Shown: piece by piece, positions 1 to 64,000 of the stretch
Layout: each line of letters begins with the position of its first letter
Position numbering within the stretch: the stretch's first letter is position 1
Assembly: GCA_019187365.1 (NCBI GenBank)
Contig: JABARE010000016.1
Span: 186,001 to 250,000, forward strand
Length of the DNA stretch: 64,000 nucleotides
Source of the DNA: Saprospiraceae bacterium
GTDB taxonomy: Bacteria > Bacteroidota > Bacteroidia > Chitinophagales > Saprospiraceae
Direction: 5' to 3'
Made by a program: the position numbers and the translations under genes
Notes under the pieces: model-generated
Seen by the model: only the letters and a program-made list of their open reading frames with translations
Told to the model about the DNA's origin: nothing
Databases searched by the model: none

Positions 1-1764
1 ATTGAGATCCATCCGGAGGCGCAGCGAACTTGCAACAACAGTCCGGTTTTTATCAATTTTCCTCCCACGGTACTTTGTGTAAACGCACCTTTTAAATTTG
101 ACCATTCTGCTTTTGACAAGGAGGGCGACCTGTTGGTTTATGAGTTCTGTGAACCACTTTCAGGAGGTGGACGGCAGGGTGGGGGCAATTGCCAGTCCGT
201 TATACCAACGCCGGACTGCCTGCCTCCTTATACTCCGGTAGCATTCCGGTTTCCCTACACCGCACTGTTCCCACTGGGTGTAAATTCACAAGTAAACATC
301 AACTCGCTTAACGGCATCATTACCGGAACACCTGACGTAATAGGACAATTCGTCGTTGGCGTTTGCGTGTACGAGTACCGGAACGGAACCTTGCTTTCTG
401 TGGTCAAGCGGGATTTTCAATTCAATGTAGCCAGTTGCGAAGGAACAGTCGAGGCGCGATTGGGAGGTGCAAGCCAGCTTACGCCCGATCAGTTTAGCAT
501 TACCCTGTGCGGCACCAGTGAATACCAGTTCCAGAATGCCAGTATAGACAGCCGGTATATTAAAGACGTGCTTTGGATTTACGAGAATGGAGGGCGGATC
601 GATTCGTTAACTGAATGGGCCCCTGTTGTGCAGTTTGAAGAAGGAGGATGGCACTCCGGGCGGTTTATTCTCAATCCCGGAAGCAACTGCGGAGATACGG
701 GGTATTTTAAGATCAACATCATTCCCGACCTCGAGGCTGATTTTTCAGCAATTTACGACAGTTGTTCACCTGGTCCCGTGCAATTTACTGACAAATCGAG
801 TTCGACCTTTTCTGCAGTTGAACAATGGAAATGGAGTGCTGGAGACGGGATCGTGTCCTTTCTGCAGCATCCCTCTATACGTTATGTCAGGCCGGGCAAG
901 TACCCCGTGTTGCTTACGGTCTGGGACAACTTCGGCTGTGTCCAGACCCGCTACGAGGAAATAAACTGGTTTCCATCTCCTGAGGTGCTCATATTTTCTC
1001 CCAGCAAAAGTGAAGGTTGCGTTCCCCTCGACGTAGGGTTTCGCAACATTTCATTTCCCACCGACAGCAGTTACCGGTTTGTTTGGCATTTCTCAGATGG
1101 CAAAACCGATTCGGGATATCAGGTTCTCCACCGTTTCGAGCGAGCTGGCCGTTACGGACTTAGAATGGAGGTGACATCCCCACTGGGCTGTTATGGTGAA
1201 AGAGATTTTTTCGATGTAATAGAAGCGTCGGACCCCCCGGTAGCGAGTTGGAGTGTCGACAGGCAGGACGTTAGCACAGCAAATCCGGAAGTGCACCTTC
1301 GTGATTTGAGTCAAGGAACCGTCGGCAGGAGCTGGATCATTGATGGAAATGAACATTTTTTTGATGAAGACCTCGTTTATGCTTTTGGCGATACGGGCAT
1401 TCACAAGATTCAACTTATCGCAGTCGACCGTTTTCTGTGCACCGATACCCTGGAAACGACGATCCGGGTTTACCTGGAAGTGCATTTTTATCTCCCGAAT
1501 GCTTTTACTCCGAATGGAGATGGCAAGAACGATGCTTTTGGACCTGTTGGAAGCCTAAACGCATTCGGACAATACGGCATGACCATCTACGACCGCTGGG
1601 GAACGAAAGTGTTTACTACATCCGGCCCGGGCGATTTCTGGAACGGAAGTTTTAACAATTCAGGAAAGCCAATGCCATCGGGAGCTTACGTCTGCGAGGT
1701 GTATTACACGGGTACTGATGGCAGTCCAAAGGTTGCCAGGCAGGTGTTTGCCCTCATCCGTTGA
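1..1764 (+). CDS. PKD-domain surface protein with gliding-motility C-terminal (CHU_C) domain, 5' truncated
   Basis: The reading frame is open from base 1, so the true start lies left of the window and 587 residues are visible. The visible part has Cys-rich cadherin/Ig-like stretches. Several PKD-like modules follow, recognisable by WKWSAGDG, FVWHFSDGK and similar (roughly the middle third). The last ~90 residues hold the NAFTPNGDGKND motif, a YDRWG strand and a final G-x-Y strand. That ending is the gliding-motility-associated C-terminal domain (TIGR04131 type), a sorting signal for the Bacteroidota type IX secretion system, so the protein is probably exported and attached to the surface or released. 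The specific role (adhesion, matrix) is unknown. The gene ends convergently against the lipoprotein gene at 1807. Confidence 0.9.
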   Translation: MEIHPEAQRTCNNSPVFINFPPTVLCVNAPFKFDHSAFDKEGDLLVYEFCEPLSGGGRQGGGNCQSVIPTPDCLPPYTPVAFRFPYTALFPLGVNSQVNINSLNGIITGTPDVIGQFVVGVCVYEYRNGTLLSVVKRDFQFNVASCEGTVEARLGGASQLTPDQFSITLCGTSEYQFQNASIDSRYIKDVLWIYENGGRIDSLTEWAPVVQFEEGGWHSGRFILNPGSNCGDTGYFKINIIPDLEADFSAIYDSCSPGPVQFTDKSSSTFSAVEQWKWSAGDGIVSFLQHPSIRYVRPGKYPVLLTVWDNFGCVQTRYEEINWFPSPEVLIFSPSKSEGCVPLDVGFRNISFPTDSSYRFVWHFSDGKTDSGYQVLHRFERAGRYGLRMEVTSPLGCYGERDFFDVIEASDPPVASWSVDRQDVSTANPEVHLRDLSQGTVGRSWIIDGNEHFFDEDLVYAFGDTGIHKIQLIAVDRFLCTDTLETTIRVYLEVHFYLPNAFTPNGDGKNDAFGPVGSLNAFGQYGMTIYDRWGTKVFTTSGPGDFWNGSFNNSGKPMPSGAYVCEVYYTGTDGSPKVARQVFALIR

Positions 1765-1768
1765 GTAC

Positions 1769-1797
1769 CCGGCCACTCTTGATGATACGCTGGCCGG
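1769..1797. terminator. Hairpin between convergent genes
   Basis: A perfect 7-bp stem (CCGGCCA at 1769-1775 with TGGCCGG at 1791-1797) with a 15-base loop lies five bases after the stop of the CHU_C gene and just before the stop of the opposing lipoprotein gene. No clear T-run follows, so it may slow or end transcription from both sides but is not a textbook intrinsic terminator. Confidence 0.35.
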
Positions 1798-1806
1798 ATT
1801 GCATTG

Positions 1807-2235
1807 TCATTTATCCTGAAAGACTGAAAAGTCTTCGGCTTTGCTGACCTTGATGATGTAAGACCGGGTGCATACCTGGTGTACGTATTGGTCGTAACCC
1901 TCGACAATACCGGATACGACGAAACGTTTGTTCGCAGGGTTTTTAATGTCACTGTATAATTCGATGGGTACGGCGCTGCTAAACTCAATTTTGATGGTAT
2001 AGTCGTAATCGTCGGGGTCCCTGGCAAAAAGCGTATTGCCCGCCGTCATGATGTTGTTGTTGAGCTGCATTTCCAGTTTAATGACCTTCCCTTCACAGTT
2101 CATTTTCTTGCCACACGGGCCTTTGCAATCCGATCGTTGGAGTATTCCTTTTATGCCCTTGGCGGTTGAATTGCCAGGAGAACAGGCGGTCAGCGCCATG
2201 CAGGAAACTGCTAAAATCACCAGAAGTCGTATCAT
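1807..2235 (-). CDS. Small hypothetical lipoprotein
   Basis: 142 residues. The N-terminus is a lipoprotein signal: MIRLL, a hydrophobic stretch, then the lipobox LTAC, with the acylated Cys at about residue 18. The mature part contains four further Cys in its first third (SDCKGPCGKK.NCEG) and then a compact beta-rich region. A short OB-like or immunoglobulin-like fold is possible, but I recognise no family. It starts 10 bases after the stop of the S46 peptidase gene on the same strand and is probably co-transcribed with it. Function unknown. Confidence refers to its being a real gene. Confidence 0.75.
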   Translation of the reverse strand: MIRLLVILAVSCMALTACSPGNSTAKGIKGILQRSDCKGPCGKKMNCEGKVIKLEMQLNNNIMTAGNTLFARDPDDYDYTIKIEFSSAVPIELYSDIKNPANKRFVVSGIVEGYDQYVHQVCTRSYIIKVSKAEDFSVFQDK

Positions 2236-2245
2236 AAATGCTTGC

Positions 2246-4315
2246 TTACTTTTTGTCGAGTTCCTGGATGATCCTGTCTGCTTTGTAAATGTATTTCAGT
2301 GCCGCGTAAATGCCACCTGCATGCACAGAGACCGTGCGGTTGACTTTTTCGTCGAAGATGAAATTGCCTGGAAGTGACTCGATGTTTCCATCAAATACCA
2401 GTCCGACGACTTCCTTATTTTGGTTGACGATCGGGCTTCCCGAATTGCCTCCAATGATGTCGTTTGTTGAAACGAAGTTAAACGGCGCACGCAACAGTTC
2501 CATGGGAGGGTTTAACCACCGCTCTGGCAGTGACCAGGGATAGGTTTTGTCAAAGGAATAGTACCGGTCGTACAATCCGAAAAAGGTCGTTTTGAAAGGC
2601 GCTGTGGTGCCGTTGTAGTCGTATTTTTTGACCGTTCCATCCGCGAGGCGCAGGGTGAAAGTTGCATCGGGGGGCAGTTGGTTTCCTTTTACTTTAAAAA
2701 CAGCATTGGCGATGCGAGATTCGAGTGCCTTCCTGCGGGCGGCTGAAGACTGGAAAACCTGAACGGACTCCAAATACTTTGGCACGATCAGACGTGCAGC
2801 ATCGAGCAGCGGATCTTTACATCGACCGAACTTTTCTGCATCCTTGCTCAGCAATTTTTCCAAGTCATCCGGATTGGCAAAATCTGTTTTTTCCAAAATC
2901 TTTCGGGCGGCTTTTTCCGGGGATTTTCCGTCAAGCAACTCATCTGCAAGACGGTACTCGGGATGTTCAAATTGTTTGATCTCTGCCAACAATGCAGTAA
3001 GATATTCCCGTTCTTTATCTGTTTTTAATTCATTCGAAAGACCGCGGATGTCATCGCGGAGTTTATCGAGCGAGGGGGCAGCTTCTGGCACAGCCAACAT
3101 GCTTTCATAGCGCCCCAGTGTATGCATCAACGTAAGTGCATTGCCTTTGATTCCCGAAGGCCCCAGCAGGGTAATAGAGGAACCGTATTTTTTTAGCACT
3201 TCGTATTCCCTTTCCATTTCCAGCCAGGAGTCTTCACCTTTTAACTTGGTTTTGCTGCGGATTTCCTTTTCCATAGCCGCTTTCCTTTCAAAGAGCACGG
3301 GGTTTCGCAGTCCTTCCAGAATTCCTGAGATGGCTTTTATGCTGTTGCCAATGCCGAAGATATCGTTCAGTAGGTCGTCGTTCGGTGAAGCCGCATATTC
3401 CTTTTCCATGAGCGCATGGCGGTTTTTCATCATCTGCAACTGCACCGGAAAACGAATGTCGCGATCGTATTCAAATTGTTTGATCGTACGATACCGCTCA
3501 GTACTTCCAGGGTTGCCGATCACAAATACAGGCTCCCCTTCGACAGCGCCTTCCGGGCGGAATTTGAAGTAATGTGCACTGGTGTTCATGGGCTTGCCGT
3601 CGTCGTCATAGGCACGCCAGAACGTGAAATCCAGGGCATAGCGGGGGTAGGTGAAGTTGTCGGGGTCTCCGCCAAAGTAGCCCAGGTCGTTTTCCGGGAT
3701 CATCACCAGGCGGATATCGGAGAATTTTTTGTAACCGTACAAGCTGAATTTTCCGCCACTGTAATAAGTGACGGGCTGAATGCGGAGCCCTTTCCAGGAA
3801 TCCATTTGAGAATATTCGAGGATGAGCTGCTTGATTGCGGAGTCGGTCATGGTTTTATGTGTCACATCGTCTTTGGCGCCTTTCGACATCGACAAAACCT
3901 TATCTGAAACGTCTTCTGCCCGGATCAACTGTTCTACAAACAAGCCCTCTGCCTTGCGTTCGTCGGCAAGCGTCTGAGCATAAAAGCCGTTTTTGGTAAA
4001 GGATTCTCCCTCGCGCTGCAGGGCCACGACGACATCGCGCGAACAGTGGTGGTTCGTCATAATGAGCCCGTCAGGAGATATAAAGGAGGCAGAGCACCAG
4101 CTAGCAAACCGCAGTGCTGACTGGCGAACATCGTCATACCAGCTATCCGGAGGAGCAAAGTTGTAGGCCTCTTTAAACCAATCTTTTGGAGGGTTTTCGA
4201 AGGTCCACATTTTGCCAAAGTCGAAACGCTGTGGCTGGTTTTGGTCCTTTTGCGATTGACCTGAAAGGGACAGTCCCATAGCAAAAAGGAATAAAAAAAG
4301 GCGGGATAACTTCAT
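2246..4315 (-). CDS. S46 family dipeptidyl-peptidase, DPP7-like
   Basis: 689 residues with a signal peptide (MKLSRLFLFLF...GQS), the usual size for S46 enzymes. These periplasmic serine peptidases remove dipeptides from peptide N-termini. The catalytic His lies in TNHHC (87-91) and the catalytic Ser is about residue 625 in GGNSGSP. Eighteen residues after the Ser stands Gly in FDGN. In Porphyromonas gingivalis enzymes this position is Gly673 in DPP7 (hydrophobic P1) and Arg673 in DPP11 (acidic P1), so this copy is predicted to be DPP7-like. It lies 49 bases downstream of the M1 aminopeptidase gene on the same strand, which suggests joint peptide breakdown. Confidence 0.93.
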   Translation of the reverse strand: MKLSRLFLFLFAMGLSLSGQSQKDQNQPQRFDFGKMWTFENPPKDWFKEAYNFAPPDSWYDDVRQSALRFASWCSASFISPDGLIMTNHHCSRDVVVALQREGESFTKNGFYAQTLADERKAEGLFVEQLIRAEDVSDKVLSMSKGAKDDVTHKTMTDSAIKQLILEYSQMDSWKGLRIQPVTYYSGGKFSLYGYKKFSDIRLVMIPENDLGYFGGDPDNFTYPRYALDFTFWRAYDDDGKPMNTSAHYFKFRPEGAVEGEPVFVIGNPGSTERYRTIKQFEYDRDIRFPVQLQMMKNRHALMEKEYAASPNDDLLNDIFGIGNSIKAISGILEGLRNPVLFERKAAMEKEIRSKTKLKGEDSWLEMEREYEVLKKYGSSITLLGPSGIKGNALTLMHTLGRYESMLAVPEAAPSLDKLRDDIRGLSNELKTDKEREYLTALLAEIKQFEHPEYRLADELLDGKSPEKAARKILEKTDFANPDDLEKLLSKDAEKFGRCKDPLLDAARLIVPKYLESVQVFQSSAARRKALESRIANAVFKVKGNQLPPDATFTLRLADGTVKKYDYNGTTAPFKTTFFGLYDRYYSFDKTYPWSLPERWLNPPMELLRAPFNFVSTNDIIGGNSGSPIVNQNKEVVGLVFDGNIESLPGNFIFDEKVNRTVSVHAGGIYAALKYIYKADRIIQELDKK

Positions 4316-4364
4316 TTGTTATTTGTTTAAGCCTGCAAATATAGGAATTACGAATATTTTCGTA

Positions 4365-6242
4365 TCAGATTTTTCGGTTCAGGACTTTTTCAATGGATTC
4401 CTGGGCAATGGGGTGATATCCGGGTTTTGCCCGTATGTAAATGCGATTCGCCTCCGCGCTGAATCCCTCATCGATGAGGGCTTCGTATATGGGCAGCAGG
4501 TATTTTCTTCTCCCAACGGAGCAAAGGAAATTCTCGGCGGTAGCCAACACATGGCGGGCACAACCATTGAGAATGGCGTATTCGAGCCAGGCCGTCAGGA
4601 CTTCAGCATTTTTGCGCCTGCTAAAGTCGAAAGAATGGTCATAGCGCAAACAGGTCGCTGAATCATGTTCTTTGGGGAGGTTGCGGATGAAGTAGATCCA
4701 TTCGTTCGTCGTCCAGTCTCCTGAATTGAGCTCTTCGGGCGAACGCCCTGAGGTGAGTCGTACAATTGCAGCATCCATAACCTCAAAGGACTGTGTGCTG
4801 TAATTCCCGCGGACAAGCGGCGGACCGCTTTTGTTGATCCACCTGTCCACAGTGTCGACGATTCCGGGATCATTGTCAAGTAAATGCGTTCTGGCAAATT
4901 CAAAAAAACCTTCGGAGTCATTGGAGCGGAATTCAAAATTGGCGAAATAGTGGCGTAGAAAGCGGTCGAGCTCGTCGCGACCTTTCCTTTCCTCGAGAAA
5001 TCGCAACAGCGCCTTCCCCTTTTCGTAGGCAACATCGGACATCGATTCTTCCGGATCCATTCCCTCCAGGGAGAGTTTTAAACGGGTAAGCGGGCTTTCA
5101 GGTCCCTTGTCAGCGATGGTTTTCTCCAGGTCCTGCAATCCCAATATGCTCCACATGTCGGCGATCTCCTTTCCATAAAGGGATTCCATGATGCGGCTTT
5201 CTATGTAGGTCGTTACGCCTTCATTGAGCCAGAAATCGTTCCAGGTTTTGTTGGTAACGAGGTTACCACTCCAGGAGTGCGCAAGCTCATGCGCCAAGAG
5301 GGAAACGAGGCTGCGGTCGCCCGCCAGGACGGTTGGAGAAAGAAAGGTCAGTCGTGGATTTTCCATGCCTCCAAAAGGAAAACTCGCGGGCAATACCAGC
5401 ACATCGTATCGCCCCCAACGATAAGGGCCGAGTAATTTTTCAGAGGTCTCGAGCATCCTTTCCAGATCGGCAAATTCCCATTGAGAAGCTTCAATCCACT
5501 CAGGAGGGGCATAAACACCCGTTCTTTTGCCAATGTCGCGAAAAGTCAGATCGCCAACGGCGAGTGCGACGAGGTAAGCAGGTACGGGCAACTCCATCTC
5601 AAAGTGATAGATCCCATCAGATGTAAGCCGTCGGGGATTGTTTGCACTCATTACGGCCATCATATCCGGTGGTACCTGGATGCGCGCACGATAGGAAAAT
5701 CGGATCCCCGGGCCATCCGGACATGGGAACCATGATCGTGCGTAGATCGACTGGCTTTGGGTAAAGAGGAAGGGGAGTTTGCCACTGGCGGTCTGCCTGG
5801 CGGGGACCCATTGCAGGGCCATGGCGCCTGGCAACGTGTAATATTGCACACGCACGCGCCGGGTTTCCGGTGTGATGGGAATCTTCAATGCACTTCCAAG
5901 TATGGGGTCCGACGCAGTTACCCGGAAGGGAACCTGCGAAGAATCCTTTTCATCAATTCGCACAGCCTGCTGAATAACCAGACCCATGTTATCGAGCACC
6001 AGACTGTCTCCATGGACATCGTCAAGATGGTAGATGGTCCACCCGCTGATGCGTTGGCTGTCGAAAGAAACGTGCAGGTCGAGCTCTACATGTCTGAATT
6101 TGGCCGCTTCCGGGTCTGCGAAACTATGCGGGTCCCTTCCAGAGTAGGTCATTTCTGTGGGCGTGGTCCCCGTGCAGGAATGCATCAGCACTCCTATAGT
6201 GAATGCTCCAAAATAGATAAGGGTGGCATTTTTTGATTTCAT
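4365..6242 (-). CDS. M1 family metallo-aminopeptidase (LTA4H/APN-like lipoprotein)
   Basis: 625 residues. A lipobox-like HSC places the acylated Cys at about residue 23, so the enzyme is probably membrane-anchored in the periplasm or at the surface. The order is N-terminal beta domain, GGMEN substrate-binding motif (291-295), zinc motif HELAH (318-322) followed by E341 in NEG, then a helical C-terminal domain. This layout matches the leukotriene A4 hydrolase-like branch of M1, which removes single N-terminal residues. All zinc ligands and the catalytic Glu319 are present. It sits upstream of the S46 peptidase on the same strand, and together they could turn oligopeptides into amino acids. Confidence 0.93.
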   Translation of the reverse strand: MKSKNATLIYFGAFTIGVLMHSCTGTTPTEMTYSGRDPHSFADPEAAKFRHVELDLHVSFDSQRISGWTIYHLDDVHGDSLVLDNMGLVIQQAVRIDEKDSSQVPFRVTASDPILGSALKIPITPETRRVRVQYYTLPGAMALQWVPARQTASGKLPFLFTQSQSIYARSWFPCPDGPGIRFSYRARIQVPPDMMAVMSANNPRRLTSDGIYHFEMELPVPAYLVALAVGDLTFRDIGKRTGVYAPPEWIEASQWEFADLERMLETSEKLLGPYRWGRYDVLVLPASFPFGGMENPRLTFLSPTVLAGDRSLVSLLAHELAHSWSGNLVTNKTWNDFWLNEGVTTYIESRIMESLYGKEIADMWSILGLQDLEKTIADKGPESPLTRLKLSLEGMDPEESMSDVAYEKGKALLRFLEERKGRDELDRFLRHYFANFEFRSNDSEGFFEFARTHLLDNDPGIVDTVDRWINKSGPPLVRGNYSTQSFEVMDAAIVRLTSGRSPEELNSGDWTTNEWIYFIRNLPKEHDSATCLRYDHSFDFSRRKNAEVLTAWLEYAILNGCARHVLATAENFLCSVGRRKYLLPIYEALIDEGFSAEANRIYIRAKPGYHPIAQESIEKVLNRKI

Positions 6243-6303
6243 AAAGTTGAATGAAGGGTCAGAGTATTGAAACGGAATAACGGCGTTTGGCGTATGAGGA
6301 GGA

Positions 6304-6954
6304 TCAGGTTCTTGGACTGTACGTTGAAAGCGCAGGAATGATGTGAGGCGTCCAGTTTCGCAAATATGGAACGCACTCCGGCCCCAAATGGAACATCAGG
6401 TCGAGCACAGAAAGCTTGGATTGGAAAATGCCACCGAACACCTGCTCGTAGACTGGATTGGGCCCGAGTTGTAGCCAATCTCTGATTTTGTAATGGCGCA
6501 CGTCGGTCGCATCTTGGGCAATCCACTCACCTGACGACTCCATCCACTGGGGGGCAATCCTGGTCTGTAGAGCAGTGCAGATGAACCCAAGCGCCCGGTC
6601 GTTGAATTCCAACAGATCATTACAAGGCTCGAAGAGAACTTCAAAAAGCCCTTCACTGTAGTATGCAAAAAACGGGCTTTTGCCATATGCTGTTTGGAGA
6701 GCGCGTGCATGCTGATTGCGCCAATGGGTACCTTCTGCAATGCACACCCGGCCAATTGGCATTTGCTGGTTCTTGCCTTTTTTAAGAGGGAAGGAAAGCA
6801 TCTGACTCCCCTGGTGCGTGCCCAGCAGATAACGGTTGCGCGCAGATCCCTTTTGGTAATTTTCAGTTCTGTCGAGCAGGGTGTTTTCTGCATGCAGCAT
6901 CAGAGCCATCAGATGGATGGGCGGGAAAGCACAGGTGTGAATGATCAGTTGCAA
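6304..6954 (-). CDS. WbqC-like family protein
   Basis: 216 residues. The N-terminal pattern matches the WbqC-like family: a short beta strand, then a phrase resembling ENYQKGSARNR...L...Q....L..P and HWRNQH, with the YGKSPFF segment and the closing EVFGG...LS.LDL. Members often occur in polysaccharide or sugar-modification loci and may transfer groups to amino sugars, but the biochemical role is poorly defined. The gene follows its own start 118 bases from the next leftward gene and reads toward the peptidase pair. No signal peptide, so cytoplasmic. Confidence 0.8.
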   Translation of the reverse strand: MQLIIHTCAFPPIHLMALMLHAENTLLDRTENYQKGSARNRYLLGTHQGSQMLSFPLKKGKNQQMPIGRVCIAEGTHWRNQHARALQTAYGKSPFFAYYSEGLFEVLFEPCNDLLEFNDRALGFICTALQTRIAPQWMESSGEWIAQDATDVRHYKIRDWLQLGPNPVYEQVFGGIFQSKLSVLDLMFHLGPECVPYLRNWTPHIIPALSTYSPRT

Positions 6955-7072
6955 TGCTGTGTGCTTAGCTTAACTTCGAATGGTTTGCGCCTGCAAAGTT
7001 AGCTGGTGAGACCAGGGATAACAAAGTGCTGCTTGCAACCTGAGGGTTCAGAGGGGGTTTAAGCGCCACGGG

Positions 7073-8032
7073 CTATCTCCACAGCAAACCAAGGGCGCTT
7101 CTGGCGCTGCTGTCTTTAACTGTGTTGAGTTGCCAATAGGGAAGTTTGTCTCGTTTGAGTATGGTGGCGCGCGTCGTCATTGGCTTTCCATCTTCAGGAT
7201 AGGTTTCGGTCCAGGCTTCAATTTCAAAAGGCGGTTGCCGGCGAAAGGTGAAGGTGGAGGCCCTCTCGTATGCAGGCATTTCAATGCGGTATACAGAGAG
7301 GCTGTCGCCCGATGTCTCCAGAGAGCAGCGTGCAGCGACCGCTTCGATCGGTTTGTGTTTGAGGCGCGTAAAGAATGTGCTTGGGATCATTTCGACCTCG
7401 CCTGTGGGAAGCAACTCCGGGTTGATCCGGATCAAGTTCATGATTCCGTCTTCAGCCAACTGCAGCGGGACCGTCCACCGCGAGCTTCCTTCGGATTCAA
7501 AATAGCTGTTGTTCTGGACCTCGTATTGGGTACTGGTCCTGTTCAACTGGGTGTAAACAATTCCGCACCACTCCGCAATGACCGAGGCAATTTTCAAAGG
7601 TTCGGGGAAAGCTCCGGACCCCAGTTCGGTAAAGCTACTGAGGTACATGCGATAAGGATAAATGCCCGTGTTGAATTCCTTGCTGAAATTCAGTTTTAGT
7701 ACACTTACTTTATCTTCCGGCTCCGGGTTTGGCCGGTCAATTTTCACGTGCCTGCTTCTGGAAAAATCTTCCGTGACGAAAATGGCCACCGCCTTGCCTT
7801 TGCGCATTTCGCCATACCGAACCTGCTCGAGCGCATAGACGCTGACTTCAGCTTTGCCGTCATACCAAAATTGGCTTAGCACGTGTTGTTTGTCTTCACC
7901 TCGGTACGAAGTGGATGCAGTGGGGACGGGCACCCCAGCTGGGGGAGAAGGGGAGCATGCGGAGAGGATCAGACCAGTAAGGATGGCTGACAAAAGCCAG
8001 CCCAAAATCATATTGTCTTTTCTGATATTCAT
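7073..8032 (-). CDS. Hypothetical lipoprotein
   Basis: 319 residues with a lipoprotein signal (MNIRKDNMILGWLLSAILTG then LSAC, Cys at about 26). An internal Met at residue 8 would also give a complete signal peptide. The mature protein is beta-rich with no catalytic motif that I recognise. Similar Bacteroidota lipoproteins are sometimes labelled 'septum formation inhibitor Maf' in databases, but nothing here looks like the Maf nucleotide pyrophosphatase. It is divergently arranged with aroC, sharing the 58-base region 8033-8090. Function unknown. Confidence 0.75.
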   Translation of the reverse strand: MNIRKDNMILGWLLSAILTGLILSACSPSPPAGVPVPTASTSYRGEDKQHVLSQFWYDGKAEVSVYALEQVRYGEMRKGKAVAIFVTEDFSRSRHVKIDRPNPEPEDKVSVLKLNFSKEFNTGIYPYRMYLSSFTELGSGAFPEPLKIASVIAEWCGIVYTQLNRTSTQYEVQNNSYFESEGSSRWTVPLQLAEDGIMNLIRINPELLPTGEVEMIPSTFFTRLKHKPIEAVAARCSLETSGDSLSVYRIEMPAYERASTFTFRRQPPFEIEAWTETYPEDGKPMTTRATILKRDKLPYWQLNTVKDSSARSALGLLWR

Positions 8033-8090
8033 GGCATTTGAAACAAAAAAGGCGCGTTATGGTTTGCAGAATAGTACTTTCGCAAACGGG

Positions 8091-9098
8091 ATGAACGCGC
8101 TCGGTAGCATTTTTCGGATCCAACTCTATGGTGAATCACATGGTCCATGCGTAGGTGTAGTGATCGATGGCGTACCGCCTGGGATTCCATTATCTCCTGA
8201 TGACTTTTTTGGCGACATTGACCGGCGACGGCCCGGTGCCAAGGGAACCACTTCTCGCCGGGAGGACGACATACCGTTAATCCTCTCAGGTTGGTTCAAC
8301 GGGTTTACAACGGGAAGTCCTATGCACCTTCAGTTTTCCAATAATGACGTCCGCTCTGCTGATTACGAGCATTTGCGAAAAACCCCACGTCCGGGACATG
8401 CGGATTTTGTGGCCCGCACAAAATTTGCCGGGTATGAGGATTACCGGGGGGGTGGGCATTTCAGCGGTAGGCTTACGCTTCCATTGGTTGCCGCTGGCGT
8501 CGTCGCGAAAAAGATTTGCGCTCCCATGACATTTGAGGCGCGGCTTGAAGAGGCGGGTGGAGATCCAGCCATTTTTCCTGCAATTGAGCAGGCAGTCGAC
8601 GAAGGTGACAGCATCGGAGGATTGGTGGTTTGCGAAATCGATAAGGTTCCGATCGGTCTGGGTGAGCCATTTTTCAACAGTGTGGAATCGAACCTGGCCC
8701 ATGCAATCTTTTCCATTCCCGCGGTGAAGGGAATTGAGTTTGGGGCTGGGTTTAAATCAACGAAGATGAAAGGTTCGCAGTGGAATGATGTTTTGGCCGA
8801 CGCTTCGGGGAAAACAATTACCAATCATGCAGGAGGGATAAACGGAGGCATCAGCAATGGGAATCCAATTGTATTCAGGCTTGCAATAAAGCCCACGAGC
8901 AGCATACGAAAGGAACAGAGATCCTATGATTTGGAAAAGGGAGAACTGTCCCGGGTTGTTGTCTCTGGTCGCCATGATGCGTGTATCGCACTTCGTGTAC
9001 CGGTCGTGGTGGAAGCGGTATCTGCATTGGTGTTGGCTGATTTTCTCCTGTTGCCCGGGGCTTGTCGGGATGACCGGAAGGGGGTGGGGAATAAATAA
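8091..9098 (+). CDS. aroC: Chorismate synthase
   Basis: 335 residues from the ATG at 8091. The frame is open further upstream, but that part is antisense to the lipoprotein gene and the homologous sequence begins at MNALGS. The enzyme converts 5-enolpyruvylshikimate-3-phosphate to chorismate using reduced FMN, the last shikimate step. Family motifs are present: YGESHGP near the N-terminus, RRRPG, ED(D)IP, HADF..R.KF, RGGGHFSGR and the NHAGGINGGISNG signature. It is slightly shorter at the C-terminus than the usual 350-360 residues. A bidirectional terminator follows at once. It stands alone, not in a shikimate operon. Confidence 0.96.
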   Translation: MNALGSIFRIQLYGESHGPCVGVVIDGVPPGIPLSPDDFFGDIDRRRPGAKGTTSRREDDIPLILSGWFNGFTTGSPMHLQFSNNDVRSADYEHLRKTPRPGHADFVARTKFAGYEDYRGGGHFSGRLTLPLVAAGVVAKKICAPMTFEARLEEAGGDPAIFPAIEQAVDEGDSIGGLVVCEIDKVPIGLGEPFFNSVESNLAHAIFSIPAVKGIEFGAGFKSTKMKGSQWNDVLADASGKTITNHAGGINGGISNGNPIVFRLAIKPTSSIRKEQRSYDLEKGELSRVVVSGRHDACIALRVPVVVEAVSALVLADFLLLPGACRDDRKGVGNK

Positions 9099-9127
9099 AA
9101 AACCCGGTCGAGTGGACCGGGTTTTTT
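9095..9127. terminator. Bidirectional intrinsic terminator
   Basis: A 9-bp stem (AACCCGGTC at 9101-9109 with GACCGGGTT at 9115-9123) and a 5-base loop are flanked by A-runs on the left and T-runs on the right. It therefore works in both directions and separates aroC from the convergent histone-like gene. Confidence 0.88.
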
Positions 9128-9129
9128 CG

Positions 9130-9747
9130 TTACATCGGCTTCATGTCGCCCATGATGGGCATCATTGGTTCCGGTGTGGGAGCAGGCGCGGACTTTTTTC
9201 TGCCTCTTGTACTAGCCTTCTTAGCCGTGGCCTTTTTTGCAGCAGGCTTCTTAGCAGCAGCTCTTTTAGGAGCGGCTTTTTTCGCGGTGGCCTTCTTAGC
9301 AGCAGCTCTTTTAGGAGCGGCTTTTTTCGCGGTGGCCTTCTTAGCAGCAGCTCTTTTGGGAGCGGCTTTTTTCGCGGTGGCCTTCTTAGCAGCAGCTCTT
9401 TTAGGAGCGGCTTTTTTCGCGGTGGCCTTCTTAGCAGCAGCTCTTTTGGGAGCGGCTTTTTTCGCGGTGGCCTTCTTAGCAGCAGCTCTTTTGGGAGCGG
9501 CTTTTTTCGCGGTGGCCTTCTTAGCAGCAGCTCTTTTAGGAGCGGCTTTTTTCGCGGTGGCCTTCTTAGCTACCCGCTTGGTTGCAGCTTTTTTAGCCGT
9601 AGCTTTTTTAGCTGTTGCCCTTTTCGGAGCAGCCTTCTTAGCAGCGGCTTTTTTTGGAGCGGCTTTTTTAGCGGCAGCTTTCTTAGGACCCCTTTTAGCA
9701 GTTGCCTTTTTGGGACCCCGTTTAGCAGTTGAACGTGCTTTTGCCAT
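9130..9747 (-). CDS. Histone H1-like Ala/Lys/Pro-rich DNA-binding protein
   Basis: 205 residues, almost entirely Lys, Ala, Pro, Arg and Thr, with no hydrophobic core. The motif KKAAPKRAAAKKATA is repeated seven times. The N-terminus (MAKARSTAKRGPKKATAK) has the same composition, and the C-terminal tail ends with SAPAPTPEPMMP...GDMKPM. Such histone H1-like proteins (compare Hc1/Hc2 or AlgP types) are disordered polycations that bind and compact DNA. The length probably varies between strains because each repeat is a 45-bp in-frame unit. A well-formed promoter lies upstream at 9828-9857, and transcription ends at the terminator shared with aroC. Confidence 0.85.
   Translation of the reverse strand: MAKARSTAKRGPKKATAKRGPKKAAAKKAAPKKAAAKKAAPKRATAKKATAKKAATKRVAKKATAKKAAPKRAAAKKATAKKAAPKRAAAKKATAKKAAPKRAAAKKATAKKAAPKRAAAKKATAKKAAPKRAAAKKATAKKAAPKRAAAKKATAKKAAPKRAAAKKPAAKKATAKKASTRGRKKSAPAPTPEPMMPIMGDMKPM
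9252..9566 (-). repeat. Seven tandem 45-bp repeats inside the histone-like gene
   Basis: Copies start near 9252, 9297, 9342, 9387, 9432, 9477 and 9522. They are nearly identical in DNA, differing mainly at one third-codon position (Pro CCT or CCC), so the array is kept homogeneous at DNA as well as protein level. Units of 15 codons let copy number change without a frameshift. Confidence 0.92.
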
Positions 9748-9827
9748 GATCAGTTTTTAAACGTTAACGAATTAAAAAATGCATTTTCAAAATTCAATAA
9801 GTGAAACACACTTATCAAAAATCTTAC

Positions 9828-9857
9828 CAAAGGTATGATATTTTTTAAATATGCAAA
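9828..9857 (-). promoter_or_regulatory. Promoter of the histone-like gene
   Basis: Read on the minus strand: TTTG (9857-9854), an 18-base spacer, then TACCTTTG (9835-9828). This matches the Bacteroidota vegetative consensus TTTG-N(18-21)-TANNTTTG closely. The transcript would start near 9820, giving a leader of about 70 bases. That leader includes a 7-bp hairpin (ATAAGTG/CACTTAT, 9797-9815), a possible regulator site or mRNA structure. Confidence 0.65.
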
Positions 9858-9941
9858 TTTTTTTTAATATTTTTTTTCATGAGGCCATTATTCGTTTGGA
9901 TTTTTTGTGCGCAGACGATTCTCTAATGAACCATCCCAAGA

Positions 9942-12023
9942 TCAGCGGATCTCCATGCGAAACTGCACGCGGACATCGTCCTGATGTTCCACCGCCCCTG
10001 ATTGCAAAGGGCCCGCAATGGATGATTGCAACTTCAGACTCCTTGCATATTTTACTTCCGCTGTAATCCCTGAGCCCAATTTCAATCTTGCGTTTGCATA
10101 CAAACGGAGGCCATTTCCACTATAGCGGACATAACTAAAATGCTGTGAGACGTCCTGCTCGTGAGCGTAAAAATAGGAGTCTGTACCAGACCCATCATGC
10201 CACGCAGCGCGTACATTGAGCGATATCCTGCCACCTGTCGGACGGAAGAGGATGTCCTGTGCTATGAGGTAGGAGGGAGTCTGAGTCCCTTTGCGGAAGG
10301 TGACTTTACTGCCTAGATGGCTTCGCCAAATCAGGCTGCCCGTAACGCGTTTCTCAAAAAACATCCTCAGATCAACAGGCGCATTTACTTCAGAAACTGT
10401 AGGGCTGTCTGGCGCATTGTGAAAGGAACTTTCAAGACTTGAAAGCCGTATACCCAACCTGATTGCATATCGCCAGTTTCTGCGTTTCTCCGCGCTTAGC
10501 TCTAGCCCCATGCGGTGGACCCCTCGATCTGAGACTTCAGAAACAGGCTGCCATTGGGGACGTTGAAATGCATAATTCAGTTTTAGCAAAGCCCCATGTT
10601 TGAGGCGCAGTTTGAAATGCAGGCCCCTCCCAATTGCATTCCAACTCTTGCCTTCGGCACCATTTGCATCGCTAAGTGGCGCGTAGAATCCGCGGCCATA
10701 AGCGTACAACGAAGCAGCGAATTCCGCTTTTTTTCCCAACCCGGCAAGTAGGGTATGCTGCGTGGCTGTATGGCCGTGGTCATCCAAACTGAGCTCACCC
10801 GCAATGCGGAAATTCCTTATGGGGTATTGATAAAAGGCAGAGGCATAGAGCAGTTTATTCGATATGGGCACGAACCTGAGTGCTGCGTTTGTGTCTGCCG
10901 AGCGCTCGTAAGGCTCTCTGCGGGACTGAACCTGGAAGCCGACTTCTCCTCCCCGAAGGCTGCGGATCAGGGCAGCTCCGGCAATGAATCGCCGTATCGT
11001 CTCCCGGTGGATGAGTTCTGTTTGCGTTCTGTGTAGCCCGGTTTCGTACCACTTCCCAACTAGGTATTTTGTTTTATTTCCGTCCGGATCAAATAGGGTA
11101 TCGATGCGCGCATCAATGGAAGTCAGCGAACCGAAGACAAAAAGGCGCAACTGTTTTGTAAGTCGCAATTCGGCAGCAAGGCCGCGCAATCCTCGACTTT
11201 CGGCAGGAGAACTTCTGGCAATTAAAGTGTTTTGAAGTTTGAAGGAAATGCCGCTGCCCAGTGTCGAAATGCCAAAGGAGGCGTTGTCGATCAAAAGGCC
11301 CTGCCCTAAGGAAACCTGGTAATCCCCCAAGCATAACTTTTCCAGTCTCCGCATTGGACGCATCCATTGTGCGTGTGCGGAAATCCGATCCAGCATGAGC
11401 GGACGCTTCCTGTTGAACCAAAATTCACCGGCATCTTTCTCTAAGGCAAGGCCAATTTGCCACGTTGGACTAAGATGAAATTGACCTTTCATAAGAAAGA
11501 CATCGGGACTTCCCTGGTATGCCGAAAGGCTGCTATCGGAGAGGGTGTATGCTTCGTGGAGATTGAGTGCACGTCCAAAGCGAACGAGCAATTGTCCGCG
11601 TTTTTCCGGTCTGCTGTGTTGAAGATGGCCACCCATGAATAGATCCTCAGGGACGTATGCATATTCTGAAAGCTGCACCAGCGTGGCACGGGTTACGCCC
11701 TCCAGCACCTGCAATTCGAGCAGCGAATGCAGAGGGCGGTGATGATCCACGTAGCGGGCGATCAACATTGCCTGGTCTTCGCTGATCCCTGGGATACCAG
11801 CCAGGTCAGGGTAACCCATTTTATTGATGTCCGATTTGTTTTCCGGGATCGTCTCCCATTGAACCTCCCTTCCACTCTGCTCCATTCTATTCATCTCGTC
11901 ATCGTCGGCAAATTCCGGATAGACTTGGGGACTCAGGTCGAGTGCCTGGGCGAAAAGCGCGTCTGCTAAGAGGCTATGCGCAATGACCAACAAGGCCAAC
12001 GTTGGGCCTGTCAGGGTATTCAT
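9942..12023 (-). CDS. Helix-hairpin-helix protein with outer-membrane-like beta-barrel region
   Basis: 693 residues with a signal peptide ending near LFAQA. Residues ~60-125 hold a ComEA-like helix-hairpin-helix segment (DINKMGYPDLAGIPGISEDQA...LLELQVLEGV). The remaining ~550 residues are alternating amphipathic strands rich in aromatic and Arg residues, as in an outer-membrane barrel. Proteins with this build are common in Bacteroidota and are usually annotated only as helix-hairpin-helix domain proteins. DNA binding or uptake is a possible role given the HhH unit, but this is inference. The gene is monocistronic on the minus strand, facing away from the tRNA gene. Confidence 0.75.
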   Translation of the reverse strand: MNTLTGPTLALLVIAHSLLADALFAQALDLSPQVYPEFADDDEMNRMEQSGREVQWETIPENKSDINKMGYPDLAGIPGISEDQAMLIARYVDHHRPLHSLLELQVLEGVTRATLVQLSEYAYVPEDLFMGGHLQHSRPEKRGQLLVRFGRALNLHEAYTLSDSSLSAYQGSPDVFLMKGQFHLSPTWQIGLALEKDAGEFWFNRKRPLMLDRISAHAQWMRPMRRLEKLCLGDYQVSLGQGLLIDNASFGISTLGSGISFKLQNTLIARSSPAESRGLRGLAAELRLTKQLRLFVFGSLTSIDARIDTLFDPDGNKTKYLVGKWYETGLHRTQTELIHRETIRRFIAGAALIRSLRGGEVGFQVQSRREPYERSADTNAALRFVPISNKLLYASAFYQYPIRNFRIAGELSLDDHGHTATQHTLLAGLGKKAEFAASLYAYGRGFYAPLSDANGAEGKSWNAIGRGLHFKLRLKHGALLKLNYAFQRPQWQPVSEVSDRGVHRMGLELSAEKRRNWRYAIRLGIRLSSLESSFHNAPDSPTVSEVNAPVDLRMFFEKRVTGSLIWRSHLGSKVTFRKGTQTPSYLIAQDILFRPTGGRISLNVRAAWHDGSGTDSYFYAHEQDVSQHFSYVRYSGNGLRLYANARLKLGSGITAEVKYARSLKLQSSIAGPLQSGAVEHQDDVRVQFRMEIR

Positions 12024-12105
12024 AGTGGGGGTGTTCCTCTTGCGAAGTTACGAATTTCCGGTTTTCAAAACAAACTTTAAAGCCGGATCTTGCAGAGTTC
12101 TTGAT

Positions 12106-12114
12106 TACTTTTGC
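12106..12114 (+). promoter_or_regulatory. -7 box of the tRNA-Arg promoter
   Basis: TACTTTTGC fits the Bacteroidota TANNTTTG(C) box exactly and ends six bases before the first base of the mature tRNA. A good -33 TTTG at the usual spacing is not visible, so only the -7 part is supported. Confidence 0.55.
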
Positions 12115-12119
12115 GGCCT

Positions 12120-12191
12120 GGCCCTGTAGTTCAACGGATAGAATGGGAGATTCCGGTTCTCCAGATTGGGGTTCGATTCCTCACAGGGCCA
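12120..12191 (+). tRNA. tRNA-Arg (anticodon CCG)
   Basis: A 72-base cloverleaf. The acceptor stem GGCCCTG (12120-12126) pairs fully with CAGGGCC (12184-12190), with discriminator A. The D stem GTTC pairs with GAAT. The anticodon stem is GGAGA/TCTCC with loop TTCCGGT, giving anticodon CCG that reads CGG. The T arm is TGGGG-TTCGATT-CCTCA. The variable loop is short (AGAT), and CCA is not encoded. Confidence 0.95.
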
Positions 12192-12315
12192 CTTCCGGAT
12201 TCATTTCTTTTCAATCTGATGTCACTTTTCAAGGACAGAGGATTGCTTATTGAAAGATGAACACCTTTAGGTATTTTGAAGATTGTTATTTGAAACCTCA
12301 ATCATAAACACAACT

Positions 12316-12678
12316 ATGCTCTGGCGAATTCTCACCGCCATGCGGTTGCGCTGTCCCCGCTGCGGGAGGGGAGAACTTTTTCCGCGCAAACGAATTTTGC
12401 TCGATTTTGACTTTAGGATGCATCCGCGTTGCCCTAGCTGCAATGAATCCTTTTACAGGGAACCTGGATTCTATTATGGAGCTATGTTCATATCCTACAT
12501 TGCTTCGAGTTTTTTCTCCCTGGCCCTGGCCGGAGCTTGTATTGTATTTTTAAAAATGCCTTGGGAATGGGCCGTTTTTTTAGTTGGAGTCTGCCTTTTT
12601 CTCGGGTATGGATACCTCTTTAAATTATCCCGTTCGCTATGGCTGCTGTTATTCGTCAAACCCGCTAAAACGCGGTGA
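12316..12678 (+). CDS. DUF983 family membrane protein
   Basis: 120 residues from the ATG at 12316; an in-frame alternative start at 12283 adds 11 residues and seems less likely. Near the N-terminus are two CxxC pairs, CPRCGRG and CPSC, that could bind zinc. They are followed by the GFYYGAMF phrase typical of DUF983, two predicted membrane helices (AMFISYIASSFFSLALAGACIVF and WAVFLVGVCLFLGYGYLF) and a basic tail. The biochemical role of DUF983 is unknown. The gene follows the tRNA on the same strand and ends before a convergent DUF2207 gene. Confidence 0.85.
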   Translation: MLWRILTAMRLRCPRCGRGELFPRKRILLDFDFRMHPRCPSCNESFYREPGFYYGAMFISYIASSFFSLALAGACIVFLKMPWEWAVFLVGVCLFLGYGYLFKLSRSLWLLLFVKPAKTR

Positions 12679-12822
12679 GAAGGGCTTAAGAAGTTCATTC
12701 ACGGGGAGACGGTTTTACGTTGCGCGGAGGAAAGAAGATACAAAGGGCAAGACCACTTCTGATCTGAAGTTCCAGGCAAATGCAACTCACTTAAGCGCAG
12801 GTGCCCTTCAGAGCAGTGTCGT

Positions 12823-14535
12823 TTACCAGCTGCTGCCGCCACCCCCACCAAAGCCGCCTCCTGAAAACGAGCCACCCCCGCCGGACCCACCACTGGAATG
12901 ACTGCTTGAAGGTTGACTCGACATCACTGAACGCATATCGGATAGTGAGCTGCTCAACGTCTCGTTGAAGTGGGTGGCGTTGAATCCACCGGAAGACGTA
13001 TAAAAATGTGGTGAGGTGCTGTGGATCCACTCGGGGGGTGCCACGGGAATGTCCTTAAATTTTTCGCACCATACATCAGCCAGGTCGAAAGCGACGGCAT
13101 AAGGAAGAATCTTGTCAAAATACCCGGGATCCTCCTTGACGAGAAATGCAATACGGTCTTTTTCTGCCAGCCGGATGAACTTGCGCAGTCCCCGGATTTC
13201 GCCATAAAGCGCATCCCCCTGCTGAGATCGCTTTAATAATAAATACGCCAAAACCATCAGCAATATGGTCATAGCGATTGACAGAATTAAAAAGAAAATA
13301 CGCAGGGAAATAAAGCAGAATACGGCGTTGACCACCCCAGCAAGTCCGATCACCCAGAAGGAATTCCAGTAAAGCCGTTTGGAGGTTTTGGTAAAGTAAT
13401 CGGAATGCATGATGGAATTTCCCACCGCAACCCTCGTTGCATTCAGTGTCAGGTAAAATTTATTTTTTAGGTCTTCCAGGGTTACCGTGGATCCGCTTTT
13501 AAAAAGGCCATCAAAAAAGACCTGCTGGTGGGATGGTGCATTTGCCGGAAGTTCTTTGAGTTTGGTAAAGGTGATGGAGTCCTTTGCGAAAAGGCCTTTG
13601 ACTTCTTCGTGATCAATGCGGAGGTACTTCTGCGCGCCGAGGTAAGGAATGATCGATAACATGTCCCTTAGATGGGTGCGCAGGTCGATGGCAAAGCCGG
13701 CCATGGCCGAATCGACACCTTTGGGCGGAAGGTAGGCAACCATGTCGGCAAGTCTTTTGTCCCTGCCATATCGCATCCAGGCAAGGATGAAACTGGCCAG
13801 CATGATCAGCGGCAGTATTGCAAATTTTCCATGGTAAAACCACAATCTGTATTGCGGGTAATCAGCAATTTTGCCCTTTGGGAAACGGAGCGCAAGGGTC
13901 ATGCCATCTCCTTGTCCTAGCGGCACCAGGGATTCACCGCGAAGGGTGTTTCCTTCCCACCGCGCTGAACTCGACTGTTCTGTGGAGCCATATCTTCCTG
14001 TTCGTATTTCAAAATTGCAGTCCTCTGAACGGATGTTGTGCGGTAAGGTAATGCGAAACCCGGCTTCATCAATGGGGACCTCCCATTGGTCTCCGATGAG
14101 GTTCCAATAAAGTTCATCCGCCTTCTTTCCGAACAAAATTCCATTTTGGACGGTGTAGCTAATTGCATATTCCTGCCTGCCACTAACGAATCGATCGGGG
14201 TCTCCGATTTTGAGCTGCACGCCGGTTCCGATAAACTGCTTTTCAAAGGGATGCCCTTCTACGCGCAGCTGGCGAAGAAATAGTTCGTGCGAAAACCAAC
14301 GGTCGATTGAAGAACCTGAGACGTCAGGAGATACGTCGTATTTGAGGGGGATGTCGCGTTTGATTCCATGCCGTGGTACAAGAAAATCTACGGTGAGCCG
14401 TTCCGTCACATGGAATTCCCCATTCTGTTGCAATGCAAGATCAACCCGGTAATCCCGAATGACAAAATCGCCTTGAGCCGCAATGAAGGGCACGCTGAGC
14501 AACCCAAGCAGCAACAAACAGAAAAACCGGTGCAC
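12823..14535 (-). CDS. DUF2207 domain membrane protein with Gly/Ser-rich tail
   Basis: 570 residues. Signal peptide, then an extracytoplasmic beta domain of about 200 residues (DUF2207: FVIRDYRVDLALQQNGEFHVTERLTVDF). A membrane helix near residues 235-250 (FAILPLIMLASFILAWM), a cytoplasmic region, and two close helices near 385-425 follow. The tail consists almost only of Gly and Ser, ending GGGGGSSW. This architecture and the Gly-rich tail are typical of DUF2207 proteins, which usually sit next to lemA as here, 10 bases upstream on the same strand. The pair is probably a membrane complex of unknown role. Two strongly hydrophobic segments and the low-complexity tail are directly visible. Confidence 0.88.
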   Translation of the reverse strand: MHRFFCLLLLGLLSVPFIAAQGDFVIRDYRVDLALQQNGEFHVTERLTVDFLVPRHGIKRDIPLKYDVSPDVSGSSIDRWFSHELFLRQLRVEGHPFEKQFIGTGVQLKIGDPDRFVSGRQEYAISYTVQNGILFGKKADELYWNLIGDQWEVPIDEAGFRITLPHNIRSEDCNFEIRTGRYGSTEQSSSARWEGNTLRGESLVPLGQGDGMTLALRFPKGKIADYPQYRLWFYHGKFAILPLIMLASFILAWMRYGRDKRLADMVAYLPPKGVDSAMAGFAIDLRTHLRDMLSIIPYLGAQKYLRIDHEEVKGLFAKDSITFTKLKELPANAPSHQQVFFDGLFKSGSTVTLEDLKNKFYLTLNATRVAVGNSIMHSDYFTKTSKRLYWNSFWVIGLAGVVNAVFCFISLRIFFLILSIAMTILLMVLAYLLLKRSQQGDALYGEIRGLRKFIRLAEKDRIAFLVKEDPGYFDKILPYAVAFDLADVWCEKFKDIPVAPPEWIHSTSPHFYTSSGGFNATHFNETLSSSLSDMRSVMSSQPSSSHSSGGSGGGGSFSGGGFGGGGGSSW

Positions 14536-14545
14536 CTGCGGCTTA

Positions 14546-15094
14546 TTAAAATTGAACGCTTACCGGCTTTTTACTTTCCTCGTCGACTTCGTAGAAGTCA
14601 AAGGTGGAAAAGCCAAACTGCTTTGCGATCAACACGGACGGAAATCCCTCGACCTTATTGTTGTTTTCCCGAACCGTTGCATTATAGTACCGGCGGGCAT
14701 TCTCGAGGTTCTGTTCGATGTCGTTTAATGAATCCTGCAGCTGAAGAAAATTCGTATTCGCCTTGAGGTCCGGATAGCTTTCTGCGAGAGCAAATACTTG
14801 GCGCAGGCTCGCAGTAAGCGCAGTATCTGCTGCGATCTGCCCGTTGATATCGCCTTTGGGAACCTGGAGTGCAGCGTTGCGGGCGGCGATGACTTTTTCA
14901 AGCGTTCCCGATTCATGCGCTGCGTATCCCTTAACGACGTTCACCAGATTGGGAATTAAGTCGTAGCGCTTTTTGAGGGCTACATCAATGTTGCTCCAGG
15001 CGTCCATGACGGCATTCTTGGCCCGGACAAGGCCGTTATAGAGCACCATCAGGATCAGCCCGAAAGCGAGGGCGATTCCAAGTAAGATCATCAT
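14546..15094 (-). CDS. lemA: LemA family protein
   Basis: 182 residues. One N-terminal membrane helix (MMILLGIALAFGLILMVLYNGLV), then the LemA helical body with its conserved phrases: A(x)NVIDAW..ID-like MDAWSNIDVALKKRYDLIPNLVNVVKGYA, ENLENARRYYNATVRENN and FPS...A..FGF. The family is membrane-attached with the helical part outside or in the periplasm. It is first gene of a two-gene unit with the DUF2207 protein, a pairing seen widely. Molecular role unknown. Confidence 0.93.
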   Translation of the reverse strand: MMILLGIALAFGLILMVLYNGLVRAKNAVMDAWSNIDVALKKRYDLIPNLVNVVKGYAAHESGTLEKVIAARNAALQVPKGDINGQIAADTALTASLRQVFALAESYPDLKANTNFLQLQDSLNDIEQNLENARRYYNATVRENNNKVEGFPSVLIAKQFGFSTFDFYEVDEESKKPVSVQF

Positions 15095-15302
15095 GTTATT
15101 AATTTTACAAAATGTGATTGGTACGGATGTAAAGGTAAGGTTTAAAACGGGAATTTAGTTCCCGGCGACGAGGGTCTTGGTCGACAAACCTGGTCCGTCC
15201 GTCGGAACTTCCATCCGTGAGGTTAGAACAATTGGTCCTGCTGCCATAATTCATCTCTTGCTGAGCTTTAAATGAGCAGAATGATCAGTCCTGAAGATTC
15301 CA

Positions 15303-17603
15303 TCAAAAGTCAAATTTTACAAAAAATCGGACTGACCGACCGGACTCATCGGCAAAATACCGGAGGCGGTTGAGGTAAGTTCTGTAAGCAATGTTAAGCA
15401 GATTTTCGCCGGAGATGCCCATAAAGGTCTTGTAGCCAAAAGCGCGAAAAGAACCTTCTATCCCTGCATCTAACAAGGCGTACCCCGGTGGTGGCGGTGC
15501 GAGGTCCTGATCAGTCGGGTACCGGGATTGTTTCAACTCACCCTGAACGCGCATGTAAAGGTCGAGTTTCCGAATCTTGGTCTTGGGCAAAATAAAATGG
15601 TGCAATTCAAACGAAAAGCTGTGTGGCGGCATATAGATCAGTGCGCGGCCGCTGCGCTCGCGTCCGTCCAGCATGGATCCGCGAACCAGAAACAACCAGC
15701 GTTTGTCAAATTCGAAGCGGGCAGAAAGATCCAGGCCTCGCAGCAATGCATCGGTCTGGCGATAAATAAAGACGGGAAATGCTCCCCGGATGGTGAGCCT
15801 GGGTTCCGGCTGTGGTTCGAGGAAAAGGAATGCCGTGATGGATTGTTGCCAGCCGACTGCTTCCAGGTGGATGCCTTCAGCAAGCTCCAGCTTACTGCCC
15901 AATTGTGTCTTCAAGGATGCCTCCGGTTTGAGCAAAGGATTGCCTTCTTCGATCCCGGCGACCGATTGATGCAGGCCCATGCTGAACAGTTCGTTTACCT
16001 GCGGCGACCTTTGGGTCCACCCCAGTTGTCCACTTAAACTCCAGCGTTCTCCCATCGCTTTTTCTATTCCCGCAGCAATGCTGAAGTTGAGGTAATGTCG
16101 CTCATTATTTAGGTATTGTCGTGGAGGGGTTGCCGTGAGTACCTCTGCTGATAAGTAGTTAAGGTCAGTCCGCGCTCCCACCTCAGCTTGTGTGGTTTTT
16201 CCATTCCGGTTCACTTTGAAAAATGCCCCGGGTTGGATCAGAATGTAGTCGGGAATCAGAGGAATGATTCCTGTTGCTTTGTTTGCCTTGTTGATTCTCG
16301 AGGAGAGTTCTGTACCGTAGCTGAGCGAAATGCGGCTTCCTTCTGTGCGCTGGCTCCATTTTAAACTGGCAGAATACAGGTCAAGTTCAAGTGCGGGCAG
16401 GTCTGAACGGCCTCCGCGTCGCACGTCGAACTCTCTGCGGCGATTCCACTGCCCTGCGACCCGCCACTCGCTGAAACGTTCATCTTTCTCTTTTTGGAAA
16501 CTTGCCTTGAACAATTGATGAAATACTTCCTGCTTTGGGGCATCAATATCATAGCTGAACCGGTTCACAGTAAAAAAGGGTGTGTCGCGGACAATAGCCT
16601 CTTCGAGATCTGTGAGGTTGCTCACGTGAGCCCCCCGCAAGATGCCGGGCCCCGCGTAGACAAAGGAATAATAATATTTTGGTTTCCAATTGTCAGAAGC
16701 TGCCGGATAAGCAAAGGCAGAAAAACCAAGCTCGCGGGATCCCGTGTTGCGCAGGTAATATGCAGGTGCAGAGAGGTCGCCGGCTAACCGCGCAGACCCC
16801 GTAAGCCTCCAGCGCCAACGGGATGCCGCCTGCTCGAGCTTGCAGGCGGTGTGAACTGAACGCCCGTTCGTTTGGTAAATGGCCTGCCAGCTGCCATGAA
16901 GGTGTGGATCGTCCGGTATGGGACCTGGTTCGAGTAAAATCGCAGAACCCAAACCATTTCCTCCATATAAGACGTTTTCCGCTCCCTTAACCACCGTAAC
17001 GGAAGCAAAGGCAAACGGATCCACTTCCGGTGCATGGTCAGCCCCCCATTGCTGACCAGCCTGGACAACTCCGTACTGCAAAATGCTGATGCGGTTCCCC
17101 CACAGACCATGAATGATGGGACTGGCAATGGCACTGCCATTCCGCAGGCTGCTTACCCCGGCAACATCCGATAAAATGCGGGCAAGTGGTTGATCAGCCC
17201 GCCGTTGAATCTCGGCAGCCTGTAAGGTCTGGCGAGGGGCCCCCGCCGAACGCACTTTACGACCCTCTACGGTCACCCCGGTCAGAGCATGTGGATGGTG
17301 TTCCAGATAATAGGTGATCGCAGTGTCATTTTGCAAAATGATAAAGTCTTTGATGGGCTCGCATCCGAAATGGTAAATTCTGAAATGGTAACCGCCGGGA
17401 CAAAATCGCTCAAGCTGAATTGAACCGGAAGCACTGGTTTGATAGACGCTTCCGGTTTCTTCAACAAAGACCTGGGCAAACTCCAATGGTGCATCTGCAT
17501 GATCATCCCTCACCTGGATGGTCAGGACAAGATTGCACTTCTGACCGATGGCCAAGTCTGCGAGAGCAAAAAAAATCCAGCATGCTGCTGTTTTTGCAAT
17601 CAC
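15303..17603 (-). CDS. TonB-dependent outer-membrane receptor, probable metal transporter
   Basis: 766 residues. Signal peptide, then an N-terminal carboxypeptidase-like regulatory extension (~25-105), a plug domain (~115-240: LQAAEIQRRADQPLARIL, then VTVVKGAENVLYGG) and a 22-strand barrel ending in aromatic FVKFDF. TonB-powered receptors import scarce ligands across the outer membrane. The plug phrase QQWGADHAPEVDPFAF resembles receptors I associate with metal uptake rather than SusC-type glycan porins, and there is no SusD next door. It is last in a three-gene unit, 3 bases after a lipoprotein gene and downstream of a His/Cys-rich membrane protein, which supports a metal ligand such as zinc, copper or cobalt (inference). 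Confidence 0.88.
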   Translation of the reverse strand: MIAKTAACWIFFALADLAIGQKCNLVLTIQVRDDHADAPLEFAQVFVEETGSVYQTSASGSIQLERFCPGGYHFRIYHFGCEPIKDFIILQNDTAITYYLEHHPHALTGVTVEGRKVRSAGAPRQTLQAAEIQRRADQPLARILSDVAGVSSLRNGSAIASPIIHGLWGNRISILQYGVVQAGQQWGADHAPEVDPFAFASVTVVKGAENVLYGGNGLGSAILLEPGPIPDDPHLHGSWQAIYQTNGRSVHTACKLEQAASRWRWRLTGSARLAGDLSAPAYYLRNTGSRELGFSAFAYPAASDNWKPKYYYSFVYAGPGILRGAHVSNLTDLEEAIVRDTPFFTVNRFSYDIDAPKQEVFHQLFKASFQKEKDERFSEWRVAGQWNRRREFDVRRGGRSDLPALELDLYSASLKWSQRTEGSRISLSYGTELSSRINKANKATGIIPLIPDYILIQPGAFFKVNRNGKTTQAEVGARTDLNYLSAEVLTATPPRQYLNNERHYLNFSIAAGIEKAMGERWSLSGQLGWTQRSPQVNELFSMGLHQSVAGIEEGNPLLKPEASLKTQLGSKLELAEGIHLEAVGWQQSITAFLFLEPQPEPRLTIRGAFPVFIYRQTDALLRGLDLSARFEFDKRWLFLVRGSMLDGRERSGRALIYMPPHSFSFELHHFILPKTKIRKLDLYMRVQGELKQSRYPTDQDLAPPPPGYALLDAGIEGSFRAFGYKTFMGISGENLLNIAYRTYLNRLRYFADESGRSVRFFVKFDF

Positions 17604-17606
17604 TGC

Positions 17607-18179
17607 TTACTCCGTTATGATGGTAAAGTCTACCTGGAGATCTGTCTCTCCTCCCGCATTGGTAATGATGCCCTGGTAGACACCTTCGGCTTTCTTGTTT
17701 GGCTGATGTCGCAGAATGATCCTGAGCACCGATGCGCCGGGAACGTTATTGGTGAGTACCCGCGATTCCAGGCCCACCGGATACCCGTTGCCATCGCTGT
17801 CCCGATAGCTTACCTGAACGGGTGAGTCGCCCGAATGGTAATAAAAGAATTGGTGGTCCTCCGCTTCAGAAAGAATTTCCTGGGTAATGTCGATCAAGGT
17901 CTTACCGGATTCGTCCAACAGCCGCAAACTTCCGTAATAAACGGTATTGACGGATAAGGTGTCGGAGTAAAATTCCGGTGCCTGTCCACCTGCACCGTCG
18001 AGGTCCTTGAACCACAATACGCGGTTCGTTCCCGTCAATGAATCGGTAAGTTCATAATACAGTGAAGTAATGAGTTCAGATTCGTTAGGGATGGGGTCAT
18101 CTGAACAGGATAGCCAAAGTAAAGCCGGGGAGAAGACGATAAGGAGTGCGGTCCATTTTTGATTTTGCATAACCATCAT
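17607..18179 (-). CDS. Lipoprotein of the TonB receptor cassette
   Basis: 190 residues with lipobox LSCS (Cys at about 25) after a hydrophobic signal. The mature part begins DDPIPNESELITSLYYELTDS. It appears beta-rich and contains a repeated theme of 'DGAGGQAPEFYSDTL' and 'RDSDGNGYPVGLESRV', compatible with an Ig-like surface or periplasmic binding protein. I do not recognise the family. It ends 3 bases before the receptor gene and so is almost certainly co-transcribed. The likely role is binding or handing over the receptor's ligand, which is inference from position only. Three Met codons at the start leave the exact start uncertain by up to 4 residues. Confidence 0.75.
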   Translation of the reverse strand: MMVMQNQKWTALLIVFSPALLWLSCSDDPIPNESELITSLYYELTDSLTGTNRVLWFKDLDGAGGQAPEFYSDTLSVNTVYYGSLRLLDESGKTLIDITQEILSEAEDHQFFYYHSGDSPVQVSYRDSDGNGYPVGLESRVLTNNVPGASVLRIILRHQPNKKAEGVYQGIITNAGGETDLQVDFTIITE

Positions 18180-18283
18180 TTAAAATGTGCTATAATAGAT
18201 CGTTGCCAGCAGCCAATTCGCTTGGAAAGGCATACGGGAAATAAAAAACCATCCCGCCCGGTGGGGCAGAAACAAAATCACAT

Positions 18284-18724
18284 TTACCGTGGGGGAGAGC
18301 GCCCTCTTGCCTGGAGTGTCACCGGCAACAGATGCGCCAGTCCAATAAAAACCAGAATGGGAGCCCCGATGCCGGTCAGGTCCGCCGGCCGAAAGAAATG
18401 AAAGAATTGCAGGTAGCCGGCAAATAAAAGCCTGCATCCTGCACAATAGCTTGCTTCCCCACTCAGATGCTGAGCGTGGGCACAGCCCCTTAAAATATCG
18501 CTGTGAACGATTTTGCGGTGGCAAGGATCTGTTTCTAATAATCCCGTTTGGCACGACTCATGTCCGTGGTCATGCTCACCATGCAAAGTGGGAATCCACA
18601 TCCCAGGAGCAAACATCAACAGGAGCAAGGCAGTAACACAGGCGCCGGTAATGAACTTCCTTAAGGTACGAAGGGGCACCAGACCACGACTTTGAGTTGA
18701 TTTTATGTTGTGCATCACGGCCAT
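18284..18724 (-). CDS. His/Cys-rich small membrane protein upstream of the TonB receptor
   Basis: About 146 residues if translated from the Met at 18724; Met codons at 18715 and 18811 are alternatives. One membrane helix (FITGACVTALLLLMF, ~24-38) is followed by a His-dense segment (HGEHDHGHESC, with seven or more further His and Cys over the next 40 residues), a CxxC (YCAGC), and a second hydrophobic stretch near the C-terminus. Such a layout suits metal binding at the membrane. I do not recognise the family, and the N-terminal boundary is uncertain. It precedes the lipoprotein and TonB receptor genes on the same strand, with a 104-base gap, and probably forms one metal-responsive unit with them. 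Confidence 0.6.
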   Translation of the reverse strand: MAVMHNIKSTQSRGLVPLRTLRKFITGACVTALLLLMFAPGMWIPTLHGEHDHGHESCQTGLLETDPCHRKIVHSDILRGCAHAQHLSGEASYCAGCRLLFAGYLQFFHFFRPADLTGIGAPILVFIGLAHLLPVTLQARGRSPPR

Positions 18725-18862
18725 TGGCTGTGTAAAGTTAGTTAACTCCCCCAAAAAAGCAGTCGCTTTTTTCGAAATGTGAAGCAGTGCACGTGGTTGC
18801 ACTTGCCCCAATCTTGGCAGTCAGCCCTCCGTCCGGAACGGCTTGCAGAACGCGATGAAATA

Positions 18863-18894
18863 TTTTTCATATTAAATAAATTTTATATATTTGC
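18863..18894 (+). promoter_or_regulatory. Promoter of the secreted protein gene at 18953
   Basis: The -7 box TATATTTGC (18886-18894) matches TANNTTTG(C) exactly. A T-rich stretch at 18863-18868 lies at the -33 position but is not a perfect TTTG. Surrounding bases are strongly AT-rich, and the predicted leader is about 50 bases. Confidence 0.6.
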
Positions 18895-18952
18895 AACGGT
18901 TTCTACACACGGCTTTCCCGAATTCAGCAACTGATTTTTTAAGACTACGTCT

Positions 18953-21154
18953 ATGAAAACTACCTGTTTCAGGCTGAGCTTGTGTTGCCTATTGTTTGCA
19001 TTGCCGTTGCTCTCCCGTGGGATGAGCTTTTATCTGCAATGCCCCCCCGATGTAACCATTCAGTGCAGTGAGAGCCTTACAGACCTCGATAAGTGGGGAA
19101 AGGCCTGGGTGTGGAAGGACTATGTGAAGTTGCCGGCTCCTGCGCCGAAAACGGTAATCTACAATACGAATGCTTGCGGCATCGGATTTATCACCCGAAC
19201 ATGGGAAGTTGAAGATCCGCACTGGAACGTACATCGCTGCAGTCAGACCATAACGGTTGCGGCTGGGTTAGCGTTTACGTCGGCTGACATCACCTGGCCA
19301 GGATACTACCAAATAGAGGATTGTAACCCACTCGTTGATCCGCGTAACCTCCCCTATGGCTACGACTACCCTCGTTTTAACAGGGTTCAGTGCAGTCAGC
19401 CGATGTATTCCTATAAAGATACGAAGTACACCATTTCCCAGGGATGCATGAAGATCCTCCGGGAATGGAAAGTCATCGACTGGTGCCAGTTCGTTCCCAA
19501 TGCAAAACCCGTAGTCGGATTATGGACTTACACGCAGGTCATCAAGCTCGTGGTAAACGATTCTTCCGTCGTATTGCATTGCCCTTCGGATACCATTGCT
19601 CATGCCCGTCTGGATTGTGCCGGACAATTTGTAAAACTCGATTCGGCTTTTGCCAATTCGCAATGTGGGTATCCGCTTGCTGTTCGCAATACGTCTCCTT
19701 ATTCGCGCGGCAAAGGACCGGATGCCAGCGGGGAATATCCTTTGGGGACCACCGAATTTTACTACATCGCCGAATACGGCTGCGGAAAGGAAATCAAATG
19801 TAAAGTCAAGGTAACCGTGCGTGGAAAGATCGGTCCGGTTCCATATTGCCTCAACGGTTTGGTCGTTGCTTTGATGCCAGTTGACACAAACAGGGATGGG
19901 ACACCCGACGACGGGATGATTGAAGTGTGGGCAAAAGATTTTGACATTGGTTCCTACCATCCTTGTGGAGCACAGCCCCTGCACTTTTCATTTTCTGCCG
20001 ACACCGCGCACCGCTCCCAAATATTTACCTGCGCGGACCTGGGAAAAAATGAAGTGTCGATGTATGTAACCGACAGTTCCGGTAACCAGGCGTTCTGCAA
20101 AACCTATCTCGAAATTCAAAACAACAATGCACGCATTCCCGACTGCCGTCGCAAGGACAGCATTCGCTCCACGATTGTCGTGTCGGGATTGGTTCGCGAT
20201 CCTGCAGGGAAAGCATGTGCTGACATTGGGGTAAATCTCAAGGCCACACCCCAGTGGAAGGTTATAGAGCGGCGCGATACGGTCTTTGGTTATCGCTATG
20301 ACACCATTTTAGTGGCAAGTGGCAATATTTTTTACATCCGATGGCCGGATACCAGCATCCAGGTTCGCAAAGATTCGGTTCTGGAGGAACTCATTGAACG
20401 TTCGTTGACAGACGGACAGGGCAACTACGTTTTTGATGCAGTGGTAGCGGAAGGGGATTATTCACTTTCTATGGATCGCAGGGAGACCGGATTGGACGGG
20501 ATCGATTTGGGCGACGTCATTGTTTTATTAAAACACAGCCTGGGCTCCGAACGCATGGTCGATCCATACCAATTGCTTGCGGCAGACGTCAATGGCGACC
20601 GGCAATTGGACGTTTTGGATGCCCGATTGCTGTACGATATTGTGATAGGGCGCGCATTCTATGCCGATCTGCCCCGGCACTATTATTTTGTTCGGGATCC
20701 CGTGTTGTTTCCAGACCCGCTTCATCCATTTTCCGAATTGGGAGATCAGACGCTCGAACTTCAGGGACTTCGCCATTCTATGCGTTCGATCAACTACACC
20801 GCCGTCAGGATTGGAGAACTCGACGGCCTCGGCGGGTTCAGCTCTTTGGCAAACCGGACGAGTTCAGCCGGACAAAGCGGAGTTGCCGCTTTTTCCGTGG
20901 GGGAGGTGTATCCTAACCCATTTTCCGGCAGCCAGCTAAGCTTCCCGCTTCTGTTAAAAGAAAAAAGGATACTCCAATTGCACCTGACCAATGCACAGGG
21001 ACAAATGGTTTGTGATTATGAAGGCTCTTTCGACCCAGGTCAGCACCGTTGGCAAATCAGCATTGGGGATATGCCCGCTGGTGCATTGTTGTTTTATTCG
21101 ATTTCTGATGGCGAACACATCGTTTACGGACAGTTGATCCGGGCAAGCGAATAA
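18953..21154 (+). CDS. Secreted Cys-rich T9SS cargo protein with dockerin-like segment
   Basis: 733 residues. Signal peptide (to about 24), then a Cys-rich region beginning LQCPPDVTIQCSE, typical of HYR-like Bacteroidota surface proteins. A middle region (YCLNGLVVALMPVDTNRDG...) has a calcium-type DTNRDGTPDDG loop. A carboxypeptidase-regulatory-like stretch (~400-510) is followed by paired EF-hand/dockerin-like segments (GIDLGDVIVLLKHSL and DVNGDRQLDVLDARLL). The last ~80 residues form a T9SS type A sorting domain (VGEVYPNPFSGS...GALLFYSISDGEHIVYGQLI). It is probably exported and surface-bound. The molecular role is unknown. It shares its first ~400 residues with the paralogue at 22332. Confidence 0.85.
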   Translation: MKTTCFRLSLCCLLFALPLLSRGMSFYLQCPPDVTIQCSESLTDLDKWGKAWVWKDYVKLPAPAPKTVIYNTNACGIGFITRTWEVEDPHWNVHRCSQTITVAAGLAFTSADITWPGYYQIEDCNPLVDPRNLPYGYDYPRFNRVQCSQPMYSYKDTKYTISQGCMKILREWKVIDWCQFVPNAKPVVGLWTYTQVIKLVVNDSSVVLHCPSDTIAHARLDCAGQFVKLDSAFANSQCGYPLAVRNTSPYSRGKGPDASGEYPLGTTEFYYIAEYGCGKEIKCKVKVTVRGKIGPVPYCLNGLVVALMPVDTNRDGTPDDGMIEVWAKDFDIGSYHPCGAQPLHFSFSADTAHRSQIFTCADLGKNEVSMYVTDSSGNQAFCKTYLEIQNNNARIPDCRRKDSIRSTIVVSGLVRDPAGKACADIGVNLKATPQWKVIERRDTVFGYRYDTILVASGNIFYIRWPDTSIQVRKDSVLEELIERSLTDGQGNYVFDAVVAEGDYSLSMDRRETGLDGIDLGDVIVLLKHSLGSERMVDPYQLLAADVNGDRQLDVLDARLLYDIVIGRAFYADLPRHYYFVRDPVLFPDPLHPFSELGDQTLELQGLRHSMRSINYTAVRIGELDGLGGFSSLANRTSSAGQSGVAAFSVGEVYPNPFSGSQLSFPLLLKEKRILQLHLTNAQGQMVCDYEGSFDPGQHRWQISIGDMPAGALLFYSISDGEHIVYGQLIRASE

Positions 21155-21179
21155 GACTAAGCTCAGACAACTACGACGT

Positions 21180-21212
21180 GCCGGGTCCAACAAGGCGGGA
21201 TCCGGCTTTTTT
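21180..21212 (+). terminator. Intrinsic terminator after the T9SS cargo gene
   Basis: A 9-bp stem (GCCGGGTCC at 21180-21188 with GGATCCGGC at 21198-21206, one G-T pair) has a 9-base loop and is followed directly by six T and more T-rich sequence. It lies 26 bases after the stop codon. Confidence 0.82.
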
Positions 21213-21259
21213 ATTTTTATGGGTAAGCACTTTGCGCTCTGCAGTTCATGAAGAGGCCT

Positions 21260-22162
21260 TCAGGATGCCTCATTCTTTGGGCGGAACACATCGTTTGCAA
21301 TGGCCACCCCTGCGAGGATGCAGGAAAACCCAAACAAATCGTTCCAGCGGATGGATTCCCCATCCACCCAACCGACTACGAGCGCGACCAGGGGCATGAG
21401 GTAGGTTACGCTGCTGGCAAAAAGTACATGGACCCGTTGGATGAGGATGTTAAAAAGCGTCATCGCCATTGCACTTCCGAGCACGCTCAACGCGAGCAGG
21501 TGATAAAAGGCATTGCCGTTAGCGATGGCAACGGGGATCTGCTCAAAAGCCCCGGTCATGAAGCCCAGAGGGAGGCTCATCAGCAAAGTAGAAAAGTACA
21601 TAAGCGTCGTGAGTTCCATGCCGGGAATACCAGCCAGCTTTGCTTTGATTGTATTGCTGTTGATGCCGTATAAGAAGGGGACTACAAACGCAATCAGCAG
21701 GAATGCCAGTTCTGCCCTGAGTTCGGCTCCGGGCTTTAACAAGATTAGCACCACGGCCCCAAATAAACCGATGGCTGTTCCGTAGATTTTTGTTTTTTCA
21801 GCTCTTACCCTGAAAAAGAGCATCCCGATCAGGTAGGTGCAGATGGGGGTAAAGGCGTTTACAATGCCGGCAACCGAGCTGGAAATGCGCAGCTGAGCCA
21901 AGGGGTATAAAATGGCAGGAAGAAAGCTGCCCAGCAGTCCCACCCAGGTGATCAGGGCGTATTTCTCTGCGGGCACGGTTCGGAGTGCCCGGGCCAAAAA
22001 AGGCAGTAAAACCAGGCTGCTGAGTACCATGCGCAATGAACCGATTTGCCATGGGCTAAACCCTTTTAAGCTGTGCTTGATGAAATAATAGCTAAAACCC
22101 CAGATCAGGGTCAGCAACAAAAGAATGCTCCAGTCGCGCAGTTGGGGTTTCTGATGTTCCAA
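21260..22162 (-). CDS. EamA/DMT family transporter
   Basis: 300 residues with ten predicted membrane helices arranged as two five-helix EamA halves. The first half starts WSILLLLTLIWGFSYYFIKHSL and the second starts near AFLLIAFVVPFLYGINSNT. This is the drug/metabolite transporter superfamily, usually exporters of amino acids or other small metabolites. The substrate cannot be told from sequence. The gene lies on the opposite strand between two paralogous secreted-protein genes and has no obvious functional link to them. Confidence 0.92.
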   Translation of the reverse strand: MEHQKPQLRDWSILLLLTLIWGFSYYFIKHSLKGFSPWQIGSLRMVLSSLVLLPFLARALRTVPAEKYALITWVGLLGSFLPAILYPLAQLRISSSVAGIVNAFTPICTYLIGMLFFRVRAEKTKIYGTAIGLFGAVVLILLKPGAELRAELAFLLIAFVVPFLYGINSNTIKAKLAGIPGMELTTLMYFSTLLMSLPLGFMTGAFEQIPVAIANGNAFYHLLALSVLGSAMAMTLFNILIQRVHVLFASSVTYLMPLVALVVGWVDGESIRWNDLFGFSCILAGVAIANDVFRPKNEAS

Positions 22163-22262
22163 GGTCCTTTAGGTGCAGCGAAGGCCAAAGGTAGCATTTG
22201 CCCTCATCATACGGGCTCGCAATCAACCCAGCCTGGCGAAGTACCACTGTGTGAACCAGGGG

Positions 22263-22300
22263 TTTTTGGGCAGCCCCTGATATACTTTTGTTATTTTTGC
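22263..22300 (+). promoter_or_regulatory. Promoter of the secreted protein gene at 22332
   Basis: TTTTTG at 22263-22268, a 23-base spacer, then TATTTTTGC at 22292-22300, matching the Bacteroidota TTTG / TANNTTTG(C) pair. The leader would be about 25 bases before the ATG at 22332. Confidence 0.6.
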
Positions 22301-22331
22301 TCCATTAGCGGAGCATCCAAACCCAAAACTC

Positions 22332-23957
22332 ATGAGTAGGAGAGTTCAATTCTTGGCCTTCACGTCATTCCTCACGTGGTGTACTATAGAAAAACTGCAT
22401 GCAGATTTTAGTCTGGTTTGCCCCCCGGATGTGACGATCAGTTGTAGAGAGGATTACCTTCATGACCTCAACGTTTATGGCAAAGCTTACACATTGCACA
22501 ACGGGAATGTCCAATACATTCACGATTGTAAGACGGTGATTGAGATCGACGATTGTGGTGCAGGGACCATCAAGCGCGTTTGGGGAGTTGAAAATCCTGA
22601 AAATTGGGAATGGCTTCTTTGTACCCAGGTCATAACGGTTAGCAATGCGGGTGCTTTTTTATACCGCGACATCGACTGGCCTCCAGCCATTGTGTTGGAG
22701 AGTTGCGATCCTGAGGCTGACCTAAAAAGTTTACCAGAGCCTTACGACGCACCGCAGTGGTCCCGCACCCGATGCGCGAAACCCATGGTTAGCTACAGAG
22801 ATACGCGCTATGCGGTGAATCCCGGCTGTATTAAGCTGCTGAGGGAATGGAAAGTACTTGATTGGTGCCAGTACGATCCGGTTGAGTTCCCGGGCAGGGG
22901 GCTTTTTACCTACACCCAGGTCATTAAATTGATCCAAAACAGCGATACCACGAAATTGCAATGCGCAAGAGATACAACGCTTGTAAATGATCGCAATTGC
23001 GATAGCCTGTTTGTACGCCTGGAACCAGCAAAATTGCTTACCGGATGTGGCATATACCACGATATCAGCAATACGTCTTCGCACGCCCTTGATTCAAGCG
23101 CCGATGCGACCGGGTATTATCCAAACGGTTTGCATCTCATACCATTTTATGCTGAATTCGCATGTGGTACCATTTCGAGATGTACTACCCGGTTGGAAAT
23201 AAAAAACGGGATACGGCCAACACCTTATTGCCTCGACGGCGTTGTTGCCGTTCTTATGCCCCAGGATACAAATGGTGACGGCATCAATGACGATGGCATG
23301 GCAGAAATCTGGGCCTCCGATTTAGACCGCGGAAGTTGGCACAAATGCACCGGGCAGCAACTACGTTTTTCTTTTTCTTCCGATCCGACAGACCGCTCAC
23401 GCATTTTTACCTGCCCCGACGTTGGCGAGCAGGAAGTCGAAATTTGGGTTTTTGACGAGAACGGCAACAGCGATTTATGTAAAACGCGTATTGAGATTCA
23501 AAACAATGACCCCACCATTCCCGATTGCGATCCGGGCTTTTCCGGAAATTGGCGCCAGTTAAAGGGAGAAAGCATGATTGAATACTATGGTTTTGGAGGT
23601 CAGGATAATAAATGGAATTCCAAGAGTGAAATCCCTCGATTTGGAGTAAAGGGGCATTCGGAATTAAGTGCAGGCATTTTCCCGGAGGCAAACAAGGAAT
23701 TGGAAGTTGGAGAACCGCACATCCTTTCCCATGTTGGGGTCTGCACGATGCGCATCCCCGTGAAAGCGGCGGAGGGCAGGCCTGTATACGCTCAGGCGTG
23801 GTCCCCCGACGGGAGATTGCTCGCAACCTCAGGGCAAGTCCCTGCGAATGCTGAATTTGAATTGGAACTGAACCTGCCAGATAATCATGCTCTGTTCTTC
23901 CTGGTAGTTGGTGATTGCAACCGGCGTGTGGTACGCAAATTAGCCATCACGGATTAA
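22332..23957 (+). CDS. Secreted Cys-rich protein, paralogue of the 18953 product
   Basis: 541 residues. After a signal-like N-terminus it repeats the landmarks of the upstream paralogue in the same order: CPPDVTISCRE, WDxxCTQVITVSN-type strands, KPMVSYRDTRYAVNPGCIKLLREWKVLDWCQ, YTQVIKL, YCLDGVVAVLMPQDTNGDGINDDGMAEIWA and IQNNDPTIPDC. It lacks the regulatory-like and dockerin-like part and instead runs into ~140 different residues. These end ALFFLVVGDCNRRVVRKLAITD-like strands, consistent with a divergent T9SS sorting domain. Probably secreted by T9SS; molecular role unknown. Confidence 0.8.
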   Translation: MSRRVQFLAFTSFLTWCTIEKLHADFSLVCPPDVTISCREDYLHDLNVYGKAYTLHNGNVQYIHDCKTVIEIDDCGAGTIKRVWGVENPENWEWLLCTQVITVSNAGAFLYRDIDWPPAIVLESCDPEADLKSLPEPYDAPQWSRTRCAKPMVSYRDTRYAVNPGCIKLLREWKVLDWCQYDPVEFPGRGLFTYTQVIKLIQNSDTTKLQCARDTTLVNDRNCDSLFVRLEPAKLLTGCGIYHDISNTSSHALDSSADATGYYPNGLHLIPFYAEFACGTISRCTTRLEIKNGIRPTPYCLDGVVAVLMPQDTNGDGINDDGMAEIWASDLDRGSWHKCTGQQLRFSFSSDPTDRSRIFTCPDVGEQEVEIWVFDENGNSDLCKTRIEIQNNDPTIPDCDPGFSGNWRQLKGESMIEYYGFGGQDNKWNSKSEIPRFGVKGHSELSAGIFPEANKELEVGEPHILSHVGVCTMRIPVKAAEGRPVYAQAWSPDGRLLATSGQVPANAEFELELNLPDNHALFFLVVGDCNRRVVRKLAITD

Positions 23958-24001
23958 CCGGGTCACCGGTCAGGACAAGTATATAGGAGGGTTAGCTGTT
24001 A

Positions 24002-24433
24002 TCACCATAGCAAGTCGTCGCCTGCCCAGTCCGATTCGGCCTGACCCTTAGTTGAAGGTTGAATCCTGTCCATGTTTCTCCGGACTTTTTTTGTTGGCCT
24101 TCCCAGGCCCCTCATGGCCATGGGCAAACTTCGGAGGGCTTCAGTCCGCTCGTCAAATTTTTGGCGTTCTTCCACCGGTGTGAGGTCGTTGTAACATTCG
24201 GAGGCCAGGTTGGCAGATACCCTTTTGCGCAGAAGGCTAATGACCTGATATTGGAAAAGGCATCCTGCTCTGCGGAGCTCAATGGTTTCTCCAACGCGAA
24301 CACAATGTGAGGGCTTCAATGCCTGACCACGAAGCAGAACGCGGCCGTTACGACAAGCCTCTGCTGCCAGCGACCTTGTTTTTAAAAGCCTAACCGCCCA
24401 CAGCCAGATGTCCAGCCGTATTCTATCCTCCAT
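24002..24433 (-). CDS. S4-domain RNA-binding protein (Hsp15-like)
   Basis: 143 residues. An S4 domain covers residues ~5-60 (RLDIWLWAVRLLKTRSLAAEACRNGRVLLRGQALKPSHCVRVGETIEL), as in Hsp15, which binds stalled 50S subunits carrying tRNA. The C-terminal half is basic and ends in RRNMDRIQPS and an acidic tail, similar to the Hsp15 family of Bacteroidota. The gene overlaps the 3' end of the PPK2 gene by 11 bases on the same strand, so the two are co-translated. Exact role here is inferred from the family. Confidence 0.88.
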   Translation of the reverse strand: MEDRIRLDIWLWAVRLLKTRSLAAEACRNGRVLLRGQALKPSHCVRVGETIELRRAGCLFQYQVISLLRKRVSANLASECYNDLTPVEERQKFDERTEALRSLPMAMRGLGRPTKKVRRNMDRIQPSTKGQAESDWAGDDLLW

Positions 24434-25172
24434 CCGGTAGGGTTGGGTAGGCCAGGTCGAGCTTCTTTAATTCTCTATGCACAACGTCCGCAACGAAGTA
24501 ATTTCGGTACCAACGCTTGTCTGCAGGTACTATATGCCAGGGGATTTCTGATTTGTTGATTGCATCCTCATAACACTTCCGGTAATCGTCCCAGCGTTTG
24601 CTTTCCTCAAAATCCCCCGGGTTGTATTTCCATTGTTTTTCGGGAACCACGCGACGTTCTTCCAGTTTTTCAAGTTGCCGCTCGCGCGAAAGATGGAGGT
24701 AGAATTTTAAAATGAGGGTACCATTGTCTTCCACCAGCAGTCGCTCGTAATGGTTGATCGCATCCATTCGCATGGCGGCGCGCCGGTCATCTATCCATTT
24801 ATGCACACGCTGGATCAGGACATCCTCATAGTGGCTCCTGATAAATATTTTTATGAGTCCTTTTGCCGGAGAATATCGGTGAACCCGCCAGAGAAAATCA
24901 TGGGCCATTTCCTCTTCCGTTGGCTTTTTGAATGCGTGAGCGTCGATGCACAGCGCGGGGCAATCGGAGAACACATTTTTTGTAACTCCATCTTTACCAC
25001 TTGCATCCATACCCTGTAGTACGACCAGAACGCTGTGCTTCTTCGAGGCATAGAGCATTTCCGACATAATGCCAATCTCTGCCGCAAGCTTTTGGGTCAT
25101 TTCTAGGTACTCTTTTTTTGACGCCTTCTCCGGTGCAAGGGTAGAAATGGCGTTTAAGCGGATCTTAGCCAT
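24423..25172 (-). CDS. Polyphosphate kinase 2 family protein
   Basis: 249 residues, a single P-loop kinase domain. The Walker A motif GMDASGKDG is near residue 53, the Walker B-like RSHYEDV near 113 and the lid arginines in EERRVVPEKQWKY near 175. PPK2 enzymes move phosphate between polyphosphate and nucleotides. The FLWRVHRYSPAKG context and single-domain length resemble class III enzymes, which can phosphorylate AMP and ADP, but class is not certain without alignment. It sits between the DUF58 gene (8 bases upstream) and the S4 protein gene (11-base overlap), probably as one transcript. Confidence 0.9.
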   Translation of the reverse strand: MAKIRLNAISTLAPEKASKKEYLEMTQKLAAEIGIMSEMLYASKKHSVLVVLQGMDASGKDGVTKNVFSDCPALCIDAHAFKKPTEEEMAHDFLWRVHRYSPAKGLIKIFIRSHYEDVLIQRVHKWIDDRRAAMRMDAINHYERLLVEDNGTLILKFYLHLSRERQLEKLEERRVVPEKQWKYNPGDFEESKRWDDYRKCYEDAINKSEIPWHIVPADKRWYRNYFVADVVHRELKKLDLAYPTLPDGG

Positions 25173-25180
25173 AATTAAAT

Positions 25181-26110
25181 TTAGATATTCATTTTTCTTC
25201 TCTTAACAAAAAACGACTGCAGGATGTAGTCGTACCCCGCATTGATGTCGGCTTCGTGGTAATCAATCCGGTATTGCAGGCACCGGGTCCTTATTTCCTG
25301 GTGCCGTTCCCTGACCCGTCGGGTATAGAGTTCTCTGATCTGTTGTGCCTGGACTTTGACGCGATCGCCCGTTTCCATATCAATAAACTCGTACGGTTTG
25401 TTTGCAAAATCAAAATCCAGTTCGAGTTGATGATCGAGGGTGTGAAATAGTATAACCTCGTGTTTGTTGTATTTTAAGTGTTGCAATGCATCAAAAATAG
25501 CTTCTGCCTGCTCACTCCGGTCAAACATATCGCTGAATAAAATTACTAACGAACGTTTGTGGATTTGCTCTGCGATCTGGTGAAGGGCAGCTGCAGCATC
25601 CGTTTTTATGTCGAGGGGTTGGCTATTCAGCAGGCCATCGAGGTGGCTGAGCAACAATTGGTAGTGGCCCGTACTTGATTTGGCATGGGTATGGATTCGC
25701 AGACCCTCGTCAAAAACGGACAGTCCGAAGGCGTCCCGCTGCCTGCGGAGGACATTCATAAGGCATGCCGCGCCCAATGCGGAAAAAACAAATTTGTTGA
25801 GGGTGAAGCCCGATTTTAGTTTAATATCGGGAAAGAACATGGACGACGAAGCGTCGATGACGAGCTGACAACGCAGGTTGGTCTCTTCCTCAAATTTTTT
25901 AGAAAACAGTTTGTCGGTGCGGGCATATACTTTCCAGTCTATGTCTTTGGTACTCTCGCCTGGATTGTAAAGCCTGTGTTCGGCAAATTCAACGCTGAAA
26001 CCGTGAAACGGGCTTTTATGAAGGCCAATGATGAAGCCCTCAACAACCTGGTTGGCCAGAAGGTCCAGGTGATTGTATGCCTGAACGGGAAACTGATCGA
26101 AAAAACTCAT
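25181..26110 (-). CDS. DUF58 domain protein
   Basis: 309 residues from the Met at 26110 (MSFFDQFPVQAYNHLDLLAN); upstream codons overlap the terminator hairpin and are unlikely to be translated. The DUF58 core is EFAEHRLYNPGESTKDIDWKVYARTDKLFSKKFEEETNLRCQLVIDASSSMFF. After it comes a von Willebrand A-like domain with the DxSxS metal site (DASSS). In most bacteria these proteins pair with a MoxR AAA ATPase in a chaperone or metal-insertion role, but no moxR is in view. No signal peptide, so cytoplasmic. Confidence 0.92.
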   Translation of the reverse strand: MSFFDQFPVQAYNHLDLLANQVVEGFIIGLHKSPFHGFSVEFAEHRLYNPGESTKDIDWKVYARTDKLFSKKFEEETNLRCQLVIDASSSMFFPDIKLKSGFTLNKFVFSALGAACLMNVLRRQRDAFGLSVFDEGLRIHTHAKSSTGHYQLLLSHLDGLLNSQPLDIKTDAAAALHQIAEQIHKRSLVILFSDMFDRSEQAEAIFDALQHLKYNKHEVILFHTLDHQLELDFDFANKPYEFIDMETGDRVKVQAQQIRELYTRRVRERHQEIRTRCLQYRIDYHEADINAGYDYILQSFFVKRRKMNI

Positions 26111-26112
26111 TA

Positions 26113-26146
26113 CAAAAAAAGCCCTTACCGGCAAAGATAAGGGCTG
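26113..26146 (-). terminator. Intrinsic terminator of trxA, loop carries a -7 box
   Basis: Read on the minus strand: stem AGCCCTTA (26145-26138) and TAAGGGCT (26127-26120), a 10-base loop, then a run of seven T. It lies just past the thioredoxin stop. The loop and stem edge read TATCTTTGC, which also fits the TANNTTTG(C) promoter box and could drive the DUF58 gene that starts at 26110. Confidence 0.8.
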
Positions 26147-26166
26147 TTATACCTCGATTTTAGGAA

Positions 26167-26478
26167 TTAGAGGATTGCTTCAATTTTCTGTTTGAGGGTA
26201 GCCTTGGATGAAGCTCCTACTTGCTTGTCTACCTGCTTTCCGTCCTTAATAAACAGGATGGTGGGAATACTCGTTACTCCAAATTGCATGGCAACTGCAG
26301 GGTTGTGGTCAACGTTGAGCTTGCCAATTTTGACTTTGGTGCCATATTCCTGAGACAACTCATCAATTATGGGCCCAACCATCCGGCAGGGGCCACACCA
26401 TTCTGCCCAAAAGTCAACTACTGCCACGCCATCACTGGTTTCTGACTGAAAATTAGCGTCTGTGAATTCAAAAGCCAT
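26167..26478 (-). CDS. trxA: Thioredoxin
   Basis: 103 residues, the standard size. The active site is WCGPC (about 28-32) after the DFWAEWCGPC strand, with the conserved cis-Pro in TSIPTILF (about 73) and the DG-K pattern after it. It is a cytoplasmic dithiol reductant for ribonucleotide reductase and other partners. It is a stand-alone gene closed by its own terminator. Confidence 0.97.
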   Translation of the reverse strand: MAFEFTDANFQSETSDGVAVVDFWAEWCGPCRMVGPIIDELSQEYGTKVKIGKLNVDHNPAVAMQFGVTSIPTILFIKDGKQVDKQVGASSKATLKQKIEAIL

Positions 26479-26532
26479 ATCTGTATTAGTTTTATTCGCT
26501 TTTTAACAAGTACGGCTTCCAAATAGTTCAAC

Positions 26533-27609
26533 ATGTGTCAGCTTAGCGGGAAATGGTTGGGGAGGCATTTTTTGCTGGTCTTTGGAGCAGGCCTGACTCT
26601 GGCAGGGTTTGCACTCTTCTTCAGCGACGGCGAACGGGCAGGACGGATCTATTTTGAGACCATCTACAAAGTATATCGGATATCCTGGGACGGACTGACC
26701 GCCTGGATTCCCTTTTCCCTTGCCTGGGGTTGGATGGCTGCACTCTTGTTGTGGCTGGTGATGGGGATGTTGAGAATATCCCGGCAGGATCGCAAAGGCA
26801 AAGGATGGCGGGTGTTGAGGGGCATGTTCCTCGTCGCTGTGGTGCATTTAGCCTGGTTCTACTGGGTGTGGGGTTTCAATTACGCACGGCCCCTGTCGTG
26901 GGATGCACCCGCGTTTGATTCCGGGGCATTTTATAAGGAGTTGCAAACCCAAATTGACCGCACAGTAGAAGCCAGGGACGAGCTTTGCCATTTTCCTGAA
27001 TTTTTTGGCCGTAAGAGCGACGTTCAAGAAATCCGGGATGCGGTGTCCGCTTCCATGCAGAAAATGGGCCTAAAGCCCCCGGGGTCACCCACTTGCAGGG
27101 CATTGTTTCCCTCGGGTATCCTGCTTCTTTTTGCTACCAGCGGGGTTTACCTCCCGTTTACTGGAGAATGCCTGTTCGATCCCGGACTTCACCCGCTTTC
27201 TCAGGCATTTACCATCGCCCATGAGTTCGGCCATGCATTTGGTGTCACCGATGAAGGTGCTTGCAATTTCATTGCATATAGTGCTTGCAGTCGTTCCCCG
27301 CGACCGGATTTGCGCTATGTAGCAGAGTTCAATTACCTCAGGTACCTTCTGGCCGAATGCAGACGCCGCAGTCCTGGGCGCTGCCAGGAGCTGCAGGCCG
27401 CACTTCCGGCAGAATTGCGCGCAGACCTTGAAGCGCTGCGTCGCCGACATGCCACTTTTCCAGCACCGTTCGAATGGCTCAGAAGTGCACTGTATTCAGC
27501 ATTTTTAAAAGCCAACGGTCAACATGAGGGGGAAAGAGCTTACCATGGCATCGTAGCCCTGGTGATCCATTACAGGCAAAATGACTCAGAGGGGAAGGGC
27601 TCGCAATAA
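26533..27609 (+). CDS. DUF3810 domain membrane protein with HExxH
   Basis: 358 residues. Two or three membrane helices in the first ~120 residues (FLLVFGAGLTLAGFALFF, LAWGWMAALLLWLVMGML, MFLVAVVHLAWFYWVWGFNYA), then a soluble domain containing TIAHEFGHAFG near residue 235. This HExxH motif plus a downstream DEGACNFIAYSAC is the mark of DUF3810, a Bacteroidota-rich family probably made of zinc-dependent membrane peptidases. Substrates are unknown. It ends 24 bases inside the convergent mqnB gene. Confidence 0.85.
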   Translation: MCQLSGKWLGRHFLLVFGAGLTLAGFALFFSDGERAGRIYFETIYKVYRISWDGLTAWIPFSLAWGWMAALLLWLVMGMLRISRQDRKGKGWRVLRGMFLVAVVHLAWFYWVWGFNYARPLSWDAPAFDSGAFYKELQTQIDRTVEARDELCHFPEFFGRKSDVQEIRDAVSASMQKMGLKPPGSPTCRALFPSGILLLFATSGVYLPFTGECLFDPGLHPLSQAFTIAHEFGHAFGVTDEGACNFIAYSACSRSPRPDLRYVAEFNYLRYLLAECRRRSPGRCQELQAALPAELRADLEALRRRHATFPAPFEWLRSALYSAFLKANGQHEGERAYHGIVALVIHYRQNDSEGKGSQ

Positions 27610-28266
27610 GTATTCATATACATAGCTGCTGAGGGCAGAAACCGCCAGATCTAGGTCCCATTTCGATTTGTCGCGTGCACCAACCTGGTTGGATATGCTT
27701 CGAATTGAGAGGAAGGGCAAGTCCATCATCCTGGCGGCATAGAAAAAGCCCATACCCTCCATGCTCTCCACATCCGCACCGAATTTGTCGTGCAAACATT
27801 TCCGCCGTGTTTCCGTGCCCGTTACGCACTGTACGGTCAGGCCATGCACTTCAGGCAACAAGCTTGGGGGAGTTGCTTTCATTTTTGCGATACGGCCATT
27901 TGTATAGGGTTGACGATTCGGGTCCTGTAGGCCTAATTGAAATGCATCCAGCATGCCTCCATCGGCGTCTTCTGCTCCCAGATCCCCCCAGCATTCGCTG
28001 GTCACCTCGACCAGGCTGCCATTCGTCAGATCAGGTCGAAACGATCCACTTACAGACAGGTGAATGGCGAGATCCAGAAATTTTGCTGACGGGAATCGAG
28101 CAAGAGCAAAAGCCATGGACGTACTGCCAATGCCCGTTACCAATGGGAAGATGGTGTGCGGACCTCGTTGAAAGGAACCCAGTACGGGTACCTGCCATTG
28201 AACTTTTAACATTTGCAACAGGGGTTCTATTTCCAGCTCCGTCGCGCTAATCAGTCCGATTTGCAT
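27586..28266 (-). CDS. mqnB: Futalosine hydrolase
   Basis: 226 residues, a nucleoside phosphorylase-type fold. Visible are the N-terminal ISATELEIEPLLQ, the TGIGSTSMAFALARF glycine turn and the substrate-site ESMEGMGFFYAARMMDLPFLSIRSISN near residue 165-195. MqnB splits hypoxanthine from futalosine in the alternative menaquinone pathway, so the organism probably makes menaquinone via futalosine (other mqn genes are not in this window). It overlaps the downstream end of the DUF3810 gene (convergent) and the start of an outer-membrane protein gene. Confidence 0.85.
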   Translation of the reverse strand: MQIGLISATELEIEPLLQMLKVQWQVPVLGSFQRGPHTIFPLVTGIGSTSMAFALARFPSAKFLDLAIHLSVSGSFRPDLTNGSLVEVTSECWGDLGAEDADGGMLDAFQLGLQDPNRQPYTNGRIAKMKATPPSLLPEVHGLTVQCVTGTETRRKCLHDKFGADVESMEGMGFFYAARMMDLPFLSIRSISNQVGARDKSKWDLDLAVSALSSYVYEYLLRALPL

Positions 28267-29086
28267 TTCTTACATTCGACAGGATGTATCGGATGCCATG
28301 GCTCAGACGCAAACCCAATGCAGGATGACTTTCCATGGCCAGGCTCCATTCGAGTCGTCGAAGCGGCCGGTAAGAAATACCCAGACAAAGGGAAGGGCCT
28401 ATGGCATTCAGGCCTGTACCGATGCGCAAATTTAAGCTCGGCGAATACAAAATTCCCACGGCAAGGCCGGGCCGGGATAATCCTTCCTTGTGCAATTCAG
28501 CGAGCAACTCCAGGCCCTTGTAAACGCGGTAGTTGATTCCACCGGCAAAGGAAAAGGGCAAAGTATAATTATTTCTGTCAAAGAGCAGGAAGGGGTTATT
28601 GACCACGGCGCCCAGTTTGCAGTTGGCGCTGACCTGGGTGCAAATTCCCCAGCGGACACCTGCCTGGAAGATCTTGCTGGAGAGTTTTGGGTTGGCAAAT
28701 GCCCCATGGAATCCCAGCCCCATCGAACTGTGCGCACCTATTTTGCGGCCATAAGCAACTCCCAAAAGGTGCTCGGCATAATTCGGGCCACCATCGCGAC
28801 AGACCACGACCGATAGGCCTGAAGAATTCGTCAAGCTTTGCTCCCAGTGGATGGCCAAAAAGTAAAGGCCGGTTACAAAATAATAGCTACTGCCTAGGAC
28901 AGTCACGCTCGAAAGGCCATCCACACACGCATTTGCCGGGTTGACGAGTGTGCTGCCATGTTCCCAACTGCATACGCCCGCCCTGCCGATAGCCACGCTT
29001 TCAACATCCCGCAAACTGGAGAAAATACCATGCTGCGCTTCTACCATTCCAGGGATTAAACCAGTAACCACGATCAGCCACTTCAC
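28247..29086 (-). CDS. Probable outer-membrane protein
   Basis: 279 residues with a signal peptide (MKWLIVVTGLIPGMVEAQ). The mature protein begins GIFSSLRDVESVAIGRAGVCSWEHGSTLVNPANAC, a phrase like the start of PorV/FadL-type barrels. Alternating strands follow and it closes with RLSHGIRYIL. It probably forms an outer-membrane barrel. It overlaps the mqnB start by 20 bases and is on the same strand, but no functional link is known. Confidence 0.72.
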   Translation of the reverse strand: MKWLIVVTGLIPGMVEAQHGIFSSLRDVESVAIGRAGVCSWEHGSTLVNPANACVDGLSSVTVLGSSYYFVTGLYFLAIHWEQSLTNSSGLSVVVCRDGGPNYAEHLLGVAYGRKIGAHSSMGLGFHGAFANPKLSSKIFQAGVRWGICTQVSANCKLGAVVNNPFLLFDRNNYTLPFSFAGGINYRVYKGLELLAELHKEGLSRPGLAVGILYSPSLNLRIGTGLNAIGPSLCLGISYRPLRRLEWSLAMESHPALGLRLSHGIRYILSNVRNANRTD

Positions 29087-29207
29087 CCGCCGAAGGTATC
29101 AGGCGCTTGCCGATGTGCTGAAGGAGGATTATCCGGCCAGGCATACGGTTTTTCGGAAAGGCGTCTTGGTTTATTCTCACTCTTGGAATTGGAACGGAAA
29201 TGGGACA

Positions 29208-29243
29208 TTGCGGGAATTCGAGGCTGCGGGGGGGTATATTTGC
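29208..29243 (+). promoter_or_regulatory. Promoter of the HerA-like ATPase gene
   Basis: The -7 box TATATTTGC (29235-29243) is a perfect TANNTTTG(C). A TTG at 29208-29210 lies 24 bases upstream as a possible -33. A transcript start near 29249 leaves about 16 bases before the ATG at 29265 and excludes longer upstream starts. Confidence 0.6.
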
Positions 29244-29264
29244 AGAACAAGATTTGATACCAAT

Positions 29265-30806
29265 ATGTCGACAGCAGGATTTATCGAGCAGATGTCCGGG
29301 GCCTATACCTTTCAGGGGCCATCGGTGTATCTTGGGGCAGGAATGGTTCAGGGACAAGTCACGCCGGAAGTGGAGGTGCGCATTCCCCTAAAAACCCTCA
29401 ACCGCCATGGTCTGATCGCAGGGGCTACCGGTACAGGCAAAACAAAAACCCTTCAGGTTCTTGCAGAGCAACTTTCCGTTCAGGGCGTCCCCTGTCTCGT
29501 TCTCGATATTAAAGGTGACCTTTCAGGAATTGCTCGTCCTGCAGAGCCGCATCCCAAAGTCGCCGATCGAATGAAGCTACTGGGTAAGGAATGGTTGATG
29601 GAGGGCAATCCGGTCGAGTTGCTGACGATCAGCGACCAGCCGGGAACGCGTCTTCGCGCCACGGTATCGGAATTCGGCCCCGTGCTGTTTTCCAAAATTC
29701 TCGGATTGAATGACACCCAGCAGGGGGTCTTGTCTATGTTGTTCAAATTTTGTGACGACCGCGGGTTGCTGCTGCTCGATCTGGAAGATTTGAAAAAGGT
29801 GATCCAGTATGTCAGCGGTGAGGGAAAGCAGGAACTCGAAGCCGAATTTGGAGCCTTTTCCACCGTTTCTTCCGGAACGATCCTGAGAAAGTTAATCGAA
29901 TTGGAGCAGCAGGGTGCTGGAGCCTTTTTCGGTGAACGCTCCTTTGAAGTGGAAGACCTGATCCGTTACGACAAAAAGGGGAGGGGCATCATTAGCATTC
30001 TCCGGGCAACCGACATTCAGGATAAACCCAAATTTTACAGTTCGTTCTTACTTCAGATCCTGGCCGAAGTCTATCAGCGTTTTCCCGAAGTGGGCGATGC
30101 GGAAAAGCCCAAGCTCGTTCTGTTTTTTGACGAAGCCCATCTGTTGTTCGAAGAGGCCACCAAGGTCTTACTCGATCAGATCAAGACGGTTGTAAAACTC
30201 ATCCGTTCCAAGGGGGTGGGGATTTTTTTTATTACCCAGAACCCAATCGACATTCCCGAAGAGGTACTGGCGCAACTTGGTATGAAGGTTCAACATGCTC
30301 TCCGTGCGTTTACCGCAAAGGATCGCAAAGCCATCAAACAGGCAGCGGAGAATTATCCGGAAACAGACTTCTACCAGGTTGACCAGCTCATCACTTCATT
30401 GGGCATTGGAGAAGCGTTTTTTACTGCCCTTAACGAGAAGGGTATTCCAACTCCATTGGTACATGTAATGCTGCGGGCTCCTCAATCCCGCATGGACATC
30501 TTGACCGAATCTGAACTCCGTGAAATTGCCGATCATTCAGAGATCGCCGCATTCTACAACAAGACGATGGATCGCGAGAGTGCAGCAGAAATACTCACCG
30601 AAAAAATAGCACAGGCCGAGGAAGACCAGGATGCCGGGCGAAGTGGCCCTCCATCGAGAAAGGAAAAGGGAGCCCTTGAAAAAATGATGGACAGTACCGT
30701 TACTCGTCAGGTGGGGCGCACGGTTGCCAGAGAACTAACCCGTGGGCTCCTTGGCATGTTTGGCATCAAAACGACTACCCGCAGAAGGAAGACAGGGTGG
30801 TTTTAG
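29265..30806 (+). CDS. HerA-like / DUF853 ATPase
   Basis: 513 residues from the ATG at 29265. The open frame extends 324 bases further upstream, but that stretch is antisense to the outer-membrane protein gene and lies before the promoter. Walker A is GATGTGKT (53-60) and Walker B LVLFFDEAH, as in the HerA helicase C-terminal superfamily. A C-terminal region ends in basic RRRKTGWF. This DUF853/NPr1-like group is widespread and of unknown role. It stands alone without the NurA nuclease that partners archaeal HerA. The composite repeat region begins about 80 bases downstream. Confidence 0.9.
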   Translation: MSTAGFIEQMSGAYTFQGPSVYLGAGMVQGQVTPEVEVRIPLKTLNRHGLIAGATGTGKTKTLQVLAEQLSVQGVPCLVLDIKGDLSGIARPAEPHPKVADRMKLLGKEWLMEGNPVELLTISDQPGTRLRATVSEFGPVLFSKILGLNDTQQGVLSMLFKFCDDRGLLLLDLEDLKKVIQYVSGEGKQELEAEFGAFSTVSSGTILRKLIELEQQGAGAFFGERSFEVEDLIRYDKKGRGIISILRATDIQDKPKFYSSFLLQILAEVYQRFPEVGDAEKPKLVLFFDEAHLLFEEATKVLLDQIKTVVKLIRSKGVGIFFITQNPIDIPEEVLAQLGMKVQHALRAFTAKDRKAIKQAAENYPETDFYQVDQLITSLGIGEAFFTALNEKGIPTPLVHVMLRAPQSRMDILTESELREIADHSEIAAFYNKTMDRESAAEILTEKIAQAEEDQDAGRSGPPSRKEKGALEKMMDSTVTRQVGRTVARELTRGLLGMFGIKTTTRRRKTGWF

Positions 30807-30908
30807 TTCTCTGCAAATTTATTGAATTTTACCGCTACAGCGACTTACATCCCAGGGGGATGCCCGGGTTCGGTCAATTTAACGGGGTTCCTCGAATAAC
30901 CCAGTTTT

Positions 30909-31072
30909 GATGCCAGAATGAAAAGGGCTGCCTCTCTTCACTCCCTGTTGATGCCAGAATGAAAAGGGATGCCTCTTTTCACTCCCTGTTGATGCCAGAA
31001 GGAAAAGGGCTGCCTCCCTTCACTCCCTGTTGATGCCAGAAGGAAAAGGGCTGCCTCCCTTCACTCCCTGTT
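30909..31072. repeat. Four tandem 41-bp units (left arms)
   Basis: Units start at 30909, 30950, 30991 and 31032, each GATGCCAGAA followed by an arm of the form GGGCTGCCTCYCTTCACTCC. A fifth GATGCCAGAA at 31073 opens the first core. Each arm is the reverse complement of the 22-base segment that follows each of cores 1 to 4. Confidence 0.9.
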
Positions 31073-31090
31073 GATGCCAGAAGGAATTTA

Positions 31091-31803
31091 GCAAAACAAG
31101 ACGAGGCGCGGTGAAGGAAGCTATGTGGAGCAATACCTGACTGAACCGCAACGAAGGATTGTGAAGCTAAATTCATTTCGCGCGCAAGCCAATGCGGGCT
31201 GGCTGGCGCAAGAGGGAGTGAAGAGAGGCAGCCCCCAAGCAAAACAAGACGAGGCGCGGTGAAGGAAGCTATGTGAGCAATACCTGACTGAACCGCAACG
31301 AAGGATTGTGAAGCTAAATTCATTTCGCGCGCAAGCCAATGCGGGCTGGCTGGCGCAAGAGGGAGTGAAGAGAGGCAGCCCCCAAGCAAAACAAGACGAG
31401 GCGCGGTGAAGGAAGCTATGTGGAGCAATAACTGACTGAACCGCAACGAAGGATTGTGAAGCTAAATTCATTTCGCGCGCAAGCCAATGCGGGCTGGCTG
31501 GCGCAAGAGGGAGTGAAGAGAGGCAGCCCCCAAGCAAAACAAGACGAGGCGTGGTGAAGGAAGCTATGTGGAGCAATACCTGACTGAACCGCAACGAAGT
31601 ATTGTGAAGCTAAATTCATTTCGCGCATTAGCCTGTGCGGGCTGGCTGGCGCAAGAGGGAGTGAAGAGAGGCAGCCCCCAAGCAAAACAAGACGAGGCGC
31701 GGTGAAGGAAGCTATGTGGAGCAATAACTGACTGAACCGCAACGAAGTATTGTGAAGCTAAATTCATTTCGCGCATTAGCCTGTGCGGGCTGGCTGGCGC
31801 AAT
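31091..31803. repeat. Five tandem 148-bp core units
   Basis: Starts at about 31091, 31239, 31386, 31534 and 31682 (period 148, one unit 147). Units differ at a few bases (ACCTGACTG or AACTGACTG; CGAAGGATT or CGAAGTATT), so they have diverged slightly since amplification. The period is not a multiple of three, which argues against coding. Confidence 0.92.
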
Positions 31804-31944
31804 AGTGGGTTATTAGAGGTGCCCAAAAGCTTTAGAAGGTATCTTTCCATTAGGCAACATCCCGAGACACAAAGTGGAGCATTCAGGCAACTGTTCGTTC
31901 GAATAAATTAAAGGTCGGTTCATAATTGCTAATTTCGCAAAGGA

Positions 31945-33363
31945 ATGTTACGCGATAACATGCATCCGATTTACATCTCCCACGCCTGGGGTGGGGATAG
32001 CGATATCATCGTAGAGCAATTGGTGCGCAGGCTGGAACAGGAAAAGCTGCCTTATATCCTGGATACCAGGGATCTCAACTACAAACAAAGCATAAAACAC
32101 TTTATGCTGCAATTGGGTAAAGCGGATTCTGTAATTCTGGTCATCTCAAATAAGTACCTCAGGTCGGAGTTCTGCATGTTTGAGCTGATCCAGATCTACA
32201 AAAATGAAAACCTCCAGGACCGAATTTTTCCCATCGTGCTGGAAGAAGTGAAGATTTCAAAATCTTCCGACAGGCTGGAATTTGTAAAATACTGGGAGGA
32301 CCAACTGGCAGAATTGCATTCAAAGCTCCGGGAATTGAACTCGCTGAGTTACCTGGACGGGATCACGGAAGACCTGAACCTGTATACTGAGATCCGGAAT
32401 AACATTGCCAAACTGACAGGAATACTCCGGGATATCAACACCTTGAACATACGGATCCACAAGGAGTCTGATTTTATGCCCCTGATCGGGGCCATTCGGC
32501 AACGAATGGGTATATCGCCATCTGAGGCACAACAAACGCAGGTGACTGGCGGGCAGCAACCCGCTCGACGGAGAGTCAGTTCATTTTACTACCTGCTCGC
32601 TCTGGTGATATTTGCTTTGGGACTTTGGGCTTGGTTCATCGTTTCGCGGACCGGGTCAACTCCAGAGACTGTTAGGATGGAGCAGGCGGATTCCAGTCTC
32701 TCAATTGTTCAACAAGTGAACCCGCATGAGCTTGATTCTGAATCACTGAGCAAGCTGTCTTCTGACACGGTAGTGCAAGAAACCAAGCCCCTGCGATCCA
32801 CACAATTGGCTACTGGGCAGAAGCCTGAAAGCGGGTCAGGGAAATTGACCGGAAATACGACTCCAAATTATGAGAAGGCAGGACCAATGGTTGTTCAAGA
32901 TGCTTTTGCCAAGCCTGCAGCAAATGAGCAGAATGCAAAGCCTTTGACGGATGGCAACCAACCCGGGCCAATGCATGTTCGGCGTGAAGCTCTAACGGCT
33001 CATATTCCAAAAGGGACCATACTCTTCGTCCAAAGCCGGGAACATCTTAGCAGTGAGGACGATGCTGTAGCACCCCGAATCGTGCGTTTTGCTCTCTCGG
33101 AACCGTTGGTGTTGGGCCAGAAAAGGCTATTGCCAGTCGGAACCCCGGTGCAGGCTGTCATCAAATCGGTACGCTCCAGCCAGTTCAAGCGAACGGGTTC
33201 GATCGAACTGGTCTTTTCCTTTGTCGAAGGTCCTGATGGACAGCGAATACCCTTGGAATCAAACGATCTTCAGCTCGTCGGCGAGCGGGACCAACCCATG
33301 GATATTTCCATTGGGCGAACCATCCGGATCAAGACTTCTAAATCTTTTGATTTAAAATATTAA
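31945..33363 (+). CDS. Membrane-anchored TIR-domain protein
   Basis: 472 residues from ATG 31945; ATG 31960 is an alternative. The TIR domain covers ~6-155 (HPIYISHAW..., DTRDLNYKQSI, SVILVISNKYLRSEFCMFEL). Glu80 in SEFCMFEL sits where NADase TIR domains carry their catalytic Glu. A single membrane helix follows (~212-234, FYYLLALVIFALGLWAWFIV). After a low-complexity Ser/Pro/Thr/Gln linker comes a C-terminal beta domain (~352-472: IPKGTILFV...LLPVGTPVQAVI...PDGQRIPL), which resembles VirB10-like or other periplasmic beta modules. The topology suggests a cytosolic TIR and a periplasmic sensor domain. First gene of a three-gene unit (gap 3 bases to the next). Possible -7 box TAATTTCG at 31930. 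Confidence 0.87.
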   Translation: MLRDNMHPIYISHAWGGDSDIIVEQLVRRLEQEKLPYILDTRDLNYKQSIKHFMLQLGKADSVILVISNKYLRSEFCMFELIQIYKNENLQDRIFPIVLEEVKISKSSDRLEFVKYWEDQLAELHSKLRELNSLSYLDGITEDLNLYTEIRNNIAKLTGILRDINTLNIRIHKESDFMPLIGAIRQRMGISPSEAQQTQVTGGQQPARRRVSSFYYLLALVIFALGLWAWFIVSRTGSTPETVRMEQADSSLSIVQQVNPHELDSESLSKLSSDTVVQETKPLRSTQLATGQKPESGSGKLTGNTTPNYEKAGPMVVQDAFAKPAANEQNAKPLTDGNQPGPMHVRREALTAHIPKGTILFVQSREHLSSEDDAVAPRIVRFALSEPLVLGQKRLLPVGTPVQAVIKSVRSSQFKRTGSIELVFSFVEGPDGQRIPLESNDLQLVGERDQPMDISIGRTIRIKTSKSFDLKY

Positions 33364-33366
33364 TCC

Positions 33367-33984
33367 ATGAAAGTGGCCACTGTTTCTGTATTATTCGCAT
33401 TACTGATTCTTGGTCAGGCAGGACTTTCTCAGGACTATCTGACAAACCGATCGCAGACGAAGGGCTTATCGGGGGCTGTAACGATGGGCTATTTGTCTTA
33501 TACAAGTGACAAACTCCACCAGGAGGCACAAGGCGGGTGGGGTTTTGGTTTGAATCTCGAATATGGCCTGACCCATCGACTTGCTTTTGACCTGAGTTTT
33601 CAGCGCTTTTCAGTAAATTCGGGAAGCAGTCTGGTTGAAAACAGCCCATACCCCTTTTATGAATTGGAACTGGCTGGAAAATTTTATTTTGCAGGAAGTG
33701 ACCAGCGGTTGAGGCCTTATTTAGGGTTTGGTGTCAACTATTCACGTCAAAATGAAGAATTTTATGATGAGCTAGACAATTATAACGATGTGGTTTACAA
33801 CGGATTCGCAGTCCTGGGAAGGGGCGGGGTCGGGTTTTATCCATCCGAGAATTGGCGCATTGAGGGTGACTTTTGTTTTGACATTGGAAGCTTCTCCAAC
33901 ATCCTCATCAATCGCGATCCGGTAGAAGACAGCTATTCATTTTATGCCTGGAAAACCCGAATGGGAATTCGGTATTTTTTTTGA
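33367..33984 (+). CDS. Small outer-membrane beta-barrel protein of the TIR/patatin unit
   Basis: 205 residues. Signal peptide (MKVATVSVLFALLILGQAGLSQ), then eight to ten amphipathic strands with turns rich in Gly, Asn and Asp, ending in the aromatic strand MGIRYFF typical of OmpA/OmpW-like barrels. It starts 3 bases after the TIR gene and ends 6 bases before the patatin gene, so co-transcription is nearly certain. Outer-membrane barrels are unusual companions of TIR and patatin effectors. It could be a surface receptor, a pore or a target marker, all of which are inference. Confidence 0.85.
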   Translation: MKVATVSVLFALLILGQAGLSQDYLTNRSQTKGLSGAVTMGYLSYTSDKLHQEAQGGWGFGLNLEYGLTHRLAFDLSFQRFSVNSGSSLVENSPYPFYELELAGKFYFAGSDQRLRPYLGFGVNYSRQNEEFYDELDNYNDVVYNGFAVLGRGGVGFYPSENWRIEGDFCFDIGSFSNILINRDPVEDSYSFYAWKTRMGIRYFF

Positions 33985-33990
33985 TACACT

Positions 33991-35382
33991 ATGACCATGC
34001 TGGTAGAGAGATTAAGACGGGCGGGCCCCAAGAGGCTCTTATCGCTAGACGGAGGTGGCATCCGGGGTGTTGTTACACTGGGATACCTTGAGCGCATTGA
34101 ACAACTGCTCGGTGAAAAACATGGCGATCCCAATTTTCGGCTTGCTGATTATTTTGATCTGATCGGTGGTACGAGCACTGGTTCCATCATTGCTTCGGGC
34201 CTGGCCATTGGCTTGAGGGCTGCTGAAATCAAGGATCGGTATTTCGCACTGGGCGGCAAAATATTTGGCCAGAAGAAGGGTTTCCTCAACTACCTCACTA
34301 AGGGATATAAATACGACAGCAAGCCCCTGGAATATGCGCTTCGCGATTTTTTTGGCGACATCGCACTCGGTGACCAGGAAAGGATCAGGACCGGGCTCTG
34401 CATCTTTACCAAACGAGCGGAGACCTTTAGCACTTGGGCCCTGTTCAACCATCCGGACGGCATGTTCTATTCGCAAAACCGGGACTGGCCGCTGTGGCAG
34501 ATCATCATGGCCAGCGCAGCCGCGCCGACGTATTTCATTCCCGTTTTTTTAGAAGATAATGCGGGCGACAGGGGAGCCTTCATCGACGGTGGGATCAGTA
34601 TGGTAAACAACCCTTCCTTCAGGTTATTCCTGTTGGCCTGCCTTCAATCGTATCCATTTCATTGGGTGCCCGGAAAGGACAACCTGTTGTTGGTGTCGGT
34701 AGGAACCGGCAAATCGGACCAACGCACCAGCAACGAAGTGCTGAAAAAGAAGTCGCTTCTGGGTTGGGCTGCCGCCATGCCAGAGTATTTTATGTATGAT
34801 GCCAACCAGATGAATCAAATGATCATGCAATTGCTCAGTGAATCACCAACGGCAAGGGTCATCGACAGCGAATTGGGAAATCTCGAAAAGGAAAAGTACC
34901 TGAACTTTGAAGCCCTGTCTTACTTGCGTTACGACATTCAGTTTTCTGCAAAGGAACTTGGCGCCCTTGGAATTGAACTTTCGAAAGCGAAGCTGGAAGC
35001 ACTAGGAGCCATGGACAATCCCGACAACATGGAAATTCTTGCCTCCATTGGTGCTAAGGCTGCAGAAAGCGCTGTTCTCGCAGATCATTTCTCCGATACA
35101 TTCCATGTAAACCAGTCCACACACAAAATCACACTCTTTGAAACCGGTAAGAGCTATCCTCTTCCATTTCAATTTTATGTTAAGCGTGAAATACCGATTG
35201 AGGCGTGTGAAATAGGACATCCATTTTATGTAATGACCATGGAGGGCCTGATGCACGCCAAGGCTGGCGACTACCTCGTTCGTGGCATTCATGGCGAATA
35301 CTATGCCTGCGACCGGGAGATCTTTTACAAAACCTATTCAGCAGTTGAACGACCTGGGGGTGGAGGCTCAAGTGCATCGTAG
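33991..35382 (+). CDS. Patatin-like phospholipase with extra C-terminal domain
   Basis: 463 residues. The patatin core is complete: the oxyanion loop DGGGIRG (20-26), nucleophile Ser62 in GTSTG (60-64) and catalytic Asp199 in DGG. Patatins cut acyl chains from membrane lipids, and relatives (CapV) are effectors of CBASS immunity. Residues ~389-452 form an added module (FYVMTMEGLMHAKAGDYLVRG, then GEYYACDREIFYKTY). This is strongly like the GDY(I/L)(V/I)KGxxGEFYPCKPDIFExTYE motif that I recall from small phage and prophage proteins. A Gly/Ser tail ends the protein. Third gene of the TIR unit. Its last 49 bases overlap the convergent two-TM gene. Confidence 0.9.
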   Translation: MTMLVERLRRAGPKRLLSLDGGGIRGVVTLGYLERIEQLLGEKHGDPNFRLADYFDLIGGTSTGSIIASGLAIGLRAAEIKDRYFALGGKIFGQKKGFLNYLTKGYKYDSKPLEYALRDFFGDIALGDQERIRTGLCIFTKRAETFSTWALFNHPDGMFYSQNRDWPLWQIIMASAAAPTYFIPVFLEDNAGDRGAFIDGGISMVNNPSFRLFLLACLQSYPFHWVPGKDNLLLVSVGTGKSDQRTSNEVLKKKSLLGWAAAMPEYFMYDANQMNQMIMQLLSESPTARVIDSELGNLEKEKYLNFEALSYLRYDIQFSAKELGALGIELSKAKLEALGAMDNPDNMEILASIGAKAAESAVLADHFSDTFHVNQSTHKITLFETGKSYPLPFQFYVKREIPIEACEIGHPFYVMTMEGLMHAKAGDYLVRGIHGEYYACDREIFYKTYSAVERPGGGGSSAS

Positions 35383-35933
35383 ATTGTAGGTGCGGAGCGG
35401 TCAAATTCGCTCAGGAAAGTCTTGCGGATGACTTTCCAGTTATTGCGTATATCCTGGGCTGCGGCTGACCAAGCATCCTCATTCCGGGCAGCCGGGGGCA
35501 ATTTCAGGACAATATCGTAAATGCTTTTTAGTGACTCAAAAGGGTAAGAACCCAGGTGTTTGTGGCTCTCTCCGATGTTGGTGTAAACTCCTCTGACTTC
35601 GTCGATGACCTTGGACAATGCAAGCAGGCATTTGTAATATTCCTCTTCAGACCGGGTCGGCTTTTCGGTATAGATCGTCGCAAGACTGACGGCGTGAATC
35701 ATATTGCTCCACAATTGCCTCAATGCATTGGTGAAACTCGAACGTCGCTGAAAACAAAAGCCAAGATAGGCGATCGGGACTGCTAACATGACCGGGATGA
35801 GGTCCTTGAATAGCAGGTAATGGCTGGTCTGCATCCGAATGTCTATGGTCTTCAGCAAAAGTCCCAGCAGGATCACTGTAGCATAAAATGCCGTGATGAG
35901 GGAGATGTTGAAAATGAGCTTCTTTTTCGTCAT
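35334..35933 (-). CDS. Two-transmembrane protein overlapping the patatin gene
   Basis: 199 residues. Two membrane helices at about 8-30 and 42-62 are followed by a helical cytoplasmic part (LRQLWSNMIHAVSLATIYTEK...YYKCLLALSKVIDEVRGVYTNIGE) and a Pro-rich end. The build resembles SLATT-type two-helix effectors of bacterial conflict systems, but I see no diagnostic motif, so this is only a shape match. It is convergent with the patatin gene and overlaps its coding end by 49 bases, so the transcripts are antisense to each other there. Confidence 0.65.
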   Translation of the reverse strand: MTKKKLIFNISLITAFYATVILLGLLLKTIDIRMQTSHYLLFKDLIPVMLAVPIAYLGFCFQRRSSFTNALRQLWSNMIHAVSLATIYTEKPTRSEEEYYKCLLALSKVIDEVRGVYTNIGESHKHLGSYPFESLKSIYDIVLKLPPAARNEDAWSAAAQDIRNNWKVIRKTFLSEFDRSAPTIYDALEPPPPGRSTAE

Positions 35934-36073
35934 CCGGTGGTTCGTTTACGCAGGGCGAAGTTATTGAAAATCGAACCTGGATTTGGTATCAGGAGGACGT
36001 CATGCGCCCCTCTTGGCGTAAAATACCCTTCTTAGTGATATCCGCTGAAAGGCAACGCAAAGAATCCTGGCGG

Positions 36074-36652
36074 TCAGGGCTTTTTTTCTGAAGACTTGCA
36101 GGGTTTGTAAGACTTTACAAAGTGGTGGTAGGGTGTGGTCTGATAGTGATTTCCGCCAAAATACCGCGTCAGGATTTCAAACGTATCGGCATCCTGGTAA
36201 CCGGGCAAAGGTTGGATGGTGTTAAAATTCTCATCCATGAACACAAAAGTAGGATACGACAGCCGGCCATTTGTTATCTCAACAGCGAGTTGATGAATTC
36301 CGCGCCTTCCATTTGACATAAATTTGAAAACCCTGGATTTGAATTCGATGTCCTCTTTGTGCTCGGCGTTGAATTTTATTGCGTAGTATTTATCATTGAC
36401 GTATTGCACTACCCGGGGATCCTGAAAAGTACTGCTGTCCATCCGTTTGCACCAATAACACCAGTCGGTGTAGATATCGACCAACACTTTGCGCCTTTCC
36501 TTTTGCATTAGAGCCTGAACTTCTTCCCAATTGACCCAGCGGATCTTATCCTGGGCCTGGAGGGCAGGAATGAATGAAAAGGCCAGAAACAAAGCCAGCC
36601 CACTCCTTAGCAGGGGGGGCAGGACGTAGCCTATATGAGGATGCACAATCAT
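36074..36652 (-). CDS. Secreted thioredoxin-like protein
   Basis: 192 residues with a signal peptide (LALFLAFSFIPALQAQ, after an extended N-terminus; a later start is possible). The thioredoxin fold has the active site WCYWCKRMD near 67 and the sequence pattern TFQDPRVVQYVNDKYYAIKFNAE, found in DUF255/YyaL-like or DsbD-gamma-like thioredoxins. It is predicted to act in the periplasm as a thiol-disulfide enzyme. It lies alone on the minus strand between the two-TM gene and ribD. Confidence 0.85.
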   Translation of the reverse strand: MIVHPHIGYVLPPLLRSGLALFLAFSFIPALQAQDKIRWVNWEEVQALMQKERRKVLVDIYTDWCYWCKRMDSSTFQDPRVVQYVNDKYYAIKFNAEHKEDIEFKSRVFKFMSNGRRGIHQLAVEITNGRLSYPTFVFMDENFNTIQPLPGYQDADTFEILTRYFGGNHYQTTPYHHFVKSYKPCKSSEKKP

Positions 36653-36742
36653 ACCTATTACAAAATAACGACGTACTAACCGATCGGCAAAGCGCTTGGT
36701 CGATTGAATGGGCGACTTTAAGGCAACTTTAACGAATAAAGT

Positions 36743-37744
36743 TCAATTTTTAGAGTAAATACATATTAAATCTGAGGCTAATGTGTACGAGCGGACGAGC
36801 CTGCCCCTGATTTGTGGAGCTTTTATTCCATTCTCGAGCCAAATTTGGCGGGATTGGATAACGCGTGCTTCGTCCCAAAGCCCGGCTGAAATGAAAGCGG
36901 ACAGGGTATTGGCACCCCCTTCAACCAGGATGGATTGAATTCCTTTGCCGTACAACCATGACAGTAAGCGGGGGAGGGATATGGTCTTTTCGCCAGGAAA
37001 TTCCAGCCCGGCAATGAGTGTCTCGGCATCATTGCCAAGGATCCTGAGATCAGTATGTTTCGATTTATCCATGTGGCCCAGGATGATGCGCGCGGGATTT
37101 TTGCCTATCCATGAACGGGTCGTCAGCAGTGGGTTGTCCACCAAGACGGTGTTTTTTCCTACCAGTATGGCATCGGTTTGGCTACGCCATTTGTGGACGA
37201 GCATATCCGAGTATGGGTTGGAGATTTTCGTCCGCTTGCCCGTTCCCAGAAAAAAATCCGCGGATTGAGCAAATTTCAACACCACATAAGGTCTTTTTTC
37301 TAAAACGAACACTTCAAATGGGCGGATGAGTGTGCGCCCTTCGGCTTCACAGAGGGGGCCGATGACCCGAACACCTGCATTTTTGAGGAGCTCCAGGCTC
37401 CTCCCCGCCATGTATGGGTTTGGATCCTGGCAGGCGTAGGCAACCGTTGGGATTTGCTCTTTCAGGATGCGATCCGTACAGGGGGGCGTTTTGCCGCGGT
37501 GATTACAGGGTTCCAGGCTGACGTATAGCGTACTCTCCCTCAGTAAATTCCGGTCAGAAGTGGCAACAGAATGAATGGCCTCGATCTCGGCATGAGACCC
37601 ACCGGCAGCGCGATGGTAGCCCTGACCAATGATTCGCTTGCCGTGCACGATCAATGCACCTACCGGAGGGTTGGGCGATACATGGCCAATGCCTTTCCTG
37701 GCCAGGAAAAAACAATGCCGGATGTATAGTTCATGTTGGGTCAT
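36743..37744 (-). CDS. ribD: Riboflavin biosynthesis deaminase/reductase
   Basis: 333 residues. The deaminase domain (~1-145) has the zinc ligands in HAEIEAI and PCNHRGKTPPC. The reductase domain (~147-330) has the FAQSADFFLGTGKRTKISNPYSD stretch and LVEGGANTLSAFI. RibD makes two successive steps of riboflavin synthesis (deamination and reduction of the pyrimidine). The protein looks full length. It is not next to other rib genes here, a common state in Bacteroidota. Confidence 0.95.
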   Translation of the reverse strand: MTQHELYIRHCFFLARKGIGHVSPNPPVGALIVHGKRIIGQGYHRAAGGSHAEIEAIHSVATSDRNLLRESTLYVSLEPCNHRGKTPPCTDRILKEQIPTVAYACQDPNPYMAGRSLELLKNAGVRVIGPLCEAEGRTLIRPFEVFVLEKRPYVVLKFAQSADFFLGTGKRTKISNPYSDMLVHKWRSQTDAILVGKNTVLVDNPLLTTRSWIGKNPARIILGHMDKSKHTDLRILGNDAETLIAGLEFPGEKTISLPRLLSWLYGKGIQSILVEGGANTLSAFISAGLWDEARVIQSRQIWLENGIKAPQIRGRLVRSYTLASDLICIYSKN

Positions 37745-37795
37745 CCCCTTCCTGCGTCAAATTTTGTGCAATTTAGCCAGGATGTTCTTCCCGGC

Positions 37796-37823
37796 TTTCA
37801 TTGGCCGTCTGATACTATATTTG
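37796..37823 (+). promoter_or_regulatory. Promoter of the aquaporin-like gene
   Basis: TATATTTG at 37816-37823 matches TANNTTTG exactly. A TTTC at 37796-37799 lies 16 bases upstream, a weak -33. It implies translation from the ATG at 37839 rather than from upstream in-frame codons. Confidence 0.55.
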
Positions 37824-37838
37824 TCAAAAATCCCACCT

Positions 37839-38471
37839 ATGAAACTAAACAAACTCGTCGTAGAGTGCATCGGAACTTTTTTTTTAGTTCTGGTCGTCAA
37901 TATGTGTGCCCTGGGGAATGCGGGTACTTTTACGCCAATCGCTGCGGGCTTCATCCTCGTTGCTATGATCTTTGCAGGAGGACACGTGTCGGGAGCCCAT
38001 TACAACCCAGCGGTCACTCTGGCAGTATTCCTGCGTGGAAAATGTTCTGCGGCGGATGTTCCGTCGTACATTTTCGCACAATTATTGGGTGCCTCGGTAG
38101 CTTCGCTGCTGGCAAGCGCCTTTTTTCTTGATAAAATGGGTCCGGGGATGGACCTTTCCATGACGGTAGGTCAGGCCCTTATGGCCGAATTGCTTGGAAC
38201 TTTTGCCTTATGCTGGGTTGTTTTAAATGTAGCAACCGCGCAAAATACAAGTGGAAATTCGTTTTATGGGCTGGCCATCGGTGCGGTAATCGTTAGCATG
38301 GCATATGCCTTTGGTCCGGTGTCGGGTGCAGCCTTCAACCCTGCAGTTGCCCTCAGCCTTGGGGTGAGCAATCTGTCCGGATTCAACAATTTCTGGATCT
38401 ACCTCATAGGTGAAATACTGGGAGCAGTACTTGCGGCCTATGCGTTTATCTTCGCAAACGGTAAGGAATAG
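37839..38471 (+). CDS. MIP/aquaporin family channel with altered selectivity motif
   Basis: 210 residues from the ATG at 37839, with six membrane helices. The first NPA box is NPAV (56-59) within SGAHYNPAVTL, and the second is NPAV (167-170) within SGAAFNPAVAL. In water and glycerol channels the second box is normally NPAR, and this Arg forms the narrowest filter. Here Val170 replaces it, so the pore is expected to be wider or less selective. Substrate is unknown. The gene is alone downstream of the divergent ribD gene. Confidence 0.88.
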   Translation: MKLNKLVVECIGTFFLVLVVNMCALGNAGTFTPIAAGFILVAMIFAGGHVSGAHYNPAVTLAVFLRGKCSAADVPSYIFAQLLGASVASLLASAFFLDKMGPGMDLSMTVGQALMAELLGTFALCWVVLNVATAQNTSGNSFYGLAIGAVIVSMAYAFGPVSGAAFNPAVALSLGVSNLSGFNNFWIYLIGEILGAVLAAYAFIFANGKE

Positions 38472-38578
38472 TCACTTAGGCGGAACGCTTCATAAACGGG
38501 ATTAAGCACCGTGGCAGTAGGGCCTTGCCCTCCAGCAGCACCAGGTTGAACCAATTTGCTAATTTCTACCCGGGCGCA

Positions 38579-39724
38579 TCACCATTTTCCCTTCAGGCAC
38601 CTGGAGATGATATCAATTGAATGATCGATCTCCTGAGGGGTATTGAAATGTGCAAAGGAAAAGCGAACGGCCTTGCCCGGATGATTTGGCCGGATGGCGG
38701 AGATGACGTGAGAGCCCTTTTCTGTGCCGGAGCTGCATGCTGAACCTGCAGAAACACTTAGCCCCTCCACGTCAAAAAGGACATTCATGAGTTCGATGCC
38801 TTCGAACCAGGGGAAATGCACGTTTACAATTTTAGGCGAAACATTTTCGGGAGGCGAATTGAGTTCCAAACCAGGAACATGCTCCATCAGGTTTGAGATG
38901 AATCGTTCCCGTAGCTGCGCAAGGGTGGTTAACCTTGAATCGAGATCTTCATAGCACCGGCTGAGGGCGAAACTCAGTGCCCCAATCCCGTAGATATTTT
39001 CTGTTCCTGCACGCATATTGCGCTCCTGGCTCCCTCCGTGAACGAGGGGTTCCAGAATATTCCCGCTGCGTATGTAAGTAAAGGCACTGCCCTTGGGTGC
39101 ATAGAATTTGTGCGCAGAGCCTGTGGCGAAGTCTACCGGCAAATCCCGGAGCGCATATTTTGAAAAGCCCATACCCTGCACGGTGTCGCTATGGAATAGG
39201 GCTCCGTGCGAATGTACCACTTGCCCTGTCGATTCGAGGTCTGTGATGGTGCCCAATTCGTTGTTGACATGCATAAGCGAAACCAAAGTGGTAGACCCTG
39301 GATAGCGGCGCAGCAACAGATCGAGTTGCTCTTCGGAGAATCTTCCATAGTGATCGACATCCAGGTAATGGATCTTTGCTAGCCCTCGTTCAGAAAGCCA
39401 GTCGAATGTGTTAAGGTTGCATGCGTGCTCAATCTGGGTACTGATGATGTCGGTAACGCCAAGGCTGCGAACGCAACTTTTGAGGATCAGGTTGTTGGAT
39501 TCGCTTCCCGATGAAGTGAAAAACAATTCTGAAGGATTGCAGGAGAGGTGTTTGGAGACCGTTTTGCGGCATTCCTCGATAAAACTGCGCGACGCGCGCC
39601 CTTCAGCGTGAGTAGAGGAGGGATTGCCGTAGAACTTGCCAACAATTTCACATAAATGATCTTTGACTTCGGGCAGCAGCGGCGTCGTTGCGGCGTGATC
39701 GAAATAAATGCGCTTTTTGCTCAT
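38579..39724 (-). CDS. Cysteine desulfurase (NifS/IscS-like)
   Basis: 381 residues, a PLP-dependent class V aminotransferase fold. Visible are the start YFDHAATTP, His100 stacking on PLP in IEH, the PLP lysine K206 in SAHKFYAPKG, and the sulfur-accepting Cys in SAGSACSSG near residue 325. The enzyme takes sulfur from cysteine for Fe-S clusters, tRNA thiolation and related uses. Length and motifs are full. The start overlaps the stop of the phosphoglucosamine mutase gene by 4 bases, so the two are co-translated. Confidence 0.93.
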   Translation of the reverse strand: MSKKRIYFDHAATTPLLPEVKDHLCEIVGKFYGNPSSTHAEGRASRSFIEECRKTVSKHLSCNPSELFFTSSGSESNNLILKSCVRSLGVTDIISTQIEHACNLNTFDWLSERGLAKIHYLDVDHYGRFSEEQLDLLLRRYPGSTTLVSLMHVNNELGTITDLESTGQVVHSHGALFHSDTVQGMGFSKYALRDLPVDFATGSAHKFYAPKGSAFTYIRSGNILEPLVHGGSQERNMRAGTENIYGIGALSFALSRCYEDLDSRLTTLAQLRERFISNLMEHVPGLELNSPPENVSPKIVNVHFPWFEGIELMNVLFDVEGLSVSAGSACSSGTEKGSHVISAIRPNHPGKAVRFSFAHFNTPQEIDHSIDIISRCLKGKW

Positions 39725-41103
39725 GTTCGGGCGTTGAAGCGATGTAACAGTTTTTGGATATCGTCTGCCAGTTTTCCTGCGGTTTGGGCATCCCGGGCTT
39801 CACTATAGATGCGGAGCACAGGCTCCGTATTGGATCTGCGAACCTGAACCCACCCTTCGGGATAATCCACTTTGATGCCGTCGGTGAGATCGGGCTCGGC
39901 CTCCTGCAATGCATTTGCCAGGTAGTCCAGGATGGCGGTGGTGTCAACATGGTTGCCAAGCAAAAATTTGCGTTTTTCCATAACATAGTTGGGGTAGCGG
40001 TCGCGCAACCTGGACAGGGGTGTGTGGTCTATGGCAAGTTTTGACAGGGCCAGGGCAATGCCAATCAGTGCATCCCGTCCGTAATGCAGATCCGGAACGA
40101 TGATCCCACCATTTCCCTCGCCACCGATGACCGCTTCTACATCTTTCATCTTTTGGACGACATGCACTTCTCCAACCGCACTGGCAAAATAACCGCCACC
40201 TTTGGCAAGAACCACATCTCGTAGCGCCCTTGAAGAGGATAGGTTGGACACGGCATTTCCTGTGCGATGGTCCAGAACGTAATCTGCAACCAGCACCAGG
40301 GAGTATTCTTCACCAATGTATCTCCCCCCTTCATCGATCAGGGCAAGCCGGTCGACATCGGGATCCACGGCTATGCCAAGGTCAAAGCCCGTTTTGACAA
40401 TGTCCTTGAGTGCAGTCAAGTGATTGGAAAGGGGTTCCGGATCATGTGCGAACATCCCGCTCAGATCGTCGTTGATCAGGACATATTCCACCCCCAGTGC
40501 CTCAAAAAGTATGGGTAATGCCAGCGATCCGGTTGAGTTTATGCAGTCAGCGGCAATCCGGAAACGCTTGTTCTTAATGGCCTGAACGTCGACCAGCGGA
40601 TGTTGGATTATGGCTGCGACGTGGTCCTGCAGGCTGGTGTTGTATTCAATCTTAACACCTATCGATTCGATCCCGGGCATGACCTCCGTCCGGCTGGCCG
40701 CCCGTTCTAAAACCCAGGCTCCGTCTTCCGAGGAGAGGAATTCTCCGCGATCGTTCAGTAGCTTGAGTGCATTCCAATTGGCTGGATTGTGGCTTGCGCT
40801 GAGCACGATACCCCCATTCGCCGAACACTGGATCACAGCCATTTCAACGGTTGGGGTTGTGCTCAAACCCGTTTGTATGACATCCACGCCCATTGCCCGC
40901 AAATTGCCGCTTACCAGATCGTTGACCATTTCACCGCTTACGCGGGCATCCCGACCGATAACGACCTTTGGCTTGGGAGACTTTAGCTGCAGCCAACGGG
41001 CATAAGCTCCTGTGAAGGCAATAAGGTCTGAAGGACTCAGACTGTCTCCGGGCATACCGCCGATGGTGCCGCGAATCCCGGAAACTGAACTGATCAATGG
41101 CAT
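39721..41103 (-). CDS. glmM: Phosphoglucosamine/phosphomannose mutase family protein
   Basis: 460 residues with the four domains of the alpha-D-phosphohexomutase family. The phosphoserine loop LSASHNP has the catalytic Ser at 104, and the metal loop DPDVDR is near 239-244. The sugar-binding region contains GEGNGG and the phosphate-binding loop RRSNTEPVLRIY is near the C-terminus. GEGNGG (not GEMSG) is closer to phosphoglucosamine mutase and archaeal-type enzymes than to classical PGM. GlmM makes glucosamine-1-phosphate for cell-wall precursors. The symbol is tentative. The gene runs directly into the cysteine desulfurase gene. Confidence 0.87.
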   Translation of the reverse strand: MPLISSVSGIRGTIGGMPGDSLSPSDLIAFTGAYARWLQLKSPKPKVVIGRDARVSGEMVNDLVSGNLRAMGVDVIQTGLSTTPTVEMAVIQCSANGGIVLSASHNPANWNALKLLNDRGEFLSSEDGAWVLERAASRTEVMPGIESIGVKIEYNTSLQDHVAAIIQHPLVDVQAIKNKRFRIAADCINSTGSLALPILFEALGVEYVLINDDLSGMFAHDPEPLSNHLTALKDIVKTGFDLGIAVDPDVDRLALIDEGGRYIGEEYSLVLVADYVLDHRTGNAVSNLSSSRALRDVVLAKGGGYFASAVGEVHVVQKMKDVEAVIGGEGNGGIIVPDLHYGRDALIGIALALSKLAIDHTPLSRLRDRYPNYVMEKRKFLLGNHVDTTAILDYLANALQEAEPDLTDGIKVDYPEGWVQVRRSNTEPVLRIYSEARDAQTAGKLADDIQKLLHRFNART

Positions 41104-41609
41104 TAAAAAGTTTAAACTGCAAATGTATTAATTTCGACCTGATTGCGATTTCTTTGTATTCGCCGACCTATGGATCTGCCATAGCCAGACGAAGGGACTC
41201 GGAAAGGACGTCTGAATACTCCTCAGCAATCAAAGATGCATTGACCGGTCGGCCTGGGCTATGTTGAATGCTACGAAGGGGATGAAAAAGGGTTGTGGAT
41301 ATTGCCTAAAGGCCGATTGAACGGGGTAGAATTCTTTGATCTGTGCAGGCAGGTCATGCCGGATGTAAATGAAGATTTTGAAGGAAATCTCCGTAAGTCC
41401 TGAATTTTTGCGACAGTTTGTGTCATGCAATGGTTTCTTCCGCCGAATGCTCAGCGCCTGCCAAGTGCTTCAGTGGGGATGGAAATAAGCCAAATAGATA
41501 CTTCCACAGGCGAAATGTGTAATCAATTTCATTCTTGTGGAGTTACGAGCATCTGGGTACATGGTCTGCCGTAAATGACTGCTTATCTTTGCAGAATTGA
41601 CCCAATGAC
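41104..41609. other. 505-base intergenic region with one coding-like fragment
   Basis: No convincing complete gene, RNA or repeat is visible. On the plus strand, 41245-41403 is an open frame of 52 codons with protein-like composition (VGLGYVECYEG, LWILPKGRL, MPDVNEDFEGN). It has an in-frame stop directly before it and no start, so it may be a gene remnant. The rest is ordinary sequence, and the last ~30 bases hold the leader of the PAP2 gene. Confidence 0.4.
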
Positions 41610-42230
41610 ATGCTGGATTTTCTGAATGCGCTGGACCACGATTGGTTTCTCTGGATTCAGGGAGAATGGAGAAACCGTCAATGGGATCCCTATTTTGTGG
41701 CATTTCGGGAAAAATATACTTGGATACCCTTGTACATTTTTCTTCTCGGAACCGTTTTTTTCAATTACGGAAAAAGGGGGTGGCTCGTCGTGCTTGCGGT
41801 TGGTATACTCATAAGCTTGACGGACCAGACAAGCAGCAATCTGATCAAGAAAAGGATTCAAAGGGAGCGGCCATGTAACGAAACTTACTTCAAGGAGGCA
41901 TACCATAGTGCCATTTCGTGCAGTGGAGGTTATAGCATGCCGTCATCCCATGCGGCAAACCACATGGGATTGGCAACCTTTCTTTTTTTATTGTTTAGGA
42001 ATCCTTTCCGATGGTTATTGCCTTTTTGGGCCTTGCTCGTGGGGTATTCCCAAGTCTATGTGGGCGTTCATTTTCCGATGGATGTAGGCTTGGGGTGGTC
42101 CCTGGGAGCTGTCCTTGGAACCTTGGTAATGGCATTGTTCTCTAGAGCCGTGAACGGCGCTTTGCCGGGAACGGAAAAGTGGAATTTCCGAATGCGACGG
42201 ATAAACATTGCCAGCCTCTTGAAAAAGTGA
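41610..42230 (+). CDS. PAP2 family lipid phosphatase
   Basis: 206 residues with about five membrane helices. The three PAP2 motifs are present: KKRIQRERPC (motif 1), PSSHAANHMG (motif 2, catalytic His) and SQVYVGVHFPMDVGLGWSLG (motif 3, His-Asp). Family members dephosphorylate lipid phosphates such as phosphatidate or undecaprenyl pyrophosphate. Bacteroidota members include LpxE/LpxF-like lipid A phosphatases, and which substrate applies here cannot be told. The gene is alone on the plus strand. Confidence 0.92.
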   Translation: MLDFLNALDHDWFLWIQGEWRNRQWDPYFVAFREKYTWIPLYIFLLGTVFFNYGKRGWLVVLAVGILISLTDQTSSNLIKKRIQRERPCNETYFKEAYHSAISCSGGYSMPSSHAANHMGLATFLFLLFRNPFRWLLPFWALLVGYSQVYVGVHFPMDVGLGWSLGAVLGTLVMALFSRAVNGALPGTEKWNFRMRRINIASLLKK

Positions 42231-42349
42231 AATCAATGACATGAATCGCCCCTTCCTGATGGTTTAAAGGGCAAAATAGAGTTCAGACAAAATTTTGGTT
42301 TTTCCTCAAAGGGGGCACCTCCTATTGGGCCATGAGGCTTGATTCCCGG

Positions 42350-42640
42350 TTAGTTCCCGAATGGGAGGGCGAACCCATCCAGCGAGAGCATAAATAGGAT
42401 AATAAGCAGGCTTTCTATGATAAGGATACCCAATAAAGTAGAATACCAATTGGGCAGGTGGGATCTTTCCAACTTCTCCGCGATCAGGGAGATGCCAAGG
42501 GTGGTTGAAGAAATGGATGCAACGAGTAATGCGAGAAAAAATCCGATGTAATCATGAACCAACCAAACTGATATGAGCGTTATCGGAAAAAGCAGGGCTA
42601 GATGCAGCAAAGTCTTGCGGGGATTTGTTTTTTGGTTCAT
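42350..42640 (-). CDS. Small three-helix membrane protein
   Basis: 96 residues with three hydrophobic helices (LLHLALLFPITLISVWLV, GFFLALLVASISSTTLGISLI, YSTLLGILIIESLLIILFML). There are no charged motifs beyond the basic N-terminus MNQKTNPRK. No family recognised. The protein starts 22 bases from the divergent DUF6794 gene. Real-gene status rests on codon-like composition and clean membrane topology. Confidence 0.65.
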   Translation of the reverse strand: MNQKTNPRKTLLHLALLFPITLISVWLVHDYIGFFLALLVASISSTTLGISLIAEKLERSHLPNWYSTLLGILIIESLLIILFMLSLDGFALPFGN

Positions 42641-42662
42641 GGGCTGCGATGGATAGCAAACA

Positions 42663-43175
42663 ATGAAGTTAACTCAAATAGTTTTTGCGACGCTGCTTTT
42701 CAGCATCCTTTCCACAAAATGGACATTTGCACAAAGTGAAGCCGAAAAATGGATGCGTAACTGGGAAGCACGGGCGGATTTAGAACGCATTGAAGACGTC
42801 TATATTCCCAAAGACCTGGCCGAAGCCATGTCTGAGCTCGATAGGCTTACAGACGACAGCATGGCAGCAGTCATTGCTCTGGCTCCGGAGGGTGAGATTG
42901 CGAGCAAATTGCACTTCAGTTTGGGCAGATGGATGCAACTCCATTGGGGACTCGAGGAAGGAAGCCGGCTTGCCGCCTACCTGCGCTCTCGTGGCCTAAG
43001 CTTTCCAGACGACATGATCGACCTACTCATCCGTTGCTGGCACCGCCACCTAAACGGGAAACCAACCGAGGAAGAAGGCCTGATCACAAAATACCAGGAA
43101 AGAAGGCGTTTGGAACACCGTAAGCGCCTGGAAAAAACAGAAAGGATCGTTCTTCCACCGCGGGACAAGCGATGA
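42663..43175 (+). CDS. DUF6794 family secreted protein
   Basis: 170 residues with a signal peptide (ending TFAQS). The central domain (~40-135) carries the phrases VYIPKDLAEAM..LD, HFSLGRWMQLHWGLEEGSRL and FPDDMIDLLIRCWHRHLNGKP, which fit a small helical domain seen in many Bacteroidota proteins and recently catalogued as DUF6794. A strongly basic tail (RRRLEHRKRLEKTER) follows. Function unknown; probably periplasmic. A terminator-like hairpin lies 77 bases after the stop. Confidence 0.8.
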   Translation: MKLTQIVFATLLFSILSTKWTFAQSEAEKWMRNWEARADLERIEDVYIPKDLAEAMSELDRLTDDSMAAVIALAPEGEIASKLHFSLGRWMQLHWGLEEGSRLAAYLRSRGLSFPDDMIDLLIRCWHRHLNGKPTEEEGLITKYQERRRLEHRKRLEKTERIVLPPRDKR

Positions 43176-43252
43176 AGGCGGAGTTTGGTAGCTCCCGTTT
43201 AATGATAAACTACCTGATTATCAAGTGGTCCTGAAAGGACTGGTGGGTGCCA

Positions 43253-43279
43253 GGCCAGTGGAAAGTGGCCGTTTTTTTT
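43253..43279 (+). terminator. Terminator-like hairpin upstream of topA
   Basis: A 5-bp G/C-rich stem (GGCCA at 43253-43257 with TGGCC at 43266-43270), an 8-base loop, and eight T in a row at 43272-43279. It probably closes the DUF6794 transcript. Confidence 0.65.
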
Positions 43280-43366
43280 CAAGTATGGATGGCTTGGACA
43301 GATGCTGATTCAATCATTAGAGTTCCGCTTCTCCTTTGACAGAAGGGCGCTTTCGTTAAAAAAATA

Positions 43367-43375
43367 TAGCTTTGC
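43367..43375 (+). promoter_or_regulatory. -7 box of the topA promoter
   Basis: TAGCTTTGC matches TANNTTTG(C). The upstream TTG (near 43337) is farther away than usual, so only the -7 element is well supported. The box lies inside the longest open frame and shows that topA begins at the ATG 43405, not at the TTG 43372. Confidence 0.5.
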
Positions 43376-43404
43376 CCGAATTTTTGTCAAAACCACAGCA
43401 CCGG

Positions 43405-45939
43405 ATGGCAAGTAAGCTGCTGATCGTAGAATCACCCGCGAAAGCAAAGACGATTGAAAAATATCTTGGAAAGGATTTTAAAGTAAAGTCGAGTTACGGG
43501 CACATCCGCGACCTGGATAAAGGGTCTAAAGGAGTCGATATTAAAAATGCTTTTCAGCCAAATTATGTCGTTTCACCCGAGAAAACTAAAGTTGTCAAAG
43601 AACTTAAGGAGTGGGCGGCAAAGGTTGAGGAAGTGTGGCTCGCAACAGACGAAGACCGCGAGGGTGAAGCCATAAGCTGGCATCTTTGTGAAGTCCTTGG
43701 GCTGGATCCGAAGTTGATCAAGCGCATCGTTTTTCACGAGATAACCAAGCCGGCAATCCAAAAGGCTGTTCAGTCTCCGCGCAATGTAGATCTTAATCTC
43801 GTCAACGCACAGCAGGCAAGGCGCGTGCTCGATCGTCTCGTCGGTTTTGAGTTAAGCGAAATCCTTTGGCGTAAGATCCGGAACAAGCTGTCTGCCGGCA
43901 GAGTACAATCCGTTGCAGTTAAACTGGTTGTAGATCGCGAAAGGGAAATTAAGGAATTCAACCAGACGGATTATTTCCGTGTTGATGCGGTCTTTACAAC
44001 CGGGAACGGAAAGCAACAATCCGTTCGAGCGGTCCTAAATCATAAATTTAGTAAAGACAGGGAAGCAGAAGATTTTCTGGAACAGTGCAAAGGATCTATA
44101 TTTCGCGTGGAGAAGGTTGAGGTCAAGCCTGTAAAGCGATACCCTTCGCCGCCGTTCACTACCTCAACATTGCAGCAGGAGGCCAGCAGAAAACTTGGAT
44201 TCGGGGTCAACCGAACGATGTCTGCAGCACAGAAGCTCTACGAAGCGGGATGGATCACCTACATGCGTACAGATTCTACCAATCTGAGCGACACGGCCAT
44301 AGCCGCAATGGCCAAGGAAATTGAAAACCTTTTTGGTCAAAACTATGTAAACACTCGTCAATACAAAACAAAGAGTGCTTCTGCGCAGGAAGCACACGAA
44401 GCCATCAGGCCAACTTACATGGACGTGCGTTCTGCCGGAGATGATACCGATCAGCAAAAGTTGTACGAACTGATCTGGAAGCGTGCGATGGCGTCACAGA
44501 TGGCTCCAGCCTCTTTAGAGAAGACCCAGGTGGACATTTCGATATCAAAAGTTGGAGACAAGCTGTTTGTTGCCGTGGGAGAGGTGCTGCTGTTTGATGG
44601 GTTTTTAAAGCTCTACATAGAATCCTCCGATGACGAGGACGAGGAGCAGGCCAATATTCTTCCACCCTTGAAGGTGGCTGATATCCTGTCATACCAAAAG
44701 ATCACGGCTGTTCAGAAATACAATCGTCCACCGGCAAGGTACACGGAGGCCAGCCTGGTTAAAAAACTTGAAGAACTGGGGATCGGCAGACCGTCGACGT
44801 ATGCACCGACGATCAGCAAGATCATGGAAGCTAACAGAGGTTATGTTGTGAAGGAATCAAGACCTGGAAGTGAAAGGAAGTTTCAGGTTATTTCCCTTGC
44901 TTCGGGTGTTCTCCAGCGTTCGACCGATAGTGAAATGGCTGGTGCTGCTAAGAACCACCTCTTCCCGACCGACATCGGGATCATCGTCTGCGATTACCTC
45001 GCCGAGCACTTTCCAGACGTGATCAATTATGGATTTACGGCAGAAATTGAAAAAGAGTTTGATGAAATAGCAGAGGGCAAGCTGGATTGGGTTAAAATGA
45101 TCGACGAGTTTTATTGGCCATTTCACAAGGATGTCGATGTGGTCATGGAACAGGGCGAAAGAGCAAAGGGCAGGAGAGATTTGGGACTTGATCCACATTC
45201 AGGTCGCAAGGTCATTGTCCAGCTCACGCGATTTGGTCCGGTGGTTCAGCTGGGTGACCGCGACGAAATGGCCGAGAATGAAAAACCGCTCTTTGCCAAT
45301 TTGCGACCCGGACAAAGCATGGAGACGATCAGCTTTGAGGAGGCACTTGACCTTTTTAAATTGCCCAGGACCCTGGGATCCATTGATGGAAATGAAGTAA
45401 TTGTAGGTGCGGGACGCTTTGGGCCGTACGTCAAATTTAAGGAGCAGTTTATTTCGATACCCAAGCACCATGATCCCCTGGAAATTTCCCTGGATGAAGC
45501 AAGTGAGCTCATCCGACAAAAGGAATTCCAGGATGCTCCGATTGGGTTTTACAAAGATCTCCCCGTCACAAAAGGCAAAGGACGTTTTGGTCCATTTGTA
45601 AAATGGAACGGCTTGTTCGTCAACATTCCCCGCAAATTTGATCCCGAACGACTGACCGTTGAACAAGCCATCCCACTGATCCAAGGCAAGGAAGATAAAG
45701 AGGCCAACCGCTACATACACCGCTTTGATGAGCTGAATCTCACCGTTGAAAACGGACGTTGGGGGCCATTCATCAAGTTTGGCAAGAAGATCATTAACAT
45801 CCCCAAGCAAAATGGTCAGAAAATAAGCCCGGAGGCAGTAGCCCAGATGACCATTGAAGAATTTAAGGCCATCGTCGAAGAACAGTTACCCGGAGCATTT
45901 GAGAAGAAAAAACCGGCTGTAAAGAAAGTGCGTAAATAG
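43405..45939 (+). CDS. topA: DNA topoisomerase I (type IA)
   Basis: 844 residues from ATG 43405. The Toprim domain carries ESPAKAKTIEKYLG near the start and DEDREGEAISWHL with the acidic triad near 82-88. The active tyrosine is Y286 in ITYMRTDST. The C-terminus lacks the four-Cys zinc fingers of E. coli TopA. Instead it has repeated GRFGPYVK/GRWGPFIKFG modules (at about 605, 680, 730 and 790), as is usual in Bacteroidota. The enzyme relaxes negative supercoils. The composite repeat begins about 15 bases after its stop. Confidence 0.96.
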   Translation: MASKLLIVESPAKAKTIEKYLGKDFKVKSSYGHIRDLDKGSKGVDIKNAFQPNYVVSPEKTKVVKELKEWAAKVEEVWLATDEDREGEAISWHLCEVLGLDPKLIKRIVFHEITKPAIQKAVQSPRNVDLNLVNAQQARRVLDRLVGFELSEILWRKIRNKLSAGRVQSVAVKLVVDREREIKEFNQTDYFRVDAVFTTGNGKQQSVRAVLNHKFSKDREAEDFLEQCKGSIFRVEKVEVKPVKRYPSPPFTTSTLQQEASRKLGFGVNRTMSAAQKLYEAGWITYMRTDSTNLSDTAIAAMAKEIENLFGQNYVNTRQYKTKSASAQEAHEAIRPTYMDVRSAGDDTDQQKLYELIWKRAMASQMAPASLEKTQVDISISKVGDKLFVAVGEVLLFDGFLKLYIESSDDEDEEQANILPPLKVADILSYQKITAVQKYNRPPARYTEASLVKKLEELGIGRPSTYAPTISKIMEANRGYVVKESRPGSERKFQVISLASGVLQRSTDSEMAGAAKNHLFPTDIGIIVCDYLAEHFPDVINYGFTAEIEKEFDEIAEGKLDWVKMIDEFYWPFHKDVDVVMEQGERAKGRRDLGLDPHSGRKVIVQLTRFGPVVQLGDRDEMAENEKPLFANLRPGQSMETISFEEALDLFKLPRTLGSIDGNEVIVGAGRFGPYVKFKEQFISIPKHHDPLEISLDEASELIRQKEFQDAPIGFYKDLPVTKGKGRFGPFVKWNGLFVNIPRKFDPERLTVEQAIPLIQGKEDKEANRYIHRFDELNLTVENGRWGPFIKFGKKIINIPKQNGQKISPEAVAQMTIEEFKAIVEEQLPGAFEKKKPAVKKVRK

Positions 45940-45954
45940 TCCTGAATTCCTCAT

Positions 45955-46910
45955 GGACACCTCGAATAACCTAGTTTTGATGCCAGAATGAAGTTAGGGA
46001 AACAAGACGAGGCGCGGTGAAGGAAGCTAAGTGGAGCAATACCTGACTGAACCGCAACGAAGTATTGTGAAGCTAAATTCATTTCGCGCGCAAGCCAATG
46101 CGGTCTGGCTGGATCGATAGGGAGCATTTAGAAGTGTCCTAAATTCAGTTGGCTATTGCCAGAGTAACAGTTGTATGTGCTATGTTGGAATATTTTTTCT
46201 TCATTTTTTGTTTGCTCCATGTAAATTGGGTTGTTACTTTCTTTTGCCGCAAAAGAAAGTAACCAAAGAAAGCTCGTCAGTATGCTAGGCGCTCACGCCG
46301 ACCTCATTCATCGCCTTTAGCTATCCCTCTTGGTAATAAGACAACTCACTGCCTGGTTTTTATACAACGGCGTGAACGTGTCCTGCGGTCTGGCGCTTCG
46401 CTGAGTTTCCAGGCCTGCGGACACTGCGCTTGCATACTGACTGTCCCAATGCAGTATCGTATGGATTTTGCCATCAGGTTTCATAGTATATTTTAGGGCC
46501 CATCTAAATACTCCCTGTTGATGCCAGAATGAAGGGGGCTGCCTATCTTCACTCCCTGTTGATGCTAGAATGAAAAGGGCTGCCTCCCTTCACTCCCTGT
46601 TGATGCCAGAAGGAATTTAGCAAAACAAGACGAGGCGCGGTGAAGGAAGCTATGTGGAGCAATAACTGACTGAACCGCAACGAAGTATTGTGAAGCTAAA
46701 TTCATTTCGCGCGCAAGCAAATGCGGTCTGGCTGGCGCAAGAGGGAGTGAAGAGAGGCAGCCCAAAAGGGAAACAAGACGAGGCGCGGTGAAGGAAGCTA
46801 TGTGGAGCAATACCTGACTGAACCGCAACGAAGTATTGTGAAGCTAAATTCATTGAGTGGGTGAGCCAGTGCGGTCTGGCTGGCGCAAGAGTGGGATATT
46901 CGTGGTGCCC
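45955..46910. repeat. Composite inverted-repeat element, copy 2
   Basis: This 0.96-kb gene-free region has outer arms at 45955-45983 (GGACACCTCGAATAACC...) and 46882-46910 (...GTGGGATATTCGTGGTGCCC) that are imperfect reverse complements. Inside are core A (~45983-46114), an arm at 46115-46143, 350 bases of other sequence, the complementary arm at 46492-46520, 41-bp units starting 46520 and 46561, core B (from ~46602), a right arm near 46741-46762 and core C to ~46880. It belongs to the same family as 30888-31824. The 350-base interior includes a palindrome (46233-46263) but no gene. Confidence 0.85.
46233..46263. repeat. Perfect 14-bp palindrome inside composite 2
   Basis: GTTACTTTCTTTTG at 46233-46246 pairs fully with CAAAAGAAAGTAAC at 46250-46263 around a 3-base loop. 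A similar GTTACTTTCTTT...AAAGAAAGTAAC motif is, from memory, common in repeated non-coding sequences of Bacteroidota. It is not followed by a T-run and is more likely part of the repeat than a terminator. Confidence 0.8.
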
Positions 46911-46937
46911 TTTAGTCAGTGATCCTGCTATTAAAGA

Positions 46938-47585
46938 TCATTCGGGCAGGCCAAGAAGTTGCTTTGCCCGGTCTGACTGAAGTTGAAAGAGCTCCGTAAT
47001 CATGATGCCTAAATCGATAAATGTATTCAGTTCGCTCACAGCTATCCGCTTGCTATGGGGGTAGAGCAAAAAGTAATAATTCAGCCCTTCCATACTCATT
47101 TCTTTTTGCCCACTCAAAAGATCAAGAATTTCTTTGGAAAAATAATGCCGTATCACTTTTTCAAAAGGCCCCTCCAACCGATACCGGCTGGAATAATTTT
47201 CAAAATCTGCAAAGTCAATATCTTTCATGCCAATGAGTTCCATCAATCGGTCTAAAAACGTCTCTGGTTTTTGCCTGAACTCCGGTAGAGATAACGCAAA
47301 TGAGTCGGCATAGAAGACGGATTGCCTTAAAGTGCGTCTCGAATTTCCACGCTGAATCGTATAGTTGAAGTCGAAAACACAATATCGGGTGCCGTCCCTC
47401 CTGAATGAAAGCACGTTATAGAATTTGTGCCTTCTTCCTTTCCTGAATAGACGAAATTCGCCAAGCTGGTCAAATTGTGCCCTTTCAGCAGACTGCTGAT
47501 AGTCCATGTTTCGTTCAAATGCCAATTGTTCAATGGCCTGTTCGCGATTGCGGCCGGCACCGGTGATCCATTCAGCGAGGCTCAT
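46938..47585 (-). CDS. Hypothetical cytoplasmic protein downstream of lpxB
   Basis: 215 residues, no signal peptide and no membrane helix. The middle contains a beta-hairpin-like stretch with many basic and aromatic residues (FRLFRKGRRHKFYNVLSFRRDGTRYCVFDFNYTI). The end is helical (HYFSKEILDLLSGQKEMSMEGLNYYFLLYPHSKRI). I recognise no family. It follows lpxB by 3 bases and is therefore probably translated from the same message. Confidence 0.8.
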   Translation of the reverse strand: MSLAEWITGAGRNREQAIEQLAFERNMDYQQSAERAQFDQLGEFRLFRKGRRHKFYNVLSFRRDGTRYCVFDFNYTIQRGNSRRTLRQSVFYADSFALSLPEFRQKPETFLDRLMELIGMKDIDFADFENYSSRYRLEGPFEKVIRHYFSKEILDLLSGQKEMSMEGLNYYFLLYPHSKRIAVSELNTFIDLGIMITELFQLQSDRAKQLLGLPE

Positions 47586-47588
47586 GTG

Positions 47589-48716
47589 TCAGACGGATTT
47601 TCGAAAAGACAGAAGAAAGTCCCGAGCAAGTAGTTCGTAGCAATGCTCCTTGTAGAGCATTTTGTCCAATTCACTTAGTGCGTCATGAATTTGTTTTCTT
47701 TCAATGGGAGTTTTAAGGCGCTGGAGTACTTGGGAAATGCGTGCAGGATGGCATTGATCTTGTATTAACTCCTCAACGATCTTGTTTCCGGCAAGCAGGT
47801 TCGCAAGGGAGATGAAGGGGACTTTGATGAGATGACGGGCAATGTGGTAGGATATGAAATTCCCCTTGTAGCAAACCACCATTGGGATTTTAAACAAAGC
47901 GGTTTCCAGGCTTGCAGTACCTGATGTGACCACGGCCAGGCGCGAGTGTCGCAGCAGGTTGTACATATCTTCATAAACTACGGCGGCAGTACATTTTTCC
48001 TCATTCAGGATCGACTCGTAAAGTGATTGATGTTGTCGCAGGCCGGCAATGGCAATTTGATATTTACATTCATCCCGTACGGCCCTTAGGTAGATGGGTA
48101 ACAGGGTGCGGATTTCCTGTGTCCTGCTCCCCGGAACCAATGTGATGATGCTTCTCTTATCCAACTTCCATTGCTGGCGGAACCCGGGCGTTGCAGAAAA
48201 CCGGTGGATGCGCTCGGCAAGCGGATGCCCGTGGTAGGTAGCAGAAATCCCATGTGAATTAAAAAATCCAACTTCAAAAGGCAGCACCACAAAAAGTTTC
48301 TGTACGCATTCGCGCAGGATGCGGACGCGGCGCTCTTTCCAGGCCCATACCTGTGGGGCGATAAAATAATTAACACTTAGACCCCGTCGATGGGCCCATT
48401 TCGCCATTCGCAAATTGAATCCCGGGTAATCGACGAGCAAAAGTAAGTCCGGGTTGAAGCTGTTTATGGCAGCTTTCGTCTTTCGGAAAAGACCCAAAAT
48501 CCGGGGCAGGTTGCGCACTACCTCCACAAAACCCATAAAGTTGGCTGCCGTGTAATGAACATCCAACTGGGCTCCGGCAGACTGAAGGGCAGGGCCACCC
48601 CAGCCCCTGATTTCCAATTCAGGGTGCAGGCGCCTTAATGCCTGGAGCAACAAACCCACATGGTGATCGCCCGAAGCCTCTCCGGCGATGACGTAGATCC
48701 TGATGGGGGCTCTCAT
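47589..48716 (-). CDS. lpxB: Lipid-A-disaccharide synthase
   Basis: 375 residues with the glycosyltransferase fold. N-terminal IYVIAGEASGDHHVGLLL, then GGPALQSAGA, LLVDYPGFNLRMAKWAHRRG, the YFIAPQVWAWKERRV phrase and LVPGSRTQEIRTLLPIY are all LpxB signatures, and SGTASLETALFKIPMVVCYK sits near 265-285. LpxB joins UDP-diacylglucosamine and lipid X to form the lipid A disaccharide. It overlaps the small membrane protein gene by 4 bases and is followed at 3 bases by an unknown gene. Confidence 0.95.
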   Translation of the reverse strand: MRAPIRIYVIAGEASGDHHVGLLLQALRRLHPELEIRGWGGPALQSAGAQLDVHYTAANFMGFVEVVRNLPRILGLFRKTKAAINSFNPDLLLLVDYPGFNLRMAKWAHRRGLSVNYFIAPQVWAWKERRVRILRECVQKLFVVLPFEVGFFNSHGISATYHGHPLAERIHRFSATPGFRQQWKLDKRSIITLVPGSRTQEIRTLLPIYLRAVRDECKYQIAIAGLRQHQSLYESILNEEKCTAAVVYEDMYNLLRHSRLAVVTSGTASLETALFKIPMVVCYKGNFISYHIARHLIKVPFISLANLLAGNKIVEELIQDQCHPARISQVLQRLKTPIERKQIHDALSELDKMLYKEHCYELLARDFLLSFRKSV

Positions 48717-49024
48717 CCCAAAAGGCCAAGGCCGTAAAAATACATCCAGAGGATCACGTAAAGCAGGGTAGGAAAAATGAGTCCGCGCATCGATGAAAGC
48801 ATAAACCGCCGGTTAAAGAAATGCATGGGAATGACGTTTGCTACGATGGCCAACAGCGCCACGGTACGTTCCCTGAATGTCGCGGTGAACCCTTCGGGGT
48901 GCAGTAAGTCGAGTGCGTCGAGTTTGTCGTAAAGACTGAGCAAAATGCCATATGCAGTGAAAGGAATGAGGAGGCCAACCAGGATCCCGATGTAAAGACG
49001 GTCGTATTTTTCTCTGATTTCCAT
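48713..49024 (-). CDS. Small membrane protein between surE and lpxB
   Basis: 103 residues from ATG 49024. The frame extends upstream to 49084, but that part overlaps surE. There are three hydrophobic helices (LYIGILVGLLIPFTAYGILLSLY, VALLAIVANVIPMHFFN, IFPTLLYVILWMYFYGLGLL). No family recognised, but it keeps a fixed place between surE (25 bases upstream) and lpxB (4-base overlap). It may help lipid A synthesis at the membrane, which is inference. Confidence 0.8.
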   Translation of the reverse strand: MEIREKYDRLYIGILVGLLIPFTAYGILLSLYDKLDALDLLHPEGFTATFRERTVALLAIVANVIPMHFFNRRFMLSSMRGLIFPTLLYVILWMYFYGLGLLG

Positions 49025-49049
49025 GCAGTTTGGGTCGCCGGATCCACGG

Positions 49050-49868
49050 TTAACGGGGACCGGGTAAAGAAACGTGAACTCCAATGTCAGAGGAGTCCCT
49101 GTGAAAATGATCGTTGTTGTGCAAGGCCTTGTAAGCGGTGAGGTCGTGTCCCGAAGGGACGATGCTGATGTAACCGTTATTCAAAGCCCAAATGTCTGTT
49201 CCCTCCATTGCATTTTGTTCGATGAATTTACCGGTGAGCCAATAATAACTTTCACCTCGGGGATCTTTTGATTCCTGATACTCTTCGTCCCACCGTCCTT
49301 CACACTGCCTGCACATGCGAATTCCTCGCAATTGTTCTTTTGGGAGCTTGGGAATGTTGACGTTGAGCAATTTGCAATCCTGGATTCCGTTATGGATGGC
49401 CTGGGCTACGATCTCGCGAACGTACTCTTCACTTGCCGAAAAGTCTGCATCGAAAGAGTAGTCCAGGAGTGAAAACCCGATCGATGGAATTAGCTCCAGA
49501 GATGCTTCCATGGCAGCAGAAAGTGTGCCGGAGTAAATGATGTTGATGGAAGCATTCGATCCGTGGTTGATGCCGGATAGGCAGAGGTCGACAGGCCGGC
49601 CTTTAAGCAGGATGTTCTTGGCGAGCTTTACACAATCGACCGGGGTCCCCGAGCACTCATAGGCTTCGATGCCCTGAAACGTTTCAATGCGATGTATTCG
49701 CAACGGCTGGTTGATGGTAATGGCGTGCCCGGTTCCCGACTGGGGACTGTTAGGGGCCACGACGATGACCTCGCCAAAATCCCTGGCAACGTTGACCAGG
49801 GCCTTCAGTCCCGGCGCAAAAATTCCATCGTCATTGGTTACCAAAATTCGCTTTTTCCCCATTGACAC
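49050..49868 (-). CDS. surE: 5'/3'-nucleotidase SurE
   Basis: 272 residues. The N-terminal metal site is KRILVTNDDGIFAPGLKAL, and VVAPNSPQSGTGHAI, then SGTPVDCVKLA and the SGINHGSN and YSGTLSAAMEA motifs follow. SurE is a divalent-metal phosphatase that hydrolyses nucleoside monophosphates and helps in stationary-phase survival. The length is typical. Met codons at 49868 and 49862 are both possible starts. First gene of the surE-membrane protein-lpxB-unknown unit. Confidence 0.95.
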   Translation of the reverse strand: MSMGKKRILVTNDDGIFAPGLKALVNVARDFGEVIVVAPNSPQSGTGHAITINQPLRIHRIETFQGIEAYECSGTPVDCVKLAKNILLKGRPVDLCLSGINHGSNASINIIYSGTLSAAMEASLELIPSIGFSLLDYSFDADFSASEEYVREIVAQAIHNGIQDCKLLNVNIPKLPKEQLRGIRMCRQCEGRWDEEYQESKDPRGESYYWLTGKFIEQNAMEGTDIWALNNGYISIVPSGHDLTAYKALHNNDHFHRDSSDIGVHVSLPGPR

Positions 49869-49926
49869 AATTTAGTCTCAAAGATAGAAGGTGCCTGACT
49901 AACTTTACAGGACCAGCCGAGGATTC

Positions 49927-50937
49927 ATGCCCTACCAGGAAGTTATAAAGCAAATGCTGACCAACAGCCGGAAGCCGGTGTACCTCATCGTTTCCGAAGA
50001 GCACTATTACCTGGATAAAGTGTTGCAAAAGCTTCAGGATCAATTTATTCCCCCGGAAGCACGCGACTTTAACCTGCTGGTAACCCTGGCACGGGAAACG
50101 GGTGTACCTGCCTTGCTTGACCTGGCACGCGAATTTCCCTTTCTCAGTGACCGGAGGCTGATCATTGCACGGGAAGCTCAGGAGGTCAAGGACTGGGAAC
50201 CGCTCATCGCCTATCTGTCCAGGCCCAATCCAGCCTGTCTGCTCGTCCTGCTCTTCTCCGGGAAACCCGACGGCCGAATGGCTTGGGTAAAAAAAGCTAA
50301 AGAACTTGCCCAATACACCGAACTCAAGTCGCTGTCAGACGGACAGGTGAGTGGGTTTGTCAAAGCCCTGGCTAAGGAAAAGGGCTTGTCCTTTGAGGAC
50401 GATGCCGTTGATTTGCTCGTCGATTACATCGGAAATGATCCGAGTGCATTTGACAATGAATTTGACAAGCTGGCCATCATTGCATCCAAGGGAAAGAAGA
50501 TCAGCCGGGATGACGTTACCCGCTTTTCGGGACTCAGCAGGGAGTTCAACGTCTTTGAACTGCAACGCGCTTTGGCCAAACGAGACAAAGCCGACATCTA
50601 CCGGATTGCATCAAATATGGCCAATCAAACAAAGGTAAGCCCCCTGGTTATGACGGTTGGGGCGCTTTTCCGATATTTTCAAAAGGTCTGGTTTGCAAAA
50701 GTATATGAGCGCAAGCCGGATGACGAGTTGTCAAAACTACTTGGCTTATCGAGCCGGTATTTTTTAAGTGAATACCGTGAGGCAGCTGCAAACTATCCAC
50801 TTTTCGCCATTGAGATGGCTTTTGGGATACTGAAAAGCATTGACCACCGGGGAAAGGGAATGGATACCGGTGCCGCCGGTGAAGGCGACTTATACCTGGA
50901 AATGGTGCTGCGACTTTCCGGATTGCCCTATAAATAA
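49927..50937 (+). CDS. holA: DNA polymerase III delta subunit
   Basis: 336 residues. N-terminal KPVYLIVSEEHYYLDKVLQKL and the middle helical region with KKISRDDVTRFSGLSREFNVFELQRALAKRD are typical of HolA, which opens the beta clamp within the clamp loader. The C-terminal helical collar domain is present (FRYFQKVWFAKVYE...LGLSSRYFLSEYREAAANY). The gene is divergent from surE and lies 8 bases before the alpha-2-macroglobulin gene. Confidence 0.93.
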   Translation: MPYQEVIKQMLTNSRKPVYLIVSEEHYYLDKVLQKLQDQFIPPEARDFNLLVTLARETGVPALLDLAREFPFLSDRRLIIAREAQEVKDWEPLIAYLSRPNPACLLVLLFSGKPDGRMAWVKKAKELAQYTELKSLSDGQVSGFVKALAKEKGLSFEDDAVDLLVDYIGNDPSAFDNEFDKLAIIASKGKKISRDDVTRFSGLSREFNVFELQRALAKRDKADIYRIASNMANQTKVSPLVMTVGALFRYFQKVWFAKVYERKPDDELSKLLGLSSRYFLSEYREAAANYPLFAIEMAFGILKSIDHRGKGMDTGAAGEGDLYLEMVLRLSGLPYK

Positions 50938-50945
50938 CAATCGAC

Positions 50946-53900
50946 ATGAAATATAACGTCCTGCTATGTGGTGCACTCTTCTTCTTCGGGTTGAGTGGGT
51001 GCCAAAAGCATACCCCGCTTTTGGTCAGTGAAAACGCAGATCTGTATGATGAATACATATTGGCGCATTCTCCCGGATCGCTTAAGTGGGGCAACCCTTT
51101 TGTTATTGATTTTACCAGGGAAGTAGGAGGGGAGGGAAAGGAAATGAGTGTCAATACTACTCCACCCGTGAAGGGATCGCTTAAATGGTTGTCCAAATCG
51201 AGGTTGGCATTCCATCCCAACCTTGAAAAGTCCGGATACAACAAGCGGTATACCATGACGCTCGATTTGAAATCTCTATATCCTGAAATCCCACAGAAAT
51301 TGAGATATGCGTCGTTCAGATTTCAGTGCGAGCCTGCCCGCTTGAGTTTGAAATGGGAACTGCCAAGGCCTGAAAGAGATCGACAGAATTACATGTATCT
51401 TCATGTAAGGCTTAGTTCCGAAGAAGACCTAACGGATGAGCAGATCAAAAAGCTGTTTTGGCTTGAAGGGCCCTCAGCAAAGTCCGCTGAACTACTGGTG
51501 AGCAGGTCGGGTGGAGAAGACGGTGATATTAACATTAAGATCATAAACATTGAACGACAGGAGTCGGCTTCAGACCTGAGTGTGCGCTGGGAGGTTCCGG
51601 AGCATCTTGCTGGCACAGGAACGTCATCGAGGCATTTTAACATTCCGGCAAAGGGTGATTTTGTAGTACTGGGGTTTGAACGCACCTCCGACGAGAGCAA
51701 CAACTTCCGGGTGTATTTTTCTGATTTTCTGGATGCGTCACAGGATATTGAAGGTCTGGTGAAGGTCGACAGCCTGGATACTCCGCCTCCTGTATTGCGC
51801 GAACGCGAATACCTCCAGCTTGATCTTTCAGGAAAGAGCGTTCCCCAAATTGGCAACATCCGCATTCTTGGAGCCATCCGTGCGATGACGGGAAAAGTAT
51901 TAAATGGAGAAGAGGTGCTCGCCTATAGCCTGCAGGAATTGCCGCCCCAGGTGCGATTTCTGGGGAAGGGCAGCATTCTTCCCTACTCCGACCTGGTCGT
52001 ACTTCCCTTTGAAGCCATGAACCTGCAGGCAGTTGATGTTGAGGTGTTTAAGGTATTTTCCAACAACGTGCTGTACGATTTACATTTTAATTTTAGTAAA
52101 CACGATGATTCTTACGGAATGGCACGACTTGGACGGGTTGTCGCGCGCAAGAAAATTGATTTGCGGAATCAGGCTGGTGCGGCTCGAAATACCTGGCGTA
52201 GCTATGGAGTCGATCTGACAAAACTAATCGTCGCTGAACCCGGTGCATTTTATGAGTTGAGGTTGAGTTTCCGGCCTGATTATGTCAATTATGCCTGCCC
52301 TCAGGGTATGGCTGCAATTCCGGATGACTTTTACGAGTATGAAAACGATGGCCTTGATGGAAACTCATCGTGGCGCGATTATCCTCACTACAACTATCAG
52401 GAAGATAATTTTACCTACAGCACGGATGATCCATGTAAGCTGAGTTACTATTATAGTGAACACTTTGACAAACGCAACTTTTTGGCATCCAACCTGGCCC
52501 TTTCTGCTAAAGCAATCGAAACGGGAGGCGACTGTTACGTTTATGCCTACGACATACAAACTGGGAAGCCCGTAGAGAAGGCTAGGGTTAAACTGCTGGA
52601 TGCCCAGTTACAAGTCATGGCCGAAGGACTCACGGATGTTAGCGGCATGATAAAAAGCAAATTGGGAACCCTTCCCAAGTTCGCGACTGCAACCTGGAAC
52701 AACCACCATGCTTACCTCGAATTGCAGGCTGGGAAGTCACTTTCGCAAAGTGAATTCGACATTGAGGGGGCTCAAACGCCCGATGGGCTCAAGGCTTCTG
52801 TTTATACCGAACGCGGGGTTTGGCGACCAGGAGATACCATTCACTTCAATATTATATTGTTTGATGATAAGGGCATTCCTGATAAGTTTCCCGTTAGTGT
52901 TAAGCTCGCCAATCCTTTGGGAAAGATCGTTTATCAACGAAATTTGAGCGATAACCTCATGGGACTATACAGTGTGAAAATACCGACAGCCGATAACGAT
53001 ATTACCGGGAGCTATGTAGTTTCTGTGCAGGCTGGATTGCTGGAATTTCAAAAGACGCTCATGATCGAAACGATCAAACCCAATAATATTAAAGTAAGCT
53101 GGAGCATTGCGGAGAAATTGGGAATGGCAGATTTGAAAAATGCCCTTGAGTTGAAAGCAGAATGGTTGATTGGATATCCCGCCGCTGGATTGAAAACTTC
53201 TGTTGAGCTGAATTACCGTGTAGCACCCCCCGTTTTTCCGAAGTATCGCGAATTCAGCTTTGTTAGTCCTGAATTTGAATTGCCTTCAGGAGAAATCGAA
53301 CTGCGCTCGGGAATATTGGATTCCAAAGGCATGCTGAACATTCCCGGAATCGAGCTTCCTCAAACTTTTCGTGCAGGAAATCTGAATGCAAAACTGATCA
53401 CCAAAGTAACAGAAGCATCAGGGCAACTCTCAGTCGACTATTTCCCATTTACCGTTCACGCATTTGAAGAATACGTAGGAGTAAAAATTCCGAATGGGTT
53501 GTATGGCGGAAAGGGACTCGAAAGGGGGAAGGAGCAGGAAGTGTCTGTCGTTGTCGTCGACAGGAAGGGGAATCCCGTTAAGGACACTAGACTTACGGCT
53601 GAATTATACGAAGTATCGAGTGAGTGGTGGTGGGAAATCCATAGCGGTGATTTAAGCGATGTAGCTACTGCTAGCTATAAAAGGCAAATTTTAAAAAGAA
53701 AACTGCTTACAGACAGAAATGGAAAGGCGGTCCTGAAAATTAATATTGGCAACTATGGGCGCTATTTCGTGCGCATCGTGAATGAGAAAAATGAATACGA
53801 AACCGGTGATTATTTTTATTGTGGATGGTCTTTTGATCAAAAGGAAGGCGACTTTGTAAACATTTTGCCATTTAAAGCAGAAAAGGATATGTATCGTGCT

Positions 53901-56444
53901 GGCGAATCCGCCAGAATCAACCTTCCTGGAGCGGAAACCGGGCATTACGCCGTTAACATCATTCGAGGCAACAGGATCATTAAATCCGAGTTTATACCTG
54001 CAAAGGCCGGAAATACTTTGTACGCATTTGGCGTCACGTCATCAATGGCTCCCAATGTTTATGTGGATGTGTGCTATATTCAGGGAAATGGAAAGAAAAT
54101 GAATGAACTTCCGTTGCGCATGTACGGGGTTATCCCACTGTTGGTGGAAGATCCTTCCAAAAAATTGCTTCCGGTTATTCACATGTCTGATGTTGTGCGG
54201 ACCGATGAATCTTTTACAGTCGAAATAGCAGAAGAATCGGGTAGGGAAATGGCCTATCGGCTCTTTTTAGTAGATGAAGGTCTTCTGAATCTCACCCGCT
54301 TTAAAACTCCTGACCCGTATGCAGACCTTATGGCCAAAGAAGCCCTGACGCTGATGACGTGGGATAATTTTGATGCCATCATGACCAAGCTGAATCCGCC
54401 GATGGAGTGGGTGACCAGTATCGGTGGTGACGTTGGCATAGACCAGGCGAGCGCCACGAAGCTGAAGCGCTTTAAGCCGGTCGTCCTGGAGGTCCCCCCA
54501 ACGCGACTGGCCCGGGGGGCGAGGAATAAACATACCTTTACCATCCGCAATTATTCGGGATCCATACGTGCAATGGTTGTCGCAAACACTACAAGCGCAG
54601 CAGGCTCCTCCGAAAAACAGGTTCCCGTACGCAAGGAGCTCATGGCGCAGCTGGCGCTGCCTGCTTCTCTTAGTTATCTGGACGAATTGGATGTGCCTGT
54701 AACTGTGTTCCTTACTGAGGAAAATGTGAGCAACGTAAACCTTTCCATACGCTGTGAAGGCCCCCTTGCTGTGGAGGGCAGTTCGCAACAGAAAATCGCG
54801 TTTAATCGTCCTGGAGAGCAGGTTGCTCATTTCAAGGTGCGAGCAACCGGAAAGCTTGGAGCAGCGCGAATTTATGTAGAAGCGAAAGCCAGCACATTTC
54901 GGGCAACCCATGAATTGTCTGTCTCTGTGGTTAATCCCAATCCGGTTTCTCGAAGGCTTACCGGTCTTTGGGTTGAGGCTGGGAAATCGTCAGACCAGAC
55001 CATCGAGCCATATGGAATGCCGGGTACGCAAAATTTAACGATGGAAGTTTCCACTTTGCAGGGATTCCCCGTGCGCATGCTGGCGGACAAGTTGATAGGT
55101 TATCCGCACGGCTGCCTGGAGCAAACAATTTCCTCCCTATTCCCACAGTGCCTTTTGGGGTCATTGGTTGAGCTTTCATCCCCCCAGCGCAGTGATATCG
55201 GTTCTAACATCCGGGCAGGAATGGAGAAGTTGCGCCGTTTCCAATTGAGCGATGGAAGTTTTGCATACTGGCCGGGAAGATCGGAAACCACCGATTGGAA
55301 CACGAGTTATGCCGGGCATTTTATGATCGCTGCCAAAAAGGCAGGCTTTACAGTTCCTGCGGATATGCTTGAAAACTGGTACCACTACCAGAAACGCGCT
55401 GCTTTAAAAGTATCAGTCGATGAATTGAAGGGCAATCCAGTGAGGCTCAAGACCCACGCATATCGCTTATTTACACTGGCACTTTATGGCCAGCCTGCAT
55501 ATGCTCCGATGAACGTGTTGCATCAAAGCGCTATTAAGGGGCAGATTGCAGAGGCATTGTTGGCGGGAGCCTACTGGATTAGCGGAAAGGGTGATGTCGC
55601 ACGGGCTATTTTCAAGAAGCTTGACCAAAATGTGCAGAATTACAGAGAAAATGATGGCAGTTTTGGTTCAGGCTTCCGAGACGAAGCGCTCATGGCGCAA
55701 ATGTTGGCTTTGACCAGCCACAAAATCGAAGCATTGCGATTGCTAAACAAATTATTGAAAATGGACAAGGCTGGAGTTTATCTGAACACACAGGAAATGT
55801 CATTTCTCTTCCAGGCTGTAGCTGCACTCTATGGCGGTTCATTGGATCAACCCATCCGATTTAGCTACACCTTCAACGGTCAAGCCAAATCCGTAGAAAC
55901 TTTTAGCACGGTATATCCCGTTTTACTCGATGCAGAACAGGCTCGAAGCATTCGATTTGAAAACAAATCCGGTATTCCTCTTGCAGTCAATTTTATTCAG
56001 TCTGGTGTTGAACCCCTGTCGGAGAGCGTCAATGAGCAAAAGGGCATTAAGATGGATATGTGGTTTGAAAATGGCGGAAAGAGAATGTCAGTTTACAAAC
56101 CTGGCGACGAAATCGAGGCCGTTGTTGAAATATCTTTGGCTGGAATCACTGGGAAAGTCGAAAACGTAGCGCTCAATTTGCAGTTCCCCAATGCCTTTGA
56201 GGCAATTAACACGCGCATCGGGGGTATTGAAAATCTGCCTGAGGGCGTGGATTATCAGGATTATCGAGATAATCAGGTCAAATCGTATTTTAGCCTGATC
56301 CCCTCCAGGGTACTCCGTATGCGATTTCCGGTACAGGTTGTCTTCTCTGGAAAATTTTCATCGCCATTGAGTACCTGTGAAGCAATGTACGACCCCGCTG
56401 TTTATGCCCGTATCAGTCCTCCAAAAATTGAAATTCAACGATAA
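50946..56444 (+). CDS. Alpha-2-macroglobulin lipoprotein with thioester
   Basis: 1832 residues, by far the largest gene here. Lipobox LSGC places the acylated Cys at about 19. A series of macroglobulin (MG) beta domains covers the first two thirds. Next is the alpha-2-macroglobulin family region (EVPPTRLARGARNKHTFTIRN), and the thioester motif Cys1390-Leu-Glu-Gln1393 in YPHGCLEQ with a helical thioester domain after it. Bacterial A2Ms trap foreign proteases in the periplasm. The gene overlaps or abuts pbpC, the usual partner, as in E. coli yfhM-pbpC, implying joint repair or defence of the cell wall. Confidence 0.95.
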   Translation: MKYNVLLCGALFFFGLSGCQKHTPLLVSENADLYDEYILAHSPGSLKWGNPFVIDFTREVGGEGKEMSVNTTPPVKGSLKWLSKSRLAFHPNLEKSGYNKRYTMTLDLKSLYPEIPQKLRYASFRFQCEPARLSLKWELPRPERDRQNYMYLHVRLSSEEDLTDEQIKKLFWLEGPSAKSAELLVSRSGGEDGDINIKIINIERQESASDLSVRWEVPEHLAGTGTSSRHFNIPAKGDFVVLGFERTSDESNNFRVYFSDFLDASQDIEGLVKVDSLDTPPPVLREREYLQLDLSGKSVPQIGNIRILGAIRAMTGKVLNGEEVLAYSLQELPPQVRFLGKGSILPYSDLVVLPFEAMNLQAVDVEVFKVFSNNVLYDLHFNFSKHDDSYGMARLGRVVARKKIDLRNQAGAARNTWRSYGVDLTKLIVAEPGAFYELRLSFRPDYVNYACPQGMAAIPDDFYEYENDGLDGNSSWRDYPHYNYQEDNFTYSTDDPCKLSYYYSEHFDKRNFLASNLALSAKAIETGGDCYVYAYDIQTGKPVEKARVKLLDAQLQVMAEGLTDVSGMIKSKLGTLPKFATATWNNHHAYLELQAGKSLSQSEFDIEGAQTPDGLKASVYTERGVWRPGDTIHFNIILFDDKGIPDKFPVSVKLANPLGKIVYQRNLSDNLMGLYSVKIPTADNDITGSYVVSVQAGLLEFQKTLMIETIKPNNIKVSWSIAEKLGMADLKNALELKAEWLIGYPAAGLKTSVELNYRVAPPVFPKYREFSFVSPEFELPSGEIELRSGILDSKGMLNIPGIELPQTFRAGNLNAKLITKVTEASGQLSVDYFPFTVHAFEEYVGVKIPNGLYGGKGLERGKEQEVSVVVVDRKGNPVKDTRLTAELYEVSSEWWWEIHSGDLSDVATASYKRQILKRKLLTDRNGKAVLKINIGNYGRYFVRIVNEKNEYETGDYFYCGWSFDQKEGDFVNILPFKAEKDMYRAGESARINLPGAETGHYAVNIIRGNRIIKSEFIPAKAGNTLYAFGVTSSMAPNVYVDVCYIQGNGKKMNELPLRMYGVIPLLVEDPSKKLLPVIHMSDVVRTDESFTVEIAEESGREMAYRLFLVDEGLLNLTRFKTPDPYADLMAKEALTLMTWDNFDAIMTKLNPPMEWVTSIGGDVGIDQASATKLKRFKPVVLEVPPTRLARGARNKHTFTIRNYSGSIRAMVVANTTSAAGSSEKQVPVRKELMAQLALPASLSYLDELDVPVTVFLTEENVSNVNLSIRCEGPLAVEGSSQQKIAFNRPGEQVAHFKVRATGKLGAARIYVEAKASTFRATHELSVSVVNPNPVSRRLTGLWVEAGKSSDQTIEPYGMPGTQNLTMEVSTLQGFPVRMLADKLIGYPHGCLEQTISSLFPQCLLGSLVELSSPQRSDIGSNIRAGMEKLRRFQLSDGSFAYWPGRSETTDWNTSYAGHFMIAAKKAGFTVPADMLENWYHYQKRAALKVSVDELKGNPVRLKTHAYRLFTLALYGQPAYAPMNVLHQSAIKGQIAEALLAGAYWISGKGDVARAIFKKLDQNVQNYRENDGSFGSGFRDEALMAQMLALTSHKIEALRLLNKLLKMDKAGVYLNTQEMSFLFQAVAALYGGSLDQPIRFSYTFNGQAKSVETFSTVYPVLLDAEQARSIRFENKSGIPLAVNFIQSGVEPLSESVNEQKGIKMDMWFENGGKRMSVYKPGDEIEAVVEISLAGITGKVENVALNLQFPNAFEAINTRIGGIENLPEGVDYQDYRDNQVKSYFSLIPSRVLRMRFPVQVVFSGKFSSPLSTCEAMYDPAVYARISPPKIEIQR

Positions 56445-58821
56445 GTCGCTTGCCTTCCTGCGAAATTGCCTGATTTGGGGAGGGATTTTGCTTATTCTGC
56501 TCTTGCCTCCAGCGCTGGTTGCACCAAGCTTGTTGAAGAAGGCGAATCTCTCGACGGTGGCCTACGATGCTAAAGGTCGATTGCTGGGTGCCCGCATCAG
56601 CAACGATGGTCAATGGCGATTTCCCCATTCCAATTTTCTGCCGCAGAAGTATCTGACTTGTTTGCTGCATTATGAGGACAGGCGATTTTACTTTCATCCG
56701 GGAGTCGATCCCTTGTCACTGCTGCGTGCCGCTTTGATGAACTTGCGGGCCGGTAAAATAGTAAGCGGAGGGTCGACCATTGACATGCAGCTGGCTAGAA
56801 TTCTCTGTGGGCACAAAGGACGGACTGTATGGAATAAGTTGGTGGAATGTTGGTACGCCGTGGGGCTTGAGCTTCGATTCAGTAAGCGGACCATACTTGA
56901 ACATTACGCGGCATCCGCACCCCTGGGAGGCAACGTAGTTGGATTGGAAGCGGCAATGTGGCGATATTTTTCAAAGGACAAAAGGGACCTGACCTGGGCT
57001 GAAGCTGCTTTGTTGGCGGTGCTTCCCAATCAGCCTTCGTTCATGCACCTGAAAAGGAACAACAGCCGCTTACTTGCAAAACGGAACCGTCTGTTGCATT
57101 CGCTTCACCAGGATGGCAAAATTCCGGCTGATCAGTTAACTCTTGCTCTTGACGAGCCGCTTCCCGATCAGCTCTTTGACATTCCTTCTGAGACCAGCGC
57201 ACTGCTCGCGCACCTATCTGCGCTCAATCCCGGTCAGCATCAGTTTTATACGACGATTGACCGGGATATTCAGGAGAAGTTCATGCTTTCCATTAAGGCA
57301 CATGCCTCGCAACTTAGAGCAAATGAAATTCACAACCTCTCGGTTCTTGCCATCGACAACAGGAACGGAACGGTTTTGGTTTACGTACCCAATGCCCCCG
57401 AAACAGGTCTTTCCGTAGAAGCCAGATTTGTCAACAACCTGCTCTCAAAGCGGAGTTCTGGAAGCATCCTCAAGCCCCTGCTTTACCTCATGGCCATTGA
57501 ACGTGGGATCATCCATCCGGGAAGTATACTCGCTGACATTCCGACAACCATCGGAGACTTTAGTCCGGAGAACTTTTCAAGGGACTTTCACGGGGCTGTA
57601 AGAGCCAAAGCTGCTTTACAACTTTCATTAAACATACCAGCCGTTCGCCTTCTGCAAGAATATGGGCTCGAATTGTTTTATTCACAGCTCAAAGAGCTTG
57701 GCTTTACGAGCTTCAACAGACCGGCCTCGCATTACGGGCTAAGCCTCATCCTGGGTGGAGGTGAGGTTTCTGCCTGGGAATTGGCAAGCGTATATTCAGA
57801 CCTTGTATTCAGGTTGGAGCAGTACCACGCTCAACCGGATGTAAGAAAATGGCAAAGGCGAACTGGGCTGCAACTCATTGCCGGGGCCGGTCCGGTTCAG
57901 CAAACCATGAAGCCGGAAGAGTCCTTGCATCCGGGCGCAATATACCAGGTTATGGAAATGATGAAGGGCAATGTCCCAGACCTGGGCTTAAGTGATATCG
58001 GGTTTTCGCGTGTTGCCGGAAACATCTCTTGGAAAACAGGCACCTCTTTTGGATTCAAGGATGCGTGGTGTGTCGGTTTGTCGCCGGAATACACGCTGGT
58101 TGTTTGGATGGGGAATTCTACTGGGAAGGGTAGACCCGGATTGATTGGAGTTTACACTGCCGCGCCACTGCTTTTTGAGCTGGCATCCATACTGGATATG
58201 CGCGCTTCCTGGAATCCCCCGGTTGACCTGTTTCGGGAAGTTACCGTGTGCAGCAAAAGTGGGAATCGAGTAAACCCACTTTGTCCCGAATTGGATACTA
58301 TTCTGACTGTACTAGATCATCCTTTGTTTTCCCAATGCGAATACCACCAGGAGGCATTGGTCGATCCTTCAGGGCAATTCAGGGTCCAACTCCAATGCGA
58401 ACCCAACGGGCTCCAAAAGGTATACTTTGCTTTTCCTCCAGTAATGGAATTTTACTACCGGAAAAGGGACTTGCAATACACCGGGTTGCCCCCATACCGC
58501 TTGGATTGCTTGTCCGAGGCTTATACGGGCCAGCGCGAAGTTGAGATTGTTTATCCACAGCCGGGAACGCGAATCTACCTGCCCATCGGTTTTGAGTTGC
58601 GCCAAAGTCAGGTCGTTTTTAGGGCCATGCACCGGGATCCTGCCATTTCACTATTTTGGTTTGTCGATGGACAATTTCTGGGAACTACTTCAGAGATTCA
58701 TCAGCGGAGTTACCTGGCTTCGCCCGGTAAGCACCGACTTCAAGTAAGGGATGCCTATGGCAATTCAGCTACCGCGACTTTCGAATGTGCACAGAGTGAA
58801 CCCTCCGATAAACGGGGCTGA
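56404..58821 (+). CDS. pbpC: Penicillin-binding protein 1C
   Basis: 805 residues from ATG 56404; GTG 56377 or TTG 56428 are alternatives. One N-terminal membrane helix (NCLIWGGILLILLLPPALVA) is followed by the GT51 glycosyltransferase (EDRRFYFHPGVDP; GGSTIDMQLARIL), then the transpeptidase with SILK (nucleophile Ser), SLN and KTG. A C-terminal BiPBP-type domain ends the protein (~690-800). PBP1C polymerises glycan chains. The start lies inside the 3' end of the A2M gene (41-base overlap), so the two are translationally coupled. Confidence 0.94.
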   Translation: MPVSVLQKLKFNDKSLAFLRNCLIWGGILLILLLPPALVAPSLLKKANLSTVAYDAKGRLLGARISNDGQWRFPHSNFLPQKYLTCLLHYEDRRFYFHPGVDPLSLLRAALMNLRAGKIVSGGSTIDMQLARILCGHKGRTVWNKLVECWYAVGLELRFSKRTILEHYAASAPLGGNVVGLEAAMWRYFSKDKRDLTWAEAALLAVLPNQPSFMHLKRNNSRLLAKRNRLLHSLHQDGKIPADQLTLALDEPLPDQLFDIPSETSALLAHLSALNPGQHQFYTTIDRDIQEKFMLSIKAHASQLRANEIHNLSVLAIDNRNGTVLVYVPNAPETGLSVEARFVNNLLSKRSSGSILKPLLYLMAIERGIIHPGSILADIPTTIGDFSPENFSRDFHGAVRAKAALQLSLNIPAVRLLQEYGLELFYSQLKELGFTSFNRPASHYGLSLILGGGEVSAWELASVYSDLVFRLEQYHAQPDVRKWQRRTGLQLIAGAGPVQQTMKPEESLHPGAIYQVMEMMKGNVPDLGLSDIGFSRVAGNISWKTGTSFGFKDAWCVGLSPEYTLVVWMGNSTGKGRPGLIGVYTAAPLLFELASILDMRASWNPPVDLFREVTVCSKSGNRVNPLCPELDTILTVLDHPLFSQCEYHQEALVDPSGQFRVQLQCEPNGLQKVYFAFPPVMEFYYRKRDLQYTGLPPYRLDCLSEAYTGQREVEIVYPQPGTRIYLPIGFELRQSQVVFRAMHRDPAISLFWFVDGQFLGTTSEIHQRSYLASPGKHRLQVRDAYGNSATATFECAQSEPSDKRG

Positions 58822-58836
58822 GCGCAGAAACCTGAA

Positions 58837-58869
58837 TTTACATATTGCTTATTTATTGCATATCTTTGC
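58837..58869 (+). promoter_or_regulatory. Promoter of the PorV-like gene
   Basis: TTTA at 58837-58840, a 20-base spacer, then TATCTTTGC at 58861-58869, which fits TANNTTTG(C). The predicted transcript start is at or within a few bases of the ATG at 58875, so this message may be leaderless. Confidence 0.55.
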
Positions 58870-58874
58870 ATTTT

Positions 58875-59957
58875 ATGAAAGCTGGGGCACCTGATTTTTT
58901 GTGGCTTTTGATTTTGAGCCTTGTTACTTATACTGTAAAAGCACAGGCACCCAAATTTAGCAATGACTTTCTCAACATTGGGGTCGGTGCAAGGAGCATG
59001 GGAATGGCGGGAGCCGTTAGCTCAAACGTGACAAGCGTTCAAGCGGCATACTGGAATCCTGCCTGTCTGCCTTACAACCCTTCCAGGTTTCAAGTTAGTG
59101 CGCAACATGCTGAGTGGTTCTCAGGTATAGGAAGTTACGATTACATCGCATTTGGAAAGCGGTTCGACGAAGAACAAAGGAGTTTTGGTTCCGTGAGTTT
59201 GATTCGCATGGCAATCGACAAGATCCCCAATACCCTCAGACTCCTTGGACCTGACGGCAGCATCGATTACAGTCGCATTGAAGAATTCAGTGTTTCCGAT
59301 TATGCGTTACTCGTGTCCTACGCCAGGAAATTAAACGACGACCGTTTTTCACTGGGGGCCAGCGCAAAAATCATCCATCGAAGTTTTGGAACATTTGCAA
59401 ACGCATGGGGTTTTGGATTGGATGCTGCATTCCGATTCAGAAGTGGTCCTTTGTCCATTGGACTGATGGGGAAGGATATTACAACCACTTACAATGCATA
59501 TCGGTTTAGTTTTTCCGAGGAGGAGAAGGCCATTTTGCAACAGACAAACAACTCCTTACCTGTGAGTTCTGTCGAATATGTTCTCCCAAGGCTTCTTGCC
59601 GGATTCTCCTATTGGTTTTCTCTTTCAGAAAAACTGCGCCTGCTGGCATCTGCCGACGTTGAATTTTCAAACCAGGGCACAGCCACCTCATTGTGGGGTA
59701 GTCGTTCGTTTAATGCTGACCCAAGGTTCGGGGTGGAAATCGTATTTGTGCAAAAGGTCTTTTTTCGCCTTGGGGCAGGCAATTTTCAGCGCATTTTAGT
59801 GAATGGCGTTTCAGAAGAGCGCGAGCTGTCCTTCTACCCAACAGCAGGCATGGGCCTGAAGTTGGGTAAACTCACCCTGGACTATGCCCTTACCAATATC
59901 GGAAATGTTGGAATCGGACTGTATTCGCATTTCATTTCATTAAACCTTGATCTATAA
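58875..59957 (+). CDS. PorV/PorQ-family outer-membrane protein
   Basis: 360 residues from ATG 58875. Signal peptide (MKAGAPDFLWLLILSLVTYTVKAQ), then the family opening FSNDFLNIGVGARSMGMAGAVSSNVTSVQAAYWNPA, an NPA-x-L turn, and a FadL-like 14-strand barrel ending HFISLNLDL. PorV-type proteins shuttle T9SS cargo from the translocon to the attachment complex. Which paralogue this is (PorV, PorV2, PorQ) is not settled from sequence alone. It is alone on the strand and fits with T9SS cargo in the window. Confidence 0.88.
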   Translation: MKAGAPDFLWLLILSLVTYTVKAQAPKFSNDFLNIGVGARSMGMAGAVSSNVTSVQAAYWNPACLPYNPSRFQVSAQHAEWFSGIGSYDYIAFGKRFDEEQRSFGSVSLIRMAIDKIPNTLRLLGPDGSIDYSRIEEFSVSDYALLVSYARKLNDDRFSLGASAKIIHRSFGTFANAWGFGLDAAFRFRSGPLSIGLMGKDITTTYNAYRFSFSEEEKAILQQTNNSLPVSSVEYVLPRLLAGFSYWFSLSEKLRLLASADVEFSNQGTATSLWGSRSFNADPRFGVEIVFVQKVFFRLGAGNFQRILVNGVSEERELSFYPTAGMGLKLGKLTLDYALTNIGNVGIGLYSHFISLNLDL

Positions 59958-59973
59958 AGGAAATCGCACTTTG

Positions 59974-60618
59974 CTATTTCCACTCTCCAGGCTTGAAGTT
60001 TCGATACTCCCCATTCATGTGGAGTTGCCGTAACCAGTGGTCCCGCACCTTTGTTTGCTCTAACATGAATTCGATTTGTAGCTGAAGCATTTCAAGCCGT
60101 TCGACTTCGGTTTCGAGGCTAAAAAATGCATATTCCTGTTGAAGGTTGAACCCCACGAAGTGACCAAGGTCGTAGCTTCTGAATTTTAACGGATCGATCT
60201 TTCTGAAAGGACGGACTTTATTGATTTCACAAAGTTCGTTAAATTGAGACAGTACCTTCGCCGCAAGAGGATGTTCACTGGTTATTTTCTTTTCCCAATG
60301 TTCAATTTCCGCAAAGGAGTACAGTTTGTCCGGCAAATTTTCTATTGGACGGATCATCCTGAACCTGTCCAAACTCTGAAGATGAATATCAGAGCGGCCA
60401 TCGTCGTAAAAGCGCTCGACGGATTCCAGTCTTACAACCGTTCCAATTTTCATGAGCCGGTTTTCAATAATGGGCATAAGGCCAAAAGTGATTTTCATCT
60501 CAAGACAATCAATTACCAGCTGCTTGTAGCGAGGTTCAAAGATGTGAAGGCGAACTTCTTCGTCCGGAAATACTACAATGGGCAGCGGGAATACAGGCAG
60601 GATCAGCGGTTCAGCCAT
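59974..60618 (-). CDS. LON substrate-binding domain protein
   Basis: 214 residues made of a single LON N-terminal (PUA-like beta) domain, opening LILPVFPLPIVVFPDEEVRLHIFEPRYKQLV, then a helical part. There is no AAA or protease domain, so it is not Lon itself. Such stand-alone proteins occur widely, and their role (perhaps protein quality control) is not established. It overlaps pepT by 8 bases on the same strand. Confidence 0.9.
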   Translation of the reverse strand: MAEPLILPVFPLPIVVFPDEEVRLHIFEPRYKQLVIDCLEMKITFGLMPIIENRLMKIGTVVRLESVERFYDDGRSDIHLQSLDRFRMIRPIENLPDKLYSFAEIEHWEKKITSEHPLAAKVLSQFNELCEINKVRPFRKIDPLKFRSYDLGHFVGFNLQQEYAFFSLETEVERLEMLQLQIEFMLEQTKVRDHWLRQLHMNGEYRNFKPGEWK

Positions 60619-61864
60619 GACGGGTATTCAGCTCGCAGATTCGTACTATGACTTCAGCAGCACGTTGCATATCCTGTACTGAAACCCACTCCTTTTTGGA
60701 ATGGATGCCATATTCGCCCGCAAATAAATTAGGGCAAGGAAGCCCCATAAAGCTGAGTCTGCTGCCATCGGTTCCGCCCCGGATTGGATGCTTTTGCAGA
60801 GTCAGACCGGCTTCTTCTATGGCTCGTTCTGCAAGCTGCACCGCCAGAGGCTGGGCATCGAGGATCTCACGCATATTCCGGTATTGCTCGGTAACCTGAA
60901 ACGAAAAACGGCTATTAGGATATTTGCCTACTACTCGCGCCGCGAGTTTATTTAGGTAATCTTCATATTGTTTCAATGCAGCTGTGTCAAAGTCGCGAAT
61001 GATAAAATCGATGGTAGCCTTTTCCAGCGTTGCCGTCATTTTTGTTGGATGCACAAAGCCCAGACGACCCTCGGTTTTTTCCGGGATGAGATGCTCCTGG
61101 GGTAGGGATGCCACAATTTCCGAACTTATCTTGGCTGCATGTTCCATGCGTCCTGCGGCATAACCAGGGTGGGCGCTAACCCCATCAATGTTGATCTGAA
61201 CGGCATCCGCGGAAAAGGTCTCGTCTGACAGACTGCCCAGAGGTCCACCATCCAGTGTAAACCCGAAATCCGCTGCCAGCTTTTTCATGTCAACGCGATC
61301 TACCCCGCGCCCGATCTCCTCATCCGGGGTAAAGAGTATGCGTACATTGCCATGAGGAATTTCGGGATGACTTATTAAGTAGAGCACGGCTTCCATAATG
61401 GCGGCCACCCCGGCTTTGTCGTCTGCACCGAGAAGGGTGGTGCCGCTTGCGGTGATGATATCCTCACCCCTCTTGTTGCGCAGGTCCGGAAATTCAATGG
61501 GGTCTATTACGATGGAGAGATCGTCCGGAAGTGAAATCTGCTGCAATTGATAGTTTTTATGAATTAGGGGGATGACCCCACTTCCACTGCAATCAGGAGC
61601 CGTATCGACATGGGCACAAAGGCAAATCGAAGGTAGAATTTTGTTTACATTGGAAGGTAGGGTTGCGTATACATAACCGAAAGCATCTAGTTCCGCATCG
61701 TAGAGACCCGCATCCTGCAATTCCTTTAATAACAGGCGTGAAAGGTCGAGTTGCTTTTGGGTCGAAGGGATCGTTGTAGAAGCCGGATCAGACTGGGTGT
61801 CAATGCGCACGTAGCGCATAAACCGCTCGGCAATGCCCGTAAAAGAGGAAGAAATTTTATCCAT
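60611..61864 (-). CDS. pepT: Peptidase T (tripeptidase)
   Basis: 417 residues, M20 family. Zinc-binding His is in CLCAHVDTAPDCSG, the Asp bridge in TLLGADDKAGVAAIMEAV, and the catalytic and ligand glutamates in FTPDEEIGRGVD. The C-terminal GTDGSRLSFMGLPCPNLFAGEY is a family signature. PepT removes the N-terminal residue from tripeptides in the cytoplasm. It fits with the two peptidases near 2-6 kb as part of peptide nutrition. Co-transcribed with the LON-domain gene. Confidence 0.95.
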   Translation of the reverse strand: MDKISSSFTGIAERFMRYVRIDTQSDPASTTIPSTQKQLDLSRLLLKELQDAGLYDAELDAFGYVYATLPSNVNKILPSICLCAHVDTAPDCSGSGVIPLIHKNYQLQQISLPDDLSIVIDPIEFPDLRNKRGEDIITASGTTLLGADDKAGVAAIMEAVLYLISHPEIPHGNVRILFTPDEEIGRGVDRVDMKKLAADFGFTLDGGPLGSLSDETFSADAVQINIDGVSAHPGYAAGRMEHAAKISSEIVASLPQEHLIPEKTEGRLGFVHPTKMTATLEKATIDFIIRDFDTAALKQYEDYLNKLAARVVGKYPNSRFSFQVTEQYRNMREILDAQPLAVQLAERAIEEAGLTLQKHPIRGGTDGSRLSFMGLPCPNLFAGEYGIHSKKEWVSVQDMQRAAEVIVRICELNTRHG

Positions 61865-61921
61865 ATGTTAATAATGCGTTTGATTTCGGCCAATGCGGCC
61901 GGATTTTTGTTCTTATTGCAA

Positions 61922-61929
61922 CAAAGTTA
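61922..61929 (-). promoter_or_regulatory. Possible -7 box for pepT
   Basis: Read on the minus strand, TAACTTTG fits TANNTTTG, about 58 bases before the pepT start. No good -33 partner is visible, so support is weak. Confidence 0.4.
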
Positions 61930-61941
61930 ACAAAAACCATT

Positions 61942-63270
61942 ATGTCGTTTAATGTCCCGGAAGTTCAGGAAAAAAGGCTTGTGATCGTTGGAGCCGGGTT
62001 TGCAGGTTTCACTCTGGCTAACAAATTGAGAGGATCCGGGTTTCAGGTCGTGCTCATCGACCGAAACAATTTCCACCAGTTCCAGCCTTTGTACTACCAG
62101 GTTGCCATGTCAGGGCTGGAGCCAAGTTCAATATGTTTTCCGCTGCGAAAAAATTTCAGAAGTGATTCCCGGCTTTTGGTGCGCGTAGCCGAGATCACTT
62201 CAGTAGATACAGAGCAAAAACAAATACATTCAAATATTGGAGTTCTCAATTATGATATCCTGGTTATCGCTTCAGGTGCAACTACCAATTACTTTGGGAA
62301 CGATTCTTTTGCATCAAATTCTATTCCGTTAAAATCAGTCTCTGAGGCACTGTACTTGCGCAACAGGATACTTGAGGACCTTGAGCAGGCCGTTCTTGTT
62401 AGGGATGAGTCTAATAAGGATTTACTGATGGACATCGTAATTGTTGGAGGAGGTCCAACCGGGGTGGAATTGGCGGGGTCTTTGGCGGAGATGAAACGCC
62501 ACATCGTACCGAAAGATTATCCGGACCTGAATGCTGCTACCATGGATGTTCATCTCATCCAAAACACTGCTAGGCTGCTGAATGGTATGTCGGAAAAATC
62601 ATCACAAGTTGCGTTGGAGTATCTTAATAGAATGGGAGTCCATGTACACCTGAATACAATGGTGGAAAAAATTGAGTCCGAATCCGTATATTTGAATTCA
62701 GGAAAGGTTATCCCAACAAGGAAAGTCATATGGGCTGCCGGCGTTAAAGCGTCTCCTTTGCCTGGCCTCCCGGATCAGGCTTATCATAGAGATAGAAGAA
62801 TCGTCGTAGACGATCATTGTCGTGTGGCTGGAACGCACGATATCTTTTGCATCGGAGATGTGAGCTACTTCCCCTCCAAAGCATTTCCAAATGGATTGCC
62901 TGGTTTGGCACCCGTTGCAATGCAACAGGCTCGGTATCTCGCAAAATTGTTATTGCACCAAAAACAAAACCAAAAGCTTACACCATTCCGTTATCTCGAT
63001 AAAGGCCAGATGGCCACTATTGGCCGAAGCAAAGCAGTGCTGGATTTTGGAAGACTTCACCTGAGTGGTTTTTTAGCCTGGATGGTGTGGCTCTTTATCC
63101 ACATTTATTATCTCGTTGGTGTACGCAACAGGATTGTAGTTTTTATCAACTGGGTTTGGAGCTACCTATTCTACGATCAGGCTCTCCGCTTGAATATAAA
63201 ACCATATTCACCTGGAGCTCATAGCAATGAAGGGAAGAGATCAAATGACAGAAGCGGATCATCTGCTTGA
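61942..63270 (+). CDS. ndh: Type II NADH dehydrogenase-like flavoprotein
   Basis: 442 residues. FAD-binding VIVGAGFAGFTLANKL at about 13-28 and NAD-binding IVIVGGGPTGVELAGSL at about 165-182. An AAGVKASPL phrase is followed by IFCIGDVS near 305 (second FAD contact). A membrane-attached C-terminal amphipathic or hydrophobic tail follows (WMVWLFIHIYYLVGVRNRIVVFINW). NDH-2 passes electrons from NADH to quinone without proton pumping, which fits menaquinone use suggested by mqnB. The symbol is a family-level guess. It is closed by a strong terminator. Confidence 0.88.
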   Translation: MSFNVPEVQEKRLVIVGAGFAGFTLANKLRGSGFQVVLIDRNNFHQFQPLYYQVAMSGLEPSSICFPLRKNFRSDSRLLVRVAEITSVDTEQKQIHSNIGVLNYDILVIASGATTNYFGNDSFASNSIPLKSVSEALYLRNRILEDLEQAVLVRDESNKDLLMDIVIVGGGPTGVELAGSLAEMKRHIVPKDYPDLNAATMDVHLIQNTARLLNGMSEKSSQVALEYLNRMGVHVHLNTMVEKIESESVYLNSGKVIPTRKVIWAAGVKASPLPGLPDQAYHRDRRIVVDDHCRVAGTHDIFCIGDVSYFPSKAFPNGLPGLAPVAMQQARYLAKLLLHQKQNQKLTPFRYLDKGQMATIGRSKAVLDFGRLHLSGFLAWMVWLFIHIYYLVGVRNRIVVFINWVWSYLFYDQALRLNIKPYSPGAHSNEGKRSNDRSGSSA

Positions 63271-63300
63271 ATGAATTCAATTTCAGCAATTATGCCAAAT

Positions 63301-63342
63301 AAAAAGCCGCAACAGACACGGTAATCCCTGTTGCGGCTTTTT
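63301..63342. terminator. Strong bidirectional terminator
   Basis: A perfect 15-bp stem (63301-63315 with 63328-63342, G/C-rich centre GCCGCAACAG) has a 12-base loop and A- and T-tracts on its two sides. It lies between the convergent ndh and T9SS cargo genes. Confidence 0.92.
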
Positions 63343-63357
63343 ATTAACGTGATAGGT

Positions 63358-64000
63358 TCATCGTATGATGACCAGCGATTGAACGGACTTTCCGTTGCTG
63401 CTTTCAACCATTACCCGGTACACACCGGCAGTCTGCTGCAGGAAGGCCTGGCTATCAACCAGCATCTTATTGGTCGCTTCTTCAATTTGTTTTTCCCAAA
63501 TGAGTTCACCCAGGAGGTTGAATACTTTTACAGAACCGGTTTCAATTGGTTCAAAGAAAAGCAATTCAAATTGGCCGTTGTTCGGGTTGGGAACGATGCG
63601 GAATACCTCTCCCCAAGAAGGAGTGGGATCAATTTCTTCTCGATCGTCTTTTACCGTAATACCAGAATTTCCACCCCGGAGCTGCTCCGGGCAAGACTTG
63701 CAAGGACCGAGGAAGGTATTGGGACCCTGGTTGTTCTTGAAGTCGCTGTACCGGACACATTTTGTCGTGCAAACTCCATTCGTACCAATTTCAGCGATGT
63801 ACACGCGTTGCGGATTCGTGCCACACTTCCAGCTGGCTTTGATTTGCTTAAACTCTGGAGGATACTTGCAATCAGGCTTTCCATCGCCGTTTGCGTCTAC
63901 TGAATCGTCTCCCCCGGGACAAACATCACATACATCGATAACGCCATCGCAGTCAGTATCGGTGTAGTTCCTTATGGTCACCGTTGCGGTACAGGTCGAT
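63358..64000 (-). CDS. T9SS-secreted protein, 5' truncated, with thrombospondin type 3-like Ca-binding repeats
   Basis: The frame is open to the window edge, so the gene's start lies beyond base 64000; 214 residues are visible. The visible N-terminal part holds D-x-D-x-D/G calcium repeats (DTDCDGVIDVCDVCPGGDDSVDANGDGKPDCKYP) like thrombospondin type 3 or OmpA-linker segments. A short Cys-containing region follows. The last ~85 residues are a T9SS type A sorting domain (VPNPNNGQFELLF...VKVFNLLGELIWE...GVYRVMVESSNGKSVQSLVI). Probably a surface or secreted protein of unknown role. It ends near the strong terminator at 63301-63342. Confidence 0.88.
   Translation of the reverse strand, partial: STCTATVTIRNYTDTDCDGVIDVCDVCPGGDDSVDANGDGKPDCKYPPEFKQIKASWKCGTNPQRVYIAEIGTNGVCTTKCVRYSDFKNNQGPNTFLGPCKSCPEQLRGGNSGITVKDDREEIDPTPSWGEVFRIVPNPNNGQFELLFFEPIETGSVKVFNLLGELIWEKQIEEATNKMLVDSQAFLQQTAGVYRVMVESSNGKSVQSLVIIR

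Follow-up and report, generated by a model that had tools for sequence, protein, structure and literature searches.

The TIR immune proteins known from bacteria are regarded as cytosolic. In Thoeris, TIR proteins serve as possible makers of an NAD-derived signal and are encoded beside a separate effector of the SIR2-SLOG or TM-macro type, and in CBASS with the CapV effector a CD-NTase is coupled to a patatin-like phospholipase. Toll-like receptors are single-pass proteins with an external sensor built from LRRs and a cytosolic TIR domain. Two further protein families bear on the locus described here. Hanks-type (PknB-like) kinases have a cytosolic N-terminal signalling domain, one transmembrane segment and a C-terminal extracytoplasmic sensor, which in classical PknB consists of PASTA domains. 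VirB10, a protein of type IV secretion, has a short cytosolic tail, a single N-terminal transmembrane segment, a long flexible linker that spans the periplasm, and a periplasmic beta domain near the outer membrane. In the open-access literature that we searched, membrane TIR receptors of the kind reported below, TIR proteins combined with a patatin, and kinase receptors with a VirB10-like domain were not described. The nearest paper (eLife 52696) deals with TIR and 2-TM SLATT conflict systems and does not mention the periplasm, the outer membrane, or VirB10.

The window, a stretch of 64,000 nucleotides, contains a cassette of four genes, the first of which is a TIR receptor ORF whose source is a member of the Saprospiraceae. 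The features of the cassette are as follows:

31945..33363, plus strand: TIR receptor gene, ATG start, 472 aa, without an in-frame stop
31969..32298, plus strand: TIR domain, residues 9-118 (Pfam TIR_2; Foldseek TIR matches), with a helical extension to residue ~190
32182-32184, plus strand: putative catalytic Glu80, assigned by motif (SEFCMFE, within the TIR domain)
32584..32649, plus strand: single transmembrane helix, residues 214-235 (hydropathy, AlphaFold2)
32653..32982, plus strand: disordered linker, residues 237-346 (~110 residues; pLDDT mostly below 40)
32992..33360, plus strand: predicted VirB10-like C-terminal beta domain, residues about 350-472 (AlphaFold2, Foldseek)
33367..33984, plus strand: outer-membrane beta-barrel partner, OMP_b-brl/OmpW-like (Pfam OMP_b-brl 1e-7)
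33991..35382, plus strand: patatin-like phospholipase (Pfam Patatin 1.2e-29)
35334..35933, minus strand: convergent gene for a two-TM protein, found in cassettes of the window's genus only

The TIR assignment is well supported, with Pfam TIR_2 matching at E = 8e-14 and 52.6 bits against a curated cut-off of 28. A full-length model of the receptor, from an AlphaFold2 run on a five-sequence alignment, has an alpha/beta N-terminal domain (pLDDT moderate, about 45-80), and its first Foldseek matches are TIR domains. Glu80 is kept in 9/9 cassettes and, by its motif, corresponds to the putative catalytic glutamate with which TIR NADases act. The N terminus shows no evident signal peptide. Kyte-Doolittle hydropathy has a single strong peak (2.27 at residues 216-234, with the next segment at 1.04), and in the AlphaFold2 model the helix at 214-235 stands apart from both the N- and C-terminal domains. 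Burial of the helix in a soluble fold, which the initial annotation of this DNA had named as an outcome that would refute its reading, was therefore not seen. The architecture of TIR domain, transmembrane helix, and beta domain is kept in orthologues at 76% and at 38-40% overall identity and is present in 9 of 398 family genomes, so this layout is more than a chance arrangement. Pfam, hydropathy, and AlphaFold2 thus bear out the N-terminal TIR domain, single helix, and beta-rich C terminus that the initial annotation had read from the letters. The order of a TIR domain before a single helix, which it called unusual, is not confined to this protein and recurs in the family with other C-terminal domains (L059, L060, L066, L072).

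Modelled alone with AlphaFold2, the C-terminal domain has 11 strands (pLDDT 84.7, pTM 0.74) and no helix of four or more residues; the full-length model places it at residues 351-471. The initial annotation had proposed comparing a predicted structure of this region with VirB10/TrbI, and in a Foldseek search of the PDB the top 18 matches were all VirB10-type C-terminal domains, among them TrwE, pKM101 TraF, CagY, ComB10, and Xanthomonas VirB10 (probability 1.00, best E 8.6e-4, query TM ~0.6 for most). Rank 19 was the Dot/Icm dome and later ranks were unconvincing. The likeness is visible by fold comparison only, because PDB sequences searched with a profile of the beta domain gave nothing significant. 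In Pfam, the domain did not pass the cut-off of PF03743 (TrbI): TrbI scored just 0.14, in 1 of 14 beta-domain members, and TraM scored 0.036 in a single member. The layout of the receptor is also that of VirB10, with a single transmembrane segment, a long linker, and a beta domain predicted to be periplasmic. It differs in having a TIR domain where VirB10 has its short cytosolic tail, a model of 133 residues compared with about 190-200 in VirB10, and no counterpart in the model to the helical antenna of the VirB10 barrel. Because the modelled domain is smaller and lacks the antenna helix, and because the whole genome gave no match to the TrbI family, the domain is best described as VirB10-like in fold, and not as a VirB10.

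The fold raises the question of whether the receptor is a remnant of conjugation or type IV secretion, a VirB10 homologue that gained a TIR domain and would function in transferring DNA or protein. The VirB10 fold, the VirB10-like trans-envelope layout, and the weak single-member TrbI and TraM scores could be read in this way. We regard such an origin as barely credible, because the genome has no PF03743 match, no type IV secretion genes adjoin the cassette (in the window, L014, or L022), the model has no helical antenna pair, and the same beta domain also serves kinase receptors and stand-alone exported proteins. A type IV secretion function was accordingly rejected and only the resemblance in fold was kept.

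Four observations bear on which side of the membrane the beta domain occupies. First, an ARRR stretch flanks the helix on its N-terminal side, as it would if the receptor N terminus were cytosolic, since by the positive-inside rule the basic flank of a helix marks the cytosolic side; the N side of the helix is basic in most homologues. Second, stand-alone homologues of the beta domain have N termini that, judged by eye, resemble signal peptides (L094, L097, L098, L159, L160). Third, in many Bacteroidota the beta domain ends Hanks-type kinases with one transmembrane segment between, which would place it across the membrane from the kinase, because the kinase must be cytosolic. Fourth, the neighbouring gene encodes an outer-membrane barrel. 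On these grounds the receptor is probably a single-pass protein with its N terminus inside and its C terminus outside, and with the beta domain in the periplasm. The converse arrangement, a cytosolic beta domain with a helix that merely tethers the TIR protein to the membrane, draws on the receptor topology being a prediction and on C-side charges that are not zero in all homologues, but it is highly improbable in light of the exported homologues, the kinase fusions, the barrel, and the basic N sides. The suggestion in the initial annotation that the C-terminal domain faces the periplasm is therefore supported, as a predicted topology, by the homologues with signal-peptide-like N termini and the kinase fusions, and the cytosolic placement that it had named as the contrary outcome was not seen.

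The barrel gene begins 3 nt after the TIR gene and encodes a protein with a signal-peptide-like N terminus and a C-terminal YFF. At the level of the phylum, a search with the beta domain gave matches in 13 of 395 genomes, and within the family it gave matches in 43 of 348. Outside the TIR cassettes, the N-terminal partner in long beta-domain proteins is a kinase, with the beta domain following a kinase and transmembrane segment in L067-L071, L088-L096, and L148-L161 (Pkinase E about 1e-60). These Bacteroidota Hanks kinases resemble the TIR receptor in their order of cytosolic N-terminal signalling domain, one transmembrane segment, and C-terminal extracytoplasmic sensor, and homology to the TIR locus extends to the sensor domain and to the barrel encoded downstream. 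In the cassette, by comparison, a TIR domain replaces the kinase, a patatin is added, and there are no PP2C or FHA partners.

A barrel gene lies directly downstream and on the same strand in 28 of 33 membrane-bound beta-domain proteins, with gaps of -86 to 107 nt. The divergence of the beta domain is correlated with that of the barrel (r 0.91), and the correlation persists after correction for kinase distance (partial r 0.67, permutation p 0.0002); matched divergence is what one would expect if the two parts function jointly. Judged from these sequences, the beta domain and barrel appear to form one sensor module, found as kinase, transmembrane segment, and beta domain plus barrel across Bacteroidota. 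The initial annotation had the C-terminal domain touching either the partner barrel or phage tail structures. Gene adjacency now lends weight to the barrel, with the contact itself something we infer, while contact with phage tail structures finds no support in the present data. It is also conceivable, though unlikely, that the barrel is a separate porin that hitch-hikes in the operon, and that the beta domain binds peptidoglycan or another ligand. Five kinase proteins that have the beta domain without a neighbouring barrel (L090, L095, L155, L157, L158) would fit such an arrangement, but the adjacency extends across both kinase and TIR versions, the divergence stays matched after the kinase-distance correction, and the two parts moved together in the sensor swap described below.

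Other genes were seen around the kinase versions of the module. PP2C phosphatase genes adjoin them in L067, L068, and L071. In L068 and L071, genes for FHA-TM-trypsin-like protease proteins lie beside Hanks kinases with a VirB10-like domain and barrel. We found no description of these operon-like PP2C, FHA-protease, and Hanks-kinase envelope signalling groups (L067, L068, L071) in the open-access literature. Clusters of three to four small exported proteins, each made up mainly of the VirB10-like beta domain, occur in L159 (3114-15352) and L160 (3526-5724).

The nine TIR cassettes form two groups. Identity between the groups is 56% for the TIR domains and 55% for the patatins, but 17% for the beta domains and 22% for the barrels. 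In an unrooted tree of beta domain plus barrel (9 TIR and 18 kinase rows), the kinase receptors that surround one TIR group differ from those around the other, and a single clade of TIR sensor modules is rejected (AU p 3e-11; 2e-7 without long branches). Tested by part, the single clade is rejected with the beta domain alone (AU p 0.004) and marginally with the barrel alone (0.044). The TIR domains themselves group in a single clade with support of 99/98, and this clade takes in L059 and L060, TIR-TM proteins with other C-terminal domains. Because the TIR and patatin components are ~55% identical between the groups, with sensor halves that are only 17-22% identical and that sit among different kinase receptors, the trees, which are unrooted, indicate that the sensor module was exchanged, in one direction or the other, between TIR and kinase receptors. 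The TIR lineage, together with its patatin, has changed sensors at least once, with the beta domain and barrel moving together. Such a natural swap points to chimeric receptors as an experiment.

C-terminal domains also vary among the other TIR-TM proteins of the family, with an Lcl_C-like domain in L072 (Pfam 3e-9) and further, unassigned domains in L059, L060, and L066. The combination of TIR-TM with an outer part that can be exchanged thus recurs as a design in the Saprospiraceae lineage. In L066 (6120-8314), a different TIR-TM protein is followed by a gene resembling a different outer-membrane barrel, which suggests that the layout of receptor plus barrel arose more than once. Relatives of the window TIR domain are found at the C terminus of other proteins in the same family (L063, L064, L065, L073, L074).

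The patatin gene starts 6 nt after the barrel gene. Its product matches the PADLOC CBASS phospholipase effector at 1e-54 and scores 144.5 bits against NCBIfam CBASS_lipase, below the cut-off of 200. The nucleophile and aspartate motifs (DGGGIRG, GTSTGS, DGGIS) are intact, so that catalytic motifs are intact in both the TIR and patatin genes of the window, and the patatin has no signal peptide. No cyclic-nucleotide synthase and no SLOG or macro sensor accompanies it. The cassette resembles CBASS with CapV in the closeness of its patatin to CBASS phospholipases, but differs in having no CD-NTase and a patatin below the NCBIfam cut-off. It resembles Thoeris in pairing a TIR protein, as the possible maker of an NAD-derived signal, with a separate effector gene, but differs in having a membrane receptor with an envelope sensor and a patatin as effector. 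No ThsA-like gene was found in the cassette, and the window TIR protein has no ThsB match (one orthologue gave E 0.03). The cassette thus lies outside Thoeris and CBASS, and its TIR protein has a new layout. The resemblance to Toll-like receptors is an analogy only: the TIR receptor has the reverse order, with the TIR domain N-terminal, and an ectodomain that is VirB10-like and not LRR.

All four genes are also present in a relative at 76% identity (L013) and in a distant congener (L014), where the cassette has another chromosomal setting beside a PcrA/UvrD-type helicase gene. Six more family genomes carry the patatin, TIR receptor, and barrel genes in a different order, without the two-TM gene. 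In L062 (G629), a stop near the end of the beta domain breaks the reading frame. The site occupied in the window, between HerA and thioredoxin-like genes, is empty in the sister species G004 and G007, where these genes are 128 and 207 nt apart, and G007 has the cassette at another location. From the empty site and the relocated copy, the sequences indicate an accessory cassette whose genes are acquired or lost together. The empty site, the patatin and two-TM partners, the module shared with kinases, and the swap go beyond what the initial annotation had noted. The cassette neighbourhoods that were read contain housekeeping genes and are not defence islands. The cassette had no match in phages, and a single match in plasmids was weak and confined to TIR.

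We favour, with some reserve, a trans-envelope receptor in which the barrel and VirB10-like domain detect that the outer membrane is disturbed and activate the TIR domain, with the patatin as co-effector. The receptor would sit in the inner membrane by a single pass, with its TIR domain in the cytosol, and the helix and ~110-residue linker, whose length suffices to bridge this space as in VirB10, would carry the beta domain across the periplasm. At the outer membrane, the beta domain would pair with the small barrel from the next gene as one sensor module. The trigger would be an outer-membrane disturbance, with phage adsorption the likeliest and a toxin or envelope stress possible. A change in the complex of barrel and beta domain could then cause TIR domains to cluster or reorient and to cleave NAD+, producing a nucleotide signal or depleting NAD. 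The cytosolic patatin would be co-activated and would attack the inner membrane, so that growth stops. Such a receptor, wired to the outer membrane, would be a topological parallel of Toll-like receptors and would show a surface event being passed to a TIR enzyme.

Whether the cassette serves immunity is a narrower question. That the barrel and VirB10-like domain act as an interchangeable surface alarm, reporting phage contact to an NAD-consuming TIR domain that drives the patatin, is a tentative proposal; if true, the immune response would start from the cell surface, ahead of any read-out of phage DNA. The main rival to the immune reading is envelope homeostasis, in which TIR and patatin would adjust lipid turnover or NAD metabolism under outer-membrane stress. 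The kinase versions of the module resemble ordinary signalling, and what is sensed may therefore be envelope stress in general. The sharing of the module with Hanks kinase receptors, the PP2C and FHA-protease genes that adjoin some of them, the housekeeping neighbourhoods, and the service of patatins in lipid metabolism are all in keeping with such a role. However, the patchy presence, together with the empty sites and the relocation of one cassette, speaks more for an accessory conflict system, and the patatin is closest to CBASS effectors, so we consider homeostasis rather doubtful. Returning to the trans-envelope receptor, its shared and exchanged sensor suggests how bacteria might signal alarm from their surface, and the VirB10-like domain with its small barrel offers a defined pair for asking how Bacteroidota kinases sense the envelope.

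Two elements flank the TIR, barrel, and patatin genes. Upstream, between HerA and the TIR gene (30881-31824), the window contains composite tandem repeats, with 41-nt units followed by inverted 148-nt units. These repeats were rejected as part of the cassette, because the 148-nt unit belongs to a dispersed family, matched 186 times across many of the genome's contigs, and because in the nearest relative HerA and the TIR gene are separated by only ~195 nt. Downstream, the 3′ end of the convergent two-TM gene overlaps the patatin gene by 49 nt. The two-TM protein has no profile match, and its identification as SLATT was set aside because no profile supports it. The gene is kept in the L013 and L014 cassettes; it was rejected as an obligatory partner because it is missing from other cassettes and stands alone elsewhere. 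A two-TM homologue in L026 adjoins a GDSL-like lipase gene, and the protein may accompany lipid hydrolases. In L025 (1647-4005 and 8203-8829), a homologue lies a few genes downstream of genes that, by eye, resemble nicotinamide phosphoribosyltransferase and PRPP synthetase.

Follow-up and report, generated by a model that had tools for sequence, protein, structure and literature searches.

The intergenic region considered here carries a dense nest of inverted repeats, and raises the question of whether one mobile element was opened by another, or whether the nest was assembled in a different way. The window is a stretch of 64,000 nucleotides (G000:C2:186001-250000) from a Saprospiraceae draft genome (G000) of 3.66 Mb in 73 contigs. 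The composite occupies positions 45955-46910 of the forward strand; these limits, given in an earlier note made from the sequence, proved exact to the base. It sits between two convergent genes: an upstream neighbour at 43372-45939 (+), presumably topA from its protein, and an unnamed downstream ORF at 46938-47585 (-). The only coding content of the composite is one chance-like frame of 87 aa. The stretch had been wrongly read as one opened element. It consists of two complete elements, E1 and E2, with an unrelated repeat trapped between them, and E2 is enlarged by a nested element.

Comparison of the arms within the window confirmed the pairing that had been described. The outer arms are type-A terminal inverted repeats at 45955-45985 (+) and 46880-46910 (+, followed by TTTA); they match at 20 of 31 inverted-repeat positions, and none of 61,821 background window positions equals that value. 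The pair of a third arm type is also real (19/24 matching; background in the window 0/61,828), and the inner pair matches at 24 of 26 positions (background in the window 0/61,826). The palindrome reported between the third-type arms lies at 46233-46263 (GTTACTTTCTTTTGC/GCAAAAGAAAGTAAC, no strand assigned), and its 15-nt arms are 100% complementary.

E1 (45955-46139, +) is a complete base-length element by its sequence, with a type-A left end and a type-B right end. Its length is exactly 185 bp, matching uninterrupted copies elsewhere. Core 1 has approximate limits of 46002-46105 (+), and the type-B right end (46120-46139, +) is the left member of the third-type pair. The spacer of 356 bp (46140-46495, +) starts with TAAA and finishes with TTTA; it is a piece of a separate dispersed repeat, X, and contains the perfect palindrome. 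E2 (46496-46910, +) is a complete element of 415 bp, with a type-B left end (46496-46515, +; inner limit approximate), which is the right member of the third-type pair, and a type-A right end. Two tandem arrays were detected in E2 by TRF: a 41-bp left array with two type-C left arms (46510-46615, +), and a 148-bp right array in which one type-C right arm separates two cores (46623-46891, +). One inner left arm therefore has no partner, as had been noticed, since two inner left arms stand against one inner right arm. The length of E2 equals 185 + 41 + 41 + 148 bp, which is also the length of the two-left, one-right forms L041 and L054. The same window holds a sister element at 30884-31824 (+), with four left and four right inner arms and without the spacer.

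E1 and E2 belong to a foldback mini-transposon (MITE) family, of which this genome carries 50 copies or more and the congener G005 many more. Searches of the own genome with the element and with its ends gave 80 stretches, and G005 added 28. A motif scan of these 108 stretches identified 101 element segments, and both outer ends could be seen in 53 of these. With a length of 185 bp, the base element has a folded core and GGGYACC...GGTRCCC-type terminal inverted repeats, with ends of about 20 bp. The simplest complete copies have this length (L105, L106, L109, L115, L119, L122, and L124; L178 in G005), and represent the outer element in uninterrupted form. In the grammar of the family, an outer left end is followed by m type-C left arms (41-bp units) and a core, then by n repeats of a type-C right arm plus a core (148-bp units), and lastly by an outer right end. 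There was no free-standing type-C element among the 101 segments. The location was intergenic in all 46 copies examined, none of which lies within an ORF of at least 100 aa. By every feature tested, the element is a MITE: it is short, has no transposase gene, has terminal inverted repeats and a target duplication of constant length, and has empty sites. The copies L116 (C13:117 kb) and L128 (C45) are one element with identical flanks on two contigs; the draft genome therefore holds a duplicated stretch. L107 (1021-1180) and L127 are rearranged, with the core or an arm inverted and one end being the reverse complement of the other side.

The proposal that the family is mobile is borne out by its 4-bp target duplications and empty sites. 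An exact 4-bp duplication flanks 27 of the 53 complete copies, whereas 2000 rounds of shuffling the right flanks gave 6.4 on average and never more than 14. Three of these rows are not independent, as L128 repeats L116, and L159 and L178 share flanks with L121 and L115; without them the count is 25/50. Duplications of 3 bp were found in four complete copies and of 5 bp in none, and 26 of the 53 have no exact 4-bp duplication. A filled and empty pair was also identified: a copy in G005 lies between two TTTA sequences, and G000 reads straight through the same site without the element. The window composite is absent from G005, where the alignable parts of topA and of the next gene are separated by 28 bp, against 989 bp here. 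The sister element (152 bp in G005 vs 1095 bp) and the composite on contig C1 (L031; 51 bp vs 1195 bp) are absent there as well.

The composites that contain X differ in their flanks. The window composite (L034) is flanked by TCAT on the left and TTTA on the right, with no target duplication; none was found at L037, L063, and L154, nor at L043 and L107. L031 has TTTA on both sides. This duplication suggests that a composite of the E1-X-E2 type may move as a unit, and L031 is read here as one that probably did so. L031 and the window copy share 634 identical bases (46031-46664), which start in core 1 and stop in core 2, and they are divergent outside this block. Because the borders of the shared block lie inside the cores, it appears more likely that the window copy acquired the block by recombination between cores. 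Alternatively, the X block of the window might be an assembly join, in which reads of one real composite were placed at two loci. The identical block in C1 and C2, whose borders fall within repeated cores, would agree with such a join, as would the many contigs that end in these elements and the runs of N. However, X copies with other sequences and other neighbours occur at L037, L060, L063, and L067, so that junctions between an element and X exist at more than one place, and an assembly join is considered rather unlikely.

The order in which the elements and X came together can be examined in the other copies of X. The spacer has 54 matches in the genome, although many of them are short or reflect the palindrome pairing with its own opposite strand. 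Both checks proposed in the earlier note thus succeed: the interior of about 350 bases occurs elsewhere in the same genome, and so do outer elements without it. On the left side of the X copies L129 and L132, there is no element or type-B arm directly beside X. The text of L129 (...GGTTAAATTCAGTTGGC) agrees with the junction of E1 and the spacer (CC followed by TAAATTCAGTTGGC), as though an element had landed on TAAA. Because this X copy, with no element directly on that side, matches the junction, insertion of the element into X or next to it is more likely than the reverse. The opposite order, in which X with its type-B arms is itself a mobile segment of about 350 bp whose insertion split a single element, is quite improbable. 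The type-B arms do pair and bracket X, and X is present elsewhere while outer elements exist without it; however, removal of X leaves two complete elements of 185 and 415 bp and not one, type-B arms are missing directly beside X in L129 and L132, and the arms that do adjoin X in L031, L034, L037, L060, and L067 belong to the neighbouring elements. The earlier claim that one family member was opened by another holds for the type-C copy nested in E2; the interior of about 350 bases opened none, and lies between two complete members.

X also forms arrays of its own (L037, L043, and L107), such as 5.2 copies of a 121-bp unit at L107 (3827-4456), and these arrays bear a second hairpin (CCGCTGGCTTCGACTCCGCTCAGCCAGCGG). 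The X palindrome (GTTACTTTC) also has matches in another species of the genus (G008); a literature search for it as a letter string returned nothing. An 822-aa ORF at L107 was considered as possible cargo and dropped, as it lies past the right end of the composite.

The nested element of E2 (46577-46763, +) is bounded by type-C arms at 46577-46602 and 46738-46763, and is 187 bp long. The same unit is 187 bp in L034, L039, L042, and L162, and 186 bp in L048. In E2, it has AAAA on the left and on the right, which is a target duplication inside a family member. In most other copies, CCAA or CCGA is found to the right of the unit; L053 retains AAAA before GCAAAAC. This pattern of right flanks would fit one old insertion followed by change, rather than many insertions. 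The unfilled target of the nested unit (GTGAAAAGCAAAAC) was seen only once, in a rearranged element. The sum of the two repeat units (41 + 148 = 189 bp) was also tried as 185 + 4 bp; this is a coincidence, as the nested unit is 187 bp.

The inner arms were counted in 42 copies, namely the 53 complete copies minus the X composites (L031, L034, L037, L063, and L154), the copies with a deleted core (L116 and L128), and the rearranged copies (L117, L120, L123, and L168). Among the 31 complete non-composite copies with any inner arm, left and right numbers are equal in only 6; 20 are left-richer and 5 are right-richer. Balance of the arms is thus not a rule of the family. Units of the same locus resemble each other more closely than in any of 1000 shuffles, both for the 41-bp units (0.964 vs 0.926) and for the 148-bp units (0.950 vs 0.920). 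These data bear on a further explanation, in which the inner arms come from repeated nested insertion of the same element, giving a strict nest with left equal to right. Equal arms do occur in some copies (4/4 in L033; also L039, L042, and L052), and the left and right counts are modestly correlated where both are present (rho 0.54, 16 loci). However, strict nesting by repeated insertion was rejected on the unequal arm counts and the local homogeneity of the units, and is very improbable.

The fold is very stable (z = -7.8 as single-stranded DNA). In 25 aligned cores, 7 of 28 base pairs have changed on both sides, and none of 500 shuffles reached as many, with kinship among the cores uncontrolled; hairpin-templated repair could be an alternative source of such changes. 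A covariance model of the core had matches in 11 of 295 genomes of the class, the own genome included. One element in a second genus (L193 in G032) is 184 bp long; its ends are of the same kind, TTTA flanks it left and right, and it folds in nearly the same way. Of 21 loci that were checked (20 from the covariance search plus L193), 14 have paired ends, and 8 of these have an exact 4-bp duplication; L219 and L230 are copies that share one context, and 7 of the 21 have no recognisable pair of ends. The hairpin architecture, the matching ends, and the 4-bp duplications thus recur in Bacteroidia families whose sequences have strongly diverged. The elements L219, L220, L222, L225, and L234, from other Bacteroidia families, are about 180-220 bp long, with GGGTACCTCGAAGAACC-type ends and 4-bp duplications. 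These are mostly from several species of one other genus. The base element had no Rfam match at E <= 1, and the whole window at the gathering score gave only a tRNA. No description of a structured MITE family across several Bacteroidia families was found in the literature searched. It is tentatively possible that selection acts on the core in its folded form as a nucleic acid, and that a class-wide MITE family transposes through, or is regulated by, a folded strand, which the complementary inner arms may extend. A non-mobile host RNA or transcription-terminator element retained for its structure is scarcely credible: the stable fold, the seven both-side pair changes, the consistently intergenic location, and the excess of convergent over divergent ORFs (13 vs 6, a crude count) would agree with it, whereas the 4-bp duplications, the empty sites, the absence of an Rfam match, and a terminator scan of 45900-47000 that gave no terminator-like site argue against it.

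A candidate for the enzyme that moves the element was sought through its ends. The end pattern, with one mismatch allowed, was matched in 4 of 100 genomes of the family, the own genome included. In another Saprospiraceae genus (G017), a matching end (GGGCACCTCTAAAAACCTC) adjoins a 354-aa transposase, assigned to the IS5 family by NF033581 (271 bits) and also to PF01609; the far end of this IS5-family element is GAGGTGCCC. The sole G017 copy of the insertion sequence with both ends has TTTA and AAAA as flanks, with no duplication. In the own genome, contig C41 ends in an IS5-type transposase remnant that covers residues 287-344 at 38% identity and lies next to GGGAACCTCGAACAACC. No intact homologue was found in the draft assemblies of G000 and G005, whose contigs often end in these repeats, and no suitable pair of type-A or type-B ends around an intact transposase was found in them among the matches listed. 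The IS5 group makes 4-bp target duplications. Two Y1_Tnp genes are also present (G000:C3:63046-63276 and C19:51664-51843), the type of gene to which short palindromes are linked in REP/RAYT systems, and they may or may not be related to the X palindrome. A Y1 transposase is a less likely mover, as the 4-bp duplication and the IS5-type ends point elsewhere.

Taken together, the element is very probably a non-autonomous foldback MITE of the IS5 type, shaped by self-insertion of a type-C member, by drift of its arrays, and by the trapping of X between two copies. The element would be excised at its terminal repeats by an IS5-family transposase supplied in trans, and its insertion would produce the observed 4-bp duplication. 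Its parent would be an intact element with GGGYACCTCGAATAACC ends. At an ancestral stage, a member with type-A or type-B ends may have received a full-length member with type-C ends, which left AAAA on both sides, as judged from the sequence. This insertion would have created a left direct repeat of 41 bp and a right one of 148 bp, and the two arrays could then lengthen or shorten independently via local slippage or recombination. The common 226-bp form would arise where recombination between the two cores deletes the inner right arm. Separately, a copy may have inserted at the edge of X, so that X ended up between two complete copies. The resulting E1-X-E2 unit has a valid left and a valid right end, and could move as a composite.

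Four ordinary steps would thus account for an apparently baroque nested repeat: transposition, a single self-insertion, expansion in tandem, and repeat trapping. The analysis defines the ends exactly, together with target duplications and empty sites. It also indicates a structured MITE family across several Bacteroidia families, with a conserved fold that is testable. The element is an ordinary kind of bacterial mobile repeat, unusually elaborate; its unusual parts are the two complementary arrays and the trapped repeat.

Among known systems, the IS5-type MITEs of Porphyromonas gingivalis appear to be the closest. MITEPgRS/464 and BrickBuilt are likewise Bacteroidota MITEs with IS5-type ends and variable internal tandem repeats (PMC4596501). 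The tandem unit is 41 nt in MITEPgRS and 23 nt in BrickBuilt, and BrickBuilt is described as always intergenic (PMC4596501). Their terminal repeats begin with GAGAC, whereas those of the present element are of the GGGYACC type; BrickBuilt duplications are given as inconsistent in length, compared with a constant 4 bp here; and the present element differs in having two arrays with complementary arms, derived from a nested copy (PMC4596501). In architecture, the nearest relative may be BOX of Streptococcus pneumoniae, which is also modular, with fixed ends, a variable tandem module, and mutual insertion; the comparison concerns architecture alone (PMC3049150). By the same account, boxA and boxC enclose a single variable module in BOX, whereas the present case has two, of 41 and 148 bp, and a spacer that separates two elements. 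MITEAba12 (PMC6382973) and MITECca01 of Cardinium (PMC9769881) are likewise short and gene-less, with ends common to a transposase-bearing element. MITEAba12 makes 9-bp duplications (PMC6382973) against 4 bp in the present element; the parent of MITECca01 belongs to the IS982 family (PMC9769881), whereas the ends here are of the IS5 type and an intact parent-like element is found in another genus. A precedent for the composite may be the MITE-flanked structures around class 1 integrons of Acinetobacter (PMC10969869, PMC6382973), in which a passenger enclosed by two MITEs resembles a composite transposon, as in the present case. The passenger here, unlike that of the Acinetobacter integrons (PMC10969869, PMC6382973), is a non-coding repeat.
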